A DNA stretch of 64,000 nucleotides, from assembly GCF_945952365.1 (NCBI RefSeq), contig NZ_CAMFHX010000009.1:1-64000 (forward strand), read 5' to 3'. The position numbers and the translations under genes are program-made. The notes below the pieces were generated by a model, which had not been told where the DNA came from, searched no databases, and saw only the letters and a list, made by a program, of their open reading frames with translations. This stretch comes from an uncultured Cetobacterium sp. GTDB lineage: Bacteria > Fusobacteriota > Fusobacteriia > Fusobacteriales > Fusobacteriaceae. Positions 1 through 64,000 of the stretch are shown in pieces; position 1 is the stretch's first letter; each line of letters starts with the position of its first letter.

Positions 1-45
1 GGAAGAACGGTAGCTTCTGGAGTTGTTGCAGAAATTACTAAGTAA
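1..45 (+). CDS. tuf: Elongation factor Tu, C-terminal end (partial)
   Basis: The window opens inside a reading frame whose last 14 residues are GRTVASGVVAEITK, followed by TAA. This matches the conserved C-terminal strand of EF-Tu (GGRTVGAGVV-type ending). EF-Tu delivers aminoacyl-tRNA to the ribosome. The position just before rpsJ is the usual end of the str operon, which supports the call. A strong hairpin terminator follows. Only the tail is visible, so nothing can be said about the rest of the gene. Confidence 0.85.
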   Translation, partial: GRTVASGVVAEITK

Positions 46-90
46 TCTTACTTAATCAAGAATTTAAAAACTAAGTGAAATTTAGTTCAT

Positions 91-120
91 ATAAAAGGGG
101 ACTTAGTCCCCTTTTATAAT
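91..120 (+). terminator. Intrinsic terminator after tuf
   Basis: A 12-bp perfect stem (91-102 with 106-117) closes a TTA loop and is followed by a T-rich stretch. It separates tuf from the rpsJ promoter, so the S10 operon is transcribed independently of tuf. Confidence 0.85.
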
Positions 121-167
121 CCTAAAAAAGCTAAGTAAAAAAACTTTTAAATAAAAGCAAAAAACAT

Positions 168-195
168 TTGCTTTTTGTAAAAAATGTGATATAAT
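168..195 (+). promoter_or_regulatory. Promoter of the S10-spc-alpha operon
   Basis: TTGCTT (168-173) and TATAAT (190-195) are separated by 16 bp, and a TG one base before the -10 gives an extended -10 element. Transcription would start near 202. The short leader then contains a 9-bp AT-rich hairpin (209-217 with 222-230) without a T tract, just before the rpsJ ribosome-binding site. Confidence 0.8.
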
Positions 196-263
196 TACCA
201 GAGTGTACAAAAGAATTATTTAATTCTTTTAATCGAAACTTTTAAGGAGGTGCGAAAAGTAAA

Positions 264-575
264 ATGGCTTCTAACAAGTTAAGAATTTACTTAAAAGCTT
301 ATGATCACACTTTATTAGATCAATCAGCTAAAAAGATAGTAGAAGTAGCAAAGAAATCTGGTGCAGAAATTGCAGGACCTATGCCACTACCTACAAAAAT
401 AAAGAAATATACAGTACTTAGATCAGTACACGTAAACAAAGACTCGAGAGAGCAATTCGAGATGAGAGTGCACAGAAGAATGGTAGAGATTAAAAACTCT
501 AACCCTAAGACAATTGCTTCTTTAACAGCAGTTAACTTACCAGCTGGTGTTGGAATCGAAATAAAGCAAGCGTAA
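264..575 (+). CDS. rpsJ: 30S ribosomal protein S10
   Basis: The 103-residue product is a full-length S10 (uS10). This is a head-domain protein of the small subunit and, in bacteria, also the NusE partner of NusB in antitermination. The family core is clear: [18 protein letters not shown] at the N-terminus, then the GPMPLPTK loop and the R-H-RRM segment. An AAGGAGG Shine-Dalgarno at 244-250 is well placed for the ATG. It is the first gene of the ribosomal superoperon. Unusually, a 178-base structured gap follows it before rplC, whereas most genes here are only a few bases apart. Confidence 0.98.
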
Positions 576-753
576 TAGTTTGTTGAAAAAGATTCTGATG
601 AAAAAAAGCAAACAGCTGATTTTCGGGTAATTTGATACTAAGAATTAAATTATCCTTACAGAATAATACAAGTTGGCGTTTTTTTTAAAGAAAAGTGGTG
701 GAACCACGAGGGCAAGTTGTCAACCAATATATTATTTGATGGAGGTAAAAGAC
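576..753 (+). promoter_or_regulatory. Structured intergenic leader between rpsJ and rplC
   Basis: This 178-base gap has no credible gene. It can form a 12-bp stem with two G-U pairs (625-636 with 644-655), a GTGGT/ACCAC hairpin (695-699 with 703-707) and a GTTG/CAAC pairing (672-675 with 721-724) enclosing that hairpin, with the rplC Shine-Dalgarno (741-745) just after. No T tract follows the stems, so they are not simple terminators. I infer a cis-acting RNA, perhaps a ribosomal-protein autoregulatory leader placed inside the operon. The binding protein is unknown. Confidence 0.5.
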
Positions 754-1380
754 ATGTCAGGAATTTTAGCAAAAAAAATTGGAATGACTCAAATTTTCGA
801 AGATGGAAAATTTATTCCAGTTACTGTTGTTGAAGCTGGACCGAACTTTGTTCTTCAAAAGAAGACTACAGAGAACGATGGATACACAGCTTTACAATTA
901 GGATTTGACGAAAAAAGAGAAAAAAATACTACAAAGCCATTAATGGGAATTTTTAACAAAGCTGGTGTAAAGCCGTTAAGATTTGTTAAAGAGTTAAAAG
1001 TTGATTCAGTAGAAGGAATCGAACTTGGACAAGAGATCAAAGTGGATACTTTAGCAGAGGTTGCTTTCGTAGACATTACTGGTACTTCAAAAGGTAAAGG
1101 AACATCAGGAGTTATGAAGAGACATAACTTCAGTGGAAACAGAGCTTCACACGGTGTGTCTAGAAACCATAGACTTGGAGGATCAATAGGAATGTCGTCT
1201 TGGCCTGGAAAAGTTCTTAAGAACAAAAAAATGGCTGGACAATACGGAAATGCAACTGTAACAGTTCAAAACTTAAAAATTGTTAAAGTTGACGCAGAAA
1301 ACAACTTACTACTAATTAAAGGTGCAGTACCTGGTCCAAAGAACGGATATATCGTTGTTAAACCAGCTGTAAAGAAATAA
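754..1380 (+). CDS. rplC: 50S ribosomal protein L3
   Basis: The 208-residue L3 (uL3) begins MSGILAKKIGMTQ. It carries the family signature around residues 124-145 (HNFSGNRASHGVSRNHR, then GGSIG), the extension that reaches toward the peptidyl-transferase centre. The ATG at 754 is chosen because GGAGG lies at 741-745. The frame is open upstream to a TTG at 673, but those codons match no L3 and lie inside the structured leader. It starts a tightly packed block with rplD and rplW. Confidence 0.97.
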   Translation: MSGILAKKIGMTQIFEDGKFIPVTVVEAGPNFVLQKKTTENDGYTALQLGFDEKREKNTTKPLMGIFNKAGVKPLRFVKELKVDSVEGIELGQEIKVDTLAEVAFVDITGTSKGKGTSGVMKRHNFSGNRASHGVSRNHRLGGSIGMSSWPGKVLKNKKMAGQYGNATVTVQNLKIVKVDAENNLLLIKGAVPGPKNGYIVVKPAVKK

Positions 1381-1410
1381 TTAGTTAGTAGATGAGGAAG
1401 GAGGAAAATA

Positions 1411-2043
1411 ATGGCAGTTTTAAACATATATGACTTAGCAGGTAACCAAACTGGTACTGTAGAAGTTAAAGATTCTGTATTTGGAATCGAGCCTAATCAA
1501 GCAGTATTACATGAAGTATTAACTGCGGAGTTAGCAGCTGCTAGACAAGGAACTGCAGCTACTAAAACTAGAGCTATGGTTAAAGGTGGAGGAAGAAAGC
1601 CTTTCAAACAAAAAGGAACTGGAAGAGCTAGACAAGGTTCTATCAGAGCTCCACACATGGTAGGTGGAGGAGTTACTTTCGGACCACAACCAAGATCATA
1701 CGAGAAAAAAGTAAACAAAAAAGTAAGAAACCTTGCTTTAAGATCAGCACTTTCTGCGAAAGTTGCTGCTGGAGAAATCTTAGTTCTTGATGGAACTATA
1801 GAAACTCCAAAAACAAAAACGATAATCGCTTTAACTAACGCTTTAACAGCTAACACAAAGCAATTATTCGTTGTAAATGACCTTGCTACAGAAGCTGATT
1901 ACAACTTATACTTATCAGCTAGAAACTTAGAGAACGCAGTAGTTCTTCAACCGAATGAGATTGGAGTTTACTGGTTATTAAAGCAAGAGAAAGTTATCGT
2001 AACTAAGGAAGCGTTAACGACAATCGAGGAGGTGCTTGCATAA
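1411..2043 (+). CDS. rplD: 50S ribosomal protein L4
   Basis: The 210-residue L4 (uL4) contains the glycine- and arginine-rich loop typical of the family (residues about 59-80, with [18 protein letters not shown]), which lines the peptide exit tunnel. In several bacteria L4 also represses the S10 operon through its own mRNA leader; whether it does so here is unknown. A GGAGG precedes the ATG. Its TAA overlaps the ATG of rplW by one base, which suggests translational coupling. Confidence 0.97.
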
Positions 2044-2330
2044 TGACTGCTTACGATATCGTAAAGAAGCCTGTAATCACTGAAAAAACTGAGATTTTAA
2101 GAAGAGATTACAACAAGTACACATTTGAGGTAAGTCCAAAAGCAAATAAAGTTGAGATCAGAAAAGCTATCGAAACTATATTTAACGTAAAAGTTGAATC
2201 TGTAGCTACAATCAACGTAAAGCCAGTTACTAAAAGACATGGAATGAAACTTTACAAGACTCAAGCTAAGAAAAAAGCTATTGTTAAATTAGCTGCTGGA
2301 AACACAATAACTTACTTCGCAGAAGTATAA
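2043..2330 (+). CDS. rplW: 50S ribosomal protein L23
   Basis: The 95-residue L23 (uL23) sits at the tunnel exit and docks trigger factor and SRP. The start [19 protein letters not shown] and the segment NKYTFEVSPKANKVEIRKAI are characteristic. It shares one base with the end of rplD. A 92-base gap without a gene follows before rplB. Confidence 0.97.
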   Translation: MTAYDIVKKPVITEKTEILRRDYNKYTFEVSPKANKVEIRKAIETIFNVKVESVATINVKPVTKRHGMKLYKTQAKKKAIVKLAAGNTITYFAEV

Positions 2331-2422
2331 TTGAAAGATAATTAGAAGTTTAGTTCTTTATAAATAAATAAGGATAAAGCTAAAGATAATTATAGGTCAG
2401 GAAATTTTGGAGGTTAACAAAG

Positions 2423-3253
2423 ATGGCAATTAGAAAGTTAAATGCTATAACTAATGGTACTAGACATATGTCTAGATTAGTTAACGAAGATTTAGATAAA
2501 GTTAGACCTGAAAAGTCTTTAACTACTCCATTAAAATCTGCTTATGGTAGAGATAACTATGGACACAGAACTTGTAGAAATAGAGACAAGGGACACAAAA
2601 GACTTTACAGAATCATCGACTTTAAGAGAAATAAATTAGATGTACCTGCAAAGGTAGTATCACTTGAGTACGATCCAAATAGAACAGCAAACATTGCTCT
2701 ATTATCGTACGCAGACGGAGAAAAGAGATATATTCTTGCTCCAAAGGGACTTAAGAAAGGTGATATCGTAATGGCTGGTTCAAATGCTGAAATAAAGCCA
2801 GGAAATGCTCTTAAATTAAAAGAGATGCCTGTTGGATCACAGATACACAACGTTGAGTTACAAAGAGGAAAGGGTGGACAATTAGTTAGATCTGCAGGAA
2901 CTGCAGCAAGACTAGTTGCAAAAGAAGGAACTTACTGTCACGTTCAGTTACCATCAGGTGAATTAAGATTAGTTCACGGAGAATGTATGGCAACTATCGG
3001 TGAAGTAGGAAACTCAGAGCACAGCCTAGTTTCACTAGGTAAAGCTGGAAGAAACAGACACAAAGGAAGAAGACCTCATGTTAGAGGATCTGTAATGAAC
3101 CCTTGTGATCACCCACATGGTGGAGGAGAAGGTAAAGCTCCAGTAGGAAGAAAATCTCCTATGACTCCTTGGGGTAAACCAGCTCATGGTGTTAAGACAA
3201 GAGGAAGAAAAACTTCTGACAAGTTTATCGTAAGAAGAAGAAACGAAAAGTAA
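2423..3253 (+). CDS. rplB: 50S ribosomal protein L2
   Basis: The 276-residue L2 (uL2) is needed for subunit association and peptidyl transfer. Family landmarks are the [19 protein letters not shown] segment near residues 42-60 and the C-terminal loop [20 protein letters not shown], which holds the conserved histidine of the PHGGGEG motif. The length is normal. A TTGGAGG Shine-Dalgarno precedes the ATG. Confidence 0.98.
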
Positions 3254-3277
3254 TTTTCGAGAGGAGGCTAATAGGTA

Positions 3278-3559
3278 ATGGCTAGATCATTAAAAAAAGG
3301 ACCTTTTTGTGACCACCACTTAATGAAGAAAGTTGACGAAGCAGTTGCTACTGAAAATATAAAAGCGGTAATAAAAACTTGGTCAAGAAGATCAACTATA
3401 TTCCCTAACTTTATAGGATTAACTTTCGGTGTTTACAATGGAAAGAAACATATACCAGTTCATGTAACAGAGCAAATGGTTGGACATAAACTAGGTGAGT
3501 TCGCACCAACTAGAACATACTATGGTCACGGTGTAGACAAAAAGAAAAAGAAAAAATAA
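3278..3559 (+). CDS. rpsS: 30S ribosomal protein S19
   Basis: The 93-residue S19 (uS19) is a head protein that contacts S13. [10 protein letters not shown] at the start, WSRRSTI in the middle and [13 protein letters not shown] near the end are typical. The tail ends in a run of lysines (DKKKKKK). GAGGAGG precedes the ATG. A 22-base perfect palindrome begins directly after its stop codon. Confidence 0.97.
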
Positions 3560-3581
3560 TTGATTTATTATAATAAATCAA
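3560..3581 (+). repeat. Perfect palindrome between rpsS and rplV
   Basis: TTGATTTATTA (3560-3570) is followed immediately by its exact reverse complement (3571-3581). As RNA it gives a 9-bp AT-only hairpin with a four-base loop. No T tract follows, so it is not an intrinsic terminator. It may affect mRNA processing or coupling. Confidence 0.6.
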
Positions 3582-3606
3582 ATAGTAGAAAAAGGAGGTT
3601 GGACTA

Positions 3607-3939
3607 GTGGAAGCTAGAGCAATAACTAGATTCGTAAGATTATCTCCAAGAAAAGCTAGACTTGTAGCAGACTTAGTGAGAGGAAAATCAGCATTAGAAG
3701 CTTTAGATACGTTAGAATTTACTAACAAAAAAGCGGCTAGATTTATAAAGAAAACACTAGCATCAGCAATTGCTAATGCAACTAACAACTTCAATATGGA
3801 CGAAGAAAAGTTAGTAGTATCAACTATAATGATAAATGACGGACCAGCTCTAAAAAGAATCATGCCTAGAGCAATGGGAAGAGCAGATATAATAAGAAAA
3901 CCAACAGCACACATTGTTGTGGCAGTGTCTGAAAAGTAG
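3607..3939 (+). CDS. rplV: 50S ribosomal protein L22
   Basis: The 110-residue L22 (uL22) lines the exit tunnel. MEARAITRFVRLSPRKARLVADLVRG is followed by the hairpin region ending RIMPRAMGRADIIRKPTAHIVV, as in the family. The start is GTG at 3607, supported by AAAGGAGG just upstream and by homology beginning exactly there. Confidence 0.97.
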   Translation: MEARAITRFVRLSPRKARLVADLVRGKSALEALDTLEFTNKKAARFIKKTLASAIANATNNFNMDEEKLVVSTIMINDGPALKRIMPRAMGRADIIRKPTAHIVVAVSEK

Positions 3940-3954
3940 TAAGGAGGTAAGACT

Positions 3955-4611
3955 GTGGGACAAAAAGTAGACCCTAGAGGACTGAGACTTGGAATAACAA
4001 GAACTTGGGATTCTATCTGGTATGCAGATAAAAAAGAATACGCAAAGTTCTTCCATGAAGATACAAAGATCAGAGATATGATCAAGAAGAACTACTTCCA
4101 CGCGGGAATTTCGAAGGTAAAAATCGAGAGAACTTCTCCATCACACGTTGTAGTTTTAATACACACAGCTAAAGCTGGTATAATCATCGGAAGAAAAGGT
4201 TCTGAAATAGAATCTTTAAGAGCTAAACTTGAAACATTAACTGGAAGAAAAGTTACAGTTAAAGTTCAAGAAGTTAAAGAATTTAACAAAGATGCAACTT
4301 TAGTTGCTGAAAATATTGCTACATCTATCGAGAAAAGGGTAGCATATAAGAGAGCAATAAGCCAAGCTGTTATGAGAGCAATGAAGTCTGGAGCAAAAGG
4401 AATCAAAGTTATGGTTTCTGGAAGATTAAATGGTGCTGAGATCGCAAGATCTGAGTGGGTAGTAGAAGGAAAAGTACCTCTACATACATTAAGAGCCGAT
4501 ATCGACTACGCAACAGCTACAGCTCATACAACTTATGGAGCTCTTGGAATCAAGGTTTGGATCTTCCACGGTGAAGTACTTCCAACTAAGAAGGAAGGAG
4601 GGGAAGCGTAA
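3955..4611 (+). CDS. rpsC: 30S ribosomal protein S3
   Basis: The 218-residue S3 (uS3) has an N-terminal KH domain with the loop [11 protein letters not shown] (about residues 76-86) and the C-terminal S3 domain ([13 protein letters not shown]). It lies at the mRNA entry channel. The start is GTG ([12 protein letters not shown] after the initiator), preceded by AAGGAGG. Two bases separate its stop from rplP. Confidence 0.97.
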
Positions 4612-4613
4612 TC

Positions 4614-5036
4614 ATGTTAATGCCTAAAAGAACAAAACATAAAAAAATGTTTAGAGGAAGAATGAAGGGTACAGCTCAAAGAGGTAACACTGTTGCTTTC
4701 GGAGATTACGGATTACAAGCCCTTGAACCAGCATGGATAACAAACAGACAGATTGAATCTTGTAGAGTTGGAATCAACAGAACATTCAAAAGAGAAGGTA
4801 AAACTTTCATTAGAATATTCCCAGATAAGCCAATCACTGCTAGACCAGCTGGAGTGAGAATGGGTAAAGGTAAAGGAAACGTAGAAGGTTGGGTAGCAGT
4901 AGTTAAACCTGGAAGAATAATGTTCGAGGTATCTGGTGTTACTGAAGAGAAAGCTATAGCAGCTTTAAGAAAAGCTTCTATGAAACTTCCTATTAGATGT
5001 AAGATTGTAAAAAGAGAGAATGGTGGTGAGAACTAA
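4614..5036 (+). CDS. rplP: 50S ribosomal protein L16
   Basis: The 140-residue L16 (uL16) helps organise the A-site of the large subunit. [19 protein letters not shown] is the canonical start, which favours the ATG at 4614 over the one two codons later; the GGAGGGG in the rpsC tail serves as its ribosome-binding site. The central [15 protein letters not shown] segment is conserved. It overlaps rpmC by one base. Confidence 0.97.
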
Positions 5037-5218
5037 TGAGAGCTAAGGAAATAAGAGAAATATCTACTGAAGACTTAGTAGTAAAGTGTAAAGAGCTTAA
5101 GGAAGAATTATTCAACCTAAAGTTCCAACTATCATTAGGACAAGTAACTAACACTGCTAAGATAAGAGAAGTAAGAAGAGAGATCGCAAGAATAAACACT
5201 ATATTAAACGAAAGATAA
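5036..5218 (+). CDS. rpmC: 50S ribosomal protein L29
   Basis: The 60-residue L29 (uL29) is a small two-helix protein near the tunnel exit. [10 protein letters not shown], then LKEELFNLKFQ and TAKIREVRREIARINTIL, are family hallmarks. TAATG couples it to rplP. Confidence 0.96.
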   Translation: MRAKEIREISTEDLVVKCKELKEELFNLKFQLSLGQVTNTAKIREVRREIARINTILNER

Positions 5219-5268
5219 TTAAATCTTTTGTTTACAATATAGATTCTTAAGAAGAGGAGGTCAAAATC

Positions 5269-5520
5269 TTGAGAAACGAGAGAAAAGTAAGAGAAGGAAT
5301 CGTTGTTTCAGATAAGATGGACAAGACGATAGTTGTTGCTATCGAAACAATGACATTACACCCAATCTACAAAAAGAGAGTTAAGAAGACTATGAAGTTC
5401 AAATCACACGATGAGAACAACGTAGCTCAAACTGGAGATAAAGTAAGAATCATGGAAACTAGACCATTATCAAGAGATAAGAGATGGAGACTAGTTGATA
5501 TTATAGAGAAAGCTAAATAA
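5269..5520 (+). CDS. rpsQ: 30S ribosomal protein S17
   Basis: The 83-residue S17 (uS17) has the OB-fold core [18 protein letters not shown] and [19 protein letters not shown]. The start is TTG at 5269, with AGGAGG seven bases upstream, and the homology fits this start. No in-frame ATG lies nearby. It is one of five TTG-started genes in this superoperon. Confidence 0.96.
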
Positions 5521-5554
5521 TAATCCAAATTATTGTTGAGAGGAGGATAATTTA

Positions 5555-5923
5555 ATGGTACAACAACAAACTATCCTTAATGTTGCTGATAACTCGGGAG
5601 CTAAAAAACTTATGGTTATAAGAGTTCTTGGAGGATCTAGAAGAAGATTCGGTAGAATCGGTGACATTGTTGTGGCATCAGTTAAGGAAGCAATACCTGG
5701 TGGAAACGTTAAAAAAGGAGACGTAGTAAAAGCAGTTATTGTTAGAACTAGAAAAGAATTAAGAAGAGAAGATGGATCATACATCAAGTTTGATGATAAT
5801 GCAGCTGTTGTTTTAAACAACAACAACGATCCAAAAGCAACGAGAATATTCGGACCAGTTGCAAGAGAATTAAGAGCTAAAGACTTCATGAAGATAGTAT
5901 CACTAGCTCCAGAAGTAATATAA
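5555..5923 (+). CDS. rplN: 50S ribosomal protein L14
   Basis: The 122-residue L14 (uL14) lies at the subunit interface and is the docking site of the silencing factor RsfS in bacteria. [20 protein letters not shown] and [17 protein letters not shown] are diagnostic, and the length is exact for the family. GAGGAGG precedes the ATG. It begins the part of the cluster corresponding to the spc operon, with no separate promoter visible. Confidence 0.98.
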
Positions 5924-5945
5924 TTGAGAGAGGAGGCTAATTGTC

Positions 5946-6287
5946 GTGGCTAAACCTAAGATTAAATTTGTACCAGAGTCATTACATGTAAAAACTGGAG
6001 ATACAGTTTTCGTAATATCTGGAAAAGATAAAGGTAAAACAGGTAAGGTAGTAAAAGTGTTCCCTAAAAAAGGAAAAATCGTTGTTGAGAACATCAACAT
6101 GGTTACAAAGCACATGAAACCTTCACAAATAAACCCACAAGGTGGAGTTGTAACTAAACCAGCTCCAATGTTCTCTTCAAAAGTAATGTTATTTGATGAG
6201 AAAGCTGGTAAACCAACTAGAGTTGGATACAAGTTTGTGGACGGTAAAAAAGTAAGATACTCTAAAGTATCTGGAGAAACTTTATAA
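5946..6287 (+). CDS. rplX: 50S ribosomal protein L24
   Basis: The 113-residue L24 (uL24) is an assembly initiator of the large subunit with an N-terminal KOW motif ([20 protein letters not shown], about residues 17-36). The start is GTG at 5946, positioned by GAGAGGAGG and by homology. The tail is slightly longer than in E. coli L24. Confidence 0.96.
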
Positions 6288-6305
6288 GAGAGGAGGAGAA
6301 CGTAA

Positions 6306-6857
6306 GTGTCTAAATACGTTTCTAGATATCACAAGTTATATAACGAGACAATAGTTGCTAACTTAATGAAAGAGTTAGGATTATCAAACGTTATGGAATG
6401 TCCAAAGTTAGACAGAATTGTTGTTAACATGGGAGTAGGAGAGGCAACTCAAAACACTAAGTTAATCGATTCTGCAATGGCTGATTTAGCAATAATCACA
6501 GGACAAAAACCAGTTGTAAGAAAAGCAAAAAAATCAGAAGCTGGATTTAAGTTAAGAGAAGGAATGCCAATCGGTGCAAAAGTTACTTTAAGAAAAGAGA
6601 GAATGTACGATTTTCTAGATAGATTAGTAAATGTAGTTCTTCCAAGAGTAAGAGACTTCGAAGGAGTTCCAGCGGATTCATTCGACGGAAGAGGAAACTA
6701 CTCTTTAGGATTAAGAGATCAATTAGTTTTCCCTGAGATCGAGTTTGATAAAGTTGACAAGCTTTTAGGAATGTCTATCACTATAGTATCTTCAGCTAAA
6801 ACAGATGAAGAAGGAAGAGCTTTACTTAAGGCATTCGGAATGCCTTTCAAAAAGTAA
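6306..6857 (+). CDS. rplE: 50S ribosomal protein L5
   Basis: The 183-residue L5 (uL5) binds 5S rRNA and contacts P-site tRNA. The [14 protein letters not shown] segment, [11 protein letters not shown] and the [18 protein letters not shown] block mark the family. The start is GTG at 6306 behind AGAGGAGG. The length is a few residues longer than E. coli L5. Confidence 0.97.
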
Positions 6858-6879
6858 ATAGTGAGGAGGTTAAGAATAA

Positions 6880-7167
6880 ATGGCTAAAAAGTCAATGATC
6901 GCTAGAGAAACAAAAAGAACAACTTTATGCGATAAATATGCTGAAAAAAGAGCTGAACTGAAGAAGAGAATCAACGAGGGAGATATGGAAGCTATGTTTG
7001 AGCTAAACAAATTACCTAAGAACTCTTCAGAAGTTAGAAAGAAAAATAGATGTCAATTAGATGGAAGACCAAGAGGATTCATGAGAGAATTCGGGATTTC
7101 GAGAGTTAAGTTCAGACAATTAGCAGGTGCTGGACTTATTCCAGGTGTAAAGAAATCATCTTGGTAA
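6880..7167 (+). CDS. rpsN: 30S ribosomal protein S14, zinc-free type
   Basis: The 95-residue S14 (uS14) ends in the signature [18 protein letters not shown] and [11 protein letters not shown]. It is the long form that lacks the paired CxxC zinc ribbon: only two isolated cysteines are present, near residues 17 and 58. Many low-GC bacteria use the short zinc form, so this placement of the long form in the main operon is informative about lineage. GAGGAGG precedes the ATG. Confidence 0.97.
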
Positions 7168-7190
7168 TTGATGAAAGGAGGATTTAATAG

Positions 7191-7586
7191 ATGTTTTTAA
7201 CAGATCCAATTGCAGATATGTTAACAAGAGTTAGAAATGCAAATGCTGTAATGCACGAGAAAACAGATGTTCCTCACTCTAACATGAAAGAGAAAATCGC
7301 TGAGATTTTAAAGGAAGAGGGATACATTTCTAACTATAAGATTGTAACAGATGGAAATAAAAAGAATATAAGAGTATACTTAAAGTATGACGGAAAAGAA
7401 AGAGTAATCAAAGGAATCAAGAGAATTTCTAAGCCAGGAAGAAGAGTTTATTCTTCTGTAGAAGATATGCCTAGAGTATTATCAGGTTTAGGAATCGCTA
7501 TAGTTTCAACTTCTAAAGGAATCGTAACTGATAGAGTAGCTAGAAGAGAAAATATGGGCGGAGAAGTTCTTGCATTCGTTTGGTAA
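7191..7586 (+). CDS. rpsH: 30S ribosomal protein S8
   Basis: The 131-residue S8 (uS8) binds the central domain of 16S rRNA, and in E. coli it represses the spc operon. It starts [16 protein letters not shown] after Met and ends [22 protein letters not shown], both diagnostic. AAAGGAGG precedes the ATG. Confidence 0.98.
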
Positions 7587-7604
7587 AAACTAGGAGGTAG
7601 CCAT

Positions 7605-8141
7605 ATGTCAAGAGTAGGTAAAAAGATCATAGTGGTACCTGCTGGGGTAGAAGTTACAGTAGCTGCAGGAAATGTAGTTACTGTAAAAGGACCTAAAGGT
7701 ACTTTAACTAAGAATTTTAACGAAGAGTTAACAATAAATGTAGAAAACAACGAAATTACAGTTGCTAGACCAAATGACTTACCAGCTGTAAGAGCTATAC
7801 ACGGAACTACAAGAGCTCTATTAAACAACATGGTTGTTGGAGTTGCTGAAGGGTTCAAGAAAACTCTTACATTAGTAGGAGTTGGATACAGAGCTACTGA
7901 GAAAAATGCTGGATTAGAGATGGCTTTAGGTTATTCTCACCCAGTTGTAATCGATGCTGTTGAAGGAATCAAAATGACAGTTGAGAAAAATACAACTATC
8001 CACATTGAAGGTATAGAGAAAGATGTAGTAGGACAAGTTGCTGCTGACATCAGATCTAAGAGAGCTCCAGAGCCTTACAAAGGTAAAGGGGTTAAGTATT
8101 CTGACGAAGTAATCAGAAGAAAAGAAGGTAAGAAATCATAA
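7605..8141 (+). CDS. rplF: 50S ribosomal protein L6
   Basis: The 178-residue L6 (uL6) is built of two related halves and lies near the GTPase-associated centre. MSRVGKKIIVVPAGVEV and the C-terminal signature RAPEPYKGKGVKYSDEVIRRKEGKK are complete. AGGAGG precedes the ATG. An 11-bp inverted repeat starts directly at its stop codon. Confidence 0.98.
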   Translation: MSRVGKKIIVVPAGVEVTVAAGNVVTVKGPKGTLTKNFNEELTINVENNEITVARPNDLPAVRAIHGTTRALLNNMVVGVAEGFKKTLTLVGVGYRATEKNAGLEMALGYSHPVVIDAVEGIKMTVEKNTTIHIEGIEKDVVGQVAADIRSKRAPEPYKGKGVKYSDEVIRRKEGKKS

Positions 8142-8164
8142 TACTAACTAAAATTAGTTAGTAT
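8141..8164 (+). repeat. Hairpin between rplF and rplR
   Basis: ATACTAACTAA (8141-8151) and TTAGTTAGTAT (8154-8164) are exact reverse complements. No T tract follows; the rplR ribosome-binding site comes 12 bases later. It is probably an mRNA hairpin affecting stability or coupling rather than a terminator. Confidence 0.6.
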
Positions 8165-8188
8165 GCTGAGAATAAGGAGGTTAAAACG

Positions 8189-8557
8189 TTGTTTAAGAAA
8201 GTTAATAGAGACGCTATTAGAAGAAGAAAGCACTTATCTATCAGAAACAAAATTTCTGGTACAGCAGAGAGACCAAGACTTTCTATATATAGATCAAACA
8301 ACAACATCTTTGCTCAATTAGTTGATGACGTAAATGGAGTAACTTTAGTTTCTGCATCTACAATAGCTAAAGAGATCAAAGGAGATGTAAAACACGGTGG
8401 AAACATCGAGTCTGCTAAGCTTGTTGGAAAGCTAATAGCTGAAAGAGCTGTAGCAAAAAATATATCTGTTATCGTATTTGACAGATCTGGTTATAAATAC
8501 ACAGGAAGAGTAGCTGCCCTTGCAGAGGCTGCAAGAGAAGCAGGACTTAAATTCTAA
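8189..8557 (+). CDS. rplR: 50S ribosomal protein L18
   Basis: The 122-residue L18 (uL18) binds 5S rRNA together with L5. Landmarks are [26 protein letters not shown] and the ending [26 protein letters not shown]. The start is TTG at 8189, with AAGGAGG upstream and exact homology from there. Confidence 0.97.
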
Positions 8558-8581
8558 TTCTTGTAGAGAGGAGGACTTCAC

Positions 8582-9082
8582 TTGTCTAAGTTAGTTAAAG
8601 AAGAAAAACAATTTCAAGAGAAATTATTAAAGATTTCTAGAGTTTCTAAGACAACTAAAGGAGGAAGAACAATATCTTTCTCAGTTTTAGCTGCTGTAGG
8701 AGACGCTGAAGGAAGCGTAGGAATGGGATTAGGAAAAGCGAATGGTGTACCTGATGCAATCAGAAAAGCAATCGCTGCTGCTAAGAAAAACATGGTAAAG
8801 GTTTCGTTAAAAGGAACTACTATTCCTCATGAAATCGTTGGTAAGTGGGGAGCAACATCAATTTGGATGGCACCAGCTTACGAAGGTACTGGAGTTATCG
8901 CAGGATCATCTTGTAGAGAGGTTCTTGAGTTAGCAGGAGTACACAACATCCTTACAAAAATCAAAGGATCAAGAAATAAGCACAACGTTGCAAGAGCTAC
9001 AATCGAAGGTTTAGCAGCATTAAGAACTGCTGAAGAGGTTGCAGCTTTAAGAGGAAAAGAAGTAAAGGAAATCTTAAGCTAG
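8582..9082 (+). CDS. rpsE: 30S ribosomal protein S5
   Basis: The 166-residue S5 (uS5) takes part in decoding fidelity and mRNA unwinding. The double-stranded-RNA-binding-like N-domain (ISRVSKTTKGGRTISFSVLAAVGD) and the C-domain (GTGVIAGSSCREVLELAGVHNILTK) are intact. It starts with TTG at 8582 after GAGAGGAGG. Confidence 0.97.
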   Translation: MSKLVKEEKQFQEKLLKISRVSKTTKGGRTISFSVLAAVGDAEGSVGMGLGKANGVPDAIRKAIAAAKKNMVKVSLKGTTIPHEIVGKWGATSIWMAPAYEGTGVIAGSSCREVLELAGVHNILTKIKGSRNKHNVARATIEGLAALRTAEEVAALRGKEVKEILS

Positions 9083-9095
9083 GAGGTAAAAAAAG

Positions 9096-9278
9096 ATGGC
9101 AAAGCTTAGAATAGAGCTTGTAAAAAGCATAATCGGAAGAAAGCCTAACCATATAGCTACTGCAAAGTCGCTAGGGCTTAAGAAGATGAATGATGTTAGA
9201 GAGCATAACGTGACTCCAGAATTAATGGGGAAAATCGCTCTAATTTCTTACCTAATAAAAGTAGAGGAGGTGCAATAA
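9096..9278 (+). CDS. rpmD: 50S ribosomal protein L30
   Basis: The 60-residue L30 (uL30) has the usual start [33 protein letters not shown] precedes the ATG. It lies three bases before rplO, and its last codons carry the GAGGAGGTG that serves as the rplO ribosome-binding site. Confidence 0.96.
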
Positions 9279-9281
9279 TCA

Positions 9282-9761
9282 ATGAAATTAAATGAATTAA
9301 AGCCTTCTGTACCAAGAAAAGCTAGAAAAAGAATCGGAAGAGGAGAGTCTTCAGGTTTAGGAAAAACTGCTGGAAAAGGAAGCAATGGTCAAAACTCTAG
9401 AGCTGGAGGAGGGGTAAAACCTTACTTCGAGGGTGGACAAATGCCTTTATATAGAAGAACTCCAAAGAGAGGATTCTCTAACGCTATATTCAGAAAAGAT
9501 TATGCAGTAATAAACTTATGTGATTTAAATAGATTCGAAGAGGGAACTGAAGTAACTCCTGAGCTATTAGTAGCAGCTGGAATTATCAAGAAAACTCTTG
9601 CAGGAATCAAAGTTTTAGGAAACGGAGAGCTAGAAAAGAAAGTTTCTGTAAAAGCTCATAAAGTTTCTGCTTCTGCAAAAGCAGCTATCGAAGCAAAAGG
9701 TGGATCTGTAGAAATTATAGAAGTAAAAACTTTTGCTGATGTAGCAAAAAATAACAAGTAA
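9282..9761 (+). CDS. rplO: 50S ribosomal protein L15
   Basis: The 159-residue L15 (uL15) is a late-assembly protein. The basic glycine-rich N-terminus ([25 protein letters not shown]) and [19 protein letters not shown] are diagnostic. The length is somewhat above the E. coli protein because of the C-terminal tail. Confidence 0.97.
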
Positions 9762-9797
9762 TATACAACTAGTTATTTCAATGTGAGGTGAAGAATT

Positions 9798-11078
9798 TTG
9801 GGTTTAATTGAAAAGTTTGAAACGAAGATTAGAGGTATATTTAAAATTCCGGAACTGAGAGAGAGAATCATCTTCACCTTATTAATGTTCCTAGTAGCTA
9901 GGGTAGGGACATATATCCCTGCTCCTGGTGTGGACATTGATCGTTTAGCTCAAATGACTGCACAGAGTGATTTACTAGGATACATTAATATGTTCTCGGG
10001 TGGGGCATTCCAAAGAGTATCTATATTTGCATTGGGAATTGTACCTTATATCAATTCATCAATTGTATTTAGTTTACTTGCTGTAATAATTCCTAAGATT
10101 GAAGAAATTCAAAAAGAGGGAGAGTCAGGAAGAAATAAGATTACTCAATGGACAAGATATCTAACAATTGTAATAGCTATAGTCCAAGGAATTGGAGTAT
10201 GCACTTGGTTACAATCTGTAGGATTAGTAACAACACCAGGGTTTACATTTTTCTTATCAACAATAACAACTTTAACGGCAGGAACAATATTTTTAATGTG
10301 GGTAGGGGAACAGATATCTATCAAAGGGATAGGTAACGGAGTTTCGCTACTAATATTTTTAAATGTTATTTCTGGAGCACCGGGAGCTGTTATCCAAACT
10401 ATACAAGATATGAGAGGGAGTAAGTTTCTTATTCCTGTTTTGTTATTAGTGGGAGTTGCTGCAGTTTTAACGATTGCAGGAATTGTTGTGTTCCAATTAG
10501 GACAAAGAAAAATACCAGTTCACTATGTAGGAAGAGGATTTGCTGGAAATAATGGAATGGGTCAAAATTCATATATCCCATTGAAATTAAATAGCTCAGG
10601 TGTTATGCCTGTAATATTTGCTTCAGTGGTTATGATGATACCTTCTTTAGTAGTAAACGTTCTTCCAGGAGAGTTTTCTGGAAAAGTAGTACTTGCTAGA
10701 ATATTTAGTGACCAGCATCCTGTATACTTAATACTATTTGCTGCTGTAATTATATTCTTCTCGTTCTTCTACACTTCTATAGTTTTCGATCCTGAAAAGG
10801 TTGCAGAAAATCTAAAGCAAGGTGGAGGTACGATTCCAAGTATTAGACCTGGAGCAGATACAGCTGATTATCTTGAAGGAGTTGTAACTAGAATAACTTG
10901 GGGTGGAGCTATTTTCTTAGCTTTAATCGCAATTGCACCAATGGTTCTATTTAAAGCCTTTGGACTACCAGTATTCTTTGGTGGAACAGGAATTATAATA
11001 GTAGTAGGGGTTGCACTAGATACAGTACAACAGATAGATGCTCATCTTATCATGAAAGAGTATAAAGGATTTTTATAA
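9798..11078 (+). CDS. secY: Preprotein translocase subunit SecY
   Basis: The 426-residue SecY is the pore of the SecYEG translocon. I see about ten hydrophobic segments, the early pore region ARVGTYIPAPGVD, the SGGAFQRVSIFALGIVPYI motif and the cytosolic loop ending QGGGTIPSIRPG near residue 350. The start is TTG at 9798 behind GAGGTG. It is the last gene before the secY-adk terminator, as in many spc operons. Confidence 0.97.
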   Translation: MGLIEKFETKIRGIFKIPELRERIIFTLLMFLVARVGTYIPAPGVDIDRLAQMTAQSDLLGYINMFSGGAFQRVSIFALGIVPYINSSIVFSLLAVIIPKIEEIQKEGESGRNKITQWTRYLTIVIAIVQGIGVCTWLQSVGLVTTPGFTFFLSTITTLTAGTIFLMWVGEQISIKGIGNGVSLLIFLNVISGAPGAVIQTIQDMRGSKFLIPVLLLVGVAAVLTIAGIVVFQLGQRKIPVHYVGRGFAGNNGMGQNSYIPLKLNSSGVMPVIFASVVMMIPSLVVNVLPGEFSGKVVLARIFSDQHPVYLILFAAVIIFFSFFYTSIVFDPEKVAENLKQGGGTIPSIRPGADTADYLEGVVTRITWGGAIFLALIAIAPMVLFKAFGLPVFFGGTGIIIVVGVALDTVQQIDAHLIMKEYKGFL

Positions 11079-11084
11079 AATCTA

Positions 11085-11114
11085 GGCACGGCATAAGTCG
11101 TGCCCTTTTTATTT
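11085..11114 (+). terminator. Terminator or attenuator between secY and adk
   Basis: GGCACG (11085-11090) pairs with CGTGCC (11099-11104), followed by CTTTTTATTT. With only six base pairs it may be leaky, letting part of the transcription continue into adk and map. I see no clear promoter between it and adk. Confidence 0.65.
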
Positions 11115-11135
11115 AAAATAAAGGAGATGAAACTA

Positions 11136-11777
11136 ATGAACATAATGTTATTTGGAGCACCTGGTGCAGGAAAAGGAACTCAAGCAAAATTCATAATAGA
11201 TAAATATGGAATTCCTCAAATTTCAACTGGAGATATGCTAAGAGCAGCTATATCAGAAGGAACTGAAATGGGTATGGAAGCCAAAAAATTTATGGATGAA
11301 GGTAAATTAGTTCCAGATTCAACAATCATAGGAATAATAAAAGATAGATTATCTCAAGAAGATTGTAAAAAAGGATTTATCTTAGATGGATTCCCAAGAA
11401 CTTTAGCTCAAGCAGAAGCTTTAGAAATACTTTTAAAAGATCTTAACATGAACTTAGATAAAGTTATTTCTTTAAATGTTCCAGATGAGTTAATTGTTGG
11501 AAGAGTTGTTGGAAGAAAAGTTTGTCCAAGCTGTGGAGCATCATTCCACGTTGTAAATAATCCTCCAAAAGTAGAGGATAAATGCGATTATTGTGGAGCA
11601 GATTTAATAGTTAGAAAAGATGATAATAAAGAAACTGTAGAGAATAGATTATCAGCTTATCATGAGCAAACAGCACCATTATTTAACTTCTATACTGAAA
11701 GAGGAGTAATGGTTGAGTTAGATGGTACTAAAGAGATCAATGAAATTGCAAAGGAAATCTTTAACATTTTAGGATAA
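11136..11777 (+). CDS. adk: Adenylate kinase, zinc-binding
   Basis: The 213-residue enzyme interconverts ATP + AMP and 2 ADP. It has the P-loop GAPGAGKGT at residues 7-15 and the FPRT motif near residue 86. The long LID domain carries a four-cysteine zinc site (C130, C133, C150, C153). The ATG at 11136 is chosen because AAGGAGATG lies just upstream; the frame runs back to 11100, but those codons sit in the terminator tail. It follows secY as in many bacteria. Confidence 0.97.
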   Translation: MNIMLFGAPGAGKGTQAKFIIDKYGIPQISTGDMLRAAISEGTEMGMEAKKFMDEGKLVPDSTIIGIIKDRLSQEDCKKGFILDGFPRTLAQAEALEILLKDLNMNLDKVISLNVPDELIVGRVVGRKVCPSCGASFHVVNNPPKVEDKCDYCGADLIVRKDDNKETVENRLSAYHEQTAPLFNFYTERGVMVELDGTKEINEIAKEIFNILG

Positions 11778-11803
11778 TTTTTAGATATCTAGAAAGGAAA
11801 AAT

Positions 11804-12571
11804 ATGGTTATATTAAAAACTAGAGAAGAGATTGAAAAAATCAAAAAACCATGTCAATTAATTGCAAGATTATATGCAGAGTATTTACCTCAGTTTATAA
11901 AACCAGGTATTTCAACATATGAATTAAACAAAATTATTGAAAACTACTTAATTGAAAATGGAGCAGAGTTAGCAACTGTAGGAGTTGGAGGACCAATAAA
12001 TCCATTCCCAGCAGGTTCGTGTATCTCTGTGAATGAAGAAGTGGTTCATGGTGTTCCAAAAGAAAAAAGAATTCTTCAAGAGGGAGATATTGTAAGTGTT
12101 GATGTAGTAGCTAGAATGGATGGTTTCTACGGAGATTCTGCAATAACATTCCCAGTAGGAAAGATTGATGAAGAATCACAAAAATTAATCGATGTTACTA
12201 AAGAAGCAAGAAGAATAGGAATAGAGCAAGTTTTTGCAGGAAATAGACTTGGAGATGTAGGAAATGCAATCCAAAAATATGTTGAAGCAAATGGCTTCAC
12301 TGTAGTTAAAGACTTTGCTGGGCATGGAGTAGGAAAAGCTATGCATGAAGATCCTTGTATACCTAACTACGGAAGAAAAGGTAGAGGTTTAAAAATCGAG
12401 GAAGGAATGGTTTTAGCAATAGAGCCAATGGTAAATATTGGTACTTACAAAGTGAATATAATCGATGATGGGTGGACAGTAGTGACAAGAGATGGAAAGC
12501 GTTCGGCGCACTTCGAACACACTGTTGCCGTAATAGATGGAAAGCCAGTTATTTTAACGGAATTAGCGTAG
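11804..12571 (+). CDS. map: Methionine aminopeptidase, type I
   Basis: The 255-residue enzyme removes the initiator methionine from nascent proteins. The pita-bread fold is evident: GDIVSVDVVARMDGFYGDSAITF holds the two metal-binding aspartates, FAGHGVG the histidine, and AIEPMVNIG with the C-terminal FEHTVAVID the two glutamates. The length is normal for type I without an N-terminal extension. It lies between adk and infA. Confidence 0.97.
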   Translation: MVILKTREEIEKIKKPCQLIARLYAEYLPQFIKPGISTYELNKIIENYLIENGAELATVGVGGPINPFPAGSCISVNEEVVHGVPKEKRILQEGDIVSVDVVARMDGFYGDSAITFPVGKIDEESQKLIDVTKEARRIGIEQVFAGNRLGDVGNAIQKYVEANGFTVVKDFAGHGVGKAMHEDPCIPNYGRKGRGLKIEEGMVLAIEPMVNIGTYKVNIIDDGWTVVTRDGKRSAHFEHTVAVIDGKPVILTELA

Positions 12572-12602
12572 TAAATACAACAAAAAATAGTTAAAAATTA
12601 GC

Positions 12603-12631
12603 TAGACTTTTTGTAAAATAAATGTTAAAAT
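12603..12631 (+). promoter_or_regulatory. Possible internal promoter for infA-rpmJ-alpha genes
   Basis: An extended -10, TGTTAAAAT (-10 hexamer 12626-12631), has a weak -35 (TAGACT, 12603-12608) 17 bp upstream. It lies in the 90-base gap between map and infA, so the second half of the superoperon could have its own start. Confidence 0.45.
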
Positions 12632-12661
12632 AATATGAATTTCTGTTCGATAGGAGGTAGT

Positions 12662-12880
12662 ATGTCGAAAAAGGATGTTATCGAATTAGAAGGAACTATA
12701 TTAGAGGCCCTTCCAAATGCGATGTTTAAAGTGGAATTAGAGAATGGACACACAATTTTAGGGCACATTTCTGGAAAAATGAGAATGAATTACATTAAAA
12801 TTTTACCAGGAGACAAAGTAACGGTACAAATTTCTCCTTATGATTTATCTAGGGGAAGAATAGTATACAGAAAAAAGTAA
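12662..12880 (+). CDS. infA: Translation initiation factor IF-1
   Basis: The 72-residue IF-1 is a single OB-fold that occupies the ribosomal A-site during initiation. Conserved stretches are [37 protein letters not shown] and [11 protein letters not shown]. The ATG at 12662 follows GGAGGTA directly; an earlier ATG nine codons upstream would add residues not found in the family. Confidence 0.97.
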
Positions 12881-12908
12881 AGTTATGATCACGAGAGGAG
12901 GTAATTAA

Positions 12909-13022
12909 GTGAAAGTAAGAGTATCAATTAAGCCTATTTGTGACAAATGTAAAGTTATCAAGAGACACGGGAAAATCAGAGTTATCTGTGACAACCCTAA
13001 GCACAAACAAGTACAAGGATAA
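12909..13022 (+). CDS. rpmJ: 50S ribosomal protein L36, zinc type
   Basis: A 37-residue frame begins with GTG at 12909 behind GAGAGGAGG. It reads [20 protein letters not shown] after the initiator. The zinc ribbon is complete: C11, C14, C27 and H32. It is exactly the size of bacterial L36 and lies between infA and rpsM as expected. It is easily missed because of its length. Confidence 0.95.
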
Positions 13023-13177
13023 CTTGAAAAGTTTTGCAAACTAGTACTGACATGGGAAGTACTGTAAAGGTATGTTAGGCTGTAGAGCTAGTAACTCGAA
13101 AGAGGCATACCGAAGAAAGTCTTAGTTGGTTTTTATACCGACGGATATATAAAATTTTCGGAAGAGGAGGAAAAATT
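13023..13177 (+). promoter_or_regulatory. Structured leader upstream of rpsM (candidate S4-type leader)
   Basis: This 155-base gap holds several helices: AGTACT (13043-13048) with AGTACT (13058-13063); GGTATG (13069-13074) with CATACC (13106-13111), enclosing a CTC-GAAA-GAG tetraloop hairpin at 13095-13104; and GTTGGT (13125-13130) with ACCGAC (13137-13142). An alternative pairing of CCGA (13138-13141) with TCGG (13158-13161) would alter access to the rpsM Shine-Dalgarno. Leaders bound by S4 control the alpha operon in several phyla, and I recall a candidate described for Fusobacteriales. The match is inferred, not tested. Confidence 0.6.
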
Positions 13178-13534
13178 TTGGCTAGAATCGCAGGAGTAGA
13201 TATTCCTAGAAACAAAAGAATAGAGATTGCTTTAACTTATGTTTATGGAATTGGAAAACCAACTTCACAAAAAGTATTAACAGAAGCAGGAGTAAACTTT
13301 GACACTAGAGTAAAGGATTTAACTGAAGAAGAGTTAAACAAAATCAGAGCCATTGTTGAAACTATCAAGGTAGAGGGAGATCTTAGAAAAGAGATCAGAC
13401 TTGCAATAAAGAGACTTATGGACATTAGATGTTACAGAGGTTCAAGACACAAGATGAACTTACCAGTAAGAGGACAAAAGTCAAAAACAAATGCAAGAAC
13501 TAGAAAAGGTCCTAAAAAACCTATAAAGAGATAG
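13178..13534 (+). CDS. rpsM: 30S ribosomal protein S13
   Basis: The 118-residue S13 (uS13) is a head protein contacting S19 and P-site t[28 protein letters not shown] and the tail [20 protein letters not shown] are diagnostic. The start is TTG at 13178 after AGAGGAGG. It heads rpsM-rpsK-rpsD-rpoA-rplQ, behind the long structured gap. Confidence 0.97.
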
Positions 13535-13595
13535 TTTTAAGCTAATTATAGTATAGTTAAAAACGGAATTTTATCGTAAGGAGGTAGCTTAAAAA

Positions 13596-13985
13596 ATGGC
13601 TAAGAAAAAAGTAGCTAAAATCAAAAAGAAATTGAAAAATATTCCTAACGGAGTAGCTCATATACACTCAACTTTCAACAACACAATAGTAGCAATTACT
13701 GATGTTGATGGTAAAGTAGTAAGTTGGAAATCAGGAGGAACTTCTGGTTTCAAAGGAACTAAAAAAGGAACTCCATTTGCGGCTCAAATCGCAGCAGAGC
13801 AAGCAGCTCACATCGCAATGGAAAATGGAATGAAAAAGGTTGAAGTAAAAGTGAAAGGACCTGGATCAGGTAGAGAGGCATGTATCAGATCTCTACAAGC
13901 TGCAGGATTAGAAGTTACAAAGATAACTGATGTAACTCCAGTTCCACACAACGGATGTAGACCACCAAAAAGAAGAAGAGTGTAA
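13596..13985 (+). CDS. rpsK: 30S ribosomal protein S11
   Basis: The 129-residue S11 (uS11) forms the platform near the E-site. [38 protein letters not shown] and [16 protein letters not shown] are complete and typical. AAGGAGG precedes the ATG. Confidence 0.98.
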
Positions 13986-14045
13986 TAACACCTTCAGCTC
14001 ATTATCGTAGTAATTTATTAAAGTGTAAGGAGGAACAATAAAGAG

Positions 14046-14633
14046 ATGGCAAGAAATAGACAACCTGTTTTAAAGAAATGTAGAGCTCTTGGAATTGATC
14101 CAGTTATCTTAGGAGTAAATAAATCTTCTAATAGAGGACCAAGACCAAATGCAAACAAAAAGCCTACAGAGTATGCAATTCAGTTAAACGAAAAGCAAAA
14201 AGCTAAATTTATATACAATGTAATGGAGAAGCAATTCAGAAAATTATATGAAGAGGCTTCAAGAAAGGATGGAGTTACTGGTTTAACTTTAATCCAATAC
14301 TTAGAGAGAAGATTAGAGAACGTAGTTTACAGACTAGGATTCGCTAAAACTAGAAGACAATCTAGACAAATAGTGTCTCACGGACACGTTGCTGTTAACG
14401 GAAGAAGAGTTAACATTGCATCTTACAGAGTAAAAGCAGGGGACGTAGTATCAGTAATTGAGAACTCAAAGAACATTGAGTTAATCAAAACTGCAATAGA
14501 AGAGAAAGCAGTTCCAGCATGGTTAGAGTTAGATAAAGCTAACTTCGCAGGAAAAGTTCTTCAGAACCCAACTAAAGACGACTTAGATTTCGATCTAAAC
14601 GAAGCTTTAATAGTTGAGTTCTATTCAAGATAA
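14046..14633 (+). CDS. rpsD: 30S ribosomal protein S4
   Basis: The 195-residue S4 (uS4) nucleates small-subunit assembly. The S4 RNA-binding domain is clear at residues about 86-150 (YLERRLENVVYRLGFA, RQIVSHGHVAVNGRRVN). The N-terminal extension has a single cysteine, so this is not the zinc form. In other bacteria S4 represses the alpha operon, which makes it the first candidate ligand for the leader at 13023-13177. Confidence 0.97.
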   Translation: MARNRQPVLKKCRALGIDPVILGVNKSSNRGPRPNANKKPTEYAIQLNEKQKAKFIYNVMEKQFRKLYEEASRKDGVTGLTLIQYLERRLENVVYRLGFAKTRRQSRQIVSHGHVAVNGRRVNIASYRVKAGDVVSVIENSKNIELIKTAIEEKAVPAWLELDKANFAGKVLQNPTKDDLDFDLNEALIVEFYSR

Positions 14634-14659
14634 TAAATCCTTTGACAGGAGTTGATTAA

Positions 14660-15637
14660 ATGTTAAAAATAGAAAAACATGCTAAGGGTATTAACATTAC
14701 CGAATTAAAAACAAGTGACTTTTCAGGTCAATATGTTATAGAACCTTTATATAGAGGATATGGACATACAATTGGTAATGCTTTGAGAAGAGTTTTACTA
14801 TCATCTATACCTGGTGCTGCCATCAAAGGAGTTAGAATTGATGGAGTACTAAGCGAATTTTCAGTTATGGAAGGTGTAAAAGAGGCCGTTACTGAAATAA
14901 TGCTAAATGTAAAAGAGGTAGTAATAAAGGCAGAAACTGCTGGAGAAAGAAAAATGACTCTTTCTGCAAAGGGACCTAAGACTGTTACAGCTGCTGATAT
15001 AATACCAGATATTGGACTAGAAATTGTAAATCCTGATCAAATTATTTGTACGTTAACTACAGATAGAGAGATAGATATGGAATTTATAGTTGATACTGGT
15101 GAAGGATTTGTTGTTGCTGAAGAGATAGAGAAAAAAGATTGGGCTGTAGATTTTATAGCAGTTGATGCTATCTACACACCTATTAAAAAAGTATCTTACT
15201 CAGTTCAGGATACAATGGTTGGAAGAATGACTGATTTCGACAAGTTAACTTTAGATATTGAAACTGATGGAAGTGTAGAGATAAGAGATGCAATCTCTTA
15301 TGCTATAGAGCTTTTAAAGTATCATTTAGATCCTTTCCTAGATTTAGGAAACAGAATGGATCACTTAAGAGTAGATCTTGAGGAAGAGGAGGAAACTCCA
15401 ACATCAACAAACAAAACAGATGATATAATGAACACTAGAATAGAAGAGCTTGACTTGACTGTTAGATCATTTAACTGTTTAAAGAAGGCTGGAATAGAAG
15501 AAGTAGGACAATTGGCAAAAATGTCAATGAACGAACTTCTAAAAATAAAAAATCTAGGAAGAAAATCACTAGATGAGATCCTTGAAAAGATGAAAGAACT
15601 TGGGTTCGATCTGAATGGAAATGGATCTGTAGAATAA
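14660..15637 (+). CDS. rpoA: RNA polymerase alpha subunit
   Basis: The 325-residue alpha subunit has the N-terminal dimerisation domain (EPLYRGYGHTIGNALRRVLLSSIPG near residues 28-52) and the C-terminal DNA-contacting domain (LTVRSFNCLKKAGIEEVGQL and KNLGRKSLDEI). The length is standard. Its place between rpsD and rplQ is the canonical alpha-operon order. The ribosome-binding site (AGGAG) is modest. Confidence 0.98.
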   Translation: MLKIEKHAKGINITELKTSDFSGQYVIEPLYRGYGHTIGNALRRVLLSSIPGAAIKGVRIDGVLSEFSVMEGVKEAVTEIMLNVKEVVIKAETAGERKMTLSAKGPKTVTAADIIPDIGLEIVNPDQIICTLTTDREIDMEFIVDTGEGFVVAEEIEKKDWAVDFIAVDAIYTPIKKVSYSVQDTMVGRMTDFDKLTLDIETDGSVEIRDAISYAIELLKYHLDPFLDLGNRMDHLRVDLEEEEETPTSTNKTDDIMNTRIEELDLTVRSFNCLKKAGIEEVGQLAKMSMNELLKIKNLGRKSLDEILEKMKELGFDLNGNGSVE

Positions 15638-15661
15638 TTAGATAAGGAGGCTAACTGACTA

Positions 15662-16012
15662 ATGAACCACAATAAATCATATAGAAAGTTAGGGAGAAGA
15701 GCTGATCATAGAAAAGCTATGTTAATGAACTTAACAATATCTCTAATTTTATCAGATAGAATAGAAACTACTGTTACTAGAGCAAAAGAACTTAGAAAGT
15801 TTGCTGAGAGAATGGTAACTCTTGGTAAAAAAGGAACTCTTGCACACAGAAGACAAGCTTTCGCTTTCTTAAGAAGCGAAGAGGCTGTAGCTAAGTTATT
15901 TAACGATTTAGCTCCAAAGTATGCTGAGAGAAACGGTGGATACACAAGAATCATCAGAACTTCTGTAAGAAAGGGAGATTCTGCTGAGATGGCTATAATC
16001 GAATTAGTATAA
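15662..16012 (+). CDS. rplQ: 50S ribosomal protein L17
   Basis: The 116-residue L17 (bL17) starts [20 protein letters not shown] after Met and contains the [22 protein letters not shown] segment. It is the last gene of the superoperon and is followed by a strong terminator. AAGGAGG precedes the ATG. Confidence 0.97.
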
Positions 16013-16028
16013 TTCTAATTCGTTTGGA

Positions 16029-16060
16029 AAGAGAACTACATTGTAGTTCTCTTTTTTTTT
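16029..16060 (+). terminator. Terminator of the ribosomal superoperon
   Basis: A 10-bp stem (16029-16038 with 16044-16053) closes a five-base loop and runs into nine or ten T residues. This is one of the strongest terminators in the window. Confidence 0.92.
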
Positions 16061-16160
16061 AATTTAAAATGCTATAAAATTAAACAAAACAAAAAAAATG
16101 TCCTAAATTTCAAACAAAGGTTAAAAAATCATTTTTTCTTCAAAAAACAAACAAAATGTA

Positions 16161-16189
16161 TTGCAAATAAGACTTTATTAATGTATAAT
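16161..16189 (+). promoter_or_regulatory. Promoter of the cold-shock gene
   Basis: TTGCAA (16161-16166) and TATAAT (16184-16189) are spaced 17 bp apart. The transcript would begin near 16196 and carry a leader of about 50 bases before the csp start. The stretch from 16061 to 16160 is AT-rich, with no other feature that I can identify. Confidence 0.85.
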
Positions 16190-16247
16190 ATATCCATAAA
16201 GTGCCTAGGGGGACTTACTATACTTTTATTATCATTCGGAGGTTAAA

Positions 16248-16448
16248 ATGTTAAAAGGAACAGTAAAATGGTTCAACAAAGAAAAAGGATTTGGTTTTGT
16301 AACATGTGAAGAGGGAAAAGATTATTTCGTACACTTTACTGGAATTATTGGGGAAGGGTTTAGAACTTTAGAAGAAGGACAAAATGTTTCATTTGTTGTA
16401 GAAGATGGAAATAAAGGACCAATTGCTAAAGAAGTAACTGCAGCTTAA
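16248..16448 (+). CDS. Cold-shock domain protein
   Basis: The 66-residue protein is a single cold-shock OB-fold, an RNA/single-stranded-DNA chaperone. RNP1 (KGFGFV, residues 13-18) and RNP2 (YFVHF, residues 26-30) are intact, followed by a [12 protein letters not shown] segment. It stands alone between its own promoter and a strong terminator. The family is CspA/CspB; which paralogue this is cannot be told. An unusual cysteine lies at residue 20. Confidence 0.95.
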
Positions 16449-16462
16449 TTAAATATAAAACC

Positions 16463-16495
16463 AAGAGTGAAATTTAAATTTCACTCTTTTTTTTT
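16463..16495 (+). terminator. Terminator after the cold-shock gene
   Basis: A 10-bp stem (16463-16472 with 16479-16488) with an AT-rich loop is followed by a run of nine T residues counted from 16487. Confidence 0.9.
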
Positions 16496-16553
16496 ACAAA
16501 AAAAGTCAGAAAATATGTTAAAATATAATATATTCGATTTTAAGGAGATAATA

Positions 16554-17150
16554 ATGATATTGGGATTAACTGGTGGTATAGGTAGTGGAAAATCGACAGT
16601 TAGCAAGATATTTTTATCTATGGGATTAAAAGTTTTTGATGCAGATTTAATAGCTAAAAATATCTTAGAAAGTGATACAACAAAAGAGGAAATTAAAGAA
16701 AGATTAGGAAAAGAGTTTGTAAATTTAAAAGATAACTCTGTTGAAAAAAATTTATTAAAAACAGAAGTTTTTAATAAGCCAGAAAAATTAAAAATTTTAA
16801 ATTCGATAGTTCATCCAAAGGTTTTAAAAATTTATAAGGATTTGTCATCGAAATATTTTCAAAGCCATGAGATAGTAATTTTTGATGTTCCTTTATTATT
16901 TGAAGTTAACTTAGAAATGTATTGTAATAAGGTTATAGTAGTAGATATAGGCTCAGAATTACAGATAGAAAGAATAAAGAAAAGAGATGGAATAAATGAG
17001 GAACTTATAAATAAAATTGTTTCGAATCAGATATCTAGAGATGAAAGAAATTTAAAAGCTGATATTATTATAGAAAATAATGGAACATTAGAGGAATTAG
17101 AAATTAAAGTAAAAAAAATTATATATGATATAGAAAGAGGAAAAATATGA
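16554..17150 (+). CDS. coaE: Dephospho-CoA kinase
   Basis: The 198-residue kinase performs the last step of coenzyme A synthesis, phosphorylating dephospho-CoA. The P-loop (GLTGGIGSGKS, residues 4-14), the DAD motif soon after and the IVFDVPLLFE segment are typical. The ATG at 16554 has AAGGAGA upstream; the frame extends back to 16467, but that part overlaps the csp terminator. A possible extended -10 (TGTTAAAAT) lies near 16516-16524. The end overlaps the next gene by four bases. Confidence 0.95.
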   Translation: MILGLTGGIGSGKSTVSKIFLSMGLKVFDADLIAKNILESDTTKEEIKERLGKEFVNLKDNSVEKNLLKTEVFNKPEKLKILNSIVHPKVLKIYKDLSSKYFQSHEIVIFDVPLLFEVNLEMYCNKVIVVDIGSELQIERIKKRDGINEELINKIVSNQISRDERNLKADIIIENNGTLEELEIKVKKIIYDIERGKI

Positions 17151-19297
17151 AAATAGTTGCCCCAGCGGGTAGTATAGAAAGATTTCACGCCGCAATAAAA
17201 GCAGGTGCTGATGAGATTTATATGGGTTTAAAAGGATTTGGAGCGAGAAGAAATGCTGTAAATTTAACATTAGAAGAGTATAAAGAGGCTTTAGATTACG
17301 CTCATGAAAGAGGAGTTAAAGTATTTTTAACTTTAAATACAATTATGATGGATGTAGAGATTGAAGCTATTTCAATCAACTTAAGAGAGTTGTATAAGCA
17401 TGGATTAGACGCTGTAATTGTTCAAGATTTTGGATTGGCAAAATTTATAAAAGAAAATTATCCAGGGCTTGAACTACATGGAAGTACTCAAATGACTGTT
17501 GCAAATCATATAGAGGCAAATTACTTAAAATCTATTGGATTTGAGAGAGTTGTTTTACCAAGAGAGTTATCATTTGAAGAGATAAAAGAGATTAGAGAAA
17601 AAAGTGAAATTGAATTAGAGATATTTGTTTCAGGAGCACTCTGCATATCATATTCTGGAAATTGTTATATGAGTAGTTTTATTGGCGGACGTAGTGGAAA
17701 TAGAGGAATGTGTGCTCAACCATGTAGAAAAAAATATAGTTCTGAAGGTGAAGATGAGGGATATGCTTTAAGTCCTAAAGATCAACTTTATGGATTTGAT
17801 GAGATTCAAAAGTTAAAAGAGATTGGAATAGATAGTATTAAATTAGAAGGAAGAATGAAAGAGCCTAACTATGTTTTCCAAACAGTAAGTTATTATAAAG
17901 ATTTAATAGATGGAAAGAATGTTGAGGAGAAGAGTTCTCAAATATTTAATAGAGGATATAGTACTGGATACTTCTATAAAAATAGACCTGAAATAATGAA
18001 TAAAGAGTTCGCAAGTCATTTAGGTAAAAATTTGGGAGAACTTAAAGAAAATAGATTGAAATTAAATGAAAAAATAATTTTAGGTGATGGAGTTACATTT
18101 TTATCTAAAGATTATGAAAAAATTGGCGGAACTTATATAAATAAAATTGATACAAGGTTTGAAAGAGGAAAAAGAGAAGCTAATCCTGGAGAAACTATAG
18201 TATTAAGAGATTTACCAACTGGAACAAAGTATGTTTATAGAAATTACTCTAAAGAGATAAGTGATTTAATAGAGCAAAAATTAAAAACTACAGATAAGAA
18301 ACATTTAATAGAATTTAATTTTACTGCTAAAGTTGGAGAAAATGCATCTATAAAAGTTTCAACACTTAATAATAGATTAGAATTAGTAACAGCAGAGATA
18401 TTATCTGAAAATATTGTTGAATTAGCAAAAAATAAAGGTACTTCAAAAGAGGTTATAGAGGAAAAAATTCTTGAAATAGGTGATACAACATTTAAAGGAG
18501 TTGTAAGAAATATAGATATTGATGAAAATATATTTTTACCAATATCTGTATTAAAACAGATGAAAAGAGATGTTGTAAAAGAGCTTTTAGAAAAGTTAAT
18601 TGTGAGTTATAGAAGAGAGGTTTTTGAAGATATAAAAAAGCTTCCTAGAGTGGAAACTATAGAGAAAGAAATTATAGTATCAGCTATAGTTTCAAATAAA
18701 GAACAAAGAGATATTTTAGAATCTTTAGGAATAAAAAAGATTTATAATAAAGGTTATGATGTAGCAAGAGAGGGTATTTTAGATAAAATTGATTTAAATA
18801 ATAATATGGCTACAAATTTATACCAAGCGTTAGAAAATAAAAATGATAAAATAACTTTAGGTTGGAATTTGAATATTTCTAATCGTTATGCATTTGATCA
18901 ATTTTCAACATTAAAAAATGTAGATACAATAATATTGTCTCCAGAAATAAGCTATAGAAGATTAGAAGAGATGGGAGAAACAAAAATTAAGAAAGCTATT
19001 TTAGCTTATGGAAGACCAAGAGCTATGTATACTGAGTTATCTTTAGGTGGAAAAGAGCAAAAAGTTATTGAAAATGAGCAAGGCGATAAGTTTACAATTA
19101 TTCAAAATGATTTAGGGAATAGTGAAATCTACTTAGAGCATCCATTAAATATATTAGAAGATAAAGAATATCTAGAAGAGATAGGAGTTTCAGAATTAGT
19201 TTTAGAATTTACAACAGAAACAGAGGATGAAATAAAAAATATTTTAGAAGGTAAGGGAGAGTATAGACCTTATAACTATGAAAAAGGAGTGTTTTAA
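17147..19297 (+). CDS. U32 family peptidase / RNA hydroxylation protein
   Basis: The 716-residue protein opens with the U32 domain: KIVAPAGSIERFHAAIKAGADEIYMG, GSTQMTVAN and the FVSGALCISYSGNCYMSS motif, followed by a GNRGMCAQPCR cysteine cluster (two in the CAQPC group). A long C-terminal half resembles the DUF3656 region found in RlhA-type proteins. Members with this layout (RlhA, TrhP) hydroxylate rRNA or tRNA pyrimidines in prephenate-dependent reactions, although the family was first named for collagenase activity. I favour RNA modification here. It overlaps coaE by four bases and abuts pgpA. Confidence 0.85.
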   Translation: MKIVAPAGSIERFHAAIKAGADEIYMGLKGFGARRNAVNLTLEEYKEALDYAHERGVKVFLTLNTIMMDVEIEAISINLRELYKHGLDAVIVQDFGLAKFIKENYPGLELHGSTQMTVANHIEANYLKSIGFERVVLPRELSFEEIKEIREKSEIELEIFVSGALCISYSGNCYMSSFIGGRSGNRGMCAQPCRKKYSSEGEDEGYALSPKDQLYGFDEIQKLKEIGIDSIKLEGRMKEPNYVFQTVSYYKDLIDGKNVEEKSSQIFNRGYSTGYFYKNRPEIMNKEFASHLGKNLGELKENRLKLNEKIILGDGVTFLSKDYEKIGGTYINKIDTRFERGKREANPGETIVLRDLPTGTKYVYRNYSKEISDLIEQKLKTTDKKHLIEFNFTAKVGENASIKVSTLNNRLELVTAEILSENIVELAKNKGTSKEVIEEKILEIGDTTFKGVVRNIDIDENIFLPISVLKQMKRDVVKELLEKLIVSYRREVFEDIKKLPRVETIEKEIIVSAIVSNKEQRDILESLGIKKIYNKGYDVAREGILDKIDLNNNMATNLYQALENKNDKITLGWNLNISNRYAFDQFSTLKNVDTIILSPEISYRRLEEMGETKIKKAILAYGRPRAMYTELSLGGKEQKVIENEQGDKFTIIQNDLGNSEIYLEHPLNILEDKEYLEEIGVSELVLEFTTETEDEIKNILEGKGEYRPYNYEKGVF

Positions 19298-19795
19298 GTG
19301 AATATAAGGCTAGTTAGAAATTTAGCAACAGTATTTGGATTAGGAGATATGCCAGTAGCTCCAGGAACATTTGGAACATTGGGTGGAATACCTTTATATA
19401 TTGGATTGGTTTTATTAAAAAGAATATTTCCAAATAATATGATATATAACTCTTTTTATTTTATGTTTTTAATGACCTTTTTCGCTATATCAGTTTACGT
19501 TTGTGATATTGCTGAAAGAGAGATATTCAAAGAGAAAGATCCACAAAAAGTTGTGATAGATGAGGTTCTAGGATTTTTAACTACTTTATTCTTAATAAAT
19601 CCAGTTGGAATTTTTGAAACAACAGCAGCTATAATTTTAGGATTTATTATATTTAGATTCTTTGATATAACAAAGATAGGTCCAATTTATAAATCACAAT
19701 TTTTTGGTAATGGAGTTGGGGTTGTTTTAGATGATTTCTTAGCTGGAGTAATTGGAAACTTTTTAATGGTTTGTATTTGGACTATATTTTTCTAA
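19298..19795 (+). CDS. pgpA: Phosphatidylglycerophosphatase A
   Basis: The 165-residue membrane enzyme dephosphorylates phosphatidylglycerol phosphate. The PgpA family signatures are present: APGTFGTLGGIP near residues 22-33, VVIDEVLGF in the middle and FRFFDITKIGPI. Four hydrophobic segments are visible. The start is GTG directly after the stop of the U32 gene, with AAAAGGAG inside that gene's tail. An alternative name is YutG-like phosphatase. Confidence 0.92.
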   Translation: MNIRLVRNLATVFGLGDMPVAPGTFGTLGGIPLYIGLVLLKRIFPNNMIYNSFYFMFLMTFFAISVYVCDIAEREIFKEKDPQKVVIDEVLGFLTTLFLINPVGIFETTAAIILGFIIFRFFDITKIGPIYKSQFFGNGVGVVLDDFLAGVIGNFLMVCIWTIFF

Positions 19796-19807
19796 GAGGT
19801 AGATAAG

Positions 19808-21013
19808 ATGAGATGTACTTTAATATTGGTTGGAACAGAGTTATTAAATGGTGCAACTTTAGATACAAATAGTGTATTTATGGCTAATGAGCTAAATAAA
19901 GTAGGCATAAAAATAGATTTTAAATTGACAGTAGGTGACTCTTTAGAAAAAGTTATTGAAGCTATAAAGTTTGCAAAAGAAAGAAATGAACTTGTAATTT
20001 TATCAGGTGGTTTAGGTTCAACAGATGATGATTTAACAAAAGAGGCTATCAGTAAATTTTTAAATAAAAAAATGATAGTTGAAGAGGATGAATTAGTTGA
20101 AATACAGAAAAAATTTGAAAAATTAAATATAGAGTTTCTAAAGAAAAATTATAAAGAGGTTGAGAAACCAGAAGGAGCCATTTCAATAAAAAATGATGTA
20201 GGAATGGCACCTGCATTCTTTATAAATGGAATTGCTGCTTTCCCAGGAGTTCCTAAAGAGTTATACAATATGTTTCCAAAGTTTTTAAAATACTATACAG
20301 AGAGCTATTGTGAAAATGTAGATCCAATTTACATAAAAGATATTGTTGTATCAGGAATTCCTGAATCTATATTGGAAGAGAAGATAAAAGTGTTTTTTAC
20401 AGAACCAAATATAGAATATGAGTTTTTAGTTAAGGATTATGGTATAATAGTGAGGATGCAAACACTAGAGAGCTTTAAAAACACAGTGGAAAAAATTAAG
20501 GAAAAGATATATAATAGTATAGGAAAATATATTGTAACTGAAGACGAAGAGAAAATAGAAGAAAAAGTTTGTAATCTTTTAAAAAGTAAAAATTACACAT
20601 TAGCTGTTGCGGAGTCATGTACTGGTGGAATGTTAGCTTCAACTATTGTAGGATTATCTGGAGTCTCAGAAATTTTTATAGAGGGATTAGTAACATATAG
20701 TAACGAATCAAAAATAAATCGGTTAAATGTTGATAAAAATATAATAGAGAGATATGGAGCTGTTAGTAAAGAAGTAGCAGAAGCGATGGTTTTTGGATTA
20801 AAAGCAAAAGTTGCAATTTCAACAACTGGAATTGCTGGTCCAAATGGTGGAACTTTAGAAAAACCTGTAGGTCTTGTTTATGTAGGTCTTAAGGTTAAAG
20901 ATAAAATTAAAAGCTTTAAATTCAATTTCACAGGGGATAGAGAGAGAATAAGAAGAAAAGCAGTTCTCCATAGTCTATTTGAACTATATAAAATGTTAGA
21001 GGAGGATGAATAG
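19808..21013 (+). CDS. cinA: CinA family protein (NMN amidohydrolase type)
   Basis: The 401-residue protein has both classical CinA parts: an N-terminal MoCF-like domain (LVGTELLNGATLDTNS and LSGGLGSTDDDLT) and a C-terminal domain from about residue 245 with VAESCTGGMLAST and STTGIAGPNGG. The C-domain deamidates nicotinamide mononucleotide in pyridine nucleotide recycling; the N-domain is often an ADP-ribose pyrophosphatase. The name comes from competence loci, but nothing here suggests competence. AGAGGTAG precedes the ATG. Confidence 0.95.
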   Translation: MRCTLILVGTELLNGATLDTNSVFMANELNKVGIKIDFKLTVGDSLEKVIEAIKFAKERNELVILSGGLGSTDDDLTKEAISKFLNKKMIVEEDELVEIQKKFEKLNIEFLKKNYKEVEKPEGAISIKNDVGMAPAFFINGIAAFPGVPKELYNMFPKFLKYYTESYCENVDPIYIKDIVVSGIPESILEEKIKVFFTEPNIEYEFLVKDYGIIVRMQTLESFKNTVEKIKEKIYNSIGKYIVTEDEEKIEEKVCNLLKSKNYTLAVAESCTGGMLASTIVGLSGVSEIFIEGLVTYSNESKINRLNVDKNIIERYGAVSKEVAEAMVFGLKAKVAISTTGIAGPNGGTLEKPVGLVYVGLKVKDKIKSFKFNFTGDRERIRRKAVLHSLFELYKMLEEDE

Positions 21014-21016
21014 AAA

Positions 21017-21565
21017 GTGAGTATAGGAGAAAGAATAAAAAAAAGCAGAAATGAGAAATCATTATCATTAAGAGAGTTGGCAACAATGGTTGATTTATCA
21101 GCTAGCTTTTTATCACAAATAGAACAAGGAAAAGCATCTCCTTCAATTGAGAATTTGAAGAAAATAGCAAACTCATTAGATGTAAGAGTTAGTTATCTAA
21201 TTGAAGATGAAGAGGTAAAGAAAAACTCTGATTTAATTAGAGCCAAAGAGAGAAAATTTGTAGAGAGTGTGGATTCGAATACAACATTATCACTTTTAAC
21301 GTCATCAAATATAGAGAAAAGTATGGAGCCAATTTTATATGAGATTGGACCTGGTGGAGAAAGTGGAAGAAGCTATTATACACATCCTGGAGAGGAGTTT
21401 ATATTTGTTCTTGAAGGAAGTATTGATATATATATAGAGGAAGCTATTCATAACTTACACGAAGGAGATAGTTTCTATTTTAAATCTAGTCAAAAGCATA
21501 GATTTAAAAATAATACAGATAAAAGAGCTAGAGCTCTTTGGGTGGTAAATCCACCTACATTCTAA
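21017..21565 (+). CDS. XRE-family regulator with cupin domain
   Basis: The 182-residue protein joins an N-terminal helix-turn-helix (residues about 7-60, with LSLRELATMVDLSASFLSQIEQGKASPS) to a C-terminal cupin (HPGEEFIFVLEGSIDIYIE and GDSFYF). Such PuuR/SutR-like regulators sense a small ligand in the cupin and bind operators through the HTH. The start is GTG behind GAGGATG, three bases after cinA. The FakA-FakB-like fusion gene follows within 16 bases, so lipid or acyl metabolism is a possible target; this is inference. Confidence 0.9.
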   Translation: MSIGERIKKSRNEKSLSLRELATMVDLSASFLSQIEQGKASPSIENLKKIANSLDVRVSYLIEDEEVKKNSDLIRAKERKFVESVDSNTTLSLLTSSNIEKSMEPILYEIGPGGESGRSYYTHPGEEFIFVLEGSIDIYIEEAIHNLHEGDSFYFKSSQKHRFKNNTDKRARALWVVNPPTF

Positions 21566-21580
21566 TAATGGAGGCAAATA

Positions 21581-24097
21581 ATGAATATAGAAGTAAAGGT
21601 ATTGAATTCTACAAGATTAACTAAGCTGTTAATCGCAGCAAGTAGATGGTTATCAAAATATTCAGATGTTTTAAATGATCTAAATGTCTATCCTGTTCCA
21701 GATGGAGATACAGGAACAAATATGTCAATGACATTACAAGCGGTTGAGAATGAGTTAATTAAATTAAATCATGAACCTGATATGGAGGAGTTAGCAGAGA
21801 TAGTATCTGAAGCTATACTTTTAGGAGCTAGAGGAAACTCAGGAACAATTTTATCACAAATAATTCAAGGTTTCTTAGAGGGTGTAAGAACTAAAGAGGA
21901 AGTTGGAGTAGATGATGTTAAAGTTGCTTTCAGAATAGCAAAAGAAAAAGCTTATAAAGCTGTAAGTGAACCTGTAGAAGGAACTATGTTAACAGTTATA
22001 AGAAGAGTTGCTGAAGAAGCTGAAAAATATACAGGACCATCGGATGATTTTATTCCGTTCTTAGTATACTTAAAAGAAGCAGCACAAGAAGCTGTTCAAG
22101 AAACTCCAAATCAATTACCAAAGTTAAAAGAAGCTGGAGTTGTAGATGCTGGAGGTCAAGGGATATTCTATATCTTAGAGGGATTTGAAAAATCTGTTAC
22201 AGATCCAGATATGTTACATGATTTAGAAAGAATAGTTCAATCACAAGCTAAAAGAAAAGATATAATGGAACATTCAGGAAATCATGTTTTTGAAGATATT
22301 AAATTTAAATATTGTACAGAGTTTGTAATTGAATCTGGAGATTTTGATTTAGATGATTATAAATCAAAAATTGTAAATCATGGAGACTCTATGGTTTGTG
22401 CTCAAACTTCAAAGAAGACAAAAACTCATATACATACAAATAATCCTGGATTAGTTTTAGAAATAGCTGGTCAATTAGGAAATTTATCAAATATAAAAAT
22501 TGATAACATGGAGATTCAACATAAAAATATGTTATTAGCTGATGCAGAGCATTATAAAGTTGATAAAAGAGGAAAAGTTTTAGTTCAAAATGAAAATAGC
22601 AAACCAATTGCTTACTTTGCTATTGTTGATAATATGGAGTTAGGTAACTTATTCTTAGATAATGGAGCAACAGCCGTTTTAATAGGAGGGCAAACTCAAA
22701 ATCCGAGTGTTGCAGATATCGAAGAGGGAATTAATAAAATAAAGGCTGACAAAATTGTTATTCTACCAAATAATAAAAATATCATATCATCAGCAAAGAT
22801 TGCAGCTGAAAGATCTTCTAAAGAAGTAATGGTTTTAGAAACAAAAACTATGCTAGAAGGAGAGTATGTTGTAAAAAATAAAGAGTTTGGAATGGATGAG
22901 ATGTTAAAGCAACTTCCATTTAATACATCAATTGAAATAACTCAAGCAGTAAGAGATACAAAGGTTGATGAATTAGTTATAGCTCAAGGAGATTATATAG
23001 CTTTAATTAATGGTAAAATAAAAGCTAAAGGATTAACTTTAGAAGAGACAATTGAAAGTGTATATAAGATGTGTGTAAACAGTGAGACTTTAAATATATT
23101 TGCATGTATTGGAAAGGGTTCAACTGAAGAAGCTAATAAGGTTTTAAAAGGAATTAAATCTACAGTTAAATATTCAGATTTAGTAATTGGTCAAGAAAAT
23201 TATCCTTACTACATATATGTAACAAATAGAAATCCTGAGTTACCTGAAATAGCGATTGTAACAGATTCTACATCAGATTTAACACCAGAGATGATAAAAG
23301 GTCTAGATGTAGATATTATACCATTAAAAATTAAATTAGCAGGAGACACTTACTACAGAGATGGTGTGGATATGTCTAAAGGTGAATTCTGGAAACAGTT
23401 ATTAAAAGATGGTGTTGTTCCAAAAACATCACAACCATCACCAGCTGAGTTCAAGGAGCTTTATGAAAAGTTATTAGAAAGAGGATATAAAAAGATTATA
23501 TCTATTCATATTTCAAGTAAATTAAGTGGAACTCAACAAGCTGCAAGAGTAGCGAGAGGTATGTTAAATAGAGAGGATGATATAGCGATAGTAGATTCTA
23601 AAGTTGTAACATTTGCACTAGCTCATATAGTTATTGAAGCTGCTAAAATGGTAAAAGATGGAAAAGCTTTTGATGAAATTATTGAATGGATAGATGAAAC
23701 TAAGAGTAAAATGAAAGTTTACTTTGTTGTAAAAGAGTTATCGTACCTAGAAAAAGGTGGAAGAATAGGAAGAGCATCATCAGTTATTGGTGGATTCTTG
23801 AAAATAAAACCTGTTTTAAAATTAGAGAACGGTGAAGTTTGTATTGAGGCTAAAGCACTTGGAGAAAGAGGCGCTTTATCTTATATGGAGAAACTTATTA
23901 AAAACGAAAAGAACTCTATTATAATGTATACTGGTTGGGGTGGAACTCGTAATGAGTTAGAAGCAGCTGATCAATTAAGAAGTATAGCTGAAAAAACTAA
24001 GAAATTAGATTACAGATCTAGAATGGAGATTGGTGCAACAATAGCATCGCATACTGGTCCTGTATATGGAATGGGAATTTTAAATAAAATAAGATAA
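21581..24097 (+). CDS. Fused DAK2-FakA / DegV-FakB fatty acid kinase
   Basis: The 838-residue chain combines two proteins usually encoded separately. The N-terminal third is a Dak2 kinase domain (NVYPVPDGDTGTNMSMT, GARGNSGTILSQI, VVDAGGQGI). A middle region holds the FakA-type segment with FKYCTEFVI and KTHIHTNNPG. From about residue 553 a full DegV/FakB fatty-acid-binding domain follows (IAIVTDSTSDLTPEM, ISSKLSGTQQAAR, FLKIKPVL). In Firmicutes, FakA phosphorylates fatty acids bound to FakB to feed phospholipid synthesis. Fusion would hold the carrier permanently at the kinase. Function is by homology only. GGAGG precedes the ATG. Confidence 0.9.
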   Translation: MNIEVKVLNSTRLTKLLIAASRWLSKYSDVLNDLNVYPVPDGDTGTNMSMTLQAVENELIKLNHEPDMEELAEIVSEAILLGARGNSGTILSQIIQGFLEGVRTKEEVGVDDVKVAFRIAKEKAYKAVSEPVEGTMLTVIRRVAEEAEKYTGPSDDFIPFLVYLKEAAQEAVQETPNQLPKLKEAGVVDAGGQGIFYILEGFEKSVTDPDMLHDLERIVQSQAKRKDIMEHSGNHVFEDIKFKYCTEFVIESGDFDLDDYKSKIVNHGDSMVCAQTSKKTKTHIHTNNPGLVLEIAGQLGNLSNIKIDNMEIQHKNMLLADAEHYKVDKRGKVLVQNENSKPIAYFAIVDNMELGNLFLDNGATAVLIGGQTQNPSVADIEEGINKIKADKIVILPNNKNIISSAKIAAERSSKEVMVLETKTMLEGEYVVKNKEFGMDEMLKQLPFNTSIEITQAVRDTKVDELVIAQGDYIALINGKIKAKGLTLEETIESVYKMCVNSETLNIFACIGKGSTEEANKVLKGIKSTVKYSDLVIGQENYPYYIYVTNRNPELPEIAIVTDSTSDLTPEMIKGLDVDIIPLKIKLAGDTYYRDGVDMSKGEFWKQLLKDGVVPKTSQPSPAEFKELYEKLLERGYKKIISIHISSKLSGTQQAARVARGMLNREDDIAIVDSKVVTFALAHIVIEAAKMVKDGKAFDEIIEWIDETKSKMKVYFVVKELSYLEKGGRIGRASSVIGGFLKIKPVLKLENGEVCIEAKALGERGALSYMEKLIKNEKNSIIMYTGWGGTRNELEAADQLRSIAEKTKKLDYRSRMEIGATIASHTGPVYGMGILNKIR

Positions 24098-24100
24098 TAA

Positions 24101-24132
24101 AAAATAGCTAGATTTTTAATCTAGCTATTTTT
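24101..24132 (+). terminator. Terminator after the fatty-acid kinase fusion
   Basis: A 14-bp perfect inverted repeat (24101-24114 with 24118-24131) ends in a short T tract. It closes the coaE-to-kinase cluster. Confidence 0.88.
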
Positions 24133-24192
24133 ACAAAGAACATCTTTTTTTAATAAATTAAATAAGAATAGCTATAAAGAGATTTTAAGGGA

Positions 24193-24221
24193 TTGACTGG
24201 ACATTAAAAAGAAAATATAAT
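24193..24221 (+). promoter_or_regulatory. Promoter of galE
   Basis: TTGACT (24193-24198) and TATAAT (24216-24221) are exactly 17 bp apart, close to the sigma-70 consensus. Transcription would start about 20 bases before the ATG. Confidence 0.9.
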
Positions 24222-24246
24222 AAAGAAAAACCATAGGAGGAGAAAG

Positions 24247-25236
24247 ATGGCAATATTAGTTTGTGGTGGAGCTGGATATATAGGAAGTCATGCGGTTAGA
24301 GCTTTATTAGAAGCAAAGAGAGAGGTTATTGTTTTAGATAACATGCAAACAGGTCATGTAGAAGCAGTATCTGAAGATGTTAAGTTAGCATTAGGGGATT
24401 TAAGAGATATAGAGTTTTTAAAAAGAGTTTTTAAAGAGAATAAAATAGAGGGGGTTATACACTTTGCCGCTGATTCATTAGTTGGAGAAAGTATGACAAA
24501 TCCAGCTAAATATTTTGAAAATAATGTTTTAGGAACAATGAATTTACTTAACACAATGAAAGAGTTTGAAGTAAAAAACATTGTATTCTCATCAACAGCA
24601 GCAACATATGGAGAACCTAAAAATATACCAATACTTGAAATAGATGAAACAAATCCAACAAATCCGTATGGTGAAAGTAAATTAATGGTTGAGAAACTAT
24701 TAAAGTGGTACGACTATGCTTACGGAATAAAATATACAGCTCTTAGATACTTTAATGTAGCTGGAGCATATCCAACAGGAGAGATTGGAGAAGACCATAG
24801 TCCAGAAACACATCTAATTCCTATCATATTACAAGTTGCTTTAGGAAAAAGAGAAAAAATAGGAATATATGGAGATGACTATCCAACAGAGGATGGAACT
24901 TGTATTAGAGACTATGTTCATGTAATGGATTTAGTTGATGCACATATATTAGCGTTGGATAGATTAAAAAATGGTGGAGAGAGTACAGTTTATAATTTAG
25001 GAAATGGAGAGGGATTCTCAGTTAAACAAGTTATAGAGGTAGCTAGAAAGGTTACAAAGCATGAAATACCAGCTGAAGTATCTCCTAGAAGAGCTGGAGA
25101 TCCTGCAAAATTAGTTGCAAGCTCTCAAAAAGCTATGAATGAATTAAAGTGGAAACCTAAGTATGCTTCGTTAGATTCAATAATAGAGACAGCATGGAAA
25201 TGGCATAAAGAAAATCCTGAAGGATATAACGACTAA
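24247..25236 (+). CDS. galE: UDP-glucose 4-epimerase
   Basis: The 329-residue enzyme interconverts UDP-glucose and UDP-galactose. The NAD-binding GGAGYIGSH lies at residues 7-15, the SST triad member near 115-117, and the YxxxK pair at Y141 and K145 in NPYGESK. Downstream, LRYFNVAGAYPTGEIGE and GTCIRDYVHVMDLVDAH are characteristic. It has its own promoter and terminator, so it is a single-gene unit. AGGAGGAG precedes the ATG. Confidence 0.96.
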   Translation: MAILVCGGAGYIGSHAVRALLEAKREVIVLDNMQTGHVEAVSEDVKLALGDLRDIEFLKRVFKENKIEGVIHFAADSLVGESMTNPAKYFENNVLGTMNLLNTMKEFEVKNIVFSSTAATYGEPKNIPILEIDETNPTNPYGESKLMVEKLLKWYDYAYGIKYTALRYFNVAGAYPTGEIGEDHSPETHLIPIILQVALGKREKIGIYGDDYPTEDGTCIRDYVHVMDLVDAHILALDRLKNGGESTVYNLGNGEGFSVKQVIEVARKVTKHEIPAEVSPRRAGDPAKLVASSQKAMNELKWKPKYASLDSIIETAWKWHKENPEGYND

Positions 25237-25266
25237 AAAAATTAGGCAGAACTCTGCCTAATTTTT
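25237..25266 (+). terminator. Terminator after galE
   Basis: A 13-bp stem (25237-25249 with 25254-25266) built around AGGCAG/CTGCCT ends in TTTTTT. It lies immediately after the galE stop and 18 bases before birA, which must rely on read-through or an unseen promoter. Confidence 0.85.
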
Positions 25267-25283
25267 TATTTTAAGGAGAAAAT

Positions 25284-25991
25284 ATGAGAATATATAGATT
25301 TGATGAGATAGATTCGACTAATAGATTTTTAAGAGAGAAAGATGATGTCTTAGAAAAAGATTTAGCAATTGCAAAAGTTCAAAATGCAGGAAGAGGAAGA
25401 AGAGGAAATAAATGGGTATCAACAGAAGGTGCAGCATTATTTTCTTTTGCCTTAAAGCATGATTTAGGAATACAAGATGAAGAATATATGAAGCTTCCTC
25501 TTTTAGTAGGGTATTCGTTATTATATTCTTTAAAAGAAATAGAGAATTTAGATTATAAGTTTAAATGGACAAATGATTTATATTTAGAAGATAAAAAAAT
25601 TAGTGGAATCTTAGTTGAAAAGATAAAAGATTATTATATAATTGGAATAGGATTAAATGTAAATAATTTGAATTTAGAAGAAGCAAAAGATAAAGGAATG
25701 TCACTGAGAGAAAAAACAGGAAAAGAGTATGATCTAGAAGAGGTTATACTTACAATAGTTTCAGATTTCTTTAAGAGCTTTGAAGAGTTTAAAATTGGAA
25801 AATGGAAAGAGATTTTAGAGAAAATAAATAAAGTTAATTACCTATACGGAAGAAGAATTGAGATTGTAAATTTTGATAAAGAAGAGAGTGGAATAGCAGG
25901 AGATATTTTAGAAGATGGAACTCTTGAGGTATTTGTAGGAAACGAAATAAAAAAATATAATATAGGTTCAATCCATATAGCAAAAAAATAG
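25284..25991 (+). CDS. birA: Biotin-[acetyl-CoA-carboxylase] ligase
   Basis: The 235-residue ligase attaches biotin to carrier proteins. It contains FDEIDSTNRFL at the start, the biotinyl-AMP loop AGRGRRGNKW (residues 35-44) and FKWTNDLYLEDKKISGILVEK. There is no N-terminal helix-turn-helix, so this is the enzyme-only form (group I) and not a repressor. A small C-terminal domain is present. AAGGAG precedes the ATG. Confidence 0.94.
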   Translation: MRIYRFDEIDSTNRFLREKDDVLEKDLAIAKVQNAGRGRRGNKWVSTEGAALFSFALKHDLGIQDEEYMKLPLLVGYSLLYSLKEIENLDYKFKWTNDLYLEDKKISGILVEKIKDYYIIGIGLNVNNLNLEEAKDKGMSLREKTGKEYDLEEVILTIVSDFFKSFEEFKIGKWKEILEKINKVNYLYGRRIEIVNFDKEESGIAGDILEDGTLEVFVGNEIKKYNIGSIHIAKK

Positions 25992-25993
25992 AG

Positions 25994-26027
25994 GAGAATA
26001 TAAACAAAAAGAGAATATGAACAAGAA
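25994..26027 (+). repeat. 17-bp tandem duplication across the mnmA start
   Basis: Positions 25994-26010 and 26011-26027 are two copies of a 17-base unit differing at two bases. The upstream copy reads ATA (26000-26002) where the downstream copy has the start ATG (26017-26019). The good Shine-Dalgarno GAGGAG (25991-25996) is well spaced for the dead ATA but 20 bases from the real ATG. Confidence 0.75.
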
Positions 26028-27060
26028 GAGAATAGTATTAGGAATGAGTGGAGGAGTTGATTCTTCAACTTCTGCATATATGTTAAAAGAGGATGGTTTT
26101 GAAGTAATAGGAGTTACTTTAGTTGTAAGTAAAGAGCAAAGAGAGTCCCAAGATTTAAAGGATGCAATAGCTTTAGCCAAAGAGTTAGAGATTGAGCATA
26201 TAATTTTAGATATAGTAGATGAGTTCAATGAAAAAATAGTAAAATACTTTGTTGATGAATACTCTAAGGGTATGACTCCATCTCCTTGTGTAGTTTGTGA
26301 CGAGATTATAAAAATGAAAAAGTTGATTGAAACTGCAAATTTAAAAGATGCTTACTATATAGGAACAGGGCATTATTGTGAAGTAAGTAGAGATAATAGA
26401 TTCAATAAAAGTTTATTTAAAAAACCAGCAGATACAAGAAAAGATCAAGGATATATGCTGTATAGAATAGATTCTGAAATAATTGATAGAATGATTTTTC
26501 CGTTAGCAAAGTATGAAAAAACATTAGTTAGAGAAAAAGCTAAAAGTTATGGAGCGAAAGTTCATGATAAAAAAGATAGCCAAGGAATTTGTTTTGCAAA
26601 AGAGGGGTATTTAGAGTTTTTAAAAAAAGCTTTAGGTGATAAAATAAAACCAGGAAACTTTGTAGATAATAGTGGAAAAATTTTAGGTCAACACCAAGGG
26701 TATCAACTATATACAATTGGACAAAGAAGAGGATTAGGGGTTTTATTTCCTAAAATATACTTTATTATAGATATTATTCCAGAAAAAAATGAAATAATTT
26801 TGGGAGACTATATAGAGTTATATAGAAAAAAAGTTGAATTAGAAGACTTTAAAACTCAGATTCCATTCCAAACTCTTTTGGAGATGAGAGTATTTGCAAA
26901 ACCTAGATTTTCTAGTTTAGGTTTTTATGGAAAAGTTATTAAAGAGAATGAAAAAATATATTTTGAATATGACGAGGAAAATCCACAAAATGCTAAAGGA
27001 CAGCATTTAGTTATATATAGCGATGATTTAGTTATCGGTGGAGGAAAAATAATATTTTAA
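26017..27060 (+). CDS. mnmA: tRNA-specific 2-thiouridylase
   Basis: The 347-residue enzyme thiolates U34 of tRNAs for Lys, Glu and Gln. The ATP-binding SGGVDSS is at residues 11-17, the catalytic cysteine at C91 (TPSPCVVC) and the second cysteine at C192 (DSQGICF), followed by YTIGQRRGLG. The N-terminal part is a little shorter and more divergent than in E. coli, so a specialised paralogue is possible. The only in-frame start is ATG 26017, which has a weak ribosome-binding site because of a local tandem duplication. Confidence 0.9.
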   Translation: MNKKRIVLGMSGGVDSSTSAYMLKEDGFEVIGVTLVVSKEQRESQDLKDAIALAKELEIEHIILDIVDEFNEKIVKYFVDEYSKGMTPSPCVVCDEIIKMKKLIETANLKDAYYIGTGHYCEVSRDNRFNKSLFKKPADTRKDQGYMLYRIDSEIIDRMIFPLAKYEKTLVREKAKSYGAKVHDKKDSQGICFAKEGYLEFLKKALGDKIKPGNFVDNSGKILGQHQGYQLYTIGQRRGLGVLFPKIYFIIDIIPEKNEIILGDYIELYRKKVELEDFKTQIPFQTLLEMRVFAKPRFSSLGFYGKVIKENEKIYFEYDEENPQNAKGQHLVIYSDDLVIGGGKIIF

Positions 27061-27071
27061 GGGGGTAAAAA

Positions 27072-28136
27072 ATGAAGCTAGAAAGATTAATGAAAGAAAA
27101 AGGGGTAGATGCAATTTTAATAACAAGTCTACTAAATGTAAGATATTTTACAGATTTTACAGGAACAACTGGAACGGCATTAGCAGTAAAAGATAAAAGG
27201 TTTTTTATAACAGATTTTAGATATGTATCTCAAGGTAAAAATGAAGTAGAAAAAAATGGATTTGAATTGATTTGCGAAAATATATCTACTTTAAAAAAAG
27301 TAGGAGAGTTACTAAAAGAGTTTGAAGTGAAAAAAATTGCAATTGAAAATCAAAGTGTTACTCTTGATCAGTTTAAATTATTCCAAAGTAATTTTCCAGA
27401 AGTTGAGTTTGTATATTTAGATGATACATTTATAAAAGAAAGAGAGATAAAATCAGAGGAAGAGATAGAAATAATAAGAGAATCTGTAAAAATTGCAGAA
27501 GTAGCCTTAGAAAAGACTTTACCAAAAATTAAAATTGGAATTAAAGAAAGAGAGATTGCTGCTGAATTAGAGTATCAAATGAGAAAATTGGGTGCTTCGA
27601 AAGCTTCATTTGATATTATCGTTGCTTCTAACGAAAGATCAGCTTTACCTCATGGAGTAGCAAGTGAAAAGCTAGTAGAAGAAGGTTTCTTAACAATAGA
27701 TTATGGATGTTTTTATAAAGGGTATGCTTCAGATATAACGAGAACATTCTATATTGGAGATAATCCAACACAGAAGCATTTAGAGATATATGAGATTGTA
27801 AAAGAAGCAAACGAAAGAGCTATTAAAGCTGTAAAAGCTGGTATTACAGTTCATGAGTTAGATGCAATAGCAAGAGACTTTATAAAAGAAAGGGGATATG
27901 GTGAATATTTTGGTCATGGGTTAGGTCATGGGTTTGGATTACAGATTCATGAGTACCCAGGAATCTCATTTAAAGCTGAAAATAAAGTTTTAAAAGAGGG
28001 GATGATTATAACGATAGAACCTGGAATTTATCTTCCTGATTTTGGAGGGGTTAGAATAGAGGATGATATTTTAGTTACAAAAAATTCATGTGAAATATTA
28101 ACAACTTTAGATAAGAAATTTAAAAAAATAAAATAA
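27072..28136 (+). CDS. Xaa-Pro aminopeptidase/dipeptidase (M24B)
   Basis: The 354-residue metallopeptidase cleaves peptides with proline in the second position. It has an N-terminal creatinase-like domain (residues 1-120) and a C-terminal pita-bread domain. The five metal ligands are visible: D210 (TIDYG), D221 (ASDITRTF), H286 (GHGLGHG), E316 (IEPGIY) and E330 (VRIEDD). Whether it acts as PepP or PepQ cannot be decided. GGGGG precedes the ATG, 11 bases after mnmA. Confidence 0.94.
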   Translation: MKLERLMKEKGVDAILITSLLNVRYFTDFTGTTGTALAVKDKRFFITDFRYVSQGKNEVEKNGFELICENISTLKKVGELLKEFEVKKIAIENQSVTLDQFKLFQSNFPEVEFVYLDDTFIKEREIKSEEEIEIIRESVKIAEVALEKTLPKIKIGIKEREIAAELEYQMRKLGASKASFDIIVASNERSALPHGVASEKLVEEGFLTIDYGCFYKGYASDITRTFYIGDNPTQKHLEIYEIVKEANERAIKAVKAGITVHELDAIARDFIKERGYGEYFGHGLGHGFGLQIHEYPGISFKAENKVLKEGMIITIEPGIYLPDFGGVRIEDDILVTKNSCEILTTLDKKFKKIK

Positions 28137-28159
28137 AATATCTAAAAAAATAAAAAAAC

Positions 28160-28202
28160 GTTCGCAAAAAGCACGAATTGACGAACAATATATATTTTTT
28201 TT
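28160..28202 (+). terminator. Weak terminator after the Xaa-Pro peptidase
   Basis: GTTCG (28160-28164) can pair with CGAAC (28182-28186) across a 17-base loop, followed by a run of eight T residues at 28195-28202. The short stem makes this tentative. Confidence 0.35.
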
Positions 28203-28233
28203 ATAAAACATATATATAATTAATCTTTTTAAT

Positions 28234-28262
28234 TTGTACAAAAGTATGATATTCTTTATACA
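28234..28262 (+). promoter_or_regulatory. Likely promoter of the AbgT transporter gene
   Basis: TTGTAC (28234-28239) and TATACA (28257-28262) are 17 bp apart. About 60 bases of leader would precede the gene. Confidence 0.5.
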
Positions 28263-28327
28263 ATACTGGAAAGTTTATTAAGCATTTTGATATAAAATGA
28301 AAATAAATTATCAATATGGAGGGGATT

Positions 28328-29854
28328 ATGCAGGCTGAATTAAAAAGAACAGAAAAAAAGAGTTTCATAGACAAGTTTTTGAACATAATTGAAAAAGGGG
28401 GAAATGCTTTACCTCACCCAGCAACACTATTTGCAATATTAGCATTAACAGTTGTAATTATTTCAGGAATAGGTGGAGCTTTAGGTTGGTCAGTTGATTT
28501 CGTTGGAATCAATAGAAAAACAATGAAAACAGAAGAGATGGTAATTGCTACTAAATCTCTTATGACAAAAGAGGGAGTAAACTATATATTTACTTCAATG
28601 GTAAATAACTTTACTGGGTTTGCACCGTTAGGAACAGTTTTAGTTGCAATTATAGGTATAGGAATAGCTGAAAGATCAGGATTAATGGCAGCTATTTTAA
28701 AGAAAGTAGCGTTATCAACGCCAAAGAAATTAGTAACAGTTATGGTTATATTCTTAGGAATTATGTCAAACGTAGCATCAGATGCTGGGTATGTTGTTTT
28801 ACCACCACTAGCAGCACTAATATTTATATCATTTGGAAGACATCCAATAGCCGGATTAGCAGCAGCCTTTGCTGGAGTTTCTGGAGGATTCTCAGCTAAC
28901 TTATTGATAGGAACAATCGATCCACTTTTAGGAGGAATATCAACAGAAGCAGCAAGAATACTTGATCCAACATATTATGTTGCACCAACAGCAAACTGGT
29001 ACTTCATGATGGCTTCAACATTTGTAATTACATTCTTAGGAACTTTAATAAATGATAAAATAGTAGAACCAAGATTAGGAAAATATACTGGTGAAAGTGG
29101 AAGTGATTTCCAAGAAGTAACAGCTCAAGAGAAAAAAGCTTTAAGAGCAGCAGGGATAGCAACTGTAGTTATGTTAATCTTATTAGTTCCAATTTACTTA
29201 GCTTTAGGTAAGAATTTCTTAGGAAATGGATTAGTACCAGTAATTGTATTATTCTTTGCACTTCCAGGATTAGCTTATGGAAAATCTATAGGAACAATTA
29301 AAAGTGATTCAGATGTAATGGGTATGTTAACAAAATCAATGCAAGGAATGGCTGGATATATAGTTTTAGTATTCTTCGCAGCTCAATTTATAGCATACTT
29401 TGGATATACAAATTTAGGAACAATTTTAGCAGTTAAAGGAGCAGATTTCTTAGAGGCAGCTGGAATTGGTGGAATTCCATTAGTAATAGGATTTATAATA
29501 ATAGTAGGATTCTTAAATCTATTCATGGGATCAGCATCAGCTAAATGGGCTATCTTAGCACCAGTATTTGTTCCTATGTTAATGAGAGTAGGTTACTCAC
29601 CAGAGTTTACACAACTTGCATACAGAATAGGAGATTCAACTACAAATATAATATCTCCATTAATGTCATACTTTGCAATGATAATAGTGTTCATGCAAAA
29701 ATATGATAAGAAAGCATCGTTAGGAACATTAATATCAGTAATGCTTCCATATTCGATTGTTTTCTTAATTGGATGGTCAATTTTCTTAGCAATTTGGATG
29801 ATGAGTGGACTTCCAATAGGTCCAGGAGCATCAATGCTATTAGCAGGATTTTAA
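28328..29854 (+). CDS. AbgT family transporter
   Basis: The 508-residue membrane protein has the length and landmarks of the AbgT family: NFTGFAPLGTVLVAI, VLPPLAALIFISFGRHPIAGLAAAFAGVSGG, NLLIGTIDPLLGGISTEAARILDP and GSASAKWAILAPVFVPMLM. E. coli AbgT imports p-aminobenzoyl-glutamate; MtrF-type members export sulfonamides. The substrate here is unknown. The ATG at 28328 is preferred because GGAGGGG (28318-28324) precedes it, whereas an ATG at 28316 overlaps that site. It is a single gene with its own promoter and terminator. Confidence 0.92.
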   Translation: MQAELKRTEKKSFIDKFLNIIEKGGNALPHPATLFAILALTVVIISGIGGALGWSVDFVGINRKTMKTEEMVIATKSLMTKEGVNYIFTSMVNNFTGFAPLGTVLVAIIGIGIAERSGLMAAILKKVALSTPKKLVTVMVIFLGIMSNVASDAGYVVLPPLAALIFISFGRHPIAGLAAAFAGVSGGFSANLLIGTIDPLLGGISTEAARILDPTYYVAPTANWYFMMASTFVITFLGTLINDKIVEPRLGKYTGESGSDFQEVTAQEKKALRAAGIATVVMLILLVPIYLALGKNFLGNGLVPVIVLFFALPGLAYGKSIGTIKSDSDVMGMLTKSMQGMAGYIVLVFFAAQFIAYFGYTNLGTILAVKGADFLEAAGIGGIPLVIGFIIIVGFLNLFMGSASAKWAILAPVFVPMLMRVGYSPEFTQLAYRIGDSTTNIISPLMSYFAMIIVFMQKYDKKASLGTLISVMLPYSIVFLIGWSIFLAIWMMSGLPIGPGASMLLAGF

Positions 29855-29859
29855 TAATT

Positions 29860-29890
29860 AAAAGGTTGGAGTATTCCAACCTTTTTTATT
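29860..29890 (+). terminator. Terminator after the AbgT gene
   Basis: An 11-bp stem (29860-29870 with 29875-29885), GTAT loop, then TTTTTTATT. Confidence 0.9.
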
Positions 29891-29915
29891 AGAGCGTATT
29901 AATCAAAATATTATC

Positions 29916-29954
29916 TTGACAAAATCTGTATTATACTATACTATAACAGTATAG
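29916..29954 (+). promoter_or_regulatory. Orphan promoter overlapping a palindromic operator-like site
   Basis: TTGACA (29916-29921) is a perfect -35 with TACTAT (29939-29944) 17 bp downstream; TATACT at 29937-29942 is an alternative -10. The palindrome CTATACT-N5-AGTATAG (29936-29942 with 29948-29954) lies on the -10. No reading frame follows. The next element is a strong bidirectional terminator about 35 bases after the expected start, so only a transcript of roughly 60-70 bases would be made. Confidence 0.5.
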
Positions 29955-29983
29955 AAATTGACTAAACCAAATATAATTAAATA

Positions 29984-30013
29984 AAAAAAATAGGAGCTAG
30001 CTCCTATTTTTTT
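29984..30013. terminator. Bidirectional terminator
   Basis: A 13-bp stem (29984-29996 with 30001-30013) with A tract on one side and T tract on the other. It terminates the SEC-C gene on the minus strand and any transcript from the orphan promoter on the plus strand. Confidence 0.88.
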
Positions 30014-31091
30014 ATTTTCCACAACATTTTTTATATTTTTTACCTGATCCACAAGGACAGTTTTCATTTCTACCTATTTTTGTAACAGTTCTAGGAGGTT
30101 GATTTTCTCCAAAAATTTCTGTGTAAGTATGTCCTTTTAAAATCCATAATGGTAATGATTTTGAGATTCTAGTAATTAAAGTTAGGAAGATAGACTCAGA
30201 ATTTGAACTTTCAAATGTGATTCTTGTTTTTACATCTTCAACTATAGACTCAACAGATAAATTATTTTTTAATCTATCAATAATAGTAGTTATTTCAAAA
30301 CCAATTTGTGGACCTTGTAACTTATGAGACATTAAAAGAGCTATTAAATCAGCTACATCTTGAGTTTTTTCGATATAGAAATAGTTCCAATAGTTTTTAT
30401 ACTCATCATTAGTTAAAACTTTATAATCTAATCCTTCATATTTGATAGTTTCATGTAAAATATCTACAGGTTCAGAAACAGAGTCTGCAATTAAGTAGAT
30501 AGTTTTACTTCCAGAATCTTCTAATTTAGAGATAAATACATTTAAAATCCATCTTGAATCAATGAAAGCATGTATTTTCTCAAGAGTGATATCATTAAAT
30601 GTAGGAGTTAATAGCTCTAATAATTTGTGCTCATCAACAACTCCATAGAATCTAATCATTCCTAGGATTAGCATCTCTAACTCTTGATAGAAATCTATAA
30701 GAGTTTTATTTTCATCTTTTTCAGATAAAGAATTAATTCTTTCAACGAACCATGTTGAAAGAACATAATGGTTGTTATCCTTTTCTTTTATAACAGTTTT
30801 AGAAATAAATCCAAAACTTTGTAGAGGTAATAAGAACTCCTCATATTCGAAGAACTCCTCTTCACTTACTTTACTATTCTCAATGTTAAATTGAGAAAGA
30901 TAAGTTATTGTATCCTTAGAAAAAATCTCTAAGAAAGTATTTGAATTATTTTCATAAGCCTCAACAATTTTTTCTATAATTTTTCCTTTTACAGTACTTT
31001 TAGCGATTTTTATATTAAATTTAGCTAAAATTTTAAAAAGATCATCTTTAAGTAGGCTATTTAAAGATTCTATTAAAAATTTATCTTCCAC
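30012..31091 (-). CDS. SEC-C motif protein of unknown function
   Basis: The 359-residue protein ends with a complete SEC-C zinc motif ([18 protein letters not shown]), as at the tail of SecA. The N-terminal 45 residues ([21 protein letters not shown], then [10 protein letters not shown]) resemble a SAP/Rho-N type helical module. The middle is helical and acidic with no domain that I recognise. The start is GTG at 31091, chosen because GGAGG lies just upstream; the frame runs further back without a ribosome-binding site. Proteins of this kind may bind nucleic acid or act as chaperone adaptors; this is only a guess. Confidence 0.8.
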
Positions 31092-31118
31092 GTTGACCTC
31101 CAAGCATTTTTTATTATT

Positions 31119-31146
31119 ATTATACCACAAAAATATAAAAATACAA
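31119..31146 (-). promoter_or_regulatory. Promoter of the SEC-C gene
   Basis: On the minus strand TTGTAT (complement of 31141-31146) and TATAAT (complement of 31119-31124) are 16 bp apart, with a TGG extended -10. Confidence 0.75.
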
Positions 31147-31190
31147 AAATGTATAGAAGTTAAGTCCAGAATGGGTTAAAACTTTATAAT

Positions 31191-31215
31191 AAAAAAGAGA
31201 TCAATACTGATCTCT
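31191..31215 (-). terminator. Terminator after the ferredoxin gene
   Basis: On the minus strand an 8-bp stem (31208-31215 with 31196-31203) with a GTAT loop runs into six T residues. It lies 10 bases after the ferredoxin stop. Confidence 0.85.
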
Positions 31216-31224
31216 CATTAAAAT

Positions 31225-31404
31225 TTATTCAGCTGGAGCAATACACTCAACAGGGCAAGCACCTGCACAAGCACCACAGTCGATACATTGGTCTTCGTCG
31301 ATTCTTCTTTTTCCACCATCTACTTCAGAAATGCAACTTACTGGACAGATTGCTTCACAAGTTCCACATCCGATACAGATATCTTCATTAATTCTATGAG
31401 CCAT
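31225..31404 (-). CDS. 2[4Fe-4S] ferredoxin
   Basis: A 59-residue frame starts at ATG 31404 behind AAGGAGG. It contains two clusters of the form CxxCxxCxxxC: C10, C13, C16 with C54, and C40, C43, C46 with C20. There is an additional cysteine at 24 (and C50) in the usual CPxxC positions. This is the clostridial-type low-potential electron carrier used with pyruvate:ferredoxin oxidoreductase and hydrogenases. It is a single gene with a strong promoter and a terminator, which suggests high expression. It is short enough to be missed by ORF cutoffs. Confidence 0.95.
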   Translation of the reverse strand: MAHRINEDICIGCGTCEAICPVSCISEVDGGKRRIDEDQCIDCGACAGACPVECIAPAE

Positions 31405-31464
31405 GATAACCTCCTTTTAAAATATTAAGTATGAATATACAAAATTAAAGTATACTCGACATGA

Positions 31465-31493
31465 AGTATACCATTTTGCTATTCAAAAGGCAA
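31465..31493 (-). promoter_or_regulatory. Ferredoxin promoter with repeated GTATAC boxes
   Basis: On the minus strand TTGCCT (complement of 31488-31493) and TATACT (complement of 31465-31470) are 17 bp apart with an extended TGG. The -10 lies in one of two copies of AAGTATAC (31464-31471 and 31448-31455), spaced 16 bp start to start. Each contains the palindrome GTATAC, so they could be operator half-sites. Confidence 0.75.
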
Positions 31494-31588
31494 CTATTTT
31501 CTAAGCTATTATTAAAAATTAATTTATAAATTCCTTTTTTTTTAAGAAAAATTAATATATAATTAGAAAAAAATGAGGTGATAAAATT

Positions 31589-32134
31589 ATGAAAATATTT
31601 GTGATATCTGATATTCATGGTTCAAGTTATTATTTAAAAAAAGCTTTAGAAGCATATGCTAAAGAAAAAGCAGATTATTTATTAATATTAGGAGATGAAC
31701 TATATCATGGTCCAAGAAATCCACTTCCTCAAGATTATAATCCAAAAGAGGTTTCAGAAATTTTAAATAAGTATAAAGAAAAAATAATTGCTGTTAGAGG
31801 AAATTGTGACAGTGAAGTGGATCAAATGTTATTAGAGTATCCACTTATGTCAGATTATTCTATTTTGTTTATTAATAGTAAGAGAATTTTTGCTACTCAT
31901 GGACATATATACAATGAGGATAAGCTTCCAAATCTTTCAGAAGGTGATATATTTATATATGGACATACACATCTTCCAGTAGCAAAATATGAAAATAACT
32001 TATATATATTAAATCCTGGGTCGATAACTCTTCCAAAAGGTGGGAATAAAAATAGTTATGGATTGTTTGAGAATAATAGTTTTTATATTAAAGATTTAAA
32101 TGGAGAGATTATAAAAGAGATAGAACTAAAATAG
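31589..32134 (+). CDS. yfcE: YfcE-type metallophosphoesterase
   Basis: The 181-residue enzyme belongs to the calcineurin-like MJ0936/YfcE family of manganese-dependent phosphodiesterases. All five metal-binding blocks are visible: SDIHG, GDELYHGPRN, RGNCDSE, TATHGH-like ATHGHIY and YGHTHLP. The physiological substrate is unknown. GAGGTG precedes the ATG. The stop lies within the left arm of a shared terminator with lon. A possible -10 (TATAAT, 31558-31563) sits upstream without a good -35. Confidence 0.9.
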   Translation: MKIFVISDIHGSSYYLKKALEAYAKEKADYLLILGDELYHGPRNPLPQDYNPKEVSEILNKYKEKIIAVRGNCDSEVDQMLLEYPLMSDYSILFINSKRIFATHGHIYNEDKLPNLSEGDIFIYGHTHLPVAKYENNLYILNPGSITLPKGGNKNSYGLFENNSFYIKDLNGEIIKEIELK

Positions 32135-32157
32135 GAGTGCAAAAGCACTCCTATTTT
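32128..32157. terminator. Convergent terminator between yfcE and lon
   Basis: A perfect 13-bp stem (32128-32140 with 32145-32157) closes AAAA. It contains the yfcE stop and lies three bases from the lon stop on the other strand, so it serves both genes. Confidence 0.9.
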
Positions 32158-32159
32158 AT

Positions 32160-34535
32160 CTATTTAATTGCATACTTTAAAACATCAATGAAATAATCAA
32201 CATAGTTTACAGTTATTCCAGTTTTTAAAAAATCTGGAAGTCTATCAAAATCTTTTTTATTGTCCTTAGGCAAAATCAACTCAAAAATACCAACTCTTCT
32301 AGCAGCAATAGTTTTTTCTCTAACACCACCGATAGGAAGAACTTTTCCAGTTAAAGTTAACTCACCTGTCATAGCAATACCTTTTCTTATAGGTGTATTC
32401 GTTGCTAGTGAGTAAAGAGCAAGAGCCATAGTTATACCAGCTGATGGACCATCTTTAGGAGTTGCACCTTCAGGAACATGTAGATGTACTCTATTATGAT
32501 CAAAATACTCTTTTATTTCAGTTGGGTATTTATCCTCTTTAAAAAGAAGAGATCTAATGTACGAGTAAGCAATTTCAGCGGATTCTTTCATAACATCCCC
32601 AAGTTGCCCAGTCAGTTTAAGTCCACTATCTTTATTACTAATGCTTGTAGCCTCAATATATAAAGTAGCTCCACCAAGAGATGTCCAAGCCAATCCAAGA
32701 GTTACTCCAGGAATCTCTTTTTGATAAAGTTCCTCAGTTGTAAATATTGGAGCTCCCAAATAGGATTCTACATTGTTTTCATTTATTCTAACTTTATCTG
32801 TATTCCCTTCAGCAATTTTCAAGTTAACTTTTCTCATAATTTTTCGAATACATTTATCAAGAGTTCTAACACCAGCTTCTCTAGCATATTTATCTATTAT
32901 AAATTTTAAAGCATTTTTACTGATAGTAACCTCTTTATTATCTAAAGCGTGTGCTTTTAATTGTTGAGGAATTAGATATTTTTGTGCAATCTGAAGCTTT
33001 TCTTCAAGTATGTACCCAGAAAGATGAATTATTTCCATTCTATCTAATAGTGGCCTAGGAATTGTATCTAGTTGGTTAGCTGTTGTAACAAAAAGTATTT
33101 TAGAAAGATCATATCTTATGTCTAGATAGTGATCTAAAAAATCTTTATTTTGTTCGGGGTCTAAAACTTCTAAAAGTGCAGAGGCAGGATCCCCTCTAAA
33201 GCTATTTCCAATTTTATCAATCTCGTCAATCATAATAACTGGGTTTGAAGTTTGGACAAGCTTCAGTGATTGAATAATCTTTCCAGGCATAGCTCCAATA
33301 TATGTTCTTCTATGACCTTTTATTTCTGCTTCATCAACCATTCCACCTACAGAGAATCGATAAAATTGTCGATTTAAAGATTCAGCAATAGATTTTCCAA
33401 TAGATGTTTTTCCAACTCCAGGAGGACCAACAAGGCAAAGAATCGAACCATTTACATTTCCTGTTTTTATAACAGTACTCACAAACTCTAAGATACTGTT
33501 TTTAATATCTTCTAATCCGTAATGATCTCTATCTAAAATCATTTTAGATTTTTTAATGTCCAATCTATCTTTAGAGAAAACTCCCCAAGGAAGTTCAACA
33601 ATAGATTCCACATAGGTTCTAGCAACGTGGTATTCAGGAGAACCTTGATCTAGAATGGATAGTTTTTCCAGTTGCTCGTTAACAATTTTTTCAGCTTCTG
33701 GCGAAAGATGAATATGATTTATTTTATCTACTATTTTGTCGACGACAGCAGATTTTTCATCCTTTTCTAAGCCAAGTTCTTGCTTTATTAATTTCAGTTG
33801 TTCTCTTAAAAAATATTCTTTTTGCTGTTTACTAACTTTATCCTCAATTTGTTTAGAGATTTTAGCTTGAAGTTGCGATATCTCCAACTCTTTTTTTAAC
33901 ATAGTTAATAGTCTTTGAGAACGATTGTTTATATTAAACTCTTCTAAAAGCTCTTGTAAATCTTTGGCTTCTGCTTTTAGCATCGATGAAACAAAATCAA
34001 TAAAGATACTTGGATGATCATAAGATGCTTGAGAAACTAAAAGTTTTAACTCCTCTTTTAAAATAGGATTAACTTCAAAAATTTCTTTTAAAGAAGTCAT
34101 AATTGCTAACATATAAGCTTTTAATTCAATTGATGAATCACTAGTTTCTTTGTTGTATTTAACTTTCCAACATAATCTAGAGTTACCAGGGACTACTTTT
34201 TTCTTTTTAAAACGCTCTACACCAAAAACAATAGCTTGAACAGAATCTTGAGAAATAGAGGTTACCTTATTAATTTTAACAACAGTTCCTACATCATAAA
34301 GGTTAGAATTAAAATAGTCATTATCATCGATATCTTTAACAAAAACAAGTCCAATAAAACCGTTATAGTGTTCTTCAGCGTCTTTTATTGCTTGTAAAAA
34401 ATCTTCTCCAGTAAATGCAATAGGAGTTAAAATATTTGGAAAAATAGGTCTTATAACAAGAGGAAGAATAGGTATATCTTCAGGTAAAAGATCTCTTATA
34501 TTAACAAGATCTGTTGAATTATGGCTTGTAGTCAT
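32160..34535 (-). CDS. lon: ATP-dependent protease Lon
   Basis: The 791-residue protease degrades misfolded and regulatory proteins. It has the N-terminal substrate domain (ILPLVIRPIFPNILTPI), a coiled linker, the AAA+ module with Walker A GPPGVGKT at 370-377 and Walker B VIMIDEIDK, and the C-terminal protease domain with catalytic S698 (PKDGPSAG) and K741 (GGVREK). The 43-residue distance matches E. coli S679/K722. GGAGG precedes the ATG. The upstream region, shared with the divergent ppx-like gene, contains a long inverted repeat. Confidence 0.97.
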   Translation of the reverse strand: MTTSHNSTDLVNIRDLLPEDIPILPLVIRPIFPNILTPIAFTGEDFLQAIKDAEEHYNGFIGLVFVKDIDDNDYFNSNLYDVGTVVKINKVTSISQDSVQAIVFGVERFKKKKVVPGNSRLCWKVKYNKETSDSSIELKAYMLAIMTSLKEIFEVNPILKEELKLLVSQASYDHPSIFIDFVSSMLKAEAKDLQELLEEFNINNRSQRLLTMLKKELEISQLQAKISKQIEDKVSKQQKEYFLREQLKLIKQELGLEKDEKSAVVDKIVDKINHIHLSPEAEKIVNEQLEKLSILDQGSPEYHVARTYVESIVELPWGVFSKDRLDIKKSKMILDRDHYGLEDIKNSILEFVSTVIKTGNVNGSILCLVGPPGVGKTSIGKSIAESLNRQFYRFSVGGMVDEAEIKGHRRTYIGAMPGKIIQSLKLVQTSNPVIMIDEIDKIGNSFRGDPASALLEVLDPEQNKDFLDHYLDIRYDLSKILFVTTANQLDTIPRPLLDRMEIIHLSGYILEEKLQIAQKYLIPQQLKAHALDNKEVTISKNALKFIIDKYAREAGVRTLDKCIRKIMRKVNLKIAEGNTDKVRINENNVESYLGAPIFTTEELYQKEIPGVTLGLAWTSLGGATLYIEATSISNKDSGLKLTGQLGDVMKESAEIAYSYIRSLLFKEDKYPTEIKEYFDHNRVHLHVPEGATPKDGPSAGITMALALYSLATNTPIRKGIAMTGELTLTGKVLPIGGVREKTIAARRVGIFELILPKDNKKDFDRLPDFLKTGITVNYVDYFIDVLKYAIK

Positions 34536-34582
34536 AGACGCCTCCTTAAATTTATATTATCATATAGTTAGAGTACATATAA

Positions 34583-34610
34583 TTGATAACATTTCCTTTT
34601 ATAAATTCAA
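34583..34610 (-). promoter_or_regulatory. Possible lon promoter
   Basis: On the minus strand TTGAAT (complement of 34605-34610) and TATCAA (complement of 34583-34588) are 16 bp apart, with TGT before the -10. The -35 falls within the left arm of the inverted repeat at 34606-34637. A heat-shock CIRCE element is not present. Confidence 0.4.
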
Positions 34611-34637
34611 AATAAAGATATTGAATTTTATTTTGAA
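34606..34637. repeat. 11-bp inverted repeat in the lon/ppx divergent region
   Basis: TTCAAAATAAA (34606-34616) and its exact reverse complement (34627-34637) flank a 10-base spacer. The site touches the likely -35 elements of both divergent promoters. It has no T tract. I read it as a candidate operator for a dimeric regulator. Confidence 0.6.
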
Positions 34638-34648
34638 AGGAATATCTA
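34621..34648 (+). promoter_or_regulatory. Possible promoter of the polyphosphate operon
   Basis: TTGAAT (34621-34626) and TATCTA (34643-34648) are 16 bp apart. The -10 is poor, so this is tentative. It overlaps the right arm of the inverted repeat. Confidence 0.35.
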
Positions 34649-34696
34649 GAAAAAAACAGTAAATCCTTAAAAATATAAAAAATTTGGAGGGGCAGG

Positions 34697-36211
34697 ATGA
34701 ATGTAAGAAAAAGAATATGTGTTATGGATATAGGATCAAACTCTATAAGGATGGTTATCTATGAGATAACACCGAATAAAGCTTTTATACCGATAGAGGA
34801 TATAAAAGAAACAATTAGACTTGGAGAGGGAATTAACGAAAAGAAAGAGTTAAAAGCAGAGAAGATAAGTTTAGCTTTAAAGACAATACAACTTTTCAAA
34901 AAAGTTTGCTTAAAAAATAATGTAGATGAAATTGTAGCATTTGGAACTGCGGCATTAAGAATTGCAACAAATGGAGAGTGGTTATTAAAAGAGATTTTGA
35001 AAACCACAGGAATAGATGTGATTGTATTTAAAGGAGAGGATGAAGCTTATTTCTCTTTTGAAGGAGCTATAAATACTTTAGATATAAACGAAGGAGTAGT
35101 AATAGATTTGGGTGGATCAAGTTTAGAGATTGTTCACTTTAAAAATAGAGAAGCTTTAGAACGAGTGAGTTTGAATTTTGGAGCTGTAACTTTATCAGAG
35201 GTTGTTGATTTGAAAGATAAATTAGGAAAAAAAGATGAAAATATTTTAAGAGAATTCATAAGAGAAGAATTAAAATTTGTTGAATGGAAAGATAACATCA
35301 AAAATTTACCGTTGATAGGTGTTGGAGGAACGGTTAGAAATATAGGCGGAGTTCATCTTTATATGAATAACTACCCTTTAGAGCTACTTCATAACTATAG
35401 AGTTAGCGTTGAAGGAGTAGAGGATGTAGTTAAAAAGTTAAAAGAGTTGGACTATAAAGAGAAGCAGGATGTCCAAGGTTTATCTAAGGCTAGAGCGGAT
35501 ATGTTTATAGGAGCAGCTATAGCAGTTGAAGAGGTTTTAACATATTTTAAATTAAAAGAGTTAATAATAAGTGGTTATGGAATTAGAGAGGGGGTTCTTT
35601 ACGAACGTTTAAGTGAATGTGGAAAAGTAGTAGATAATCCATTTGAAGATGGATTTAAAGATGTAGTAGAGATATTAAGTGTAAATCCATTTCTGAAAGA
35701 AAAGCAGTATAAAATATTTAAAAAAATATATGAAAAAATAAACGAAGAGTATAGTTTTAATTCTATAAATGAAAAGATAATAAAAATTGTGACATACTTA
35801 TATGATATAGGGAAATGTATAAATTATGTAAACTACCCTTTACATTCTGCGTATATGATATTAAACTTAGGGATAAAAGGAGTAGAACAAAAGGAGTTAA
35901 TTGCTGCAGCTTTAATTGTAGCTAGAGGAAATAAAAAATATAAAGGACTAGAAAAATACAAAGATTTATTTGAGGATTATGAAGTAGATGAGTTTATGAT
36001 GCTTTCTAAAATTTTGAATATCACTAATATCTTTAGTGATGATTTATTATTAGATGAAAAAAACTTTGATATAGAAGTGAATAAGGATGAGATTGTATTT
36101 TATATAAAAGAAAAAGATGAAGAGGATTTAAAAGTGATTGATCTATTTATTTCTCAAAAGAAATTTATAAATACATTCGATAAAAAGCTAAAGTTTAAAT
36201 TGAAAAAATAG
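34697..36211 (+). CDS. Ppx/GppA-type exopolyphosphatase with degenerate HD domain
   Basis: The 504-residue protein has an intact ASKHA-fold Ppx/GppA domain: DIGSNSIRM from D11, VVIDLGGSSLEI near 135-145, IGVGGTVRNIGG and ISGYGIREGVLYE. It would hydrolyse polyphosphate or pppGpp. The C-terminal HD region aligns (IVTYLYDIGK) but the HD histidine is tyrosine (Y369-D370). The later histidine expected in the ARYH-type position is missing as well (ARGNKK). Exopolyphosphatase activity is thus plausible, HD activity not. The next gene shows the opposite pattern. GGAGGGG precedes the ATG. Confidence 0.9.
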   Translation: MNVRKRICVMDIGSNSIRMVIYEITPNKAFIPIEDIKETIRLGEGINEKKELKAEKISLALKTIQLFKKVCLKNNVDEIVAFGTAALRIATNGEWLLKEILKTTGIDVIVFKGEDEAYFSFEGAINTLDINEGVVIDLGGSSLEIVHFKNREALERVSLNFGAVTLSEVVDLKDKLGKKDENILREFIREELKFVEWKDNIKNLPLIGVGGTVRNIGGVHLYMNNYPLELLHNYRVSVEGVEDVVKKLKELDYKEKQDVQGLSKARADMFIGAAIAVEEVLTYFKLKELIISGYGIREGVLYERLSECGKVVDNPFEDGFKDVVEILSVNPFLKEKQYKIFKKIYEKINEEYSFNSINEKIIKIVTYLYDIGKCINYVNYPLHSAYMILNLGIKGVEQKELIAAALIVARGNKKYKGLEKYKDLFEDYEVDEFMMLSKILNITNIFSDDLLLDEKNFDIEVNKDEIVFYIKEKDEEDLKVIDLFISQKKFINTFDKKLKFKLKK

Positions 36212-36221
36212 GGTGGGGATT

Positions 36222-37748
36222 ATGCTGACTTATGCGGTAATTGAGATTAATTCAACTTTTATAGAGATGAGAATTTATGAAAAGAGGGATAGTAGTTATA
36301 GAGTTTTAGAAAAAATAACAGAGGATATAAATATTTTTAAAGAGATGAGAGAGAAAAATGAGATATCTTTAGAAAAAATGAGAAAGATGTGTGATATTTT
36401 AAAGAAAATGAACAATTTATCTAGAGATTATGGAGTTTTAGATAAAAAAATTATATTTAGTGATTTTTTTAAAAATATAAGTAACTTTCCAATGATAGTT
36501 GATCAGATTAAATTAAAAGTAAATATACCTGTAGAGGATATAGATTTAAATGAAAAAACATATCTTTCGATAAAAAAGGTTATCTATTCTGAAAAAGATA
36601 TATTTTCTAAAAAGGATAGCAGGTTATTTTTTAATATGAAATCATTTAGTTCAAGTGTTTATCTTTTTTATAAAGGTGAACTCTCAATAAATGAAAATAT
36701 AAACTTGGGTGTTGAAAAATTATATTCTATTTTAGAAGAAAATAATATTCACTCTAAAAAGGCGTTTGATTTTATTTGTGACTATATGGAGAGTTATGTT
36801 GAATTTGTGAGAAAAGGAATTGGACGTAAAGTAATAAAAAAGTTAATTTTAGAGGGAGAGTTAGAAGAGAAAGTAATGAAGATATTATTTTCTAAAAAAC
36901 CTCTTGAAAGCATAACTTTAGCAGATTTGAAAGATAAGTTAAAATATATTCAAGAGCACTCTTATAATGAGATAGCCTTAAAGTATGGTTGTACTTTATC
37001 AATGGCAAAATTGATGGTTATATCACTTTGTTTAATTATAAGCTTTTGTGATTATTTTGAAATTCAAGAGATTAAATTTTTAAATTTTAATATAAAGGAT
37101 ATTTGTGCATTGGAAAAGTTTTATCCAGAGTTAAAAAAGAAATTTGATGATACTTTATGGAAAATAACATTAGATTCAGTGATAGAGCTAGGAGAAAGAT
37201 TTGATTTTGACAAGGAACACTCAGAGTTTGTAAAAGATATAGGTTTAAAACTTTTAGAAAATTTGAAAAAATATCACTCTTTAGGAAAAGAGGAGTATAG
37301 ATATTTTGTTGTAGCAGCTTATCTTCATGATATAGGAAAAGTAATAGATTTTAAAGAGCATAGTGAACACTCAGCTTATATTTTAGAGAATACAACAATT
37401 TTTGGTTTGAATAAAGAGGTGATTGAAAAGATAGCTTTTATAGTTAGAGCTCATACTGCTAGTGCAAAATTAGAAGAACTTTATAACTACGAGTTTAAAG
37501 GAGAAGAGCTAATAAAGCTATTAAAAATAGTAGCCATAATAAAGATAGCGACAGCTCTTGATAGAGGAAAAAAACAGAGGCTATATAATGAGAAGATTAG
37601 ATTAGAGTGTAATACTTTAGTAATAGAGTTTGATACAGATGAAGATTTTTATATGGAGAAAAGTAGTTTTGAAAAACAATCAAAGTTATTTAAATATCTT
37701 TTTGATTTAGATGTAGAGCTTAAAATAAACAGGAGGTTTGGGGAGTAA
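36222..37748 (+). CDS. Ppx/GppA-like paralogue with decayed phosphatase site and intact HD domain
   Basis: The 508-residue protein is collinear with its upstream neighbour. Its N-terminal part has lost the phosphate-binding loops: the position of DIGSNS reads EINSTF (from E8), the DLGGSS region reads FNMKSFSSS, and the IGVGGT region reads LEGELEE. The C-terminal HD domain is complete: H333, H369-D370 (AYLHDIGK), H383 and H411 (RAHTAS). HD proteins of this type hydrolyse phosphate esters or nucleotides. The ATG at 36222 follows GGTGGGG; a GTG at 36213 lies in that site. It overlaps ppk by one base. Confidence 0.8.
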   Translation: MLTYAVIEINSTFIEMRIYEKRDSSYRVLEKITEDINIFKEMREKNEISLEKMRKMCDILKKMNNLSRDYGVLDKKIIFSDFFKNISNFPMIVDQIKLKVNIPVEDIDLNEKTYLSIKKVIYSEKDIFSKKDSRLFFNMKSFSSSVYLFYKGELSINENINLGVEKLYSILEENNIHSKKAFDFICDYMESYVEFVRKGIGRKVIKKLILEGELEEKVMKILFSKKPLESITLADLKDKLKYIQEHSYNEIALKYGCTLSMAKLMVISLCLIISFCDYFEIQEIKFLNFNIKDICALEKFYPELKKKFDDTLWKITLDSVIELGERFDFDKEHSEFVKDIGLKLLENLKKYHSLGKEEYRYFVVAAYLHDIGKVIDFKEHSEHSAYILENTTIFGLNKEVIEKIAFIVRAHTASAKLEELYNYEFKGEELIKLLKIVAIIKIATALDRGKKQRLYNEKIRLECNTLVIEFDTDEDFYMEKSSFEKQSKLFKYLFDLDVELKINRRFGE

Positions 37749-39784
37749 TGGCTTATACTGGAAAGGATTTTTACAATAGGGAATTGAGCTGGATAGAGTT
37801 TAATAAGAGGGTTTTGTCGGAAGCAGAAGGAGTTGAAAATCCACTTTTAGAAAAATTGAAGTTTTTAGCTATTGTAAGTTCAAATTTTGATGAGTTTTTC
37901 AAAGTTAGGGTAGCTGGATTGAAAGCTCAAGAGGAATCAAATTTAGAGTTAAGAGATATGGCTGGATTTCTTCCAAAAGAGCAGCTGTTGATGATAAAAA
38001 AAGAGGTTACAGATGTTGTTGATAAGCAATATAAGTATTACACATCTATAATGGAGAAAATAAAAAAAGATGGAAAGATATCTATAAAAAATTATAATGA
38101 ATTAGCTGGAAAAGAGTTAAGATTTATAGAGAACTATTACAGTGAAACAATATTTCCGATTTTAACACCTATGGCAATTGATACATTTAGACCATTTCCT
38201 CATTTAAATAGTGGAGCTATAAATCTAATTTTAAATGTTAAGGAAAAAGATGGAATATCTTTTGCTATTGTTGAAGTACCTAGAGTAATCAACAGATTGA
38301 TAAAGCTTCCGGGAGGAAATAGTTTTATTCTTTTAGAAGAGGTGGTAAAAAATAATCTGAAGAGATTGTTTAATGGCTATGAAATAATAGATATTGGACA
38401 TTTTAGAATAACAAGAGATGAAGACTTAGGAATTGATGATAATAATGGTGCTGAGGATTTACTTTCAGAGATTGAAAAAGAGGTAAAAAATAGAAAATGG
38501 GGAAATCCTGTTAGGGTTGAATATATAGATGGAGTATCTAAAAAAAGCTTAGAGTTTTTAAAAGAGCAGATAGAACTAGAGGAACAAAATTTTTATTCGG
38601 TTTTAGGCCCACTTGATTTAACTTTTTTATGGGGTGTTGTAGGAGTAGTAGGAGCAGAGGAGTTACGATTTGTAAAGAATACTCCAAAGTATTATAAAGA
38701 ACTAGCTGGAGAAAATTTGTTTAGAGTTTTATCTAAGAGGAATATACTGTTGAGACATCCATTTGAAAGTTTTGAACATGTAATCGACATGGTTAAAGTT
38801 TCAGCTCAAGACCCAAAAGTATTGGCTATAAAACAAACTCTTTATAGAGTGAGTGGAGATTCTCCAATAATAAAATATTTAAAAAAAGCTGCTGAAAATG
38901 GAAAACAAGTAACTGTTCTTGTGGAGTTAAAAGCAAGATTTGATGAGGAAAGAAATGTAAAATGGGCTAGAGAGTTAGAGGAAGCAGGGTGCCATGTAAT
39001 ATATGGACTGAGTGGACTAAAGACTCACGCTAAGTGTCTTTTGGTTATTAGAAAAGAGGATGATGGAATAAAAAGATATATTCACTTAGGAACTGGTAAC
39101 TATAATGATTCTACAGCTAAGTTATATGTTGATTATTCATTCTTTACTAAAGATGAAGAGATGGGAATAGATGCAAGTCATCTATTTAATAAACTTACAG
39201 GATTTTCTATAATTGATGATTGGAAAAAATTGATTGTTGCTCCAACACACTTAAGACCTAGTTTATATAAACTTATAGATAGAGAGATTGAAAATGTTAA
39301 AAAAGGTGGTTTAGGAAAAGTTACAATAAAAGTAAATGGGTTAACAGATCAAGGAATAATTGAAAAGCTTTATGACGCTTCTAAAGCAGGTGTTGAAATT
39401 ATTTTAATTGTAAGAGGAGCTTGCTGTTTAAAAAGTGGTATTGAAGGGTTGAGTGAAAATATAAAAGTATACAGTTTAGTAGGAAGATTTTTAGAGCATG
39501 ATAGAATATATTTCTTTGAAAATAATGGAGATGAAGAGCTTTATTTAGGAAGTGCAGACTGTATGAGAAGAAATTTAGATGGAAGAGTTGAAACAATATT
39601 TCCATTAGAAAATAAAGATGATAGAAAAAAAGTTACACAATTTTTAAAGGATATTTTAAAAGATAATGTAAAATTAAGAATACAAAACAGAGATGGTAGT
39701 TATTCGTTAGTGGGTGCTAAAAATAAAAAAGGAACTCTAAAGTATAACTATCAGGAGAATTATAGAGAAAAGTATATAGAGTAA
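37748..39784 (+). CDS. ppk: Polyphosphate kinase 1
   Basis: The 678-residue enzyme makes polyphosphate from ATP. The start YNRELSWIEFNKRVL and FDEFFKVRVAGL belong to the N-domain. The phospho-accepting histidine is H427 in GLKTHAKC, followed by HLGTGNYND, and the second conserved histidine is H584 in FLEHDRIYFF. AGGAGG lies in the end of the upstream gene, and TAATG couples the two. The operon therefore joins synthesis and breakdown of polyphosphate. Confidence 0.97.
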   Translation: MAYTGKDFYNRELSWIEFNKRVLSEAEGVENPLLEKLKFLAIVSSNFDEFFKVRVAGLKAQEESNLELRDMAGFLPKEQLLMIKKEVTDVVDKQYKYYTSIMEKIKKDGKISIKNYNELAGKELRFIENYYSETIFPILTPMAIDTFRPFPHLNSGAINLILNVKEKDGISFAIVEVPRVINRLIKLPGGNSFILLEEVVKNNLKRLFNGYEIIDIGHFRITRDEDLGIDDNNGAEDLLSEIEKEVKNRKWGNPVRVEYIDGVSKKSLEFLKEQIELEEQNFYSVLGPLDLTFLWGVVGVVGAEELRFVKNTPKYYKELAGENLFRVLSKRNILLRHPFESFEHVIDMVKVSAQDPKVLAIKQTLYRVSGDSPIIKYLKKAAENGKQVTVLVELKARFDEERNVKWARELEEAGCHVIYGLSGLKTHAKCLLVIRKEDDGIKRYIHLGTGNYNDSTAKLYVDYSFFTKDEEMGIDASHLFNKLTGFSIIDDWKKLIVAPTHLRPSLYKLIDREIENVKKGGLGKVTIKVNGLTDQGIIEKLYDASKAGVEIILIVRGACCLKSGIEGLSENIKVYSLVGRFLEHDRIYFFENNGDEELYLGSADCMRRNLDGRVETIFPLENKDDRKKVTQFLKDILKDNVKLRIQNRDGSYSLVGAKNKKGTLKYNYQENYREKYIE

Positions 39785-39811
39785 ATTATATTTTAAGAAG
39801 GGGTGAATCTT

Positions 39812-40456
39812 ATGAGGTTGATAAAAGTTTCAAAGAAAGTGGATTTATTTAAAAAAGCCATTGATATATTTAAAGAAACAACTTATGGAAAAGAAATAGT
39901 TAATATCGCTTTTTCAGGCGGAAGAACACCGAAAGAGTTTTTTACAAAATTATCAAAAGAGGATATTGATTGGGATAAGATAAATATATTTTTAGTAGAT
40001 GAAAGATTTGTTCCCTTAGATAGTGAGCATAGTAACTACAATCTATTAAAAAAAAATCTTTTAGATAAGATAGAGATTCCAGAAAAAAATATACACAAAG
40101 TTGAAATTTTAAAAACACCATTAGATTCTAAAATAGATTATGAAAAAAGATTATTAAAATATTTTAAAGGGGATATAAAATTTGACGCAGTTTATTTAGG
40201 AGTTGGAGAAGATGGTCATACAGGTTCAATTTTTACATTAGATGATGTAGAGGTTGAAGAACCGACTCTTATAACTGAAAGCTCAAATCATCCGTATAAA
40301 AGAATAACGTTGAGTATGGAAACTATAAATAAAGCTGAGAAAAAAATATTAATTGCAACAAAAGAAAAAGGGTATGTTTTAGAAAATCTACCTCAATGGA
40401 GATGTCCTGCATTTTTTATAGAGGACCCTATTATATTGGTAGAATATGAAAAATAA
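39812..40456 (+). CDS. pgl: 6-phosphogluconolactonase
   Basis: The 214-residue DevB-type lactonase is recognised by VNIAFSGGRTPKEFF, INIFLVDERFVP with HSNYN, and the GVGEDGHTGSIF motif. It hydrolyses 6-phosphogluconolactone in the oxidative pentose phosphate pathway. The ATG at 39812 has AAGGGG eight bases upstream; a GTG at 39803 overlaps that site. It lies 27 bases after ppk, probably in the same transcript. No zwf or gnd lies in the window. Confidence 0.9.
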   Translation: MRLIKVSKKVDLFKKAIDIFKETTYGKEIVNIAFSGGRTPKEFFTKLSKEDIDWDKINIFLVDERFVPLDSEHSNYNLLKKNLLDKIEIPEKNIHKVEILKTPLDSKIDYEKRLLKYFKGDIKFDAVYLGVGEDGHTGSIFTLDDVEVEEPTLITESSNHPYKRITLSMETINKAEKKILIATKEKGYVLENLPQWRCPAFFIEDPIILVEYEK

Positions 40457-40461
40457 AATTC

Positions 40462-40490
40462 TTGACTTTTAAACTAAAGTTTTATATTAT
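40462..40490 (+). promoter_or_regulatory. Promoter of the thioredoxin-like gene
   Basis: TTGACT (40462-40467) and TATTAT (40485-40490) are 17 bp apart, in the gap after pgl. Confidence 0.8.
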
Positions 40491-40531
40491 ATGTATTATA
40501 TACAGAATAAGTATAAATGGAGGAAGAAATT

Positions 40532-40795
40532 ATGAGAATAATGTTATTTACAACACCAACTTGTCAATACTGTGGACCAGCAAAAGAGTTATTAGCAGAT
40601 ACAGAGGGTGTAGAAGTTATAAACGCAATGGAGAACCAAGAGTTAGCAGCAATGTATGGAATTAGATCTGTACCTTGTTTAGTAGTAGAGAAATGTAGTG
40701 GAACACAATCTTACGTAGGATTAGATCAAATCGCTAGATTCGTTGACGAGAAAGGTCAAGCATCTGGTGGATGTGGATGTAGCTGCGGGCATTAA
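40532..40795 (+). CDS. Thioredoxin-fold protein with C-terminal cysteine tail
   Basis: The 87-residue protein has a glutaredoxin/thioredoxin fold with the redox motif C11-QY-C14 and a cis-proline in RSVPCLVV (P48). The tail ends GGCGCSCGH, giving C81, C83, C85 and H87, plus C49 and C55. Such a tail could bind a metal or Fe-S cluster or act as a resolving thiol. The ATG at 40532 follows GGAGG; an ATG at 40517 would overlap that site. It has its own promoter and a strong terminator. Confidence 0.88.
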   Translation: MRIMLFTTPTCQYCGPAKELLADTEGVEVINAMENQELAAMYGIRSVPCLVVEKCSGTQSYVGLDQIARFVDEKGQASGGCGCSCGH

Positions 40796-40803
40796 TTATT
40801 AGG

Positions 40804-40836
40804 CCATGTAAACAATAGTTTACATGGTTTTTTTTT
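40804..40836 (+). terminator. Terminator after the thioredoxin-like gene
   Basis: A 10-bp stem (40804-40813 with 40818-40827) with AATA loop and nine T residues. Confidence 0.95.
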
Positions 40837-40865
40837 CGATGTATAATAAGCTCAGAGGTGAAAAT

Positions 40866-41243
40866 ATGAGAAAAAAAATATTTTTATTTTTGCTTCTTTC
40901 TATTATTTCAATTTTTGGAGGTATTAGGGAGGAAGCTAAAAATAAAGCAAACCTATATACTTTTGTAAGTTCTGAAATAAAAGAGTTGAAAAACGAAAAA
41001 AAAGATAAGCATATTGTGCTTAATATTTCTAAGAAAAATATCGAGCTTCTAAATAGCTCAAATAGAAATAAAAAAGATGAAGATATCGATGAAAATGAAA
41101 CTCAAATCTATTTAATTAATTCTAATTTTACTCCAATTTTAAAAATTAGTTTTGTAGATAAAGAGTTGTTAAAAAAATATTCATATAAAAACTTAACTTA
41201 TACAATTTTAAATAGAGATGAAAATAGAGTTTTAAGAATTTAA
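40866..41243 (+). CDS. Hypothetical secreted protein
   Basis: The 125-residue product starts MRKKIFLFLLLSIISIFGG, a typical signal peptide of about 18 residues with no lipobox cysteine. The rest is lysine- and asparagine-rich and hydrophilic, with no family I recognise. The ATG at 40866 follows AGAGGTG; the frame extends back into the preceding terminator, which is unlikely to be translated. It may be transcribed with the small membrane protein and antiporter downstream, but a 48-base gap separates them. Confidence 0.65.
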   Translation: MRKKIFLFLLLSIISIFGGIREEAKNKANLYTFVSSEIKELKNEKKDKHIVLNISKKNIELLNSSNRNKKDEDIDENETQIYLINSNFTPILKISFVDKELLKKYSYKNLTYTILNRDENRVLRI

Positions 41244-41291
41244 AAATAGTTTTTTCAGAAAATATATATTATATAAAAATTGGAGGAAAAA

Positions 41292-41468
41292 ATGAAAAAA
41301 CTATTAATAACTGAAGAGAATGAAATTTTACAAAAGAAAGAGAGCTTTATGGAAAGATTTTTTAAGGTTCTTTTTTTAATTATGTTTGTGGGATCATATT
41401 TGTTACTCGTAGGAGTTATGTCTTTTAAGCTTTTAGAATATATATTTATATATTTTATTTCAAGGTAG
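41292..41468 (+). CDS. Small single-span membrane protein
   Basis: The 58-residue product has a charged N-terminal part (MKKLLITEENEILQKKESFMER) and one long hydrophobic segment (about residues 26-55). GGAGG at 41282-41286 is ideally placed for the ATG. It ends eight bases before the K+/H+ antiporter gene, so the two are probably co-translated. I recognise no family. A regulatory or stabilising subunit of the antiporter is a reasonable guess. Confidence 0.6.
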   Translation: MKKLLITEENEILQKKESFMERFFKVLFLIMFVGSYLLLVGVMSFKLLEYIFIYFISR

Positions 41469-41476
41469 GTGTATAG

Positions 41477-42871
41477 ATGGGTGTTGAAATATTAGTAGTT
41501 GGAATTATAATACTTATCAGTTTATTTTCAATAAGAATCTCTAAAAAATTGGAGATTCCTTTGTTAATAATGTTTTTATTAGTAGGAATGTTAGCTGGTT
41601 CAGAAGGAGTTGGAGGAATATATTTTGATAATGCTTTAGTTGCTCAAAATATAGGAACGATAGCTTTGATGTTTATAATATTTTCAGGTGGATTGGAAAC
41701 AGATAAGGCAGATGTTAGAAAATCAATATGTCCGAGCGGAATTTTGGCAACTTTAGGTGTGCTTTTAACAGCGGGATTATCCAGTGTTGCTGTGTATTAT
41801 TTAACTGATTTTACTTTGAAAGAGTCACTACTTTTCAGTGCAATGGTTTCATCGACTGATGCAGCGGCTGTTATGTCAATACTAGGAGATTCGAAGTTAA
41901 AAAAAGATGTTAAATCTGTTGTTGAGATTGAATCTGGAAGTAATGACCCTATGGCTTATGCACTGATACTATTTCTTCTTTCGTTTTTCAAAGAGGGAGA
42001 AAACCCATCTTTAGTTGTAGGAGTTATATTTTTATTAAAACAGATAACTTTAGGAGCTATGATAGGTTATATCTTTGGAAGAATAACTCTGCCTTTAGCG
42101 AACTATATAAAAATAGTGAGAGAGGAGTTTTTAACGATTCATCTTATAGCAATGCTGTTTATATGTTTTGGGTTGGCTACAGTTTTTGATGGAAATGGAT
42201 TCTTAGCTATATATATAGCTGGAATAATGGTTGGAAATAAAAAGTTTAACTATAAATTAAACTCTATCAGAAATATGAGACTTATAACTTGGTTTATGCA
42301 AATAGGGATGTTTGTAATGTTAGGTCTTCTTGTTTTTCCGAGTCAACTACTTGGTTATATAGCGGTAGGAAGTTTACTCTCTGTAATTATGATTATTGTT
42401 GTTAGAATACTTATTGTTTATGGATTGTTACTTCCATTTAAATTTTCTTCGAAAGAGAAACTTTTTATATCTTGGGCTGGACTAAAAGGAGCTGTTCCAA
42501 TTATATTTGCAACGATGGCTGTCACAGAGGGATTACCTAATGCTCAAGGGATGTTTAATCTAACGTTTTATATTGTTGTATTCTCAGTTTTACTTCAAGG
42601 GATGACATTGAAGTATGTCGGAAAAAAGTTGAATCTATTTGAAGAGGAGATTGAAACAGAGAACGCTATTGAAATGGATGAATTAGAGGAGTTGGCACTG
42701 AAGAAGATGTTACTTCATGAAGATTCTGAGTATGTGGATAAAAAAATCAAAGAGTTAGAACTTCCATCAGGAATGTTGATTGTTTCGATTAAAAGAGGGG
42801 ATTCATACGTAACTCCTAAAGGTGATGTGGTGCTTTTAGTAGGAGATACACTTCTATTTTCTCGAAATTAA
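41477..42871 (+). CDS. Potassium/proton antiporter, CPA1/CvrA (NhaP2) type
   Basis: The 464-residue protein has about 12 hydrophobic segments. Family landmarks are PLLIMFLLVGMLAGSEG, FIIFSGGLETD, SSTDAAAVMSIL and the ion-site sequence VVEIESGSNDPMAY. The C-terminal 80 residues form an RCK_C/TrkA_C-like domain (VDKKIKELELPSGMLIVSI, VLLVGDTLLFS). It is shorter than E. coli CvrA because it lacks the last CorC-like domain. K+/H+ exchange is inferred from the family; Na+ is possible. Confidence 0.9.
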   Translation: MGVEILVVGIIILISLFSIRISKKLEIPLLIMFLLVGMLAGSEGVGGIYFDNALVAQNIGTIALMFIIFSGGLETDKADVRKSICPSGILATLGVLLTAGLSSVAVYYLTDFTLKESLLFSAMVSSTDAAAVMSILGDSKLKKDVKSVVEIESGSNDPMAYALILFLLSFFKEGENPSLVVGVIFLLKQITLGAMIGYIFGRITLPLANYIKIVREEFLTIHLIAMLFICFGLATVFDGNGFLAIYIAGIMVGNKKFNYKLNSIRNMRLITWFMQIGMFVMLGLLVFPSQLLGYIAVGSLLSVIMIIVVRILIVYGLLLPFKFSSKEKLFISWAGLKGAVPIIFATMAVTEGLPNAQGMFNLTFYIVVFSVLLQGMTLKYVGKKLNLFEEEIETENAIEMDELEELALKKMLLHEDSEYVDKKIKELELPSGMLIVSIKRGDSYVTPKGDVVLLVGDTLLFSRN

Positions 42872-42900
42872 TTGTATTTTTCTCAATATAGTTATAAAAT
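42872..42900 (+). promoter_or_regulatory. Possible promoter of the rlmI-like gene
   Basis: TTGTAT (42872-42877) and TAAAAT (42895-42900) are 17 bp apart, starting right after the antiporter stop. Confidence 0.5.
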
Positions 42901-42945
42901 AGAATATAAAATTAATTTATTTTTTGTTTAAAAGGACGTGAGAAA

Positions 42946-44112
42946 TTGAGTAAAATTTTTATAAAAAAGGATAGAGAAAGATTATGGTATAGTGGTCATC
43001 CATGGATGTACTCTGGAGCTGTAGAAAAGATAGAGGGAAAACCAGAGGGTGGATCTGTTATAGAGGTATATAACTCGAAAAAAGAGTTTATAGGATATGG
43101 ACACTACAATAAGAACTCAAAAATAATGGTTCGTATGCTTGAAAAAAATATCGATAAAAAGATAGACTTAAATTGGTATTGTGAAAAAGTGAGAGAAGCA
43201 TTTACTTTAAGAGAGATGATATCTATAGATAGTAATGGTTATAGACTTATTCATAGTGAATCTGATTCTTTACCTGGAGTTATAGTGGATCGTTTTGGTG
43301 ACTACTTAGTAGTTCAAGCTTCAACTCTTGGAATGGAGAGAGATAAAAATCTTTTAGTGGAAGCTTTGAAAAAAGAGATTCCTAATGTAAAAGGAATATA
43401 TGAAAAGAGTGAAGGGGATGGAAGAAAGTTAGAAGGGCTTCCAGAAGTTTCAGGAGTACTTTTTGGTGAGGTTCCAGATGAGATTGAAATCTACGAAGGA
43501 AAAGCTAAGTTTACAATAGATTTAAAAGGGCAAAAGACTGGGTTCTATTCAGATCAAAGAGATAATAGAGTTTTAATGGGAAATCTTTCAAAAGGAAAGG
43601 ATTTCTTAGATGTATGTAGTTATACAGGAGGATTCTCTCTTCATGCAATGGTAAACGGTGCTAACTCATCAACTTTAATAGATGTGAGTGAGGATGTTTT
43701 AAATGTAGCTAGAAAAAACTTAGAGGCTTATGAAAATGTTGAGTTTATAAAAGGAAATATCTTCAATGTTTTAAGAGACTTAGTGAAAGAGGGGCGTCAA
43801 TGGGATTTAGTTAATTTAGATCCTCCGAAATTAGCTCCGAATAGAAGAGATTTAGATAAAGCATTAAAAGCTTACAAGGATATAATTTTAAATGGATTGA
43901 AGCTAACAAAAAAAGGTGGATTCTTATCTATCTATAGTTGTAGTGGAGCTGTAACAAGTGCTGATTTAAGAATGGCATTGGCGTTTGCAGTGAAAGATGC
44001 AGGAGTGAAAGCGATAATCGTTAATCAACTGCACCAAAGTCCATGTCACCCGATATCAGTGGCAGTACCTGAAACTGAGTATTTAAAAGGGTTCTTAGTT
44101 AGAGTAATATAG
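42946..44112 (+). CDS. rlmI: Class I SAM-dependent rRNA methyltransferase (RlmI family)
   Basis: The 388-residue protein has an N-terminal PUA domain (RLWYSGHPWMYSGAVEKI) and a Rossmann methyltransferase domain with KGQKTGFYSDQRDNR, DVCSYTGGFSLHAM and the catalytic NLDPPKLAPN motif. RlmI methylates C1962 of 23S rRNA (m5C). The start is TTG at 42946 after AAGGACGTG, and homology fits it. The alternative is a related m5C/m7G enzyme of the same family. Confidence 0.9.
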   Translation: MSKIFIKKDRERLWYSGHPWMYSGAVEKIEGKPEGGSVIEVYNSKKEFIGYGHYNKNSKIMVRMLEKNIDKKIDLNWYCEKVREAFTLREMISIDSNGYRLIHSESDSLPGVIVDRFGDYLVVQASTLGMERDKNLLVEALKKEIPNVKGIYEKSEGDGRKLEGLPEVSGVLFGEVPDEIEIYEGKAKFTIDLKGQKTGFYSDQRDNRVLMGNLSKGKDFLDVCSYTGGFSLHAMVNGANSSTLIDVSEDVLNVARKNLEAYENVEFIKGNIFNVLRDLVKEGRQWDLVNLDPPKLAPNRRDLDKALKAYKDIILNGLKLTKKGGFLSIYSCSGAVTSADLRMALAFAVKDAGVKAIIVNQLHQSPCHPISVAVPETEYLKGFLVRVI

Positions 44113-44126
44113 AGTTTAAATTATAA

Positions 44127-44160
44127 GGGGGCGTACCAATATTTGGTGCGCTCTTTTCTT
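44127..44160 (+). terminator. Terminator after the rlmI-like gene
   Basis: GCGTACCAA (44131-44139) pairs with TTGGTGCGC (44143-44151) with one G-T pair, extended by G-T/G-C pairs, and followed by CTCTTTTC. Confidence 0.7.
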
Positions 44161-44184
44161 AAAATATAAGGATGGTGGCGTTAG

Positions 44185-44727
44185 ATGAAAAAAATTAGCT
44201 TATTATTTTTGACGGCAGCGATTGGTATGAACTTATTTGGAAGTGAGATGAAAAGTTTAAAATCAGAGAGTGTTAGAGATCGAAAAATTGAAGAGTCTCT
44301 AATAAGAGAGTTTGATTTAAAACGTGGAGAAGATAAAGTTAACTATATGTATAATAGAGTTGACTTGAATGGAGATGGAAAAAACGAGGTTATAGTTTAT
44401 GCATATGGACCAATGATAGGTGGAAGTGGTGGCGACTCTGGTTTGGTTTTGAAAGAGAGAAGTGAGGGATATGATACTATCTCTAAATTTAGTCAGCTTA
44501 GAATACCGATAGTTATCAGTGATAAAAAAACAAAAGGTTGGAAGGATATCATACTTTCTGTATCAGGAGGGGGAGCTGAACCCGGTATGGTAGAGATGAA
44601 ATTCAATGGGAAAAAATATCCAAGTAATCCAACAGTTTTACCACTTATATCTGACGAGAGTAAAATAAAAGGAATAAAAATTTTAACCGATAGTTACGAA
44701 GAAAATAAAGGGATACCTTTAGAGTAA
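44185..44727 (+). CDS. Hypothetical secreted protein with calcium-loop-like repeat
   Basis: The 180-residue product begins with a signal peptide (MKKISLLFLTAAIGMNLFG). It contains a DxNxDGxNE loop (VDLNGDGKNEVIVYAYG, residues about 61-77), as in FG-GAP or dockerin-type calcium loops, followed by a glycine-rich stretch. No whole-family match is recognised. A likely setting is the periplasm. GGATGG is a weak ribosome-binding site. It lies between two terminators and has no obvious promoter. Confidence 0.65.
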   Translation: MKKISLLFLTAAIGMNLFGSEMKSLKSESVRDRKIEESLIREFDLKRGEDKVNYMYNRVDLNGDGKNEVIVYAYGPMIGGSGGDSGLVLKERSEGYDTISKFSQLRIPIVISDKKTKGWKDIILSVSGGGAEPGMVEMKFNGKKYPSNPTVLPLISDESKIKGIKILTDSYEENKGIPLE

Positions 44728-44730
44728 AAT

Positions 44731-44772
44731 AAAAAGCCCACATCAAGTTTTTACTTAATGTGGGCTTTTTTA
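44731..44772. terminator. Convergent terminator for the secreted protein and tmRNA
   Basis: AAAAAGCCCACAT (44731-44743) pairs with its reverse complement at 44758-44770 (13 bp), with T or A tracts on both sides. On the minus strand it lies about 35 bases past the tmRNA CCA end. Confidence 0.93.
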
Positions 44773-44805
44773 TCTCAACAACTAAATCTTAGTTGATATG
44801 TTCAT

Positions 44806-45153
44806 TGGTGGAGATGACGGGAATCGAACCCGTGTCCAAAATTGCAAGCGCCATAAGCTTCTACAAGCTTAGTTTGCTATTTAGATTCGCAATAGTTACT
44901 CCCGCAAACAGGGCTAACTAAAGCTATCCTCTAAAATGTCCCCTATAGCTTAGAGAAATTACTTAGGGTAATCTGTATTTAAGTGACACCTTGATTGAAC
45001 GCTCCTACAGAAGAGAATGTTCAGAGGTGAGCTGACATTATGCAGCTAAAGCGTAATTATTGTTTCCATCTAAACGATGAGTTGACCTCTCACAGCGGTC
45101 AACCTGGCCTGCTACTTATAACCTCACAACCCTGTCGAAACCTTTGCATCCCC
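44806..45153 (-). ncRNA. ssrA: Transfer-messenger RNA
   Basis: The 348-base RNA rescues stalled ribosomes with SmpB. On the minus strand the 5' end GGGGATG (from 45153) pairs with CATCTCC before the encoded CCA (ending at 44806), forming the acceptor stem. The T-arm GGGTTCGATTCCC is present near the 3' end, and the 5' part contains the usual GCAAAGGTTTCGACAGGG. The tag frame lies at 45038-45067, with pseudoknot-rich sequence after it. A strong promoter and terminator flank it. This is a one-piece, not permuted, tmRNA. Confidence 0.97.
45038..45067 (-). other. tmRNA proteolysis-tag reading frame (GNNNYALAA)
   Basis: Within the tmRNA the frame GGA AAC AAT AAT TAC GCT TTA GCT GCA TAA encodes GNNNYALAA, preceded in the product by the tRNA-borne alanine. 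The YALAA ending matches the E. coli tag and is the ClpXP/ClpAP recognition end. The GGA resume codon and three asparagines in a row are unlike E. coli ANDENYALAA. Confidence 0.9.
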
Positions 45154-45173
45154 ATTTATTCAATTGTAGTAGT

Positions 45174-45202
45174 ATTATACCACAAATATGTTTTAAACTC
45201 AA
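45174..45202 (-). promoter_or_regulatory. tmRNA promoter
   Basis: On the minus strand TTGAGT (complement of 45197-45202) and TATAAT (complement of 45174-45179) are 17 bp apart with an extended TGG. The start would be near 45167, leaving a short 5' trailer for RNase P to remove. The -35 overlaps the last codons of the MATE gene. Confidence 0.88.
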
Positions 45203-46536
45203 TTCTCATTATTCATCTTTCTCATTTTTTTTACAGTTAGATAAAACATAGCAATAGCAATAGATGTGTCAGCTATAGGGAAAGCTAACCAAACTCCAAT
45301 CTCTTTAAAGAAATATCCTAAGATATAAACTAACGGAATATTTAAAACGAGAATTCTAATTAAGAAAAATCTTGTAGCAAGAGCACTTTCTTTTATAGAT
45401 TGGAAAAAGTTATTACAAGCTAAAAATAGAGCTGTAAATGGCATTAAAAATAGATTTAATCTCATTGCTGAAACAGTGAAGTCAACAAGAGTCGGGTCGT
45501 TTTTAATAAAGAACCTAACAACACTTTCAGTATAGATCATCATCAACAGAATCAATAAAGTGGAAACACTTAAAACAGTTAAAATTTGAATTTTTAAAAC
45601 CTCTCGAACTCTTTTATAGTTTCTAGACCCGAATGTATATGATATTATAGCTGCTGTTCCTTGATTGAAGCCTTGTAAGCTAGTGTTTATAACACTTCTA
45701 CAGATAGAGATTATTCCGATAGCTGCAGTGGCAATATCTCCACCATATATTCCAGCTTCTCTATTTGTTACAGTAATAACTGAGGATTGTAAAAGTTGAT
45801 TGAAGAATCGAGGGCTTCCAATTTTAAAAATCTCCATAAGTATCTTTGGATTTAAAGATATATTTTTTCTTTTGAATGAAACAACATTTGATTTCATGAA
45901 GTAGATTAGAACATATGTTGCACTTAAAGCTGTTGCTATAAGTGTTGCAAGAGCAGCTCCTCCAATTCCCATATCAAGTTTAATAATAAAAATATAATCT
46001 AAAATAACATTGAAAAGACCAGTAAAAATATTTACTCCCATCGCTGTAACAGAATCCCCAATTCCTCTAATTAAAGTACTTTGTCCTAAAAGAATTTGGA
46101 AAGTAGCTATAGGAATTAAGAAATTTGTATATTGAATAGCTGATGACATATTACTTTGACTAGCACCTAAAATTTTTAAAATAGGAATATTAAATGTGAA
46201 AAGAAATAAACTTAAAAGAATTCCAACTATAAATATCCATAAAAACCCTGTGCATAAAACTTTTTCAGCACTCTCTTTGTCTTTTGCTCCAAGCTTTACT
46301 CCAATTATTATAGCAATCCCAGAAAAAGCAAAATTAAAACTATTGATAATCATAGCGTAAGGGAAAACGAGGGCAACTGCTGCCATGCCCTCTCTTCCTG
46401 CTACTTGACCGATGAAATATCGATCTGTTAAAACACAAAGCATTCCTATTATAGCTCCTAAAGATGAAGGAATACTGAATTTTAAAATAGTCATCAAGGT
46501 ACTTTGTTTTTCAAATTTTGAACTTAAATCTTGCAA
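45199..46536 (-). CDS. MATE family efflux transporter
   Basis: The 445-residue protein has twelve hydrophobic segments in two repeats and the family motifs LGAIIGMLCVLTDRYFIGQVAG (N-half) and GFNQGTAAIISYTFGSRNYKRVRE (C-half). MATE proteins of the MepA/NorM type expel cationic drugs using Na+ or H+. The start is TTG at 46536 behind GGGGGAG. It is the last gene of the aroC operon, and the tmRNA promoter overlaps its end. The substrate is unknown. Confidence 0.9.
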   Translation of the reverse strand: MQDLSSKFEKQSTLMTILKFSIPSSLGAIIGMLCVLTDRYFIGQVAGREGMAAVALVFPYAMIINSFNFAFSGIAIIIGVKLGAKDKESAEKVLCTGFLWIFIVGILLSLFLFTFNIPILKILGASQSNMSSAIQYTNFLIPIATFQILLGQSTLIRGIGDSVTAMGVNIFTGLFNVILDYIFIIKLDMGIGGAALATLIATALSATYVLIYFMKSNVVSFKRKNISLNPKILMEIFKIGSPRFFNQLLQSSVITVTNREAGIYGGDIATAAIGIISICRSVINTSLQGFNQGTAAIISYTFGSRNYKRVREVLKIQILTVLSVSTLLILLMMIYTESVVRFFIKNDPTLVDFTVSAMRLNLFLMPFTALFLACNNFFQSIKESALATRFFLIRILVLNIPLVYILGYFFKEIGVWLAFPIADTSIAIAMFYLTVKKMRKMNNEN

Positions 46537-46557
46537 AATATCTCCCCCTGTAAAATG

Positions 46558-47187
46558 TTATAGTAAAAAATAGACTGAGAAGTAGTTGAAAACACTTCCT
46601 GCTAAAACAAAAAGATGCCAAACTCCATGAGCAAATTTTCTATTTTTCATTAGATAAAAAATAGTTCCAACTGAGTAACTGATTCCACCCCAAATTAAAA
46701 GCTTTAAAGAAAGTGGTGTAACTAAAGCTTTTAAATCTTTAAATACAAACATTACCATCCAACCCATGAAAAGATAGATTAAAGTAGAAATAACTTTAAA
46801 TCTACCTACGAAAAACAGTTTGAAAATTATTCCAGCTAAGGTCATTCCCCATTGAATAAAGAAAAGTGTCCATTTCGTTCTACCATCAAAAACCCCTAAA
46901 AGGTATGGTGTATACGACCCAGAGATTAAAACATATATAGCAGAATGATCTAGTATTTTAAAGAATTTTTTTAAGTTTCCAACGTAAAGAATATGATATG
47001 TGCCAGACATGGTATAAAGTAAAATTAGTGAGAAACAAAATACCATAGAACCAATAACATATCCAATATTTCCACTTTTAAGAGAGTGAACCAATAGAGC
47101 ACCAGTTCCAATCAGAGCTAAAATAGCTCCAAAATAGTGAGTCATTGAATTAATCCACTCCTCTAATCTAGTTAAAACAGTCGCCAT
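46558..47187 (-). CDS. Hemolysin III / TrhA family membrane protein
   Basis: The 209-residue protein has seven hydrophobic segments and the PAQR/hemolysin III signatures: NSMTHYFGAILALIG near the start, MSGTYHIL, KILDHSAIYVLISGSYTP and HGVWHLFVLAGSVFNYF near the end. The histidines and aspartate of these motifs form a buried metal site. B. subtilis YqfA and E. coli TrhA affect membrane fluidity; the hemolysin name is historical. AGGAGG precedes the ATG. Confidence 0.92.
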   Translation of the reverse strand: MATVLTRLEEWINSMTHYFGAILALIGTGALLVHSLKSGNIGYVIGSMVFCFSLILLYTMSGTYHILYVGNLKKFFKILDHSAIYVLISGSYTPYLLGVFDGRTKWTLFFIQWGMTLAGIIFKLFFVGRFKVISTLIYLFMGWMVMFVFKDLKALVTPLSLKLLIWGGISYSVGTIFYLMKNRKFAHGVWHLFVLAGSVFNYFSVYFLL

Positions 47188-47197
47188 TTTTTACCTC

Positions 47198-47689
47198 CTA
47201 ATCGTTTGTTTTAAAATTTAAAACAAGTTCATCAAACTTAGGTTCTAATTGTCTAAGTTTAACATTAGCAGCATTTAAAAGTTTTTTAGAAGCAGTGTTT
47301 GAATCTGTATCTTTATATTTATCAGAAAGATATACGATTTCAGCTATTCCACTTTGTATTATACTTTTAGCACATTCGTTACAAGGGAATAGATCAACAT
47401 AGATAGTACAGCCCTTTAAAGTTTTAGTACTATTTAAAATCGCATTAAGTTCAGCATGACAAACGTAAGCGTATTTGCTATTTAAAAAGTCACCATCTCT
47501 ATCCCAAGGAAACTCATCATCAGAACATCCAGCTGGAAAACCATTGTATCCAACCCCAACTATTCTTTTATCAGGAGTTACAATACAAGCTCCAACTTGT
47601 GTTCCAGGGTCTTTACTACGCTTTGCTGAAAGAATAGCAACTCCCATAAAATATTCATCCCAATCAATATAATCAACTCTTTTTGACAT
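47198..47689 (-). CDS. dCMP deaminase family protein
   Basis: The 163-residue zinc deaminase converts dCMP to dUMP for dTTP synthesis. The active-site motifs are H78-A-E80 and PCNEC with C103 and C106. GTQVGACIVTPDKRIVGVGYNGFP is typical of dCMP deaminases (ComEB type), as is the allosteric-type segment before the HAE motif. GGAGG precedes the ATG. It follows aroC with a 22-base gap. Confidence 0.94.
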   Translation of the reverse strand: MSKRVDYIDWDEYFMGVAILSAKRSKDPGTQVGACIVTPDKRIVGVGYNGFPAGCSDDEFPWDRDGDFLNSKYAYVCHAELNAILNSTKTLKGCTIYVDLFPCNECAKSIIQSGIAEIVYLSDKYKDTDSNTASKKLLNAANVKLRQLEPKFDELVLNFKTND

Positions 47690-47711
47690 TAAAAATCCTC
47701 CTTAATTAAAA

Positions 47712-48704
47712 TTATTTTTTGTGTTGCAAATATAAATCCGCTAATGCGATAGCCGCAGCATTTTCTAAAACTATAGGAACTCTTAAAAGAAATGCAACAT
47801 CGTGCCTTCCGTTTATTTTCAATGGAAGAATAGAGTTCTCTTTAAAATTAAATGTATCTTGAGTTTTGAAGATACTAGAGGTAGGTTTTACTGCAATCTT
47901 TAAAAGAAGATCATTTCCATTTGTAATTCCACCATTGATTCCACCATTATTATTAGACTCGGTTTCTCCATCAGAGTTTATAAAATTATCGTTGAATTGA
48001 CTTCCTAAAAGCTCGCACCCTTTAAAGCCAGCTCCAAACTCTAATCCTTTTACACCTGGAATAGAGAAAATCATAGAGGCCAAAACCGATTCAACCGACC
48101 CAAAGAAAGGTTCACCAAGACCGATAGGAAGATTTTTCACAGCTAAAGAGATTGTTCCACCCAAAGAATCTCCAGATGATCCAGTTTCAATAAGATAACT
48201 TTCTAACTTCTCTTCAAACTCATTTTTATATAAAGTTCCAACAGTTTCAATCTCTGTATTAAATGAACTTTCACTTAATATTTTTTTAGCAACTACTCCA
48301 GCAGCAACAAGTCCAAGAGTCAATCTACCTGAAAAATGTCCTCCACCTCTGATATCATTGAATCCAGAGTATTTTTGAGTTGCAGCAAAATCAGCATGTC
48401 CTGGTCTAGGATGAGACTTAAAGTCAGAATAAACTTTAGAATCTGTATTGCTATTTTCAAAGAAAATATTTATTGGCGCTCCAGTTGTAAATCCATTAAA
48501 AACTCCAGATATTAAGTTTGGCATATCCGCTTCTTTTCTTGGTGTTGTTCCAACTTTACCAGATTTTCTTTTGGAAAGATCTACAATAAAATCATCTATA
48601 CAAAGTTTTATACCAGCAGGGATACCATCTATTAAAACTCCAACTCCAGAGCCATGAGATTCCCCGTAAATGTGAACTCTAAAAAGAGTACCAAAACTAT
48701 TCAT
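47712..48704 (-). CDS. aroC: Chorismate synthase
   Basis: The 330-residue enzyme makes chorismate from EPSP, the end of the shikimate pathway. It starts MNSFGTLFRVHIYGESHG and contains DIRGGGHFSGRLTLGLVAAG and the flavin-site sequence GGINGGITNGNDLL. It is about 30 residues shorter than E. coli AroC. The ATG at 48704 follows GGGAGG. It heads a four-gene minus-strand unit with the dCMP deaminase, hemolysin III and MATE genes. Confidence 0.96.
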   Translation of the reverse strand: MNSFGTLFRVHIYGESHGSGVGVLIDGIPAGIKLCIDDFIVDLSKRKSGKVGTTPRKEADMPNLISGVFNGFTTGAPINIFFENSNTDSKVYSDFKSHPRPGHADFAATQKYSGFNDIRGGGHFSGRLTLGLVAAGVVAKKILSESSFNTEIETVGTLYKNEFEEKLESYLIETGSSGDSLGGTISLAVKNLPIGLGEPFFGSVESVLASMIFSIPGVKGLEFGAGFKGCELLGSQFNDNFINSDGETESNNNGGINGGITNGNDLLLKIAVKPTSSIFKTQDTFNFKENSILPLKINGRHDVAFLLRVPIVLENAAAIALADLYLQHKK

Positions 48705-48738
48705 AAAAATCCTCCCAAAAAATAAAATATATAACCTA

Positions 48739-48747
48739 ATTTTAACA
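48739..48747 (-). promoter_or_regulatory. Possible extended -10 promoter of the aroC operon
   Basis: TGTTAAAAT reads on the minus strand at 48747-48739, about 40 bases before the aroC start. No good -35 is seen. The leader is too short for an attenuator. Confidence 0.4.
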
Positions 48748-48791
48748 CAAAACATCAAAAATATTAAGTGACAAAAACATGGGAAAATTAA

Positions 48792-48820
48792 TTGCAAAAT
48801 ATCAGAAAAAGGTGTAGAAT
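48792..48820 (+). promoter_or_regulatory. Promoter of obgE
   Basis: TTGCAA (48792-48797) and TAGAAT (48815-48820) are 17 bp apart, with TG before the -10. The leader is about 65 bases. Confidence 0.75.
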
Positions 48821-48892
48821 ATAAGAATTAACGAGTTGAAATGAATTAGAATTTATATTATAGATATGAAATATATTTGGAGGAGATAAACT

Positions 48893-50179
48893 GTGTTTAT
48901 AGATGAGGTAGTAATAACGGTAAAAGCAGGTAACGGTGGAGATGGAGCCGCTACTTTTAGAAGAGAAAAGTGTATTCAGTTTGGAGGTCCAGACGGTGGA
49001 GATGGAGGAAGAGGTGGAGATTTAGTATTCATCGCTGATTCTAACATCAATACTTTAATAGACTTCAAATACAAAAAGTTATTCCAAGCAGGTAACGGTG
49101 AAAACGGTGCTAAGAAAAATATGTTTGGAAAGTTTGGAGAGAGCTTAGTTATAAAAGTTCCAGTTGGAACTCAAGTAAGAGATGTTGAAACAGGAAAGCT
49201 ACTTCTAGATATGAATAATTTAGGAGAGGAGAGAGTTCTTTTAAGAGGAGGAAGAGGAGGTTTAGGTAATACAAACTTTAAAAACTCTGTTAGAAGAACA
49301 CCTACAATGGCAGGAAAAGGTAAAGAGGGAGCAGAACTAAGAGTTAAGTTAGAATTAAAACTTTTAGCTGATGTGGCTTTAGTTGGATATCCGTCAGTAG
49401 GAAAATCAAGTTTAATAAATAAAATCTCTTCAGCAAAGTCTAAAGTAGGAAACTATCACTTCACTACATTAGAACCTAAATTAGGTGTAGTAAGACTTGG
49501 AGAGGAAAGATCATTCGTTGTAGCTGATATCCCTGGATTAATAGAGGGAGCTCACGAAGGTATCGGTTTAGGAGATAAATTCTTAAAACATATTGAAAGA
49601 TGTAAAATAATATATCATATAGTAGATGTTGCAGGAATTGAAGGAAGAGACCCAATCGAAGATTATGACAGAATAAATAATGAGTTAACAAAATTCAGTG
49701 AAAAATTAGCTACAAAAAAACAAATTGTTTTAGCTAATAAGATGGATTTAATTTGGGATATGGAAAAATATGAAGAGTTTAAAAAATATGTAGAATCTCA
49801 TGGAAACGAAGTGTTCCCAGTATCTGTTATTTTAGGTGATGGATTAAAAGAGGTTTTAAATAAAACTTGGCATGTATTACAAGAAACACCAAGAGAAGAG
49901 TTAGAAGAAGAAGCTAATATTATAGATGTATTAAGAGCTAATAAAGTTCAAAAACAACCGTTCTCTGTTGTTCAAGACGAAGAGGGAGTATTCGTTGTTG
50001 ATGGATCAATAGTTGATGGAGTATTAGCTAAGTATATCATAACTCATGATGAAGAGTCAGTAATTACATTCTTACATATGCTTAGAACTTTAGGATTAGA
50101 AGACGCTTTAAGAGATGCTGGAGTAGAAGACGGAGATACAGTAAGAATTGCTGATACAGAATTTGAATTTGTTGAGTAA
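48893..50179 (+). CDS. obgE: GTPase ObgE/CgtA
   Basis: The 428-residue essential GTPase takes part in large-subunit assembly. The glycine-rich Obg fold spans residues 1-158 (GNGGDGAATFRREK, GGPDGGDGGRGGD), the G domain begins with GYPSVGKSS at 165-173 and includes DIPGLIEGAHEGIGLG and NKMDL, and a C-terminal OCT domain closes the protein. The start is GTG at 48893 behind GGAGGAG. Confidence 0.97.
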   Translation: MFIDEVVITVKAGNGGDGAATFRREKCIQFGGPDGGDGGRGGDLVFIADSNINTLIDFKYKKLFQAGNGENGAKKNMFGKFGESLVIKVPVGTQVRDVETGKLLLDMNNLGEERVLLRGGRGGLGNTNFKNSVRRTPTMAGKGKEGAELRVKLELKLLADVALVGYPSVGKSSLINKISSAKSKVGNYHFTTLEPKLGVVRLGEERSFVVADIPGLIEGAHEGIGLGDKFLKHIERCKIIYHIVDVAGIEGRDPIEDYDRINNELTKFSEKLATKKQIVLANKMDLIWDMEKYEEFKKYVESHGNEVFPVSVILGDGLKEVLNKTWHVLQETPREELEEEANIIDVLRANKVQKQPFSVVQDEEGVFVVDGSIVDGVLAKYIITHDEESVITFLHMLRTLGLEDALRDAGVEDGDTVRIADTEFEFVE

Positions 50180-50194
50180 TGAGTTGTTTATTTG

Positions 50195-50222
50195 AGCTGA
50201 GCCATTAGGTTCAGCTTTTTTA
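50195..50222 (+). terminator. Terminator after obgE
   Basis: AGCTGAGCC (50195-50203) pairs with GGTTCAGCT (50208-50216), ATTA loop, then six T residues in all. Confidence 0.88.
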
Positions 50223-50245
50223 TTAAAAAAAAAGAGGTGGAAATT

Positions 50246-51142
50246 TTGAAAGGAATAGTAATAGCCGGACCTACAGGGGTAGGTAAAACGGAGTTATCAA
50301 TAAAACTAGCTAAAGCTTTGAATGCGGAGATTCTATCTGCTGATTCAGCTCAAGTATATATAGGTATGGATGTAGGAACAGCTAAAATTTCTAAGGATGA
50401 AATGGATGGGGTTGTTCATCATATGTTAGATATAGTTGAACCTATAAAAAAATATAGTGTTGGAGATTATCAAAGAAAAGGTGATGAAGTATTGAACTCT
50501 TTAGGTGAGAAAAATGTACTTTTAGTTGGTGGAACAGGTCTTTATATTGATTCTGTTGTTAGAGGTCTTTCAGCTTTACCTGAAAGTGATCCAGTTATAA
50601 GAGAGAAACTTATGAAAGAGGAAGGAGAGAAACTTTTCGAAATATTAAAAGAAGTGGATCCTGAAAGTGCAGAGAGTATTCATCCAAATAATAAAAGAAG
50701 AGTGGAGAGAGCTGTAGAAGTTTTTTATCAAACAGGAGAAAAGTTTTCAGTACTATCGAAAAGAAATATAAAAGGAAATAACTGTAAATTCTTAAAAGTT
50801 GCTTTAGAAAGAGATAGAGATTATCTTTACGAAAGAATAAATTTAAGAGTAGATATAATGATGAAAAATGGATTGTTAGAAGAGGTAAAATCGCTTTATG
50901 AGAAATATGGTGATAATCTAAAAAAAATAAATATAATTGGTTATTCAGAGATAATTTCTTACTTAAATGAAGAGATTACTTTAGAGGAAGCAACTGATTT
51001 AATTAGAAAAAATTCTAGGAATTATGCTAAGAGACAATTCACATGGTTTAAAAATGATCATGACTATATTTGGTATGATTTGGATAAAATGTCCGAAGAT
51101 GAAATTTTTTCAGATATTTTACAAAAATTTAATTCCTTATAA
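50246..51142 (+). CDS. miaA: tRNA dimethylallyltransferase
   Basis: The 298-residue enzyme prenylates A37 of tRNAs reading UNN codons. The P-loop GPTGVGKT is at residues 8-15, followed by SADSAQVYIGMDVGTAK, the VGGTGLYIDSVVRG segment and KRNSRNYAKRQFTWF-like sequence near the end. TTG at 50246 is chosen since AGAGGTGG lies seven bases upstream; a GTG at 50237 falls within it. Confidence 0.94.
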   Translation: MKGIVIAGPTGVGKTELSIKLAKALNAEILSADSAQVYIGMDVGTAKISKDEMDGVVHHMLDIVEPIKKYSVGDYQRKGDEVLNSLGEKNVLLVGGTGLYIDSVVRGLSALPESDPVIREKLMKEEGEKLFEILKEVDPESAESIHPNNKRRVERAVEVFYQTGEKFSVLSKRNIKGNNCKFLKVALERDRDYLYERINLRVDIMMKNGLLEEVKSLYEKYGDNLKKINIIGYSEIISYLNEEITLEEATDLIRKNSRNYAKRQFTWFKNDHDYIWYDLDKMSEDEIFSDILQKFNSL

Positions 51143-51189
51143 ACCCTTAACTTGCCTGTAATTAGCTAAAAATAACCAAAATAATAGTC

Positions 51190-51218
51190 TTGATAAAAAA
51201 GTATTCGTATGGTATCAT
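51190..51218 (+). promoter_or_regulatory. Promoter of the lipoprotein-rsbW-rsbV-rny cluster
   Basis: TTGATA (51190-51195) and TATCAT (51213-51218) are 17 bp apart with an extended TGG. Confidence 0.8.
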
Positions 51219-51249
51219 TGTACAGAAAAGCTTTAAAAGGAAGTGTTGA

Positions 51250-51636
51250 ATGATAAAGAAAATTTATGTTATATTTTTAATTATTTTGACTGCTTCTTGT
51301 TCAAGTTTAGACAAGACAAAAGACCAAAATTTTTTAAATATTGATGATAAGTTGACATCTAAGTTAGAGCTAATTCAAAAAGATTTAAAACTAAACAATT
51401 TGAGAAGTCTAAAGGAAAGCATGGATGTCTCATTAAAAGAGAGGTATGCAATCAACAAGTTATCAGAATATGACTTATCAGCAGTTAAGCTCTACTTTAC
51501 AAAACCAGAGATTACAAAAAATCAAGGTGAAAATATAATTGGTTTAGGGTTTGGTGAAGAGATCTTTTATTTTAATGTAGAGTATAAATATTTAAATGGT
51601 GATTGGAGAATAACCAAATTTACAGAGAGAAGGTGA
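51250..51636 (+). CDS. Small lipoprotein of unknown function
   Basis: The 128-residue product has a short signal peptide ending in the lipobox LTASC, with lipidation expected at C17. The mature part is hydrophilic and ends YKYLNGDWRITKFTERR, which resembles the last strand of a DUF4878/NTF2-like fold. I recognise no specific family. AAAGGAAG precedes the ATG. It lies four bases before the anti-sigma-like kinase gene, so it may belong to the same signalling pathway. Confidence 0.75.
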   Translation: MIKKIYVIFLIILTASCSSLDKTKDQNFLNIDDKLTSKLELIQKDLKLNNLRSLKESMDVSLKERYAINKLSEYDLSAVKLYFTKPEITKNQGENIIGLGFGEEIFYFNVEYKYLNGDWRITKFTERR

Positions 51637-51640
51637 AAAA

Positions 51641-52033
51641 ATGCAGAATGAAATAAAGCTGTATGTTCCATCCTCTTTAAAGAATCTTTCTATCATTAGA
51701 GCTATGACGAAAACATATTTAGAGCATCAAAAAGTAGAGCAAAAAGATGTTATGAAAATATTATCTATTGTTGATGAGCTAGCTACAAATGTTATAGAGC
51801 ATGGCTATGAGTATAAAACTGGTGATATAATTATAGAACTTCAAAAAAATAATGACGTTATTCATCTAGTAGTAGAAGATAATGGTGTTGGATTTGATGA
51901 GTCTAAAATTAGTAAAGATGAAGGCGGAATGGGACTTTTCTTAGCGAAAGCTATGGCAGATAATTTTAAAGTTGAAAAGAAAATCAATGGAACAAAAATA
52001 AAAGTTGAGAAGAGAGTTAAGGAGGAGATTTAA
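51641..52033 (+). CDS. RsbW/SpoIIAB-type serine kinase (anti-sigma-like)
   Basis: The 130-residue protein is a GHKL ATPase. The N-box DELATNVIEHGY includes N50, the G1 box is DNGVGFDE (residues 80-87) and the G2 box GGMGLFLAKAMAD follows. Such kinases bind a sigma factor or another target and phosphorylate a STAS-domain antagonist. The antagonist is encoded directly downstream. No sigma factor gene lies nearby, so the partner is unknown. AGAAGGTG precedes the ATG. Confidence 0.9.
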   Translation: MQNEIKLYVPSSLKNLSIIRAMTKTYLEHQKVEQKDVMKILSIVDELATNVIEHGYEYKTGDIIIELQKNNDVIHLVVEDNGVGFDESKISKDEGGMGLFLAKAMADNFKVEKKINGTKIKVEKRVKEEI

Positions 52034-52034
52034 C

Positions 52035-52382
52035 ATGACTACAAATTTTGAAATAATTGAAAAAACAGTGGAAGATATAAGAGTGATAAAAGTTTGCGGA
52101 GAGTTAGACGCATTAGTTGCTCCAAAATTAAAGGAAAGAATAGCTAAGCAAATAGAGCTTGATATAAATAAATTTGTTATAGATTTTGCGGATTTAGTTC
52201 ATATCAACAGTTTAGCAATGGGAATTTTAAGAGGGAAATTAAGAGTTGTAAGAGACTTAGGCGGAGATATAAAATTAGTTGGATTAAACGATCATATTAA
52301 AACTATATTTGAAATGATAGGATTAGATGAACTATTTGATATTTACACAACAGAAGAGGAAGCAATAGCTAGTTATAGATAA
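52035..52382 (+). CDS. RsbV/SpoIIAA-type STAS anti-anti-sigma factor
   Basis: The 115-residue STAS protein has KVCGELDALVAPKLKERI and LRVVRDLGGDIKLVGL. Its phospho-acceptor site reads HINSLAMG. The family sequence is usually DSSGLG, so S59 aligns with the phosphorylated serine of SpoIIAA, while the preceding aspartate is asparagine and the next serine is leucine. ATG 52035 follows GGAGGAG in the tail of the kinase gene; an earlier frame start lacks a ribosome-binding site. It is the natural partner of the upstream kinase. Confidence 0.9.
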   Translation: MTTNFEIIEKTVEDIRVIKVCGELDALVAPKLKERIAKQIELDINKFVIDFADLVHINSLAMGILRGKLRVVRDLGGDIKLVGLNDHIKTIFEMIGLDELFDIYTTEEEAIASYR

Positions 52383-52406
52383 TATTTACAAAAAAAGGAG
52401 AGACTA

Positions 52407-53972
52407 ATGAACTTAATATTAGGAGTTGGATTAGCTATAGTTGGTTTTGCAATAATATTCAGTATTATGTATAAAAAATCTACTATAGATAAAAAAATAG
52501 AGGAGCTTAATAACTTAGAAGATGAGAAGTTAAAAGCTAAAATAAAAGCAAAAGATATCTTAGAAAGAGCTGAAAAAGAATCTTTAGCTAAGAGTAAAGA
52601 GATAGAGTTAAAAGCGAAAGAAACAGTTTACCAAATGAAAGAGGACGCTGAAAAAGAGATAAAAATTGCAAAAAATGAGCTATTACAAAAAGAGTCTAGA
52701 TTAGCTAAGAAAGAGGAAACTTTAGAAGCTAAAATAGAAAAAGTTGAAAGTAGAGCAGTAGAGTTAGAAGAAGTTAATGCAGCTTTAGAGAATAAAAGAG
52801 GCGAAATAGAGGATCTGAAAAAAGTTCAAGAGGAAACTTTAGAGAAAATCTCTGAAATGACAAAAAATGAAGCTAAGGATATGCTAATCTCTAAATTAAA
52901 AGATGATTTAGTACATGAGACAGCTTTAGCAATAAGAGAGTTCGAAAATAAATTAGAAGATGAGAAAGATAGACTTTCAAAAAGAGTTTTATCGACAGCT
53001 ATTGGAAAAGCTTCATCTGAGTTCGTTGCAGATGCGACAGTATCTGTTGTAAACTTACCAAATGATGAGATGAAAGGTAGAATCATCGGAAGAGAAGGAA
53101 GAAATATAAGAACAATAGAGGCTTTAACAGGAGTAGATATAATAATTGATGATACTCCAGAAGCTGTAGTACTATCAAGTTTTGATGGTGTAAAAAGAGA
53201 GGTTGCAAGAAGAGCAATTGAAAAGTTAATAAACGATGGAAGAATACATCCTGGTAAAATTGAAGAGGTTGTAAATAAATCTAGAAAAGAGATTGATAAA
53301 GATATCGTTGAAGCTGGAGAGCAAGCTTTATTAGAGTTAGGAATTCCAGGAATGCATATGGAAATAATAAAAACTCTAGGAAAGTTAAAGTATAGAACAA
53401 GTTACGGACAAAACGTTTTAACACATTCAATAGAGGTTGCTAAATTAGCTGCCAACTTAGCTGCAGAGTTAGGAGCAGATACAAAGTTAGCAAAAAGAGC
53501 TGGACTTTTACATGATGTAGGAAAAGTTTTAGATCATGATATAGAAGCTTCACATGCAATAATAGGTGGAGAGTTCTTAAAGAAGTTTGGAGAGAAACCA
53601 GCAGTAATAAACGCTGTTATGGCTCACCATAATGAAGTGGAGTTTGAAACAGTAGAAGCTATCTTAGTTCAAGCATCTGATGCTATATCAGCATCTAGAC
53701 CTGGAGCTAGAAGAGAAACATTATCAACTTACTTAAAGAGACTAGAAGGATTAGAAGAGATTGCAACTTCATTTGATGGAGTAGAATCTTCATATGCAAT
53801 TCAAGCTGGAAGAGAGATAAGAATAATAATCAATCCAGAAGTTGTATCAGATGATGCAGCTACAAAAATGGCTAGAGACATTGCAAAGAGAATAGAAGAA
53901 ACAATGCAATACCCAGGACAGATAAAAGTTACTATTTTAAGAGAAACTAGAGCTGTTGAGTACGCAAAGTAA
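52407..53972 (+). CDS. rny: Ribonuclease Y
   Basis: The 521-residue membrane-anchored endoribonuclease initiates mRNA decay. It has one N-terminal membrane span (about residues 3-21), a long coiled coil to about residue 190, a KH domain ([26 protein letters not shown]) and an HD domain with H369-D370 (LLHDVGK). The length is normal. AAAGGAG precedes the ATG. It follows the RsbW/RsbV pair at 25 bases and ends at a terminator. Confidence 0.97.
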
Positions 53973-53980
53973 AATTGATT

Positions 53981-54015
53981 AAGGAGAAAAACAGAGTTTT
54001 TCTCCTTATTTTTTT
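53981..54015 (+). terminator. Terminator after rny
   Basis: An 11-bp stem (53981-53991 with 53997-54007), CAGAG loop, then ATTTTTTT. Confidence 0.92.
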
Positions 54016-54032
54016 AAGAGGTGGAAAATATA

Positions 54033-55238
54033 ATGTTTGAGAAAATTTTAGATGAGCATAGAAATGGAATAATGATACTTAATAAAGACTTTGAAGTCTG
54101 TTATACAAATAAAATACTTCGAAAAATATATAACCACACTCCAGGGAAAAGATGTGGTGAATTTTTTGAATGTATTCATCAAAGCTTAGAGAAAAAAAGA
54201 TGTTTAGAAACAGAAAAGTGTAAAAGTTGTAATATAAAAAATAATATCAAAAAAGTTTTAAGAGGCGAAATAAAAAATATTTATATAGAAAATATAGAGT
54301 ATGATGCTCTTATAAATGAAAAAATTGAAAAAATATCAATGAGCATAGAGATAAAAAATTTACATTACAATAATGAACGTTATATAACGGTTGAATTTTT
54401 TAAGTTAAAAACAGTGAATGAGGTTTTTATTTCTAATAAAAGAATATTCGATGAGATGTTAGATAATTTAGGTGATTATATTTTCTATAAAGATATTTCA
54501 GGTAAATATATTTACGGAAATAAATCTTTTTGTGAATACATAGGAGTTAAGAAAATTGATTTAATAGGAAAAACAGATCATGATTTATTTTCACAAACAT
54601 TGATAAAAGAGTGGGAAAAAGGAGATAAAAAAACTTGGGAAACTGGTAAGTTTATAATAGAAGAAAAGATAAATGGTCGATATTTCAAAGTTACAAAACA
54701 AAGATTGGATACAGAAGAGCAGTCAATTTTAGTTTGTATTATAAGAGATATAACTTATGAAAGAAAAGAGATGAAAAAAGCTTATTTAGACAGCTTAACA
54801 GGTGTAGGAAATAGACATGCTTATGATAAAAAGATAAGAAAGATATTCGAAGAGAAAACAAAAAAATATAGTATGGCACTTTTAGATTTAGATTACTTAA
54901 GAGAGATAAATAATCAACAAGGGCATAATCAAGGAGATATAGCTTTAAAAAGTGTTGCAAAAGTTATAAAAAACTCAGGGTTAAAATATATATATAGAAT
55001 TGGTGGAGATGAATTTGCATTTTTAATAGAGAGTGAGTTGGATGATTTGGAAATTTGTCAAAATATAAATAAAGAGATAAAAAAGATTAAAATAGGTGAA
55101 CATATTTTATCTTCTAGTATTGGACTTATAAATTTGAGATATGATAAAAGTATAATAACAAACTTTAATTTCGCAGATAAAGCACTCTATGAGTCTAAAA
55201 GATCAGGGCGGGGAAAAGTTACAATGATGAAAAAATAG
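54033..55238 (+). CDS. Diguanylate cyclase with cysteine-rich PAS sensor
   Basis: The 401-residue soluble protein has two PAS domains and a GGDEF domain. The first PAS (residues about 1-125) carries C47, C57, C63 and C66 plus C41, in a pattern (GCxH...C...CxxC type) known from PAS sensors that may bind Fe-S or metal. The second PAS starts near 140 (DEMLDNLGDYIFYKDISGKYIYGN). The GGDEF motif is intact at 324-328 (RIGGDEFAFL), so c-di-GMP synthesis is expected. ATG 54033 follows AGAGGTGG. It sits alone between two terminators. Confidence 0.88.
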   Translation: MFEKILDEHRNGIMILNKDFEVCYTNKILRKIYNHTPGKRCGEFFECIHQSLEKKRCLETEKCKSCNIKNNIKKVLRGEIKNIYIENIEYDALINEKIEKISMSIEIKNLHYNNERYITVEFFKLKTVNEVFISNKRIFDEMLDNLGDYIFYKDISGKYIYGNKSFCEYIGVKKIDLIGKTDHDLFSQTLIKEWEKGDKKTWETGKFIIEEKINGRYFKVTKQRLDTEEQSILVCIIRDITYERKEMKKAYLDSLTGVGNRHAYDKKIRKIFEEKTKKYSMALLDLDYLREINNQQGHNQGDIALKSVAKVIKNSGLKYIYRIGGDEFAFLIESELDDLEICQNINKEIKKIKIGEHILSSSIGLINLRYDKSIITNFNFADKALYESKRSGRGKVTMMKK

Positions 55239-55264
55239 AGGTCTTTCAAAACCTCTATTTTTTT
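55231..55264. terminator. Convergent terminator of the diguanylate cyclase and AGCS genes
   Basis: A 12-bp stem (55231-55242 with 55251-55262), loop CTTTCAAA, flanked by A and T tracts, so it can act in both directions. Confidence 0.9.
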
Positions 55265-55278
55265 ATTGCTATTTTGTT

Positions 55279-56619
55279 TTACGCTTCCACAGGTTTGAAT
55301 CTACTTTGGTACTCTTTTAGAGAGTTAAAAGCAATTTGTGAAAGTGGGAAAACGCCAGATAGATTTATAATTGTCATAAGAGCTAAACCTAAATCAGCAA
55401 GATTCCACATAAATAGATTTTGTTGAATTCCACCAATAAATATCATACTAAGAGCAAAAATTTTGAATGTTGTTTGTCCCCACTCTTTATCAGTTAGGAA
55501 TTTAACATTAACTTTTCCGTAGAAGCAGATTCCTAAAAGAGTTGAGAAACAGAAAAGGAAAAGAATAATAGCTACAAAAATCTCACCAAATGTTGAACCT
55601 AAATGGAAATTAAAAGATTTTTGTAAAAGTTCCATTCCACCCAAACCTGCTACTGCAGAAGAGTCTGTTAGAAGCATAACAAGTGCTGTTGCTGTACAGA
55701 TTACAAAAGTATCAACAAATACACCAAGACTTTGAATTAATCCTTGTTCTACAGGATGAGAAACATTAGCACTTGCAGCAGCACAAGGAGCACTTCCAGT
55801 TCCAGCTTCATTTGAGAATAACCCTCTTTTAACTCCTTGCATAATAACAGCTCCAATAGTTCCTCCAATTCCTTGTCTGATTCCAAAGGCCTCAGAAATA
55901 ATTTGAGAAAAAACAGAAGGCAGAAGAGTTATATTTTTTACGATTATAAAGAATACAATTCCTAAGTATAAAACAGCCATCACAGGAACTACTTTATCTA
56001 AAACTTTTGCTGTTTTATCTGTTTTACCAAAGATAATAATAGCTGCCATTGAAGTTAAAACAGCTGAAATAACTAAAGGACTTAAATTAAATGCCACATT
56101 GAAAGATTCAGTAACAGAGTTTGAAACCACTTGAAGAACACCAGCCCAACAGATTATACCAGTTATTACAAAAGCTACTCCCCAAGACTTTTTTCCTAAA
56201 CCGTTTTTTAAAAAGAAGCAAGGTCCTCCGAAAAATTGTCCATTTTTATCCTTTTCTCTAAATATCATAGCTAGAGTAGTTTCAACAAAAGCAGTAGCAG
56301 AGCCTAAGAATGCAACAACCCACATCCAAAATACAGCACCAGCACCACCTATAGATATAGCACTAACAACACCCGCTAAATTTCCAGCTCCAACTCTTGT
56401 AGCTGTACTTATACAAAATGCTTGAAACGGTGATAAATTTTCTGAATTGTTATTTGATTTCGTAGTCAGTAAAACTACCATATGTTTTAAGAAACGTAGT
56501 TGAACAAAGTTTGTTTTAAAAGTAAAAAATACTCCTGAAAAAATAAGTAAAACTACTAATAGATTTTTACCCCAAAGGATAGAATTTAAAAAATTAACAA
56601 CACTTTCTAAAATAAACAT
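55279..56619 (-). CDS. AGCS-family sodium:amino acid symporter (possibly tyrosine)
   Basis: The 446-residue transporter has about eleven hydrophobic segments and AGCS motifs: FCISTATRVGAGNLAGVVSAIS, GGAGAVFWMWVVAFLGSATAFVETTLA and the signature KRGLFSNEAGTGSAPCAAA. Characterised members carry alanine or glycine with Na+. The ATG at 56619 follows GGAGGAG. The leader upstream encodes a peptide with five consecutive Tyr codons followed by a terminator, so expression probably rises when charged tRNA-Tyr is scarce. I infer that tyrosine, or a tyrosine source, is a substrate. Confidence 0.93.
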   Translation of the reverse strand: MFILESVVNFLNSILWGKNLLVVLLIFSGVFFTFKTNFVQLRFLKHMVVLLTTKSNNNSENLSPFQAFCISTATRVGAGNLAGVVSAISIGGAGAVFWMWVVAFLGSATAFVETTLAMIFREKDKNGQFFGGPCFFLKNGLGKKSWGVAFVITGIICWAGVLQVVSNSVTESFNVAFNLSPLVISAVLTSMAAIIIFGKTDKTAKVLDKVVPVMAVLYLGIVFFIIVKNITLLPSVFSQIISEAFGIRQGIGGTIGAVIMQGVKRGLFSNEAGTGSAPCAAASANVSHPVEQGLIQSLGVFVDTFVICTATALVMLLTDSSAVAGLGGMELLQKSFNFHLGSTFGEIFVAIILFLFCFSTLLGICFYGKVNVKFLTDKEWGQTTFKIFALSMIFIGGIQQNLFMWNLADLGLALMTIINLSGVFPLSQIAFNSLKEYQSRFKPVEA

Positions 56620-56650
56620 AATATCTCCTCCTAAAATTTTAATATAAAAA

Positions 56651-56680
56651 ACAAAAAAGCCTGTGGACTTACCACAGGCT
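56651..56680 (-). terminator. Attenuator terminator upstream of the AGCS symporter
   Basis: On the minus strand AGCCTGTGG (56680-56672) pairs with CCACAGGCT (56666-56658), loop TAAGT, followed by TTTTTTG. It lies in the leader, 32 bases before the symporter ATG, so it would stop transcription before the gene. Confidence 0.9.
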
Positions 56681-56771
56681 GAAATAAACAGGTCTATGTA
56701 ACAAATCCACTTACTACTATTAAAGTAACACAAAATGGATTCGTATTTGTCATGAAACAAAAATACCAATC

Positions 56772-56828
56772 CTAGGTTAAATAATAGTAGTAATATGCAT
56801 TTGTATTAAAAACTATTTTTTGTTTCAC
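56772..56828 (-). CDS. Tyrosine-rich leader peptide MKQKIVFNTNAYYYYYLT
   Basis: An 18-codon frame starts with GTG at 56828 and ends with TAG. The Shine-Dalgarno GAGGAGG lies five bases upstream, one of the best in the window for so small a frame. Residues 12-16 are five consecutive tyrosines (TAT TAC TAC TAT TAT). The frame lies between a strong promoter and an intrinsic terminator, with the symporter gene beyond. This is the layout of leader peptides in ribosome-mediated attenuators (for example Phe-rich pheL or Thr/Ile-rich thrL of E. coli). The peptide itself probably has no function apart from being translated. Confidence 0.88.
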   Translation of the reverse strand: MKQKIVFNTNAYYYYYLT

Positions 56829-56858
56829 TTTTTCCTCCTCATTAAATTATTTTGAGTT

Positions 56859-56886
56859 ATTATAACACAAATCAAAAATAATACAA
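56859..56886 (-). promoter_or_regulatory. Promoter of the leader peptide-AGCS transcript
   Basis: On the minus strand TTGTAT (complement of 56881-56886) and TATAAT (complement of 56859-56864) are 16 bp apart with a consensus extended -10 (TGTTATAAT). The start would lie near 56852, about 25 bases before the leader peptide. Confidence 0.85.
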
Positions 56887-56940
56887 GAAAAAAAATAAAA
56901 AAACATCTTTTGGAGGAGGCTGGAAACAGCAAAAAATGTA

Positions 56941-56969
56941 TTGGATATATAAATATAAAATGGTATAAT
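56941..56969 (+). promoter_or_regulatory. Promoter of the DUF445-ruvB-mrdA operon
   Basis: TTGGAT (56941-56946) and TATAAT (56964-56969) are 17 bp apart with an extended TGG. The interval 56620-57014, which has no long gene, thus contains the tyrosine attenuator and its promoter on the minus strand, and this promoter on the plus strand. Confidence 0.88.
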
Positions 56970-57014
56970 AAATAATAATTTATAAAACTGATAAGGAATT
57001 GAAAAGGTGGTAAA

Positions 57015-57617
57015 ATGTTAATAAAAGCGGTACTTTTAATTGTTATTGGATCCATGATTGGATGGGTTACAAACTATATTGCGATAAAAATGTTATTTAG
57101 ACCATACAAAGAGATAAATTTAGGAATTTTTAAAATTCAAGGGTTGATTCCAAAAAGAAAACATGAAATAGGATTGAGTTTAGCAGAGACAATTCAAAAT
57201 GAACTGATTTCAATGGCTGATATAACAGAAAGATTAAGTAATGCTAATATAGAAGTTGCAATGGAGAAAGTTATAGATGACATTTTAGAGAAAAAATTAG
57301 CAACGGAAATTACAACCAAATTTCCAATGTTAGCTATGTTTTTAAATGAGTCTACGTTAAACAAAATAAAAGAGATAATAAAAAATTCTATAATGGAAAA
57401 TAAAGACCAAATTATAGGAATGCTATTTGAAACTTTAGAAAAGAATGTTAATTTTAAAGAGATTATAGTTGAGAAAGTAGATGCATTTTCTTTAGAAGAG
57501 TTAGAGAGAATAATATTCTCTTTAGCTAAGAAAGAGTTGAAGCACATAGAAGTAGTAGGAGCTATTTTAGGAGGCCTTATAGGAGTAGCTCAATTCTTTA
57601 TAACAGTATTGATTTAA
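57015..57617 (+). CDS. DUF445 family membrane protein
   Basis: The 200-residue protein starts with a membrane segment and the DUF445 (YheB/YjiN-like) signature: GSMIGWVTNYIAIKMLFRPYKEINLG, followed by GLIPKRKHEIGLSLAETIQNEL. A second membrane segment lies at the C-terminus (IEVVGAILGGLIGVAQFFITVL). The function of the family is not established. AAAGGTGG precedes the ATG. It is the first gene of a long tightly packed operon. Confidence 0.88.
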   Translation: MLIKAVLLIVIGSMIGWVTNYIAIKMLFRPYKEINLGIFKIQGLIPKRKHEIGLSLAETIQNELISMADITERLSNANIEVAMEKVIDDILEKKLATEITTKFPMLAMFLNESTLNKIKEIIKNSIMENKDQIIGMLFETLEKNVNFKEIIVEKVDAFSLEELERIIFSLAKKELKHIEVVGAILGGLIGVAQFFITVLI

Positions 57618-57626
57618 GGAGAAAAA

Positions 57627-58616
57627 ATGAATAGAGTAGTTTCTAATGAAGAGTTAGATCATGAGGGTGAAGTTCAAAAAAGTTTAAGACCAAAACGTTT
57701 AGTCGAATATATAGGTCAAGAGTCTTTAAAAGAGAAGATGGAAATTTTTATAGAAGCAGCTAAAAGAAGAGGCGGATGTATAGATCACGTTCTTTTATAT
57801 GGACCACCAGGTCTTGGTAAAACTACATTAGCAGGAGTGATTGCAACTGAAATGGGAGTTAATTTAAAAATAACTTCTGGACCAATACTTGATAAGGCTG
57901 GAGATTTAGCAGCTATTTTAACATCTTTAGAAGAGAATGATATATTGTTTATAGATGAGATACACCGTTTGAACACTTCGGTTGAAGAGATATTATATCC
58001 AGCTATGGAAGATGGTGAGTTAGATATAATAATCGGAAAAGGCCCGTCTGCAAGATCAATAAGAATAGAGTTACCACCATTTACTTTAATTGGAGCGACA
58101 ACTAGAGCTGGATTATTGAGCTCACCCCTTAGAGATAGATTTGGAGTAGTTCATAGAATGGATTACTATAAAGAGCAAGAGTTAGAAGGGATTGTAAAAA
58201 GAGGTGGAGCTCTTTTAGGAGTTAAGGTAGAGGAAGATGGAGCAAAAGAGATTGCTTTGAGAAGTAGAGGGACTCCAAGAATTGCAAATAGGCTTTTAAA
58301 AAGAGTGAGAGATTACTGTGAAATAAAAGGAAATGGTATAGTAGATTTTAATAGTACTGTTAAAGCTTTAAATATTTTAGGTGTTGATAAACAAGGACTA
58401 GATGAGTTGGATAGAGATATAATTAAATCTATAATTGATAATTATGGAGGAGGTCCTGTCGGTATTGAAACGCTAGCTTTAATGCTTGGTGAGGATAGAA
58501 GAACTATCGAGGAAGTTTATGAGCCTTATTTGGTTAAAATTGGTTATATAAAAAGAACTAGTCGTGGTAGAATGGTTACTGAGAAAGCTTATAATCATTT
58601 TGAGATAAAGGAGTAA
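57627..58616 (+). CDS. ruvB: Holliday junction branch migration helicase RuvB
   Basis: The 329-residue AAA+ motor drives branch migration with RuvA. Landmarks are [12 protein letters not shown], Walker A GPPGLGKT (59-66), Walker [10 protein letters not shown], the GPSARSIRI hairpin region and the C-terminal winged helix ([14 protein letters not shown]). ruvA and ruvC are not adjacent. AAGGAG precedes the ATG. Confidence 0.97.
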
Positions 58617-58621
58617 TGAGG

Positions 58622-59047
58622 ATGAAAATAAGTACAAAAGTTAGATATGGTGTAAAAGCATTGGTGTATATAGCAGAAGCTTCTCAAAAAGGAAATTTAG
58701 CTCGTATAAAAGAGATTTCTGAATCAGAGGATATTTCTGTTCAATATTTAGAGCAGATTTTATTTAAGCTAAAAAATGCGAGTATAATTCAAGGTAAAAG
58801 GGGCCCAAATGGAGGATATAAACTTTCTATGGAACCAGAGGATATAACACTGCATGAATTATATAAAATTTTAGATGAAGAAGTAAAAGTTATTGATTGT
58901 AATGAAAATAATAAAAGTAAGAATTGTTCATGTGTTGATGATGAGTGTTCAACAACTTGTATCTGGAGCAAACTAGATATAGCGATGACAAAGATTCTAG
59001 AGGGAACAACTTTAGCAGAGTTAATAAAAAATAAGGATATGATATAG
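58622..59047 (+). CDS. Rrf2-family transcriptional regulator
   Basis: The 141-residue protein has an Rrf2 winged helix (MKISTKVRYGVKALVYIAEA, ISVQYLEQILFKLKNASII, GPNGGYKL). Its C-terminal part contains C93, C102, C104, C109 and C113, enough for an Fe-S cluster as in IscR or NsrR, though the spacing is unlike IscR. The targets are unknown. ATG 58622 is preferred since AAGGAG is eight bases upstream; an ATG at 58616 would overlap ruvB and lie too close to it. Confidence 0.9.
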   Translation: MKISTKVRYGVKALVYIAEASQKGNLARIKEISESEDISVQYLEQILFKLKNASIIQGKRGPNGGYKLSMEPEDITLHELYKILDEEVKVIDCNENNKSKNCSCVDDECSTTCIWSKLDIAMTKILEGTTLAELIKNKDMI

Positions 59048-59056
59048 GAGTTTATA

Positions 59057-59767
59057 ATGATAAGTGTTATAATATCTAATGAAAATATAGCAAATGATAT
59101 AATAGAGATTGTTGATAAAAATGATATTAATCATTTGAAAAATGCTTTTAGAATAAAAGTTGGAGAGATAATAAGAGCAGTAGATGGAGAGTATGAGTAT
59201 ATCTGTGAAGTTTTATCGATAGAAAAGAAAGTTATTGAAGCAAAAGTTATAGAGAAAAATGAGGATAGATTCTCATCTTCAGTAGAAATAGATGCGGCAA
59301 TAGGAATTCTAAAAAATGATAAAATGGATTTAACAATTCAAAAGTTAACAGAGATAGGAGTAACTAGAATAATTCCACTTTTAACTAAAAGAGGAGTTGC
59401 AAAGATTACAGAGAAAAAAGATAAATGGGATTTGATTGTAAAAGAAGCTACAAAACAGTGCCAAGCTGTAAAATTAGTTCAAATTCAAGAGCCAAGAAAG
59501 TTATCTGATTTAAATATAGATGATTATGATTTAGCTGTTGTTCCTTACGAGTGTGAAGATGAGAACTCTTTAAGGAATATATTGAATAAAGTTGAAAACA
59601 AGCCTAAAAAGGTTTTATATATAGTTGGTCCAGAGGGGGGATTTGAAAACGAGGAGATAGAGTTCTTGAAAGAAAAAGGTGTAACACCTGTATCTTTGGG
59701 GAAGAGAATATTAAGAGCTGAAACTGCCTCAATTATAGTAGGAGGAATATTAGTAAATGAGTATTAA
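59057..59767 (+). CDS. rsmE: 16S rRNA m3U1498 methyltransferase
   Basis: The 236-residue SPOUT methyltransferase modifies U1498 of 16S rRNA. An N-terminal PUA-like part (NHLKNAFRIKVGEIIRAVDG) precedes the knot domain with LTEIGVTRIIPLLTKRGV, IVGPEGGFENEEI and LGKRILRAETA. It overlaps mtaB by 11 bases. Confidence 0.94.
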   Translation: MISVIISNENIANDIIEIVDKNDINHLKNAFRIKVGEIIRAVDGEYEYICEVLSIEKKVIEAKVIEKNEDRFSSSVEIDAAIGILKNDKMDLTIQKLTEIGVTRIIPLLTKRGVAKITEKKDKWDLIVKEATKQCQAVKLVQIQEPRKLSDLNIDDYDLAVVPYECEDENSLRNILNKVENKPKKVLYIVGPEGGFENEEIEFLKEKGVTPVSLGKRILRAETASIIVGGILVNEY

Positions 59768-61076
59768 TACAAAAAAAGTTGCCTTTTACACATTAGGATG
59801 TAAGGTTAACCAGTATGAAAGTGAAAGTATAAAAAATCAGTTAATAAAAATTGGATATGAAGAAGAGGAGTTTGAAAACAAATCTGATATCTATATTGTA
59901 AACTCTTGTACAGTGACAAGTGTTGCTGATAAAAAGACAAGAAATGTTTTGAGAAGAGCTAAAAAAATGAATCCAGATTCTGTTGTTATTGTTACAGGAT
60001 GCTATGCTCAAACTAATTCGAAAGAGTTATTAGAGATAGAAGAGATAGATTTCGTTGTAGGAAATAGTAACAAAAGTGGATTGGTAGATTTTATTCAAGA
60101 TATTGAAAATAAAAAATCAAAAATCTTAACAGAAAATATCTTTGAAGAAAGAAAATATGAAGAGTATGAGTTTGCAACTTTAAGAGAGATGTCGAGAGCT
60201 TATATAAAAATTCAAGATGGATGTAATAATTTCTGTTCATATTGTAAAATACCTTTTGGAAGAGGAAAAAGTAGATCACGTTCTTTAGATAGTATCTTAA
60301 AAGAAGTAGAAGTTTTAACAAAAGAGGGATTCAAAGAGTTTATAATAATTGGAATCAATCTAGGAGCTTATGGTGAAGATTTAGATTCAGATATAAATTT
60401 AGAGACTTTATTAGAAGCAGTTGTGAAACAAGATGGTGTTGAAAGAGTTAGAATTGGATCGATGTATCCAGATAAAATCTCAGATAGATTTATTGAAATT
60501 ATGAGAGAGAATAAAAAATTGATGCCACATTTACATATCTCTTTACAATCTTGTGACAATACGGTTCTAGAAAGAATGAGAAGAAACTACGGTGCTGAAC
60601 TTATCGTAGAGAGATTGTCAAAATTAAGAGATAACGTAGAGAATATGGAGTATACAGCTGATGTAATTGTAGGATTCCCAGGGGAAACAGATGAGATGTT
60701 CCAAAATACTTATGATGTTATAAAAGGAATCGGGTTCTCAGATCTACATGTTTTCCAATATTCTGATAGAGAAAAAACTTTAGCAAACACGTTTACAGAC
60801 AAAATAGATACGAACGTAAAGAAGAAAAGAGCAGAAATTTTAGAAGGCTTAAGAAAAGAGATGGCTAAAGAAAGAAGAGAGAAATATTTAGGAAAAGAGT
60901 TAGAAGTTTTAGTAGAAGAGATTAAAGAAGACGGATGCTCATATGGATACAGTCAAAACTATTTAAGAGTGAAAACAGTAGAAGCGACATCAAATGTAAA
61001 TGAATTAGTAAAGGTAAATATTTCAAATTTAGAAAAGGAGTTACTAATCGCAGATGAGAAGGGAAAAAAATCTTAA
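59757..61076 (+). CDS. mtaB: tRNA t6A37 methylthiotransferase MtaB
   Basis: The 439-residue radical-SAM enzyme converts t6A37 to ms2t6A in tRNA-Lys. The N-terminal MTTase domain holds three cluster cysteines (C15, C51, C82). The radical SAM motif is C156-NNF-C160-SY-C163, and a TRAM domain closes the protein. VAFYTLGCKVNQYES and DVIVGFPGETDEMF are typical of MtaB. It overlaps rsmE and the next gene, implying strong coupling. Confidence 0.94.
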   Translation: MSINTKKVAFYTLGCKVNQYESESIKNQLIKIGYEEEEFENKSDIYIVNSCTVTSVADKKTRNVLRRAKKMNPDSVVIVTGCYAQTNSKELLEIEEIDFVVGNSNKSGLVDFIQDIENKKSKILTENIFEERKYEEYEFATLREMSRAYIKIQDGCNNFCSYCKIPFGRGKSRSRSLDSILKEVEVLTKEGFKEFIIIGINLGAYGEDLDSDINLETLLEAVVKQDGVERVRIGSMYPDKISDRFIEIMRENKKLMPHLHISLQSCDNTVLERMRRNYGAELIVERLSKLRDNVENMEYTADVIVGFPGETDEMFQNTYDVIKGIGFSDLHVFQYSDREKTLANTFTDKIDTNVKKKRAEILEGLRKEMAKERREKYLGKELEVLVEEIKEDGCSYGYSQNYLRVKTVEATSNVNELVKVNISNLEKELLIADEKGKKS

Positions 61077-62055
61077 TAGACAAAAAAAGAAAACAAAAAC
61101 TGGAAAAACACTAGGAGGGCTTTTATTAGCCCTTATAGTTATTGGTATGCTAGGTGTATTTTTAACATATAATCTAAATAGAGGAGAGAAAAATTTAGAG
61201 AATTGGGATAGATATGCAATTATTGGAAAAAATAATATTATAGTTGTATATGAGGATAAACTAGCTGTAAAAATACCTTACGATGTTCAAGTAGATAAAG
61301 AAACAACTATAAAAAAATTGGTAGATTCTAAAAACTATAAAATGGTTATTGATTCTATAAACAATTTTTTACCTGAAAAAGTTGAAAACTATAAAGTTGT
61401 GAGATATAGCGATATAGCTTTAAATGTAAAAAATGCTAGAAATATTCCTGAGATGGTAATTGATAATAAAAAATATATTTTAACTTCAGGAACACAATCA
61501 CTATTTTCGGATTTATATGGTGGAGATTTAAAAGGTTCTACAAATTTAGTTGTGGATATATTAAATGCAAACGGTGTTGGAGGATATGCTAGAAAAACTG
61601 GTGAAAACTTAAAAAATAAGCTATCTTTAACATACACTGCAGCAAACTATGAAAAAAATACAGAGTATAGCTTAATTGAAATAAATGAAATTAGTAAAGA
61701 AAATATTGAAAATGTTTTAGCTAATGTAAATGAAAAATATTTTAAAATCAAAGAGGATACAGGAATGCCAACACTTGCAAGTGTTGTTTTAGTTCTTGGA
61801 AGAGAAAAAGATATAGATTTTAAAATAGAAATAAAAGGAACTTCAGCAGCAGCAAAATCAGTATTGAAAGATTTAGAAGCTTCTGGATATAGAAATCTAT
61901 CTTTAAAAGAGGAGTCTAAAAATTTAGATAAATCAGTTATTGAATATAACAAAGAGGATTACTATACAGCTTTAAAGATTACAAAGAAATTAAATATAAC
62001 TAATATGTTAGAAAATAATTCTTTAAATAATAGAATAAATATTTTAATAGACTAA
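61054..62055 (+). CDS. LytR_C domain membrane protein
   Basis: The 333-residue protein has a basic cytoplasmic N-terminus, one membrane span (about residues 20-42, GGLLLALIVIGMLGVFL) and a long extracytoplasmic part. Residues about 165-225 contain VVDILNANGVGGYARKTGENL, the start of a LytR C-terminal (LytR_C) domain; a second similar half may follow near residue 255 (DFKIEIKGTSAAAKSVLKDLEASGYR). There is no LCP catalytic domain. It overlaps mtaB by 23 bases. Its neighbours suggest a role in envelope growth. Confidence 0.75.
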   Translation: MRREKNLNRQKKKTKTGKTLGGLLLALIVIGMLGVFLTYNLNRGEKNLENWDRYAIIGKNNIIVVYEDKLAVKIPYDVQVDKETTIKKLVDSKNYKMVIDSINNFLPEKVENYKVVRYSDIALNVKNARNIPEMVIDNKKYILTSGTQSLFSDLYGGDLKGSTNLVVDILNANGVGGYARKTGENLKNKLSLTYTAANYEKNTEYSLIEINEISKENIENVLANVNEKYFKIKEDTGMPTLASVVLVLGREKDIDFKIEIKGTSAAAKSVLKDLEASGYRNLSLKEESKNLDKSVIEYNKEDYYTALKITKKLNITNMLENNSLNNRINILID

Positions 62056-62074
62056 AAGATTAGAAGGAGTGAAA

Positions 62075-62470
62075 ATGCTAGATTTTATCTCAATTTTATT
62101 TATTTTTATATTGGATAACATTCCTCAGACAACATCAAAGGGATTTTTAATAATGCCTTATTTGGCTTATCTATCTTATAGAAAAGATAAAAAAATAGCG
62201 TTTTTATTTCCAATATTAGCAGTTATATTAGCTCTACATTCAAGAGAACCTGCATATGCATTTTTATTTGTGGGATTAAATATAGTTTTTTATTACCTAT
62301 ACTTTATAAACTTTGATTACAACATTGGAAATGTTTATGTACTTTCTCTTTTACAAATTGTAGCTTGGAAATTCTATGTAGATATACCTTTTGTGATAGT
62401 TGATATACTATTTCTTTCAATATTTTATTTTGTAATTAACTTATTATATATGAGGAGAGCAACTAAGTGA
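62075..62470 (+). CDS. mreD: MreD-like rod-shape membrane protein
   Basis: The 131-residue protein is almost entirely hydrophobic, with four to five spans. Sequence similarity to MreD is weak by eye, but the size, topology and position directly upstream of mrdA (overlapping it by four bases) fit the mreD-mrdA arrangement. ATG 62075 follows AAGGAG. mreB and mreC are not in the window. It could instead be an unrelated small membrane protein. Confidence 0.6.
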   Translation: MLDFISILFIFILDNIPQTTSKGFLIMPYLAYLSYRKDKKIAFLFPILAVILALHSREPAYAFLFVGLNIVFYYLYFINFDYNIGNVYVLSLLQIVAWKFYVDIPFVIVDILFLSIFYFVINLLYMRRATK

Positions 62471-64000
62471 AAAAAGATCTTGGAATAAAGTTAGGGAAAA
62501 GCTTTGAATTTAGAGGAGAAATATATAAGGTATTTATATTCCTAGTTTTTATTTTACTAGGAAGTAGAATGGCATATTTACAAATTGTAAAAAAAGATAA
62601 GTACAACTATTTAGCTCAAAAAAATAGAGTTAAATTAAGAAAGATTGATGCTGAAAGAGGAAATATATATGATTCGAATGGAGAGCTGATTGTAACAAAT
62701 ACCTTAGGGTATAGATTAGTTTATTTAAATCAAAGAAATGTAAGTGAAGATCAGTTGAAAGAGATGGCAGAAGCTACAGGGTATGCTCAAGAGTATCTCC
62801 AAAGAAGAGTTAAATATGGAGAGATTGTTCCTTATACAAGAGAGAATATTTTGATAGATGATTTAGAATTAACGTTAGCTCATAAATTGATGGAAAAAAT
62901 TGGAGATTATCCATATTTAGAAGTTCAAAGCTATTCTAAGAGGAAATATATACACGATTCATTGGCTGCACATACGATTGGGTATGTAAAAAAAATTACA
63001 GAAAAAGAGTATGAAACACTTAAAGAACAAGGTTATTCTCCACGGGATATCGTAGGGAAAACTGGAATTGAAAAAGTTTATGACTTACAGATGAAAGGAA
63101 AACCTGGATATGACTATATTGAGGTTAATGCTTTAAACAGAGCCCAAAAGATAGAGAAAAATAAAGACCCTGTACCGGGGTATAACTTGCATCTATCTGT
63201 AGATATGAGACTACAAGAATATATGGAAAAAATATTCGAAGAGCAAAATTTATCGGGATCGATAATAGCGCTAGAAGCTCAAACAGGAAAAGTACTTACA
63301 ATGGTAAGTTATCCAACTTATTCGCTAACAACATTCAGTTCAAAAATTTCTCAAGAGGAATGGGATGAGATAACGAATGACTCAAGAAAACCGCTGACGA
63401 ATAAAAGTATTTCAGGAGAGTATCCTCCTGGATCAGTATTTAAACCATTTTCAGCTTTTGCATTTTTCAATAATGGTTTAGATCCGAAAACTAAAATCTA
63501 TGATAATGGAGTTTATAGTATCGGAAAGTGGAGTTGGAGAGCTTGGAAAAAAGGTGGTCACGGAACAGTAGATTTTGAAAAATCTATAGTGGAATCAGTT
63601 AATCCATACTATTATAGATATGCAGATCAATTTGGTCTTGAACCTATAATTGATGTTGCAGGAAGTTTTGGTTATGGAAAACTTTCTCAAATTGATGTTT
63701 TTGGCGAAAGATCTGGAATTCTTCCAAATGAAAAATGGAAAAGAGCTAGATTTAAGCAATCGTGGTTTAAAGGAGATACAATAATCTTATCTATAGGTCA
63801 AGGTTATCTGTTATCTACTCCGATGCAAGTTGCAGTATCATATATGGGGCTTGCGAATCGTGGAAAAGCATATGTTCCTCATGTTGTAGATTATATGGAG
63901 AACGGAAAAGAAAAAATAGATATAGAACCAAAAGTTTTATATGAAACAAATTATCCAAGTTGGTATTATGATGCTTTAAATCAAGCTTTAATAAATACTG
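62467..64000 (+). CDS. mrdA: Penicillin-binding protein 2 (partial, runs off the window)
   Basis: The frame starts with GTG at 62467 behind GAGGAG and continues past the window end, giving 511 residues. There is one membrane anchor (residues about 21-40), the PBP dimerisation domain (RKIDAERGNIYDSNGELIVTN, DIVGKTGIEKVYD) and the transpeptidase domain with the active serine S323 in PPGSVFKP (SxxK, K326). The SxN-type motif appears as ESVNPYYY. The KTG motif lies beyond the window. PBP2 is the elongation transpeptidase of rod-shaped cells. Confidence 0.93.
   Translation, partial: MKKDLGIKLGKSFEFRGEIYKVFIFLVFILLGSRMAYLQIVKKDKYNYLAQKNRVKLRKIDAERGNIYDSNGELIVTNTLGYRLVYLNQRNVSEDQLKEMAEATGYAQEYLQRRVKYGEIVPYTRENILIDDLELTLAHKLMEKIGDYPYLEVQSYSKRKYIHDSLAAHTIGYVKKITEKEYETLKEQGYSPRDIVGKTGIEKVYDLQMKGKPGYDYIEVNALNRAQKIEKNKDPVPGYNLHLSVDMRLQEYMEKIFEEQNLSGSIIALEAQTGKVLTMVSYPTYSLTTFSSKISQEEWDEITNDSRKPLTNKSISGEYPPGSVFKPFSAFAFFNNGLDPKTKIYDNGVYSIGKWSWRAWKKGGHGTVDFEKSIVESVNPYYYRYADQFGLEPIIDVAGSFGYGKLSQIDVFGERSGILPNEKWKRARFKQSWFKGDTIILSIGQGYLLSTPMQVAVSYMGLANRGKAYVPHVVDYMENGKEKIDIEPKVLYETNYPSWYYDALNQALINT

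Follow-up and report, generated by a model that had tools for sequence, protein, structure and literature searches.

The region upstream of the Cetobacterium symporter gene agcS is very probably a transcription attenuator of the ribosome-mediated type. It would respond to charged tRNA-Tyr and is one of a family of Fusobacteriaceae attenuators with a shared layout. The RNA switch probably turns agcS on when tyrosine is short. The case is built from sequence analysis, which reveals a short open reading frame (ORF) with its Shine-Dalgarno sequence, conservation of both, alternative helices, covariation, and a match between the codons of the leader and the function of the downstream gene. We refer to the whole 64,000-nucleotide stretch of DNA that was analyzed as the window.

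A leader ORF with five tyrosine codons precedes agcS

The putative regulated gene, agcS (55279..56619; this and the other features of the locus lie on the minus strand), encodes a 446-residue AGCS-family sodium:amino-acid symporter that matches TIGR00835 over its full length (E=1.4e-131, 439 bits, cut-off 272.65), and its start at 56619 has its own Shine-Dalgarno sequence, AGGAGG. Upstream lies a leader ORF of 18 codons plus TAG, MKQKIVFNTNAYYYYYLT (56772..56828), recognized by its translation and by its conservation in homologues. Read from 56828 to 56772, the ORF translates to VKQKIVFNTNAYYYYYLT followed by a stop; because the start codon is GTG, the initiator residue is M. The Shine-Dalgarno sequence of the leader, AGGAGG (56834..56839), is placed 5 nt before the GTG. 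Near the end of the frame are five Tyr codons, TAT TAC TAC TAT TAT (56781..56795), the putative sensor. A promoter is predicted by consensus match at 56859..56886, consisting of a weak −35, TTGTAT (56886-56881), and an extended −10, TGTTATAAT (56867-56859); the order TTGTAT, AT-rich spacer, TATAAT recurs 5' of most of the orthologous Cetobacterium leaders. Between the leader and agcS is an intrinsic terminator, E:F (56652..56681; AGCCTGTGG-TAAGT-CCACAGGCT-TTTTTG), with a 9-pair stem at 56680-56658, a loop of 5, a T6 tract, and a calculated E:F energy of −16.0 kcal/mol. The first-pass annotation had described a GTG frame with a Shine-Dalgarno sequence between an extended −10 and an intrinsic terminator, and each of these elements is confirmed at its exact coordinates; its reading of the arrangement as the logic of an amino-acid attenuator is supported by the alternative pairings, the conserved Tyr run, and the codon-gene matches on the same scaffold that are described below.

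Alternative pairings and a proposed switch

What could the leader RNA form other than the terminator? Element A (56780..56804, coding ACAAATGCATATTACTACTATTATT) pairs with element D when it is free of ribosomes. Element B (56758..56772, GGATTGGTATTTTTG), which begins in the stop codon, pairs with element C (56731..56749, CAAATACGAATCCATTTTG), and C, whose 3' end is an ATTTTG(T) motif, can pair with either B or D. Element D (56702..56721, AATAGTAGTAAGTGGATTTG) pairs with A, with C, or, as an antiterminator, with the terminator region, and in this antiterminator element X (56689..56698, CATAGACCTG) pairs with E through CATAG:CTGTG and CTG:CAG. In the window, the A:D duplex has a calculated energy of −27.4 kcal/mol versus −12.1 for a shuffled partner (z=−5.6), and the B:C and C:D helices have energies of −11.7 and −13.3 kcal/mol, respectively. 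Across 15 first leaders the corresponding ranges are −11 to −14 (B:C), −9 to −16 (C:D), and −14 to −18 kcal/mol (E:F), and the antiterminator ranges from −7 to −13 kcal/mol with D and from −3 to −8 when D is otherwise engaged. The RNAalifold consensus recovered C:D and E:F unprompted; gaps in the D loop kept it from finding A:D, and duplexes calculated for each sequence were used instead. On the D-E sub-alignment, RNAalifold chose the terminator and not the antiterminator.

Covariation bears on the same helices. In an alignment of 59 family members, which was fitted to the model and so favours structure, pairing holds in 94.4% of the cells of the C:D and E:F helices, and two-sided changes occur in 19 of the 21 pairs. 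The covariation score of this alignment is 0.597, compared with 0.249±0.010 for shuffled controls, a control that is inflated by related sequences, and at most 0.115 for slid ones. Furthermore, changes in C go together with changes in B and in D, as seen in the sets GGATTTGT/ACAAATCC/GGATTTGT, GAGTTTGT/ACAGACTC/GAGTCTGT, and GGGTTTGT/ACAAGCCC/AGGGGTTGT. One segment covarying with two partners is what a switch predicts.

We infer from these pairings that ribosome stalling operates the switch in the following way. RNA polymerase would start about 25 nt 5' of the leader, with a ribosome translating the 18-codon frame behind it. When Tyr-tRNA is scarce, the ribosome would stall on the Tyr codons, masking A and leaving B free, so that B:C forms. 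D would then be free, and D and X together would pair with E and the terminator loop (GGATTTG..CATAG..CTG / CAG.CTGTG..AAGTCC), blocking the terminator and allowing agcS to be transcribed. When Tyr-tRNA is plentiful, the ribosome would reach the stop codon and cover B, since B begins in the stop codon; C:D would pair, E:F would form, and transcription would stop. With no translation at all, A:D would form with B:C nested inside it, E:F would form, and the gene would be off. With the usual ribosome footprint, which reaches about 12-15 nt past the A site, B is predicted to stay free while the A site holds a Tyr codon up to the third or fourth of the run, and to be covered by a ribosome at the stop codon. 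Equilibrium pairing of E, calculated for each ribosome position on the window sequence, did not clearly separate the stalled state from the stop state, and the model therefore needs co-transcriptional kinetics.

A different antiterminator, in which D pairs with F (GTGGATTT:AAATCCAC), was judged by eye to be good in some Cetobacterium leaders and broken in genera g11, g13, and g14; it is also kinetically unlikely, and the D+X:E pairing was adopted instead. We also note a motif at the loop side of C, ATTTTGT or ATGTTGT (56737-56724 in the window), which lies outside the pairing model. TTTTGT or TGTTGT is found at this position in most family members, whatever the amino acid, and is perhaps a pause site or a tertiary or protein contact.

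One scaffold with exchangeable codon runs

A covariance model built from the Tyr leaders (R1) was searched in 98 Fusobacteriota genomes, and beyond the AGCS leaders its weaker matches turned out to be leaders in which a different codon run precedes a cognate gene. A second covariance model (R2), run on 39 Fusobacteriota genomes, had matches at 67 places in 28 of them, all Fusobacteriaceae, and none in the five genomes of other Fusobacteriota families in the set. There was likewise no match in 16 genomes from outside the Fusobacteria, a set that contains no positive control. Non-Tyr leaders on this scaffold, in other Fusobacteriaceae genera, are found among L157, L158, L160, L150, L154-L156, and L196-L240.

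Fifty-seven of the R2 places were read in detail. Tyr leaders precede tyrS at 10 places and an AGCS gene at one. His leaders precede the genes of polar-amino-acid ABC binding proteins (16 places) and hisZ (three), and Met leaders precede metG, metN, or hom/metY (13). Asn leaders are found before asnA (four places), a Thr leader before thrS (one), and a Trp leader before trpS (one), with further Trp leaders before sodium-dependent transporters (two). Leaders with scattered Pro codons precede putP (two places), and mixed Trp/Tyr/Phe leaders precede a DAHP synthase gene (two). At L237 there is no plausible leader, and at L204 the downstream gene is not readable. With the downstream genes assigned by NCBIfam scans of 20 representative proteins and otherwise by near-identical N-termini, leader codons and downstream gene agree in all 36 unambiguous cases, for example tyrS, trpS, metG, hisZ, and asnA. 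Since the covariance models are blind to gene function, this match is independent support for codon sensing. The segment that pairs with the codon run changes as well: it is ATCTATGATGAT in His leaders, complementary to CATCATAGAT, and AATAGTAGTAA in Tyr leaders.

We propose that the codon run and its complementary segment have been exchanged together across the family, so that an entire bacterial family uses one RNA scaffold for seven single amino acids (Tyr, His, Met, Trp, Asn, Thr, and Pro) and a mixed aromatic set, sometimes in tandem. We think it likely that amino-acid homeostasis in the Fusobacteriaceae runs largely through this one homologous attenuator family, whose exchangeable codon cassettes stand before synthetase, transporter, and biosynthesis genes in the role that T-boxes have in Firmicutes, and that the AGCS protein is a tyrosine importer. 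For work on how a codon cassette determines specificity, the family offers a ready-made natural series.

Another, weaker family member lies in the source genome (L233, G000:C23:1998-2150, minus strand, E=0.0165). Its leader, MTNYNLISKTTMMNMMPMGVGTKN, precedes a metN-like ABC transporter gene and is also present in genome G001 (L234).

Conservation of the leader and alternative explanations

The source genome is Cetobacterium-like, with an 89% identical protein encoded by an uncultured Cetobacterium MAG. A close agcS ortholog is present in nine Cetobacterium genomes, including the source genome, with 78-100% identity, and the leader is present in all nine. It is also found at homologues of 57-71% identity in genera g2, g11, g13, and g14. 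The first-pass annotation had proposed that related loci be compared for conserved Tyr runs with silent codon changes. This expectation held for the leaders themselves, which keep the Tyr run, Shine-Dalgarno sequence, stop codon, and terminator, with silent changes; it did not hold for every locus, because the g4 and g5 homologues (57-60% identity) have no such leader, and the leader is therefore not universal. Tyr5 is kept in all of the homologous leaders across five genera, where the Tyr codons vary between TAT and TAC only, and every one has a strong Shine-Dalgarno sequence ahead of a GTG or ATG start. In g13 and g14, the first leader is followed by a second one, in which Tyr is encoded six or seven times (MKFKFNYYYYYYLLNLGHRV, MFRTNYYYYYYYKSDLDYAI), and by a second terminator, giving tandem attenuators before one AGCS gene. 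These second leaders (L122:1325-1387, L124:1309-1371, L125 on the minus strand, and L129:1313-1375) match model R2.

Could the RNA, rather than the ribosome, be the sensor? The Tyr codons would then be there only because TTACTACTAT must pair with D, with the RNA itself sensing, for example, an unknown metabolite or protein. In favour of this view, the AGCS leaders show strong A:D complementarity, with z from −2.2 to −5.7 in 12 of 14 first leaders and only weak pairing in L115, and nucleotide-level conservation extends to C, D, and the loop motif. We nevertheless consider this explanation improbable: elsewhere the layout stays constant and the codon run follows the downstream gene, becoming His, Met, Trp, Asn, Thr, or Pro, the Shine-Dalgarno sequence, start, and stop are kept, and L114 retains Tyr5 although its A:D pairing is lost.

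Slightly less probable again is a leader-controlled element that acts mainly through translation coupling or Rho and not through the intrinsic terminator. For Cetobacterium and for g2, the antiterminator hairpin outscores shuffled sequences (z −1.9 to −3.8; z=−2.1 for the window hairpin). In g11, g13, and g14, it is weak and not clearly above shuffles (z about +0.9 to −0.6), as translation coupling or Rho would allow. Against this, the members have a strong terminator with a T tract, and among the 59 aligned members two-sided changes occur in eight of the nine E:F pairs.

A functional small protein encoded by the short ORF, together with a terminator that belongs to a separate small transcript, is very improbable. 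The good Shine-Dalgarno sequence and the conservation of the peptide within Cetobacterium would fit such a protein, but outside Cetobacterium the Tyr run alone is kept, the N- and C-termini differ among genera (MFRFRKINTTSYYYYYRT, MGSNLQFFIRNAYYYYYKNKDWC, MLKTIKINTTSLYYYYYL, MKKSNFITTLYYYYYRKQDLN), and the same scaffold bears other residues before other genes.

Finally, a chance Tyr run in an AT-rich intergenic region is the least probable explanation of all, and the first-pass annotation had likewise judged chance very unlikely: Tyr4 codon strings are as frequent in the genome as a reversed control pattern (50 sites versus 49), but a Tyr5 run in a Shine-Dalgarno-preceded ORF of 8-40 codons occurred in none of 150 dinucleotide shuffles of the window, and conservation in five genera with silent changes refutes a chance origin. 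A Tyr5 run of any kind appeared 0.033 times per shuffle, and the window has exactly one. Because Tyr4 strings are common in this AT-rich genome, the Tyr run alone is insufficient and its significance comes from context and conservation; when 30 Tyr4 loci were inspected, a short Shine-Dalgarno-preceded ORF was found only at two overlapping sites, both in the Tyr5 leader.

Relation to known regulatory systems

The Fusobacteriaceae switch family is previously unlisted. Rfam holds amino-acid leader families such as His_leader and Trp_leader, and none matched the window or the leader at E values up to 5. The Rfam matches in the window are an S4-Fusobacteriales ribosomal protein leader (13062-13117, plus strand) and a tmRNA (44806-45153, minus strand), both known elements. 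In Proteobacteria, the his, trp, pheA, leu, and thr attenuators combine a leader ORF of cognate codons with protector and competitor hairpins and an intrinsic terminator. The Fusobacteriaceae leaders are similar in having a short ORF with putative cognate codons, predicted competing hairpins, and an intrinsic terminator, and the His5 runs in sister leaders resemble the proteobacterial his leader. They differ in that no sequence relation to the proteobacterial leaders was found with Rfam, C pairs alternately with B and D, and one scaffold is common to many amino acids, with a Cetobacterium member that is predicted to sense Tyr and precedes an AGCS symporter gene.

T-box riboswitches, such as that of Firmicutes tyrS, read uncharged tRNA and control synthetase and amino-acid transporter genes through a terminator. 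The Cetobacterium leader would share terminator-based control of such genes, but it uses a codon run in an ORF, and neither the window nor the leader has a covariance-model match to RF00230. With strict filters, T-boxes were not found in 12 Cetobacterium genomes and were few elsewhere in the Fusobacteriaceae; the attenuator family offers an explanation for amino-acid control in genomes where T-boxes were not found.

Neither leader-peptide attenuation in Fusobacteria nor a tyrosine-specific case turned up in a search that mostly covered literature outside subscription, and the main text of a 26-genome screen that includes Fusobacteria names no such motif in the part available. According to the accessible text of Naville and Gautheret (2010, PMC2965389), leader-peptide attenuation has been described mainly in Proteobacteria and Actinobacteria, together with the His leader peptides that replace T-boxes at hisS*/hisZ in bacilli. 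Like the family described here, these bacilli leaders lie outside Proteobacteria and Actinobacteria, but they are confined to His and to Firmicutes, and that text describes no shared scaffold for multiple amino acids. Similarly, the C. glutamicum aroR attenuator has aromatic codons in its leader peptide, Phe-Tyr-Phe, before a DAHP synthase gene (Neshat et al. 2014, as reviewed in PMC11802643); according to that review the operon is unaffected by Tyr availability, and on that description the Cetobacterium leader differs in its pure Tyr5 run, its phylum, and its gene. Likewise, uORFC-13-1 and uORFC-8-2 are candidate uORF attenuators from comparative genomics (PMC8632094), as is the present family, but they concern other phyla, amino acids, and genes, with one gene each: aroF in Acholeplasma (Phe) and cysS in Rhodobacterales (Cys).

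Leader codons and transporter substrates

Leader codons predict the substrates of unannotated transporters, including tyrosine for the Cetobacterium AGCS protein, which we propose imports this amino acid. The nearest solved relative of the agcS product is AgcS (6cse/6csf), a sodium/alanine symporter, so tyrosine as a substrate is predicted from the leader alone. A residue comparison of the AGCS protein with AgcS (6cse) gave no clean substrate signal: the Trp of the GWSYYGE segment is Ile, Val, Asn, or another residue in many AGCS proteins, with or without leaders. Tyr leaders were not found at the paralogous AGCS loci of Cetobacterium, and the short region upstream of Cetobacterium tyrS lacks a leader.

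Other transporter genes also have leaders of this family. L231 and L240, whose Trp codons give FSWCWC and HWW, each stand before a different sodium-dependent transporter of the NSS type, and this points to tryptophan as the substrate. Finally, L239 and L221 precede putP, which encodes a sodium/proline symporter, and their leaders end in NNVNRQPIPPR and NNSPIMP, in which Pro is present but not run-like.
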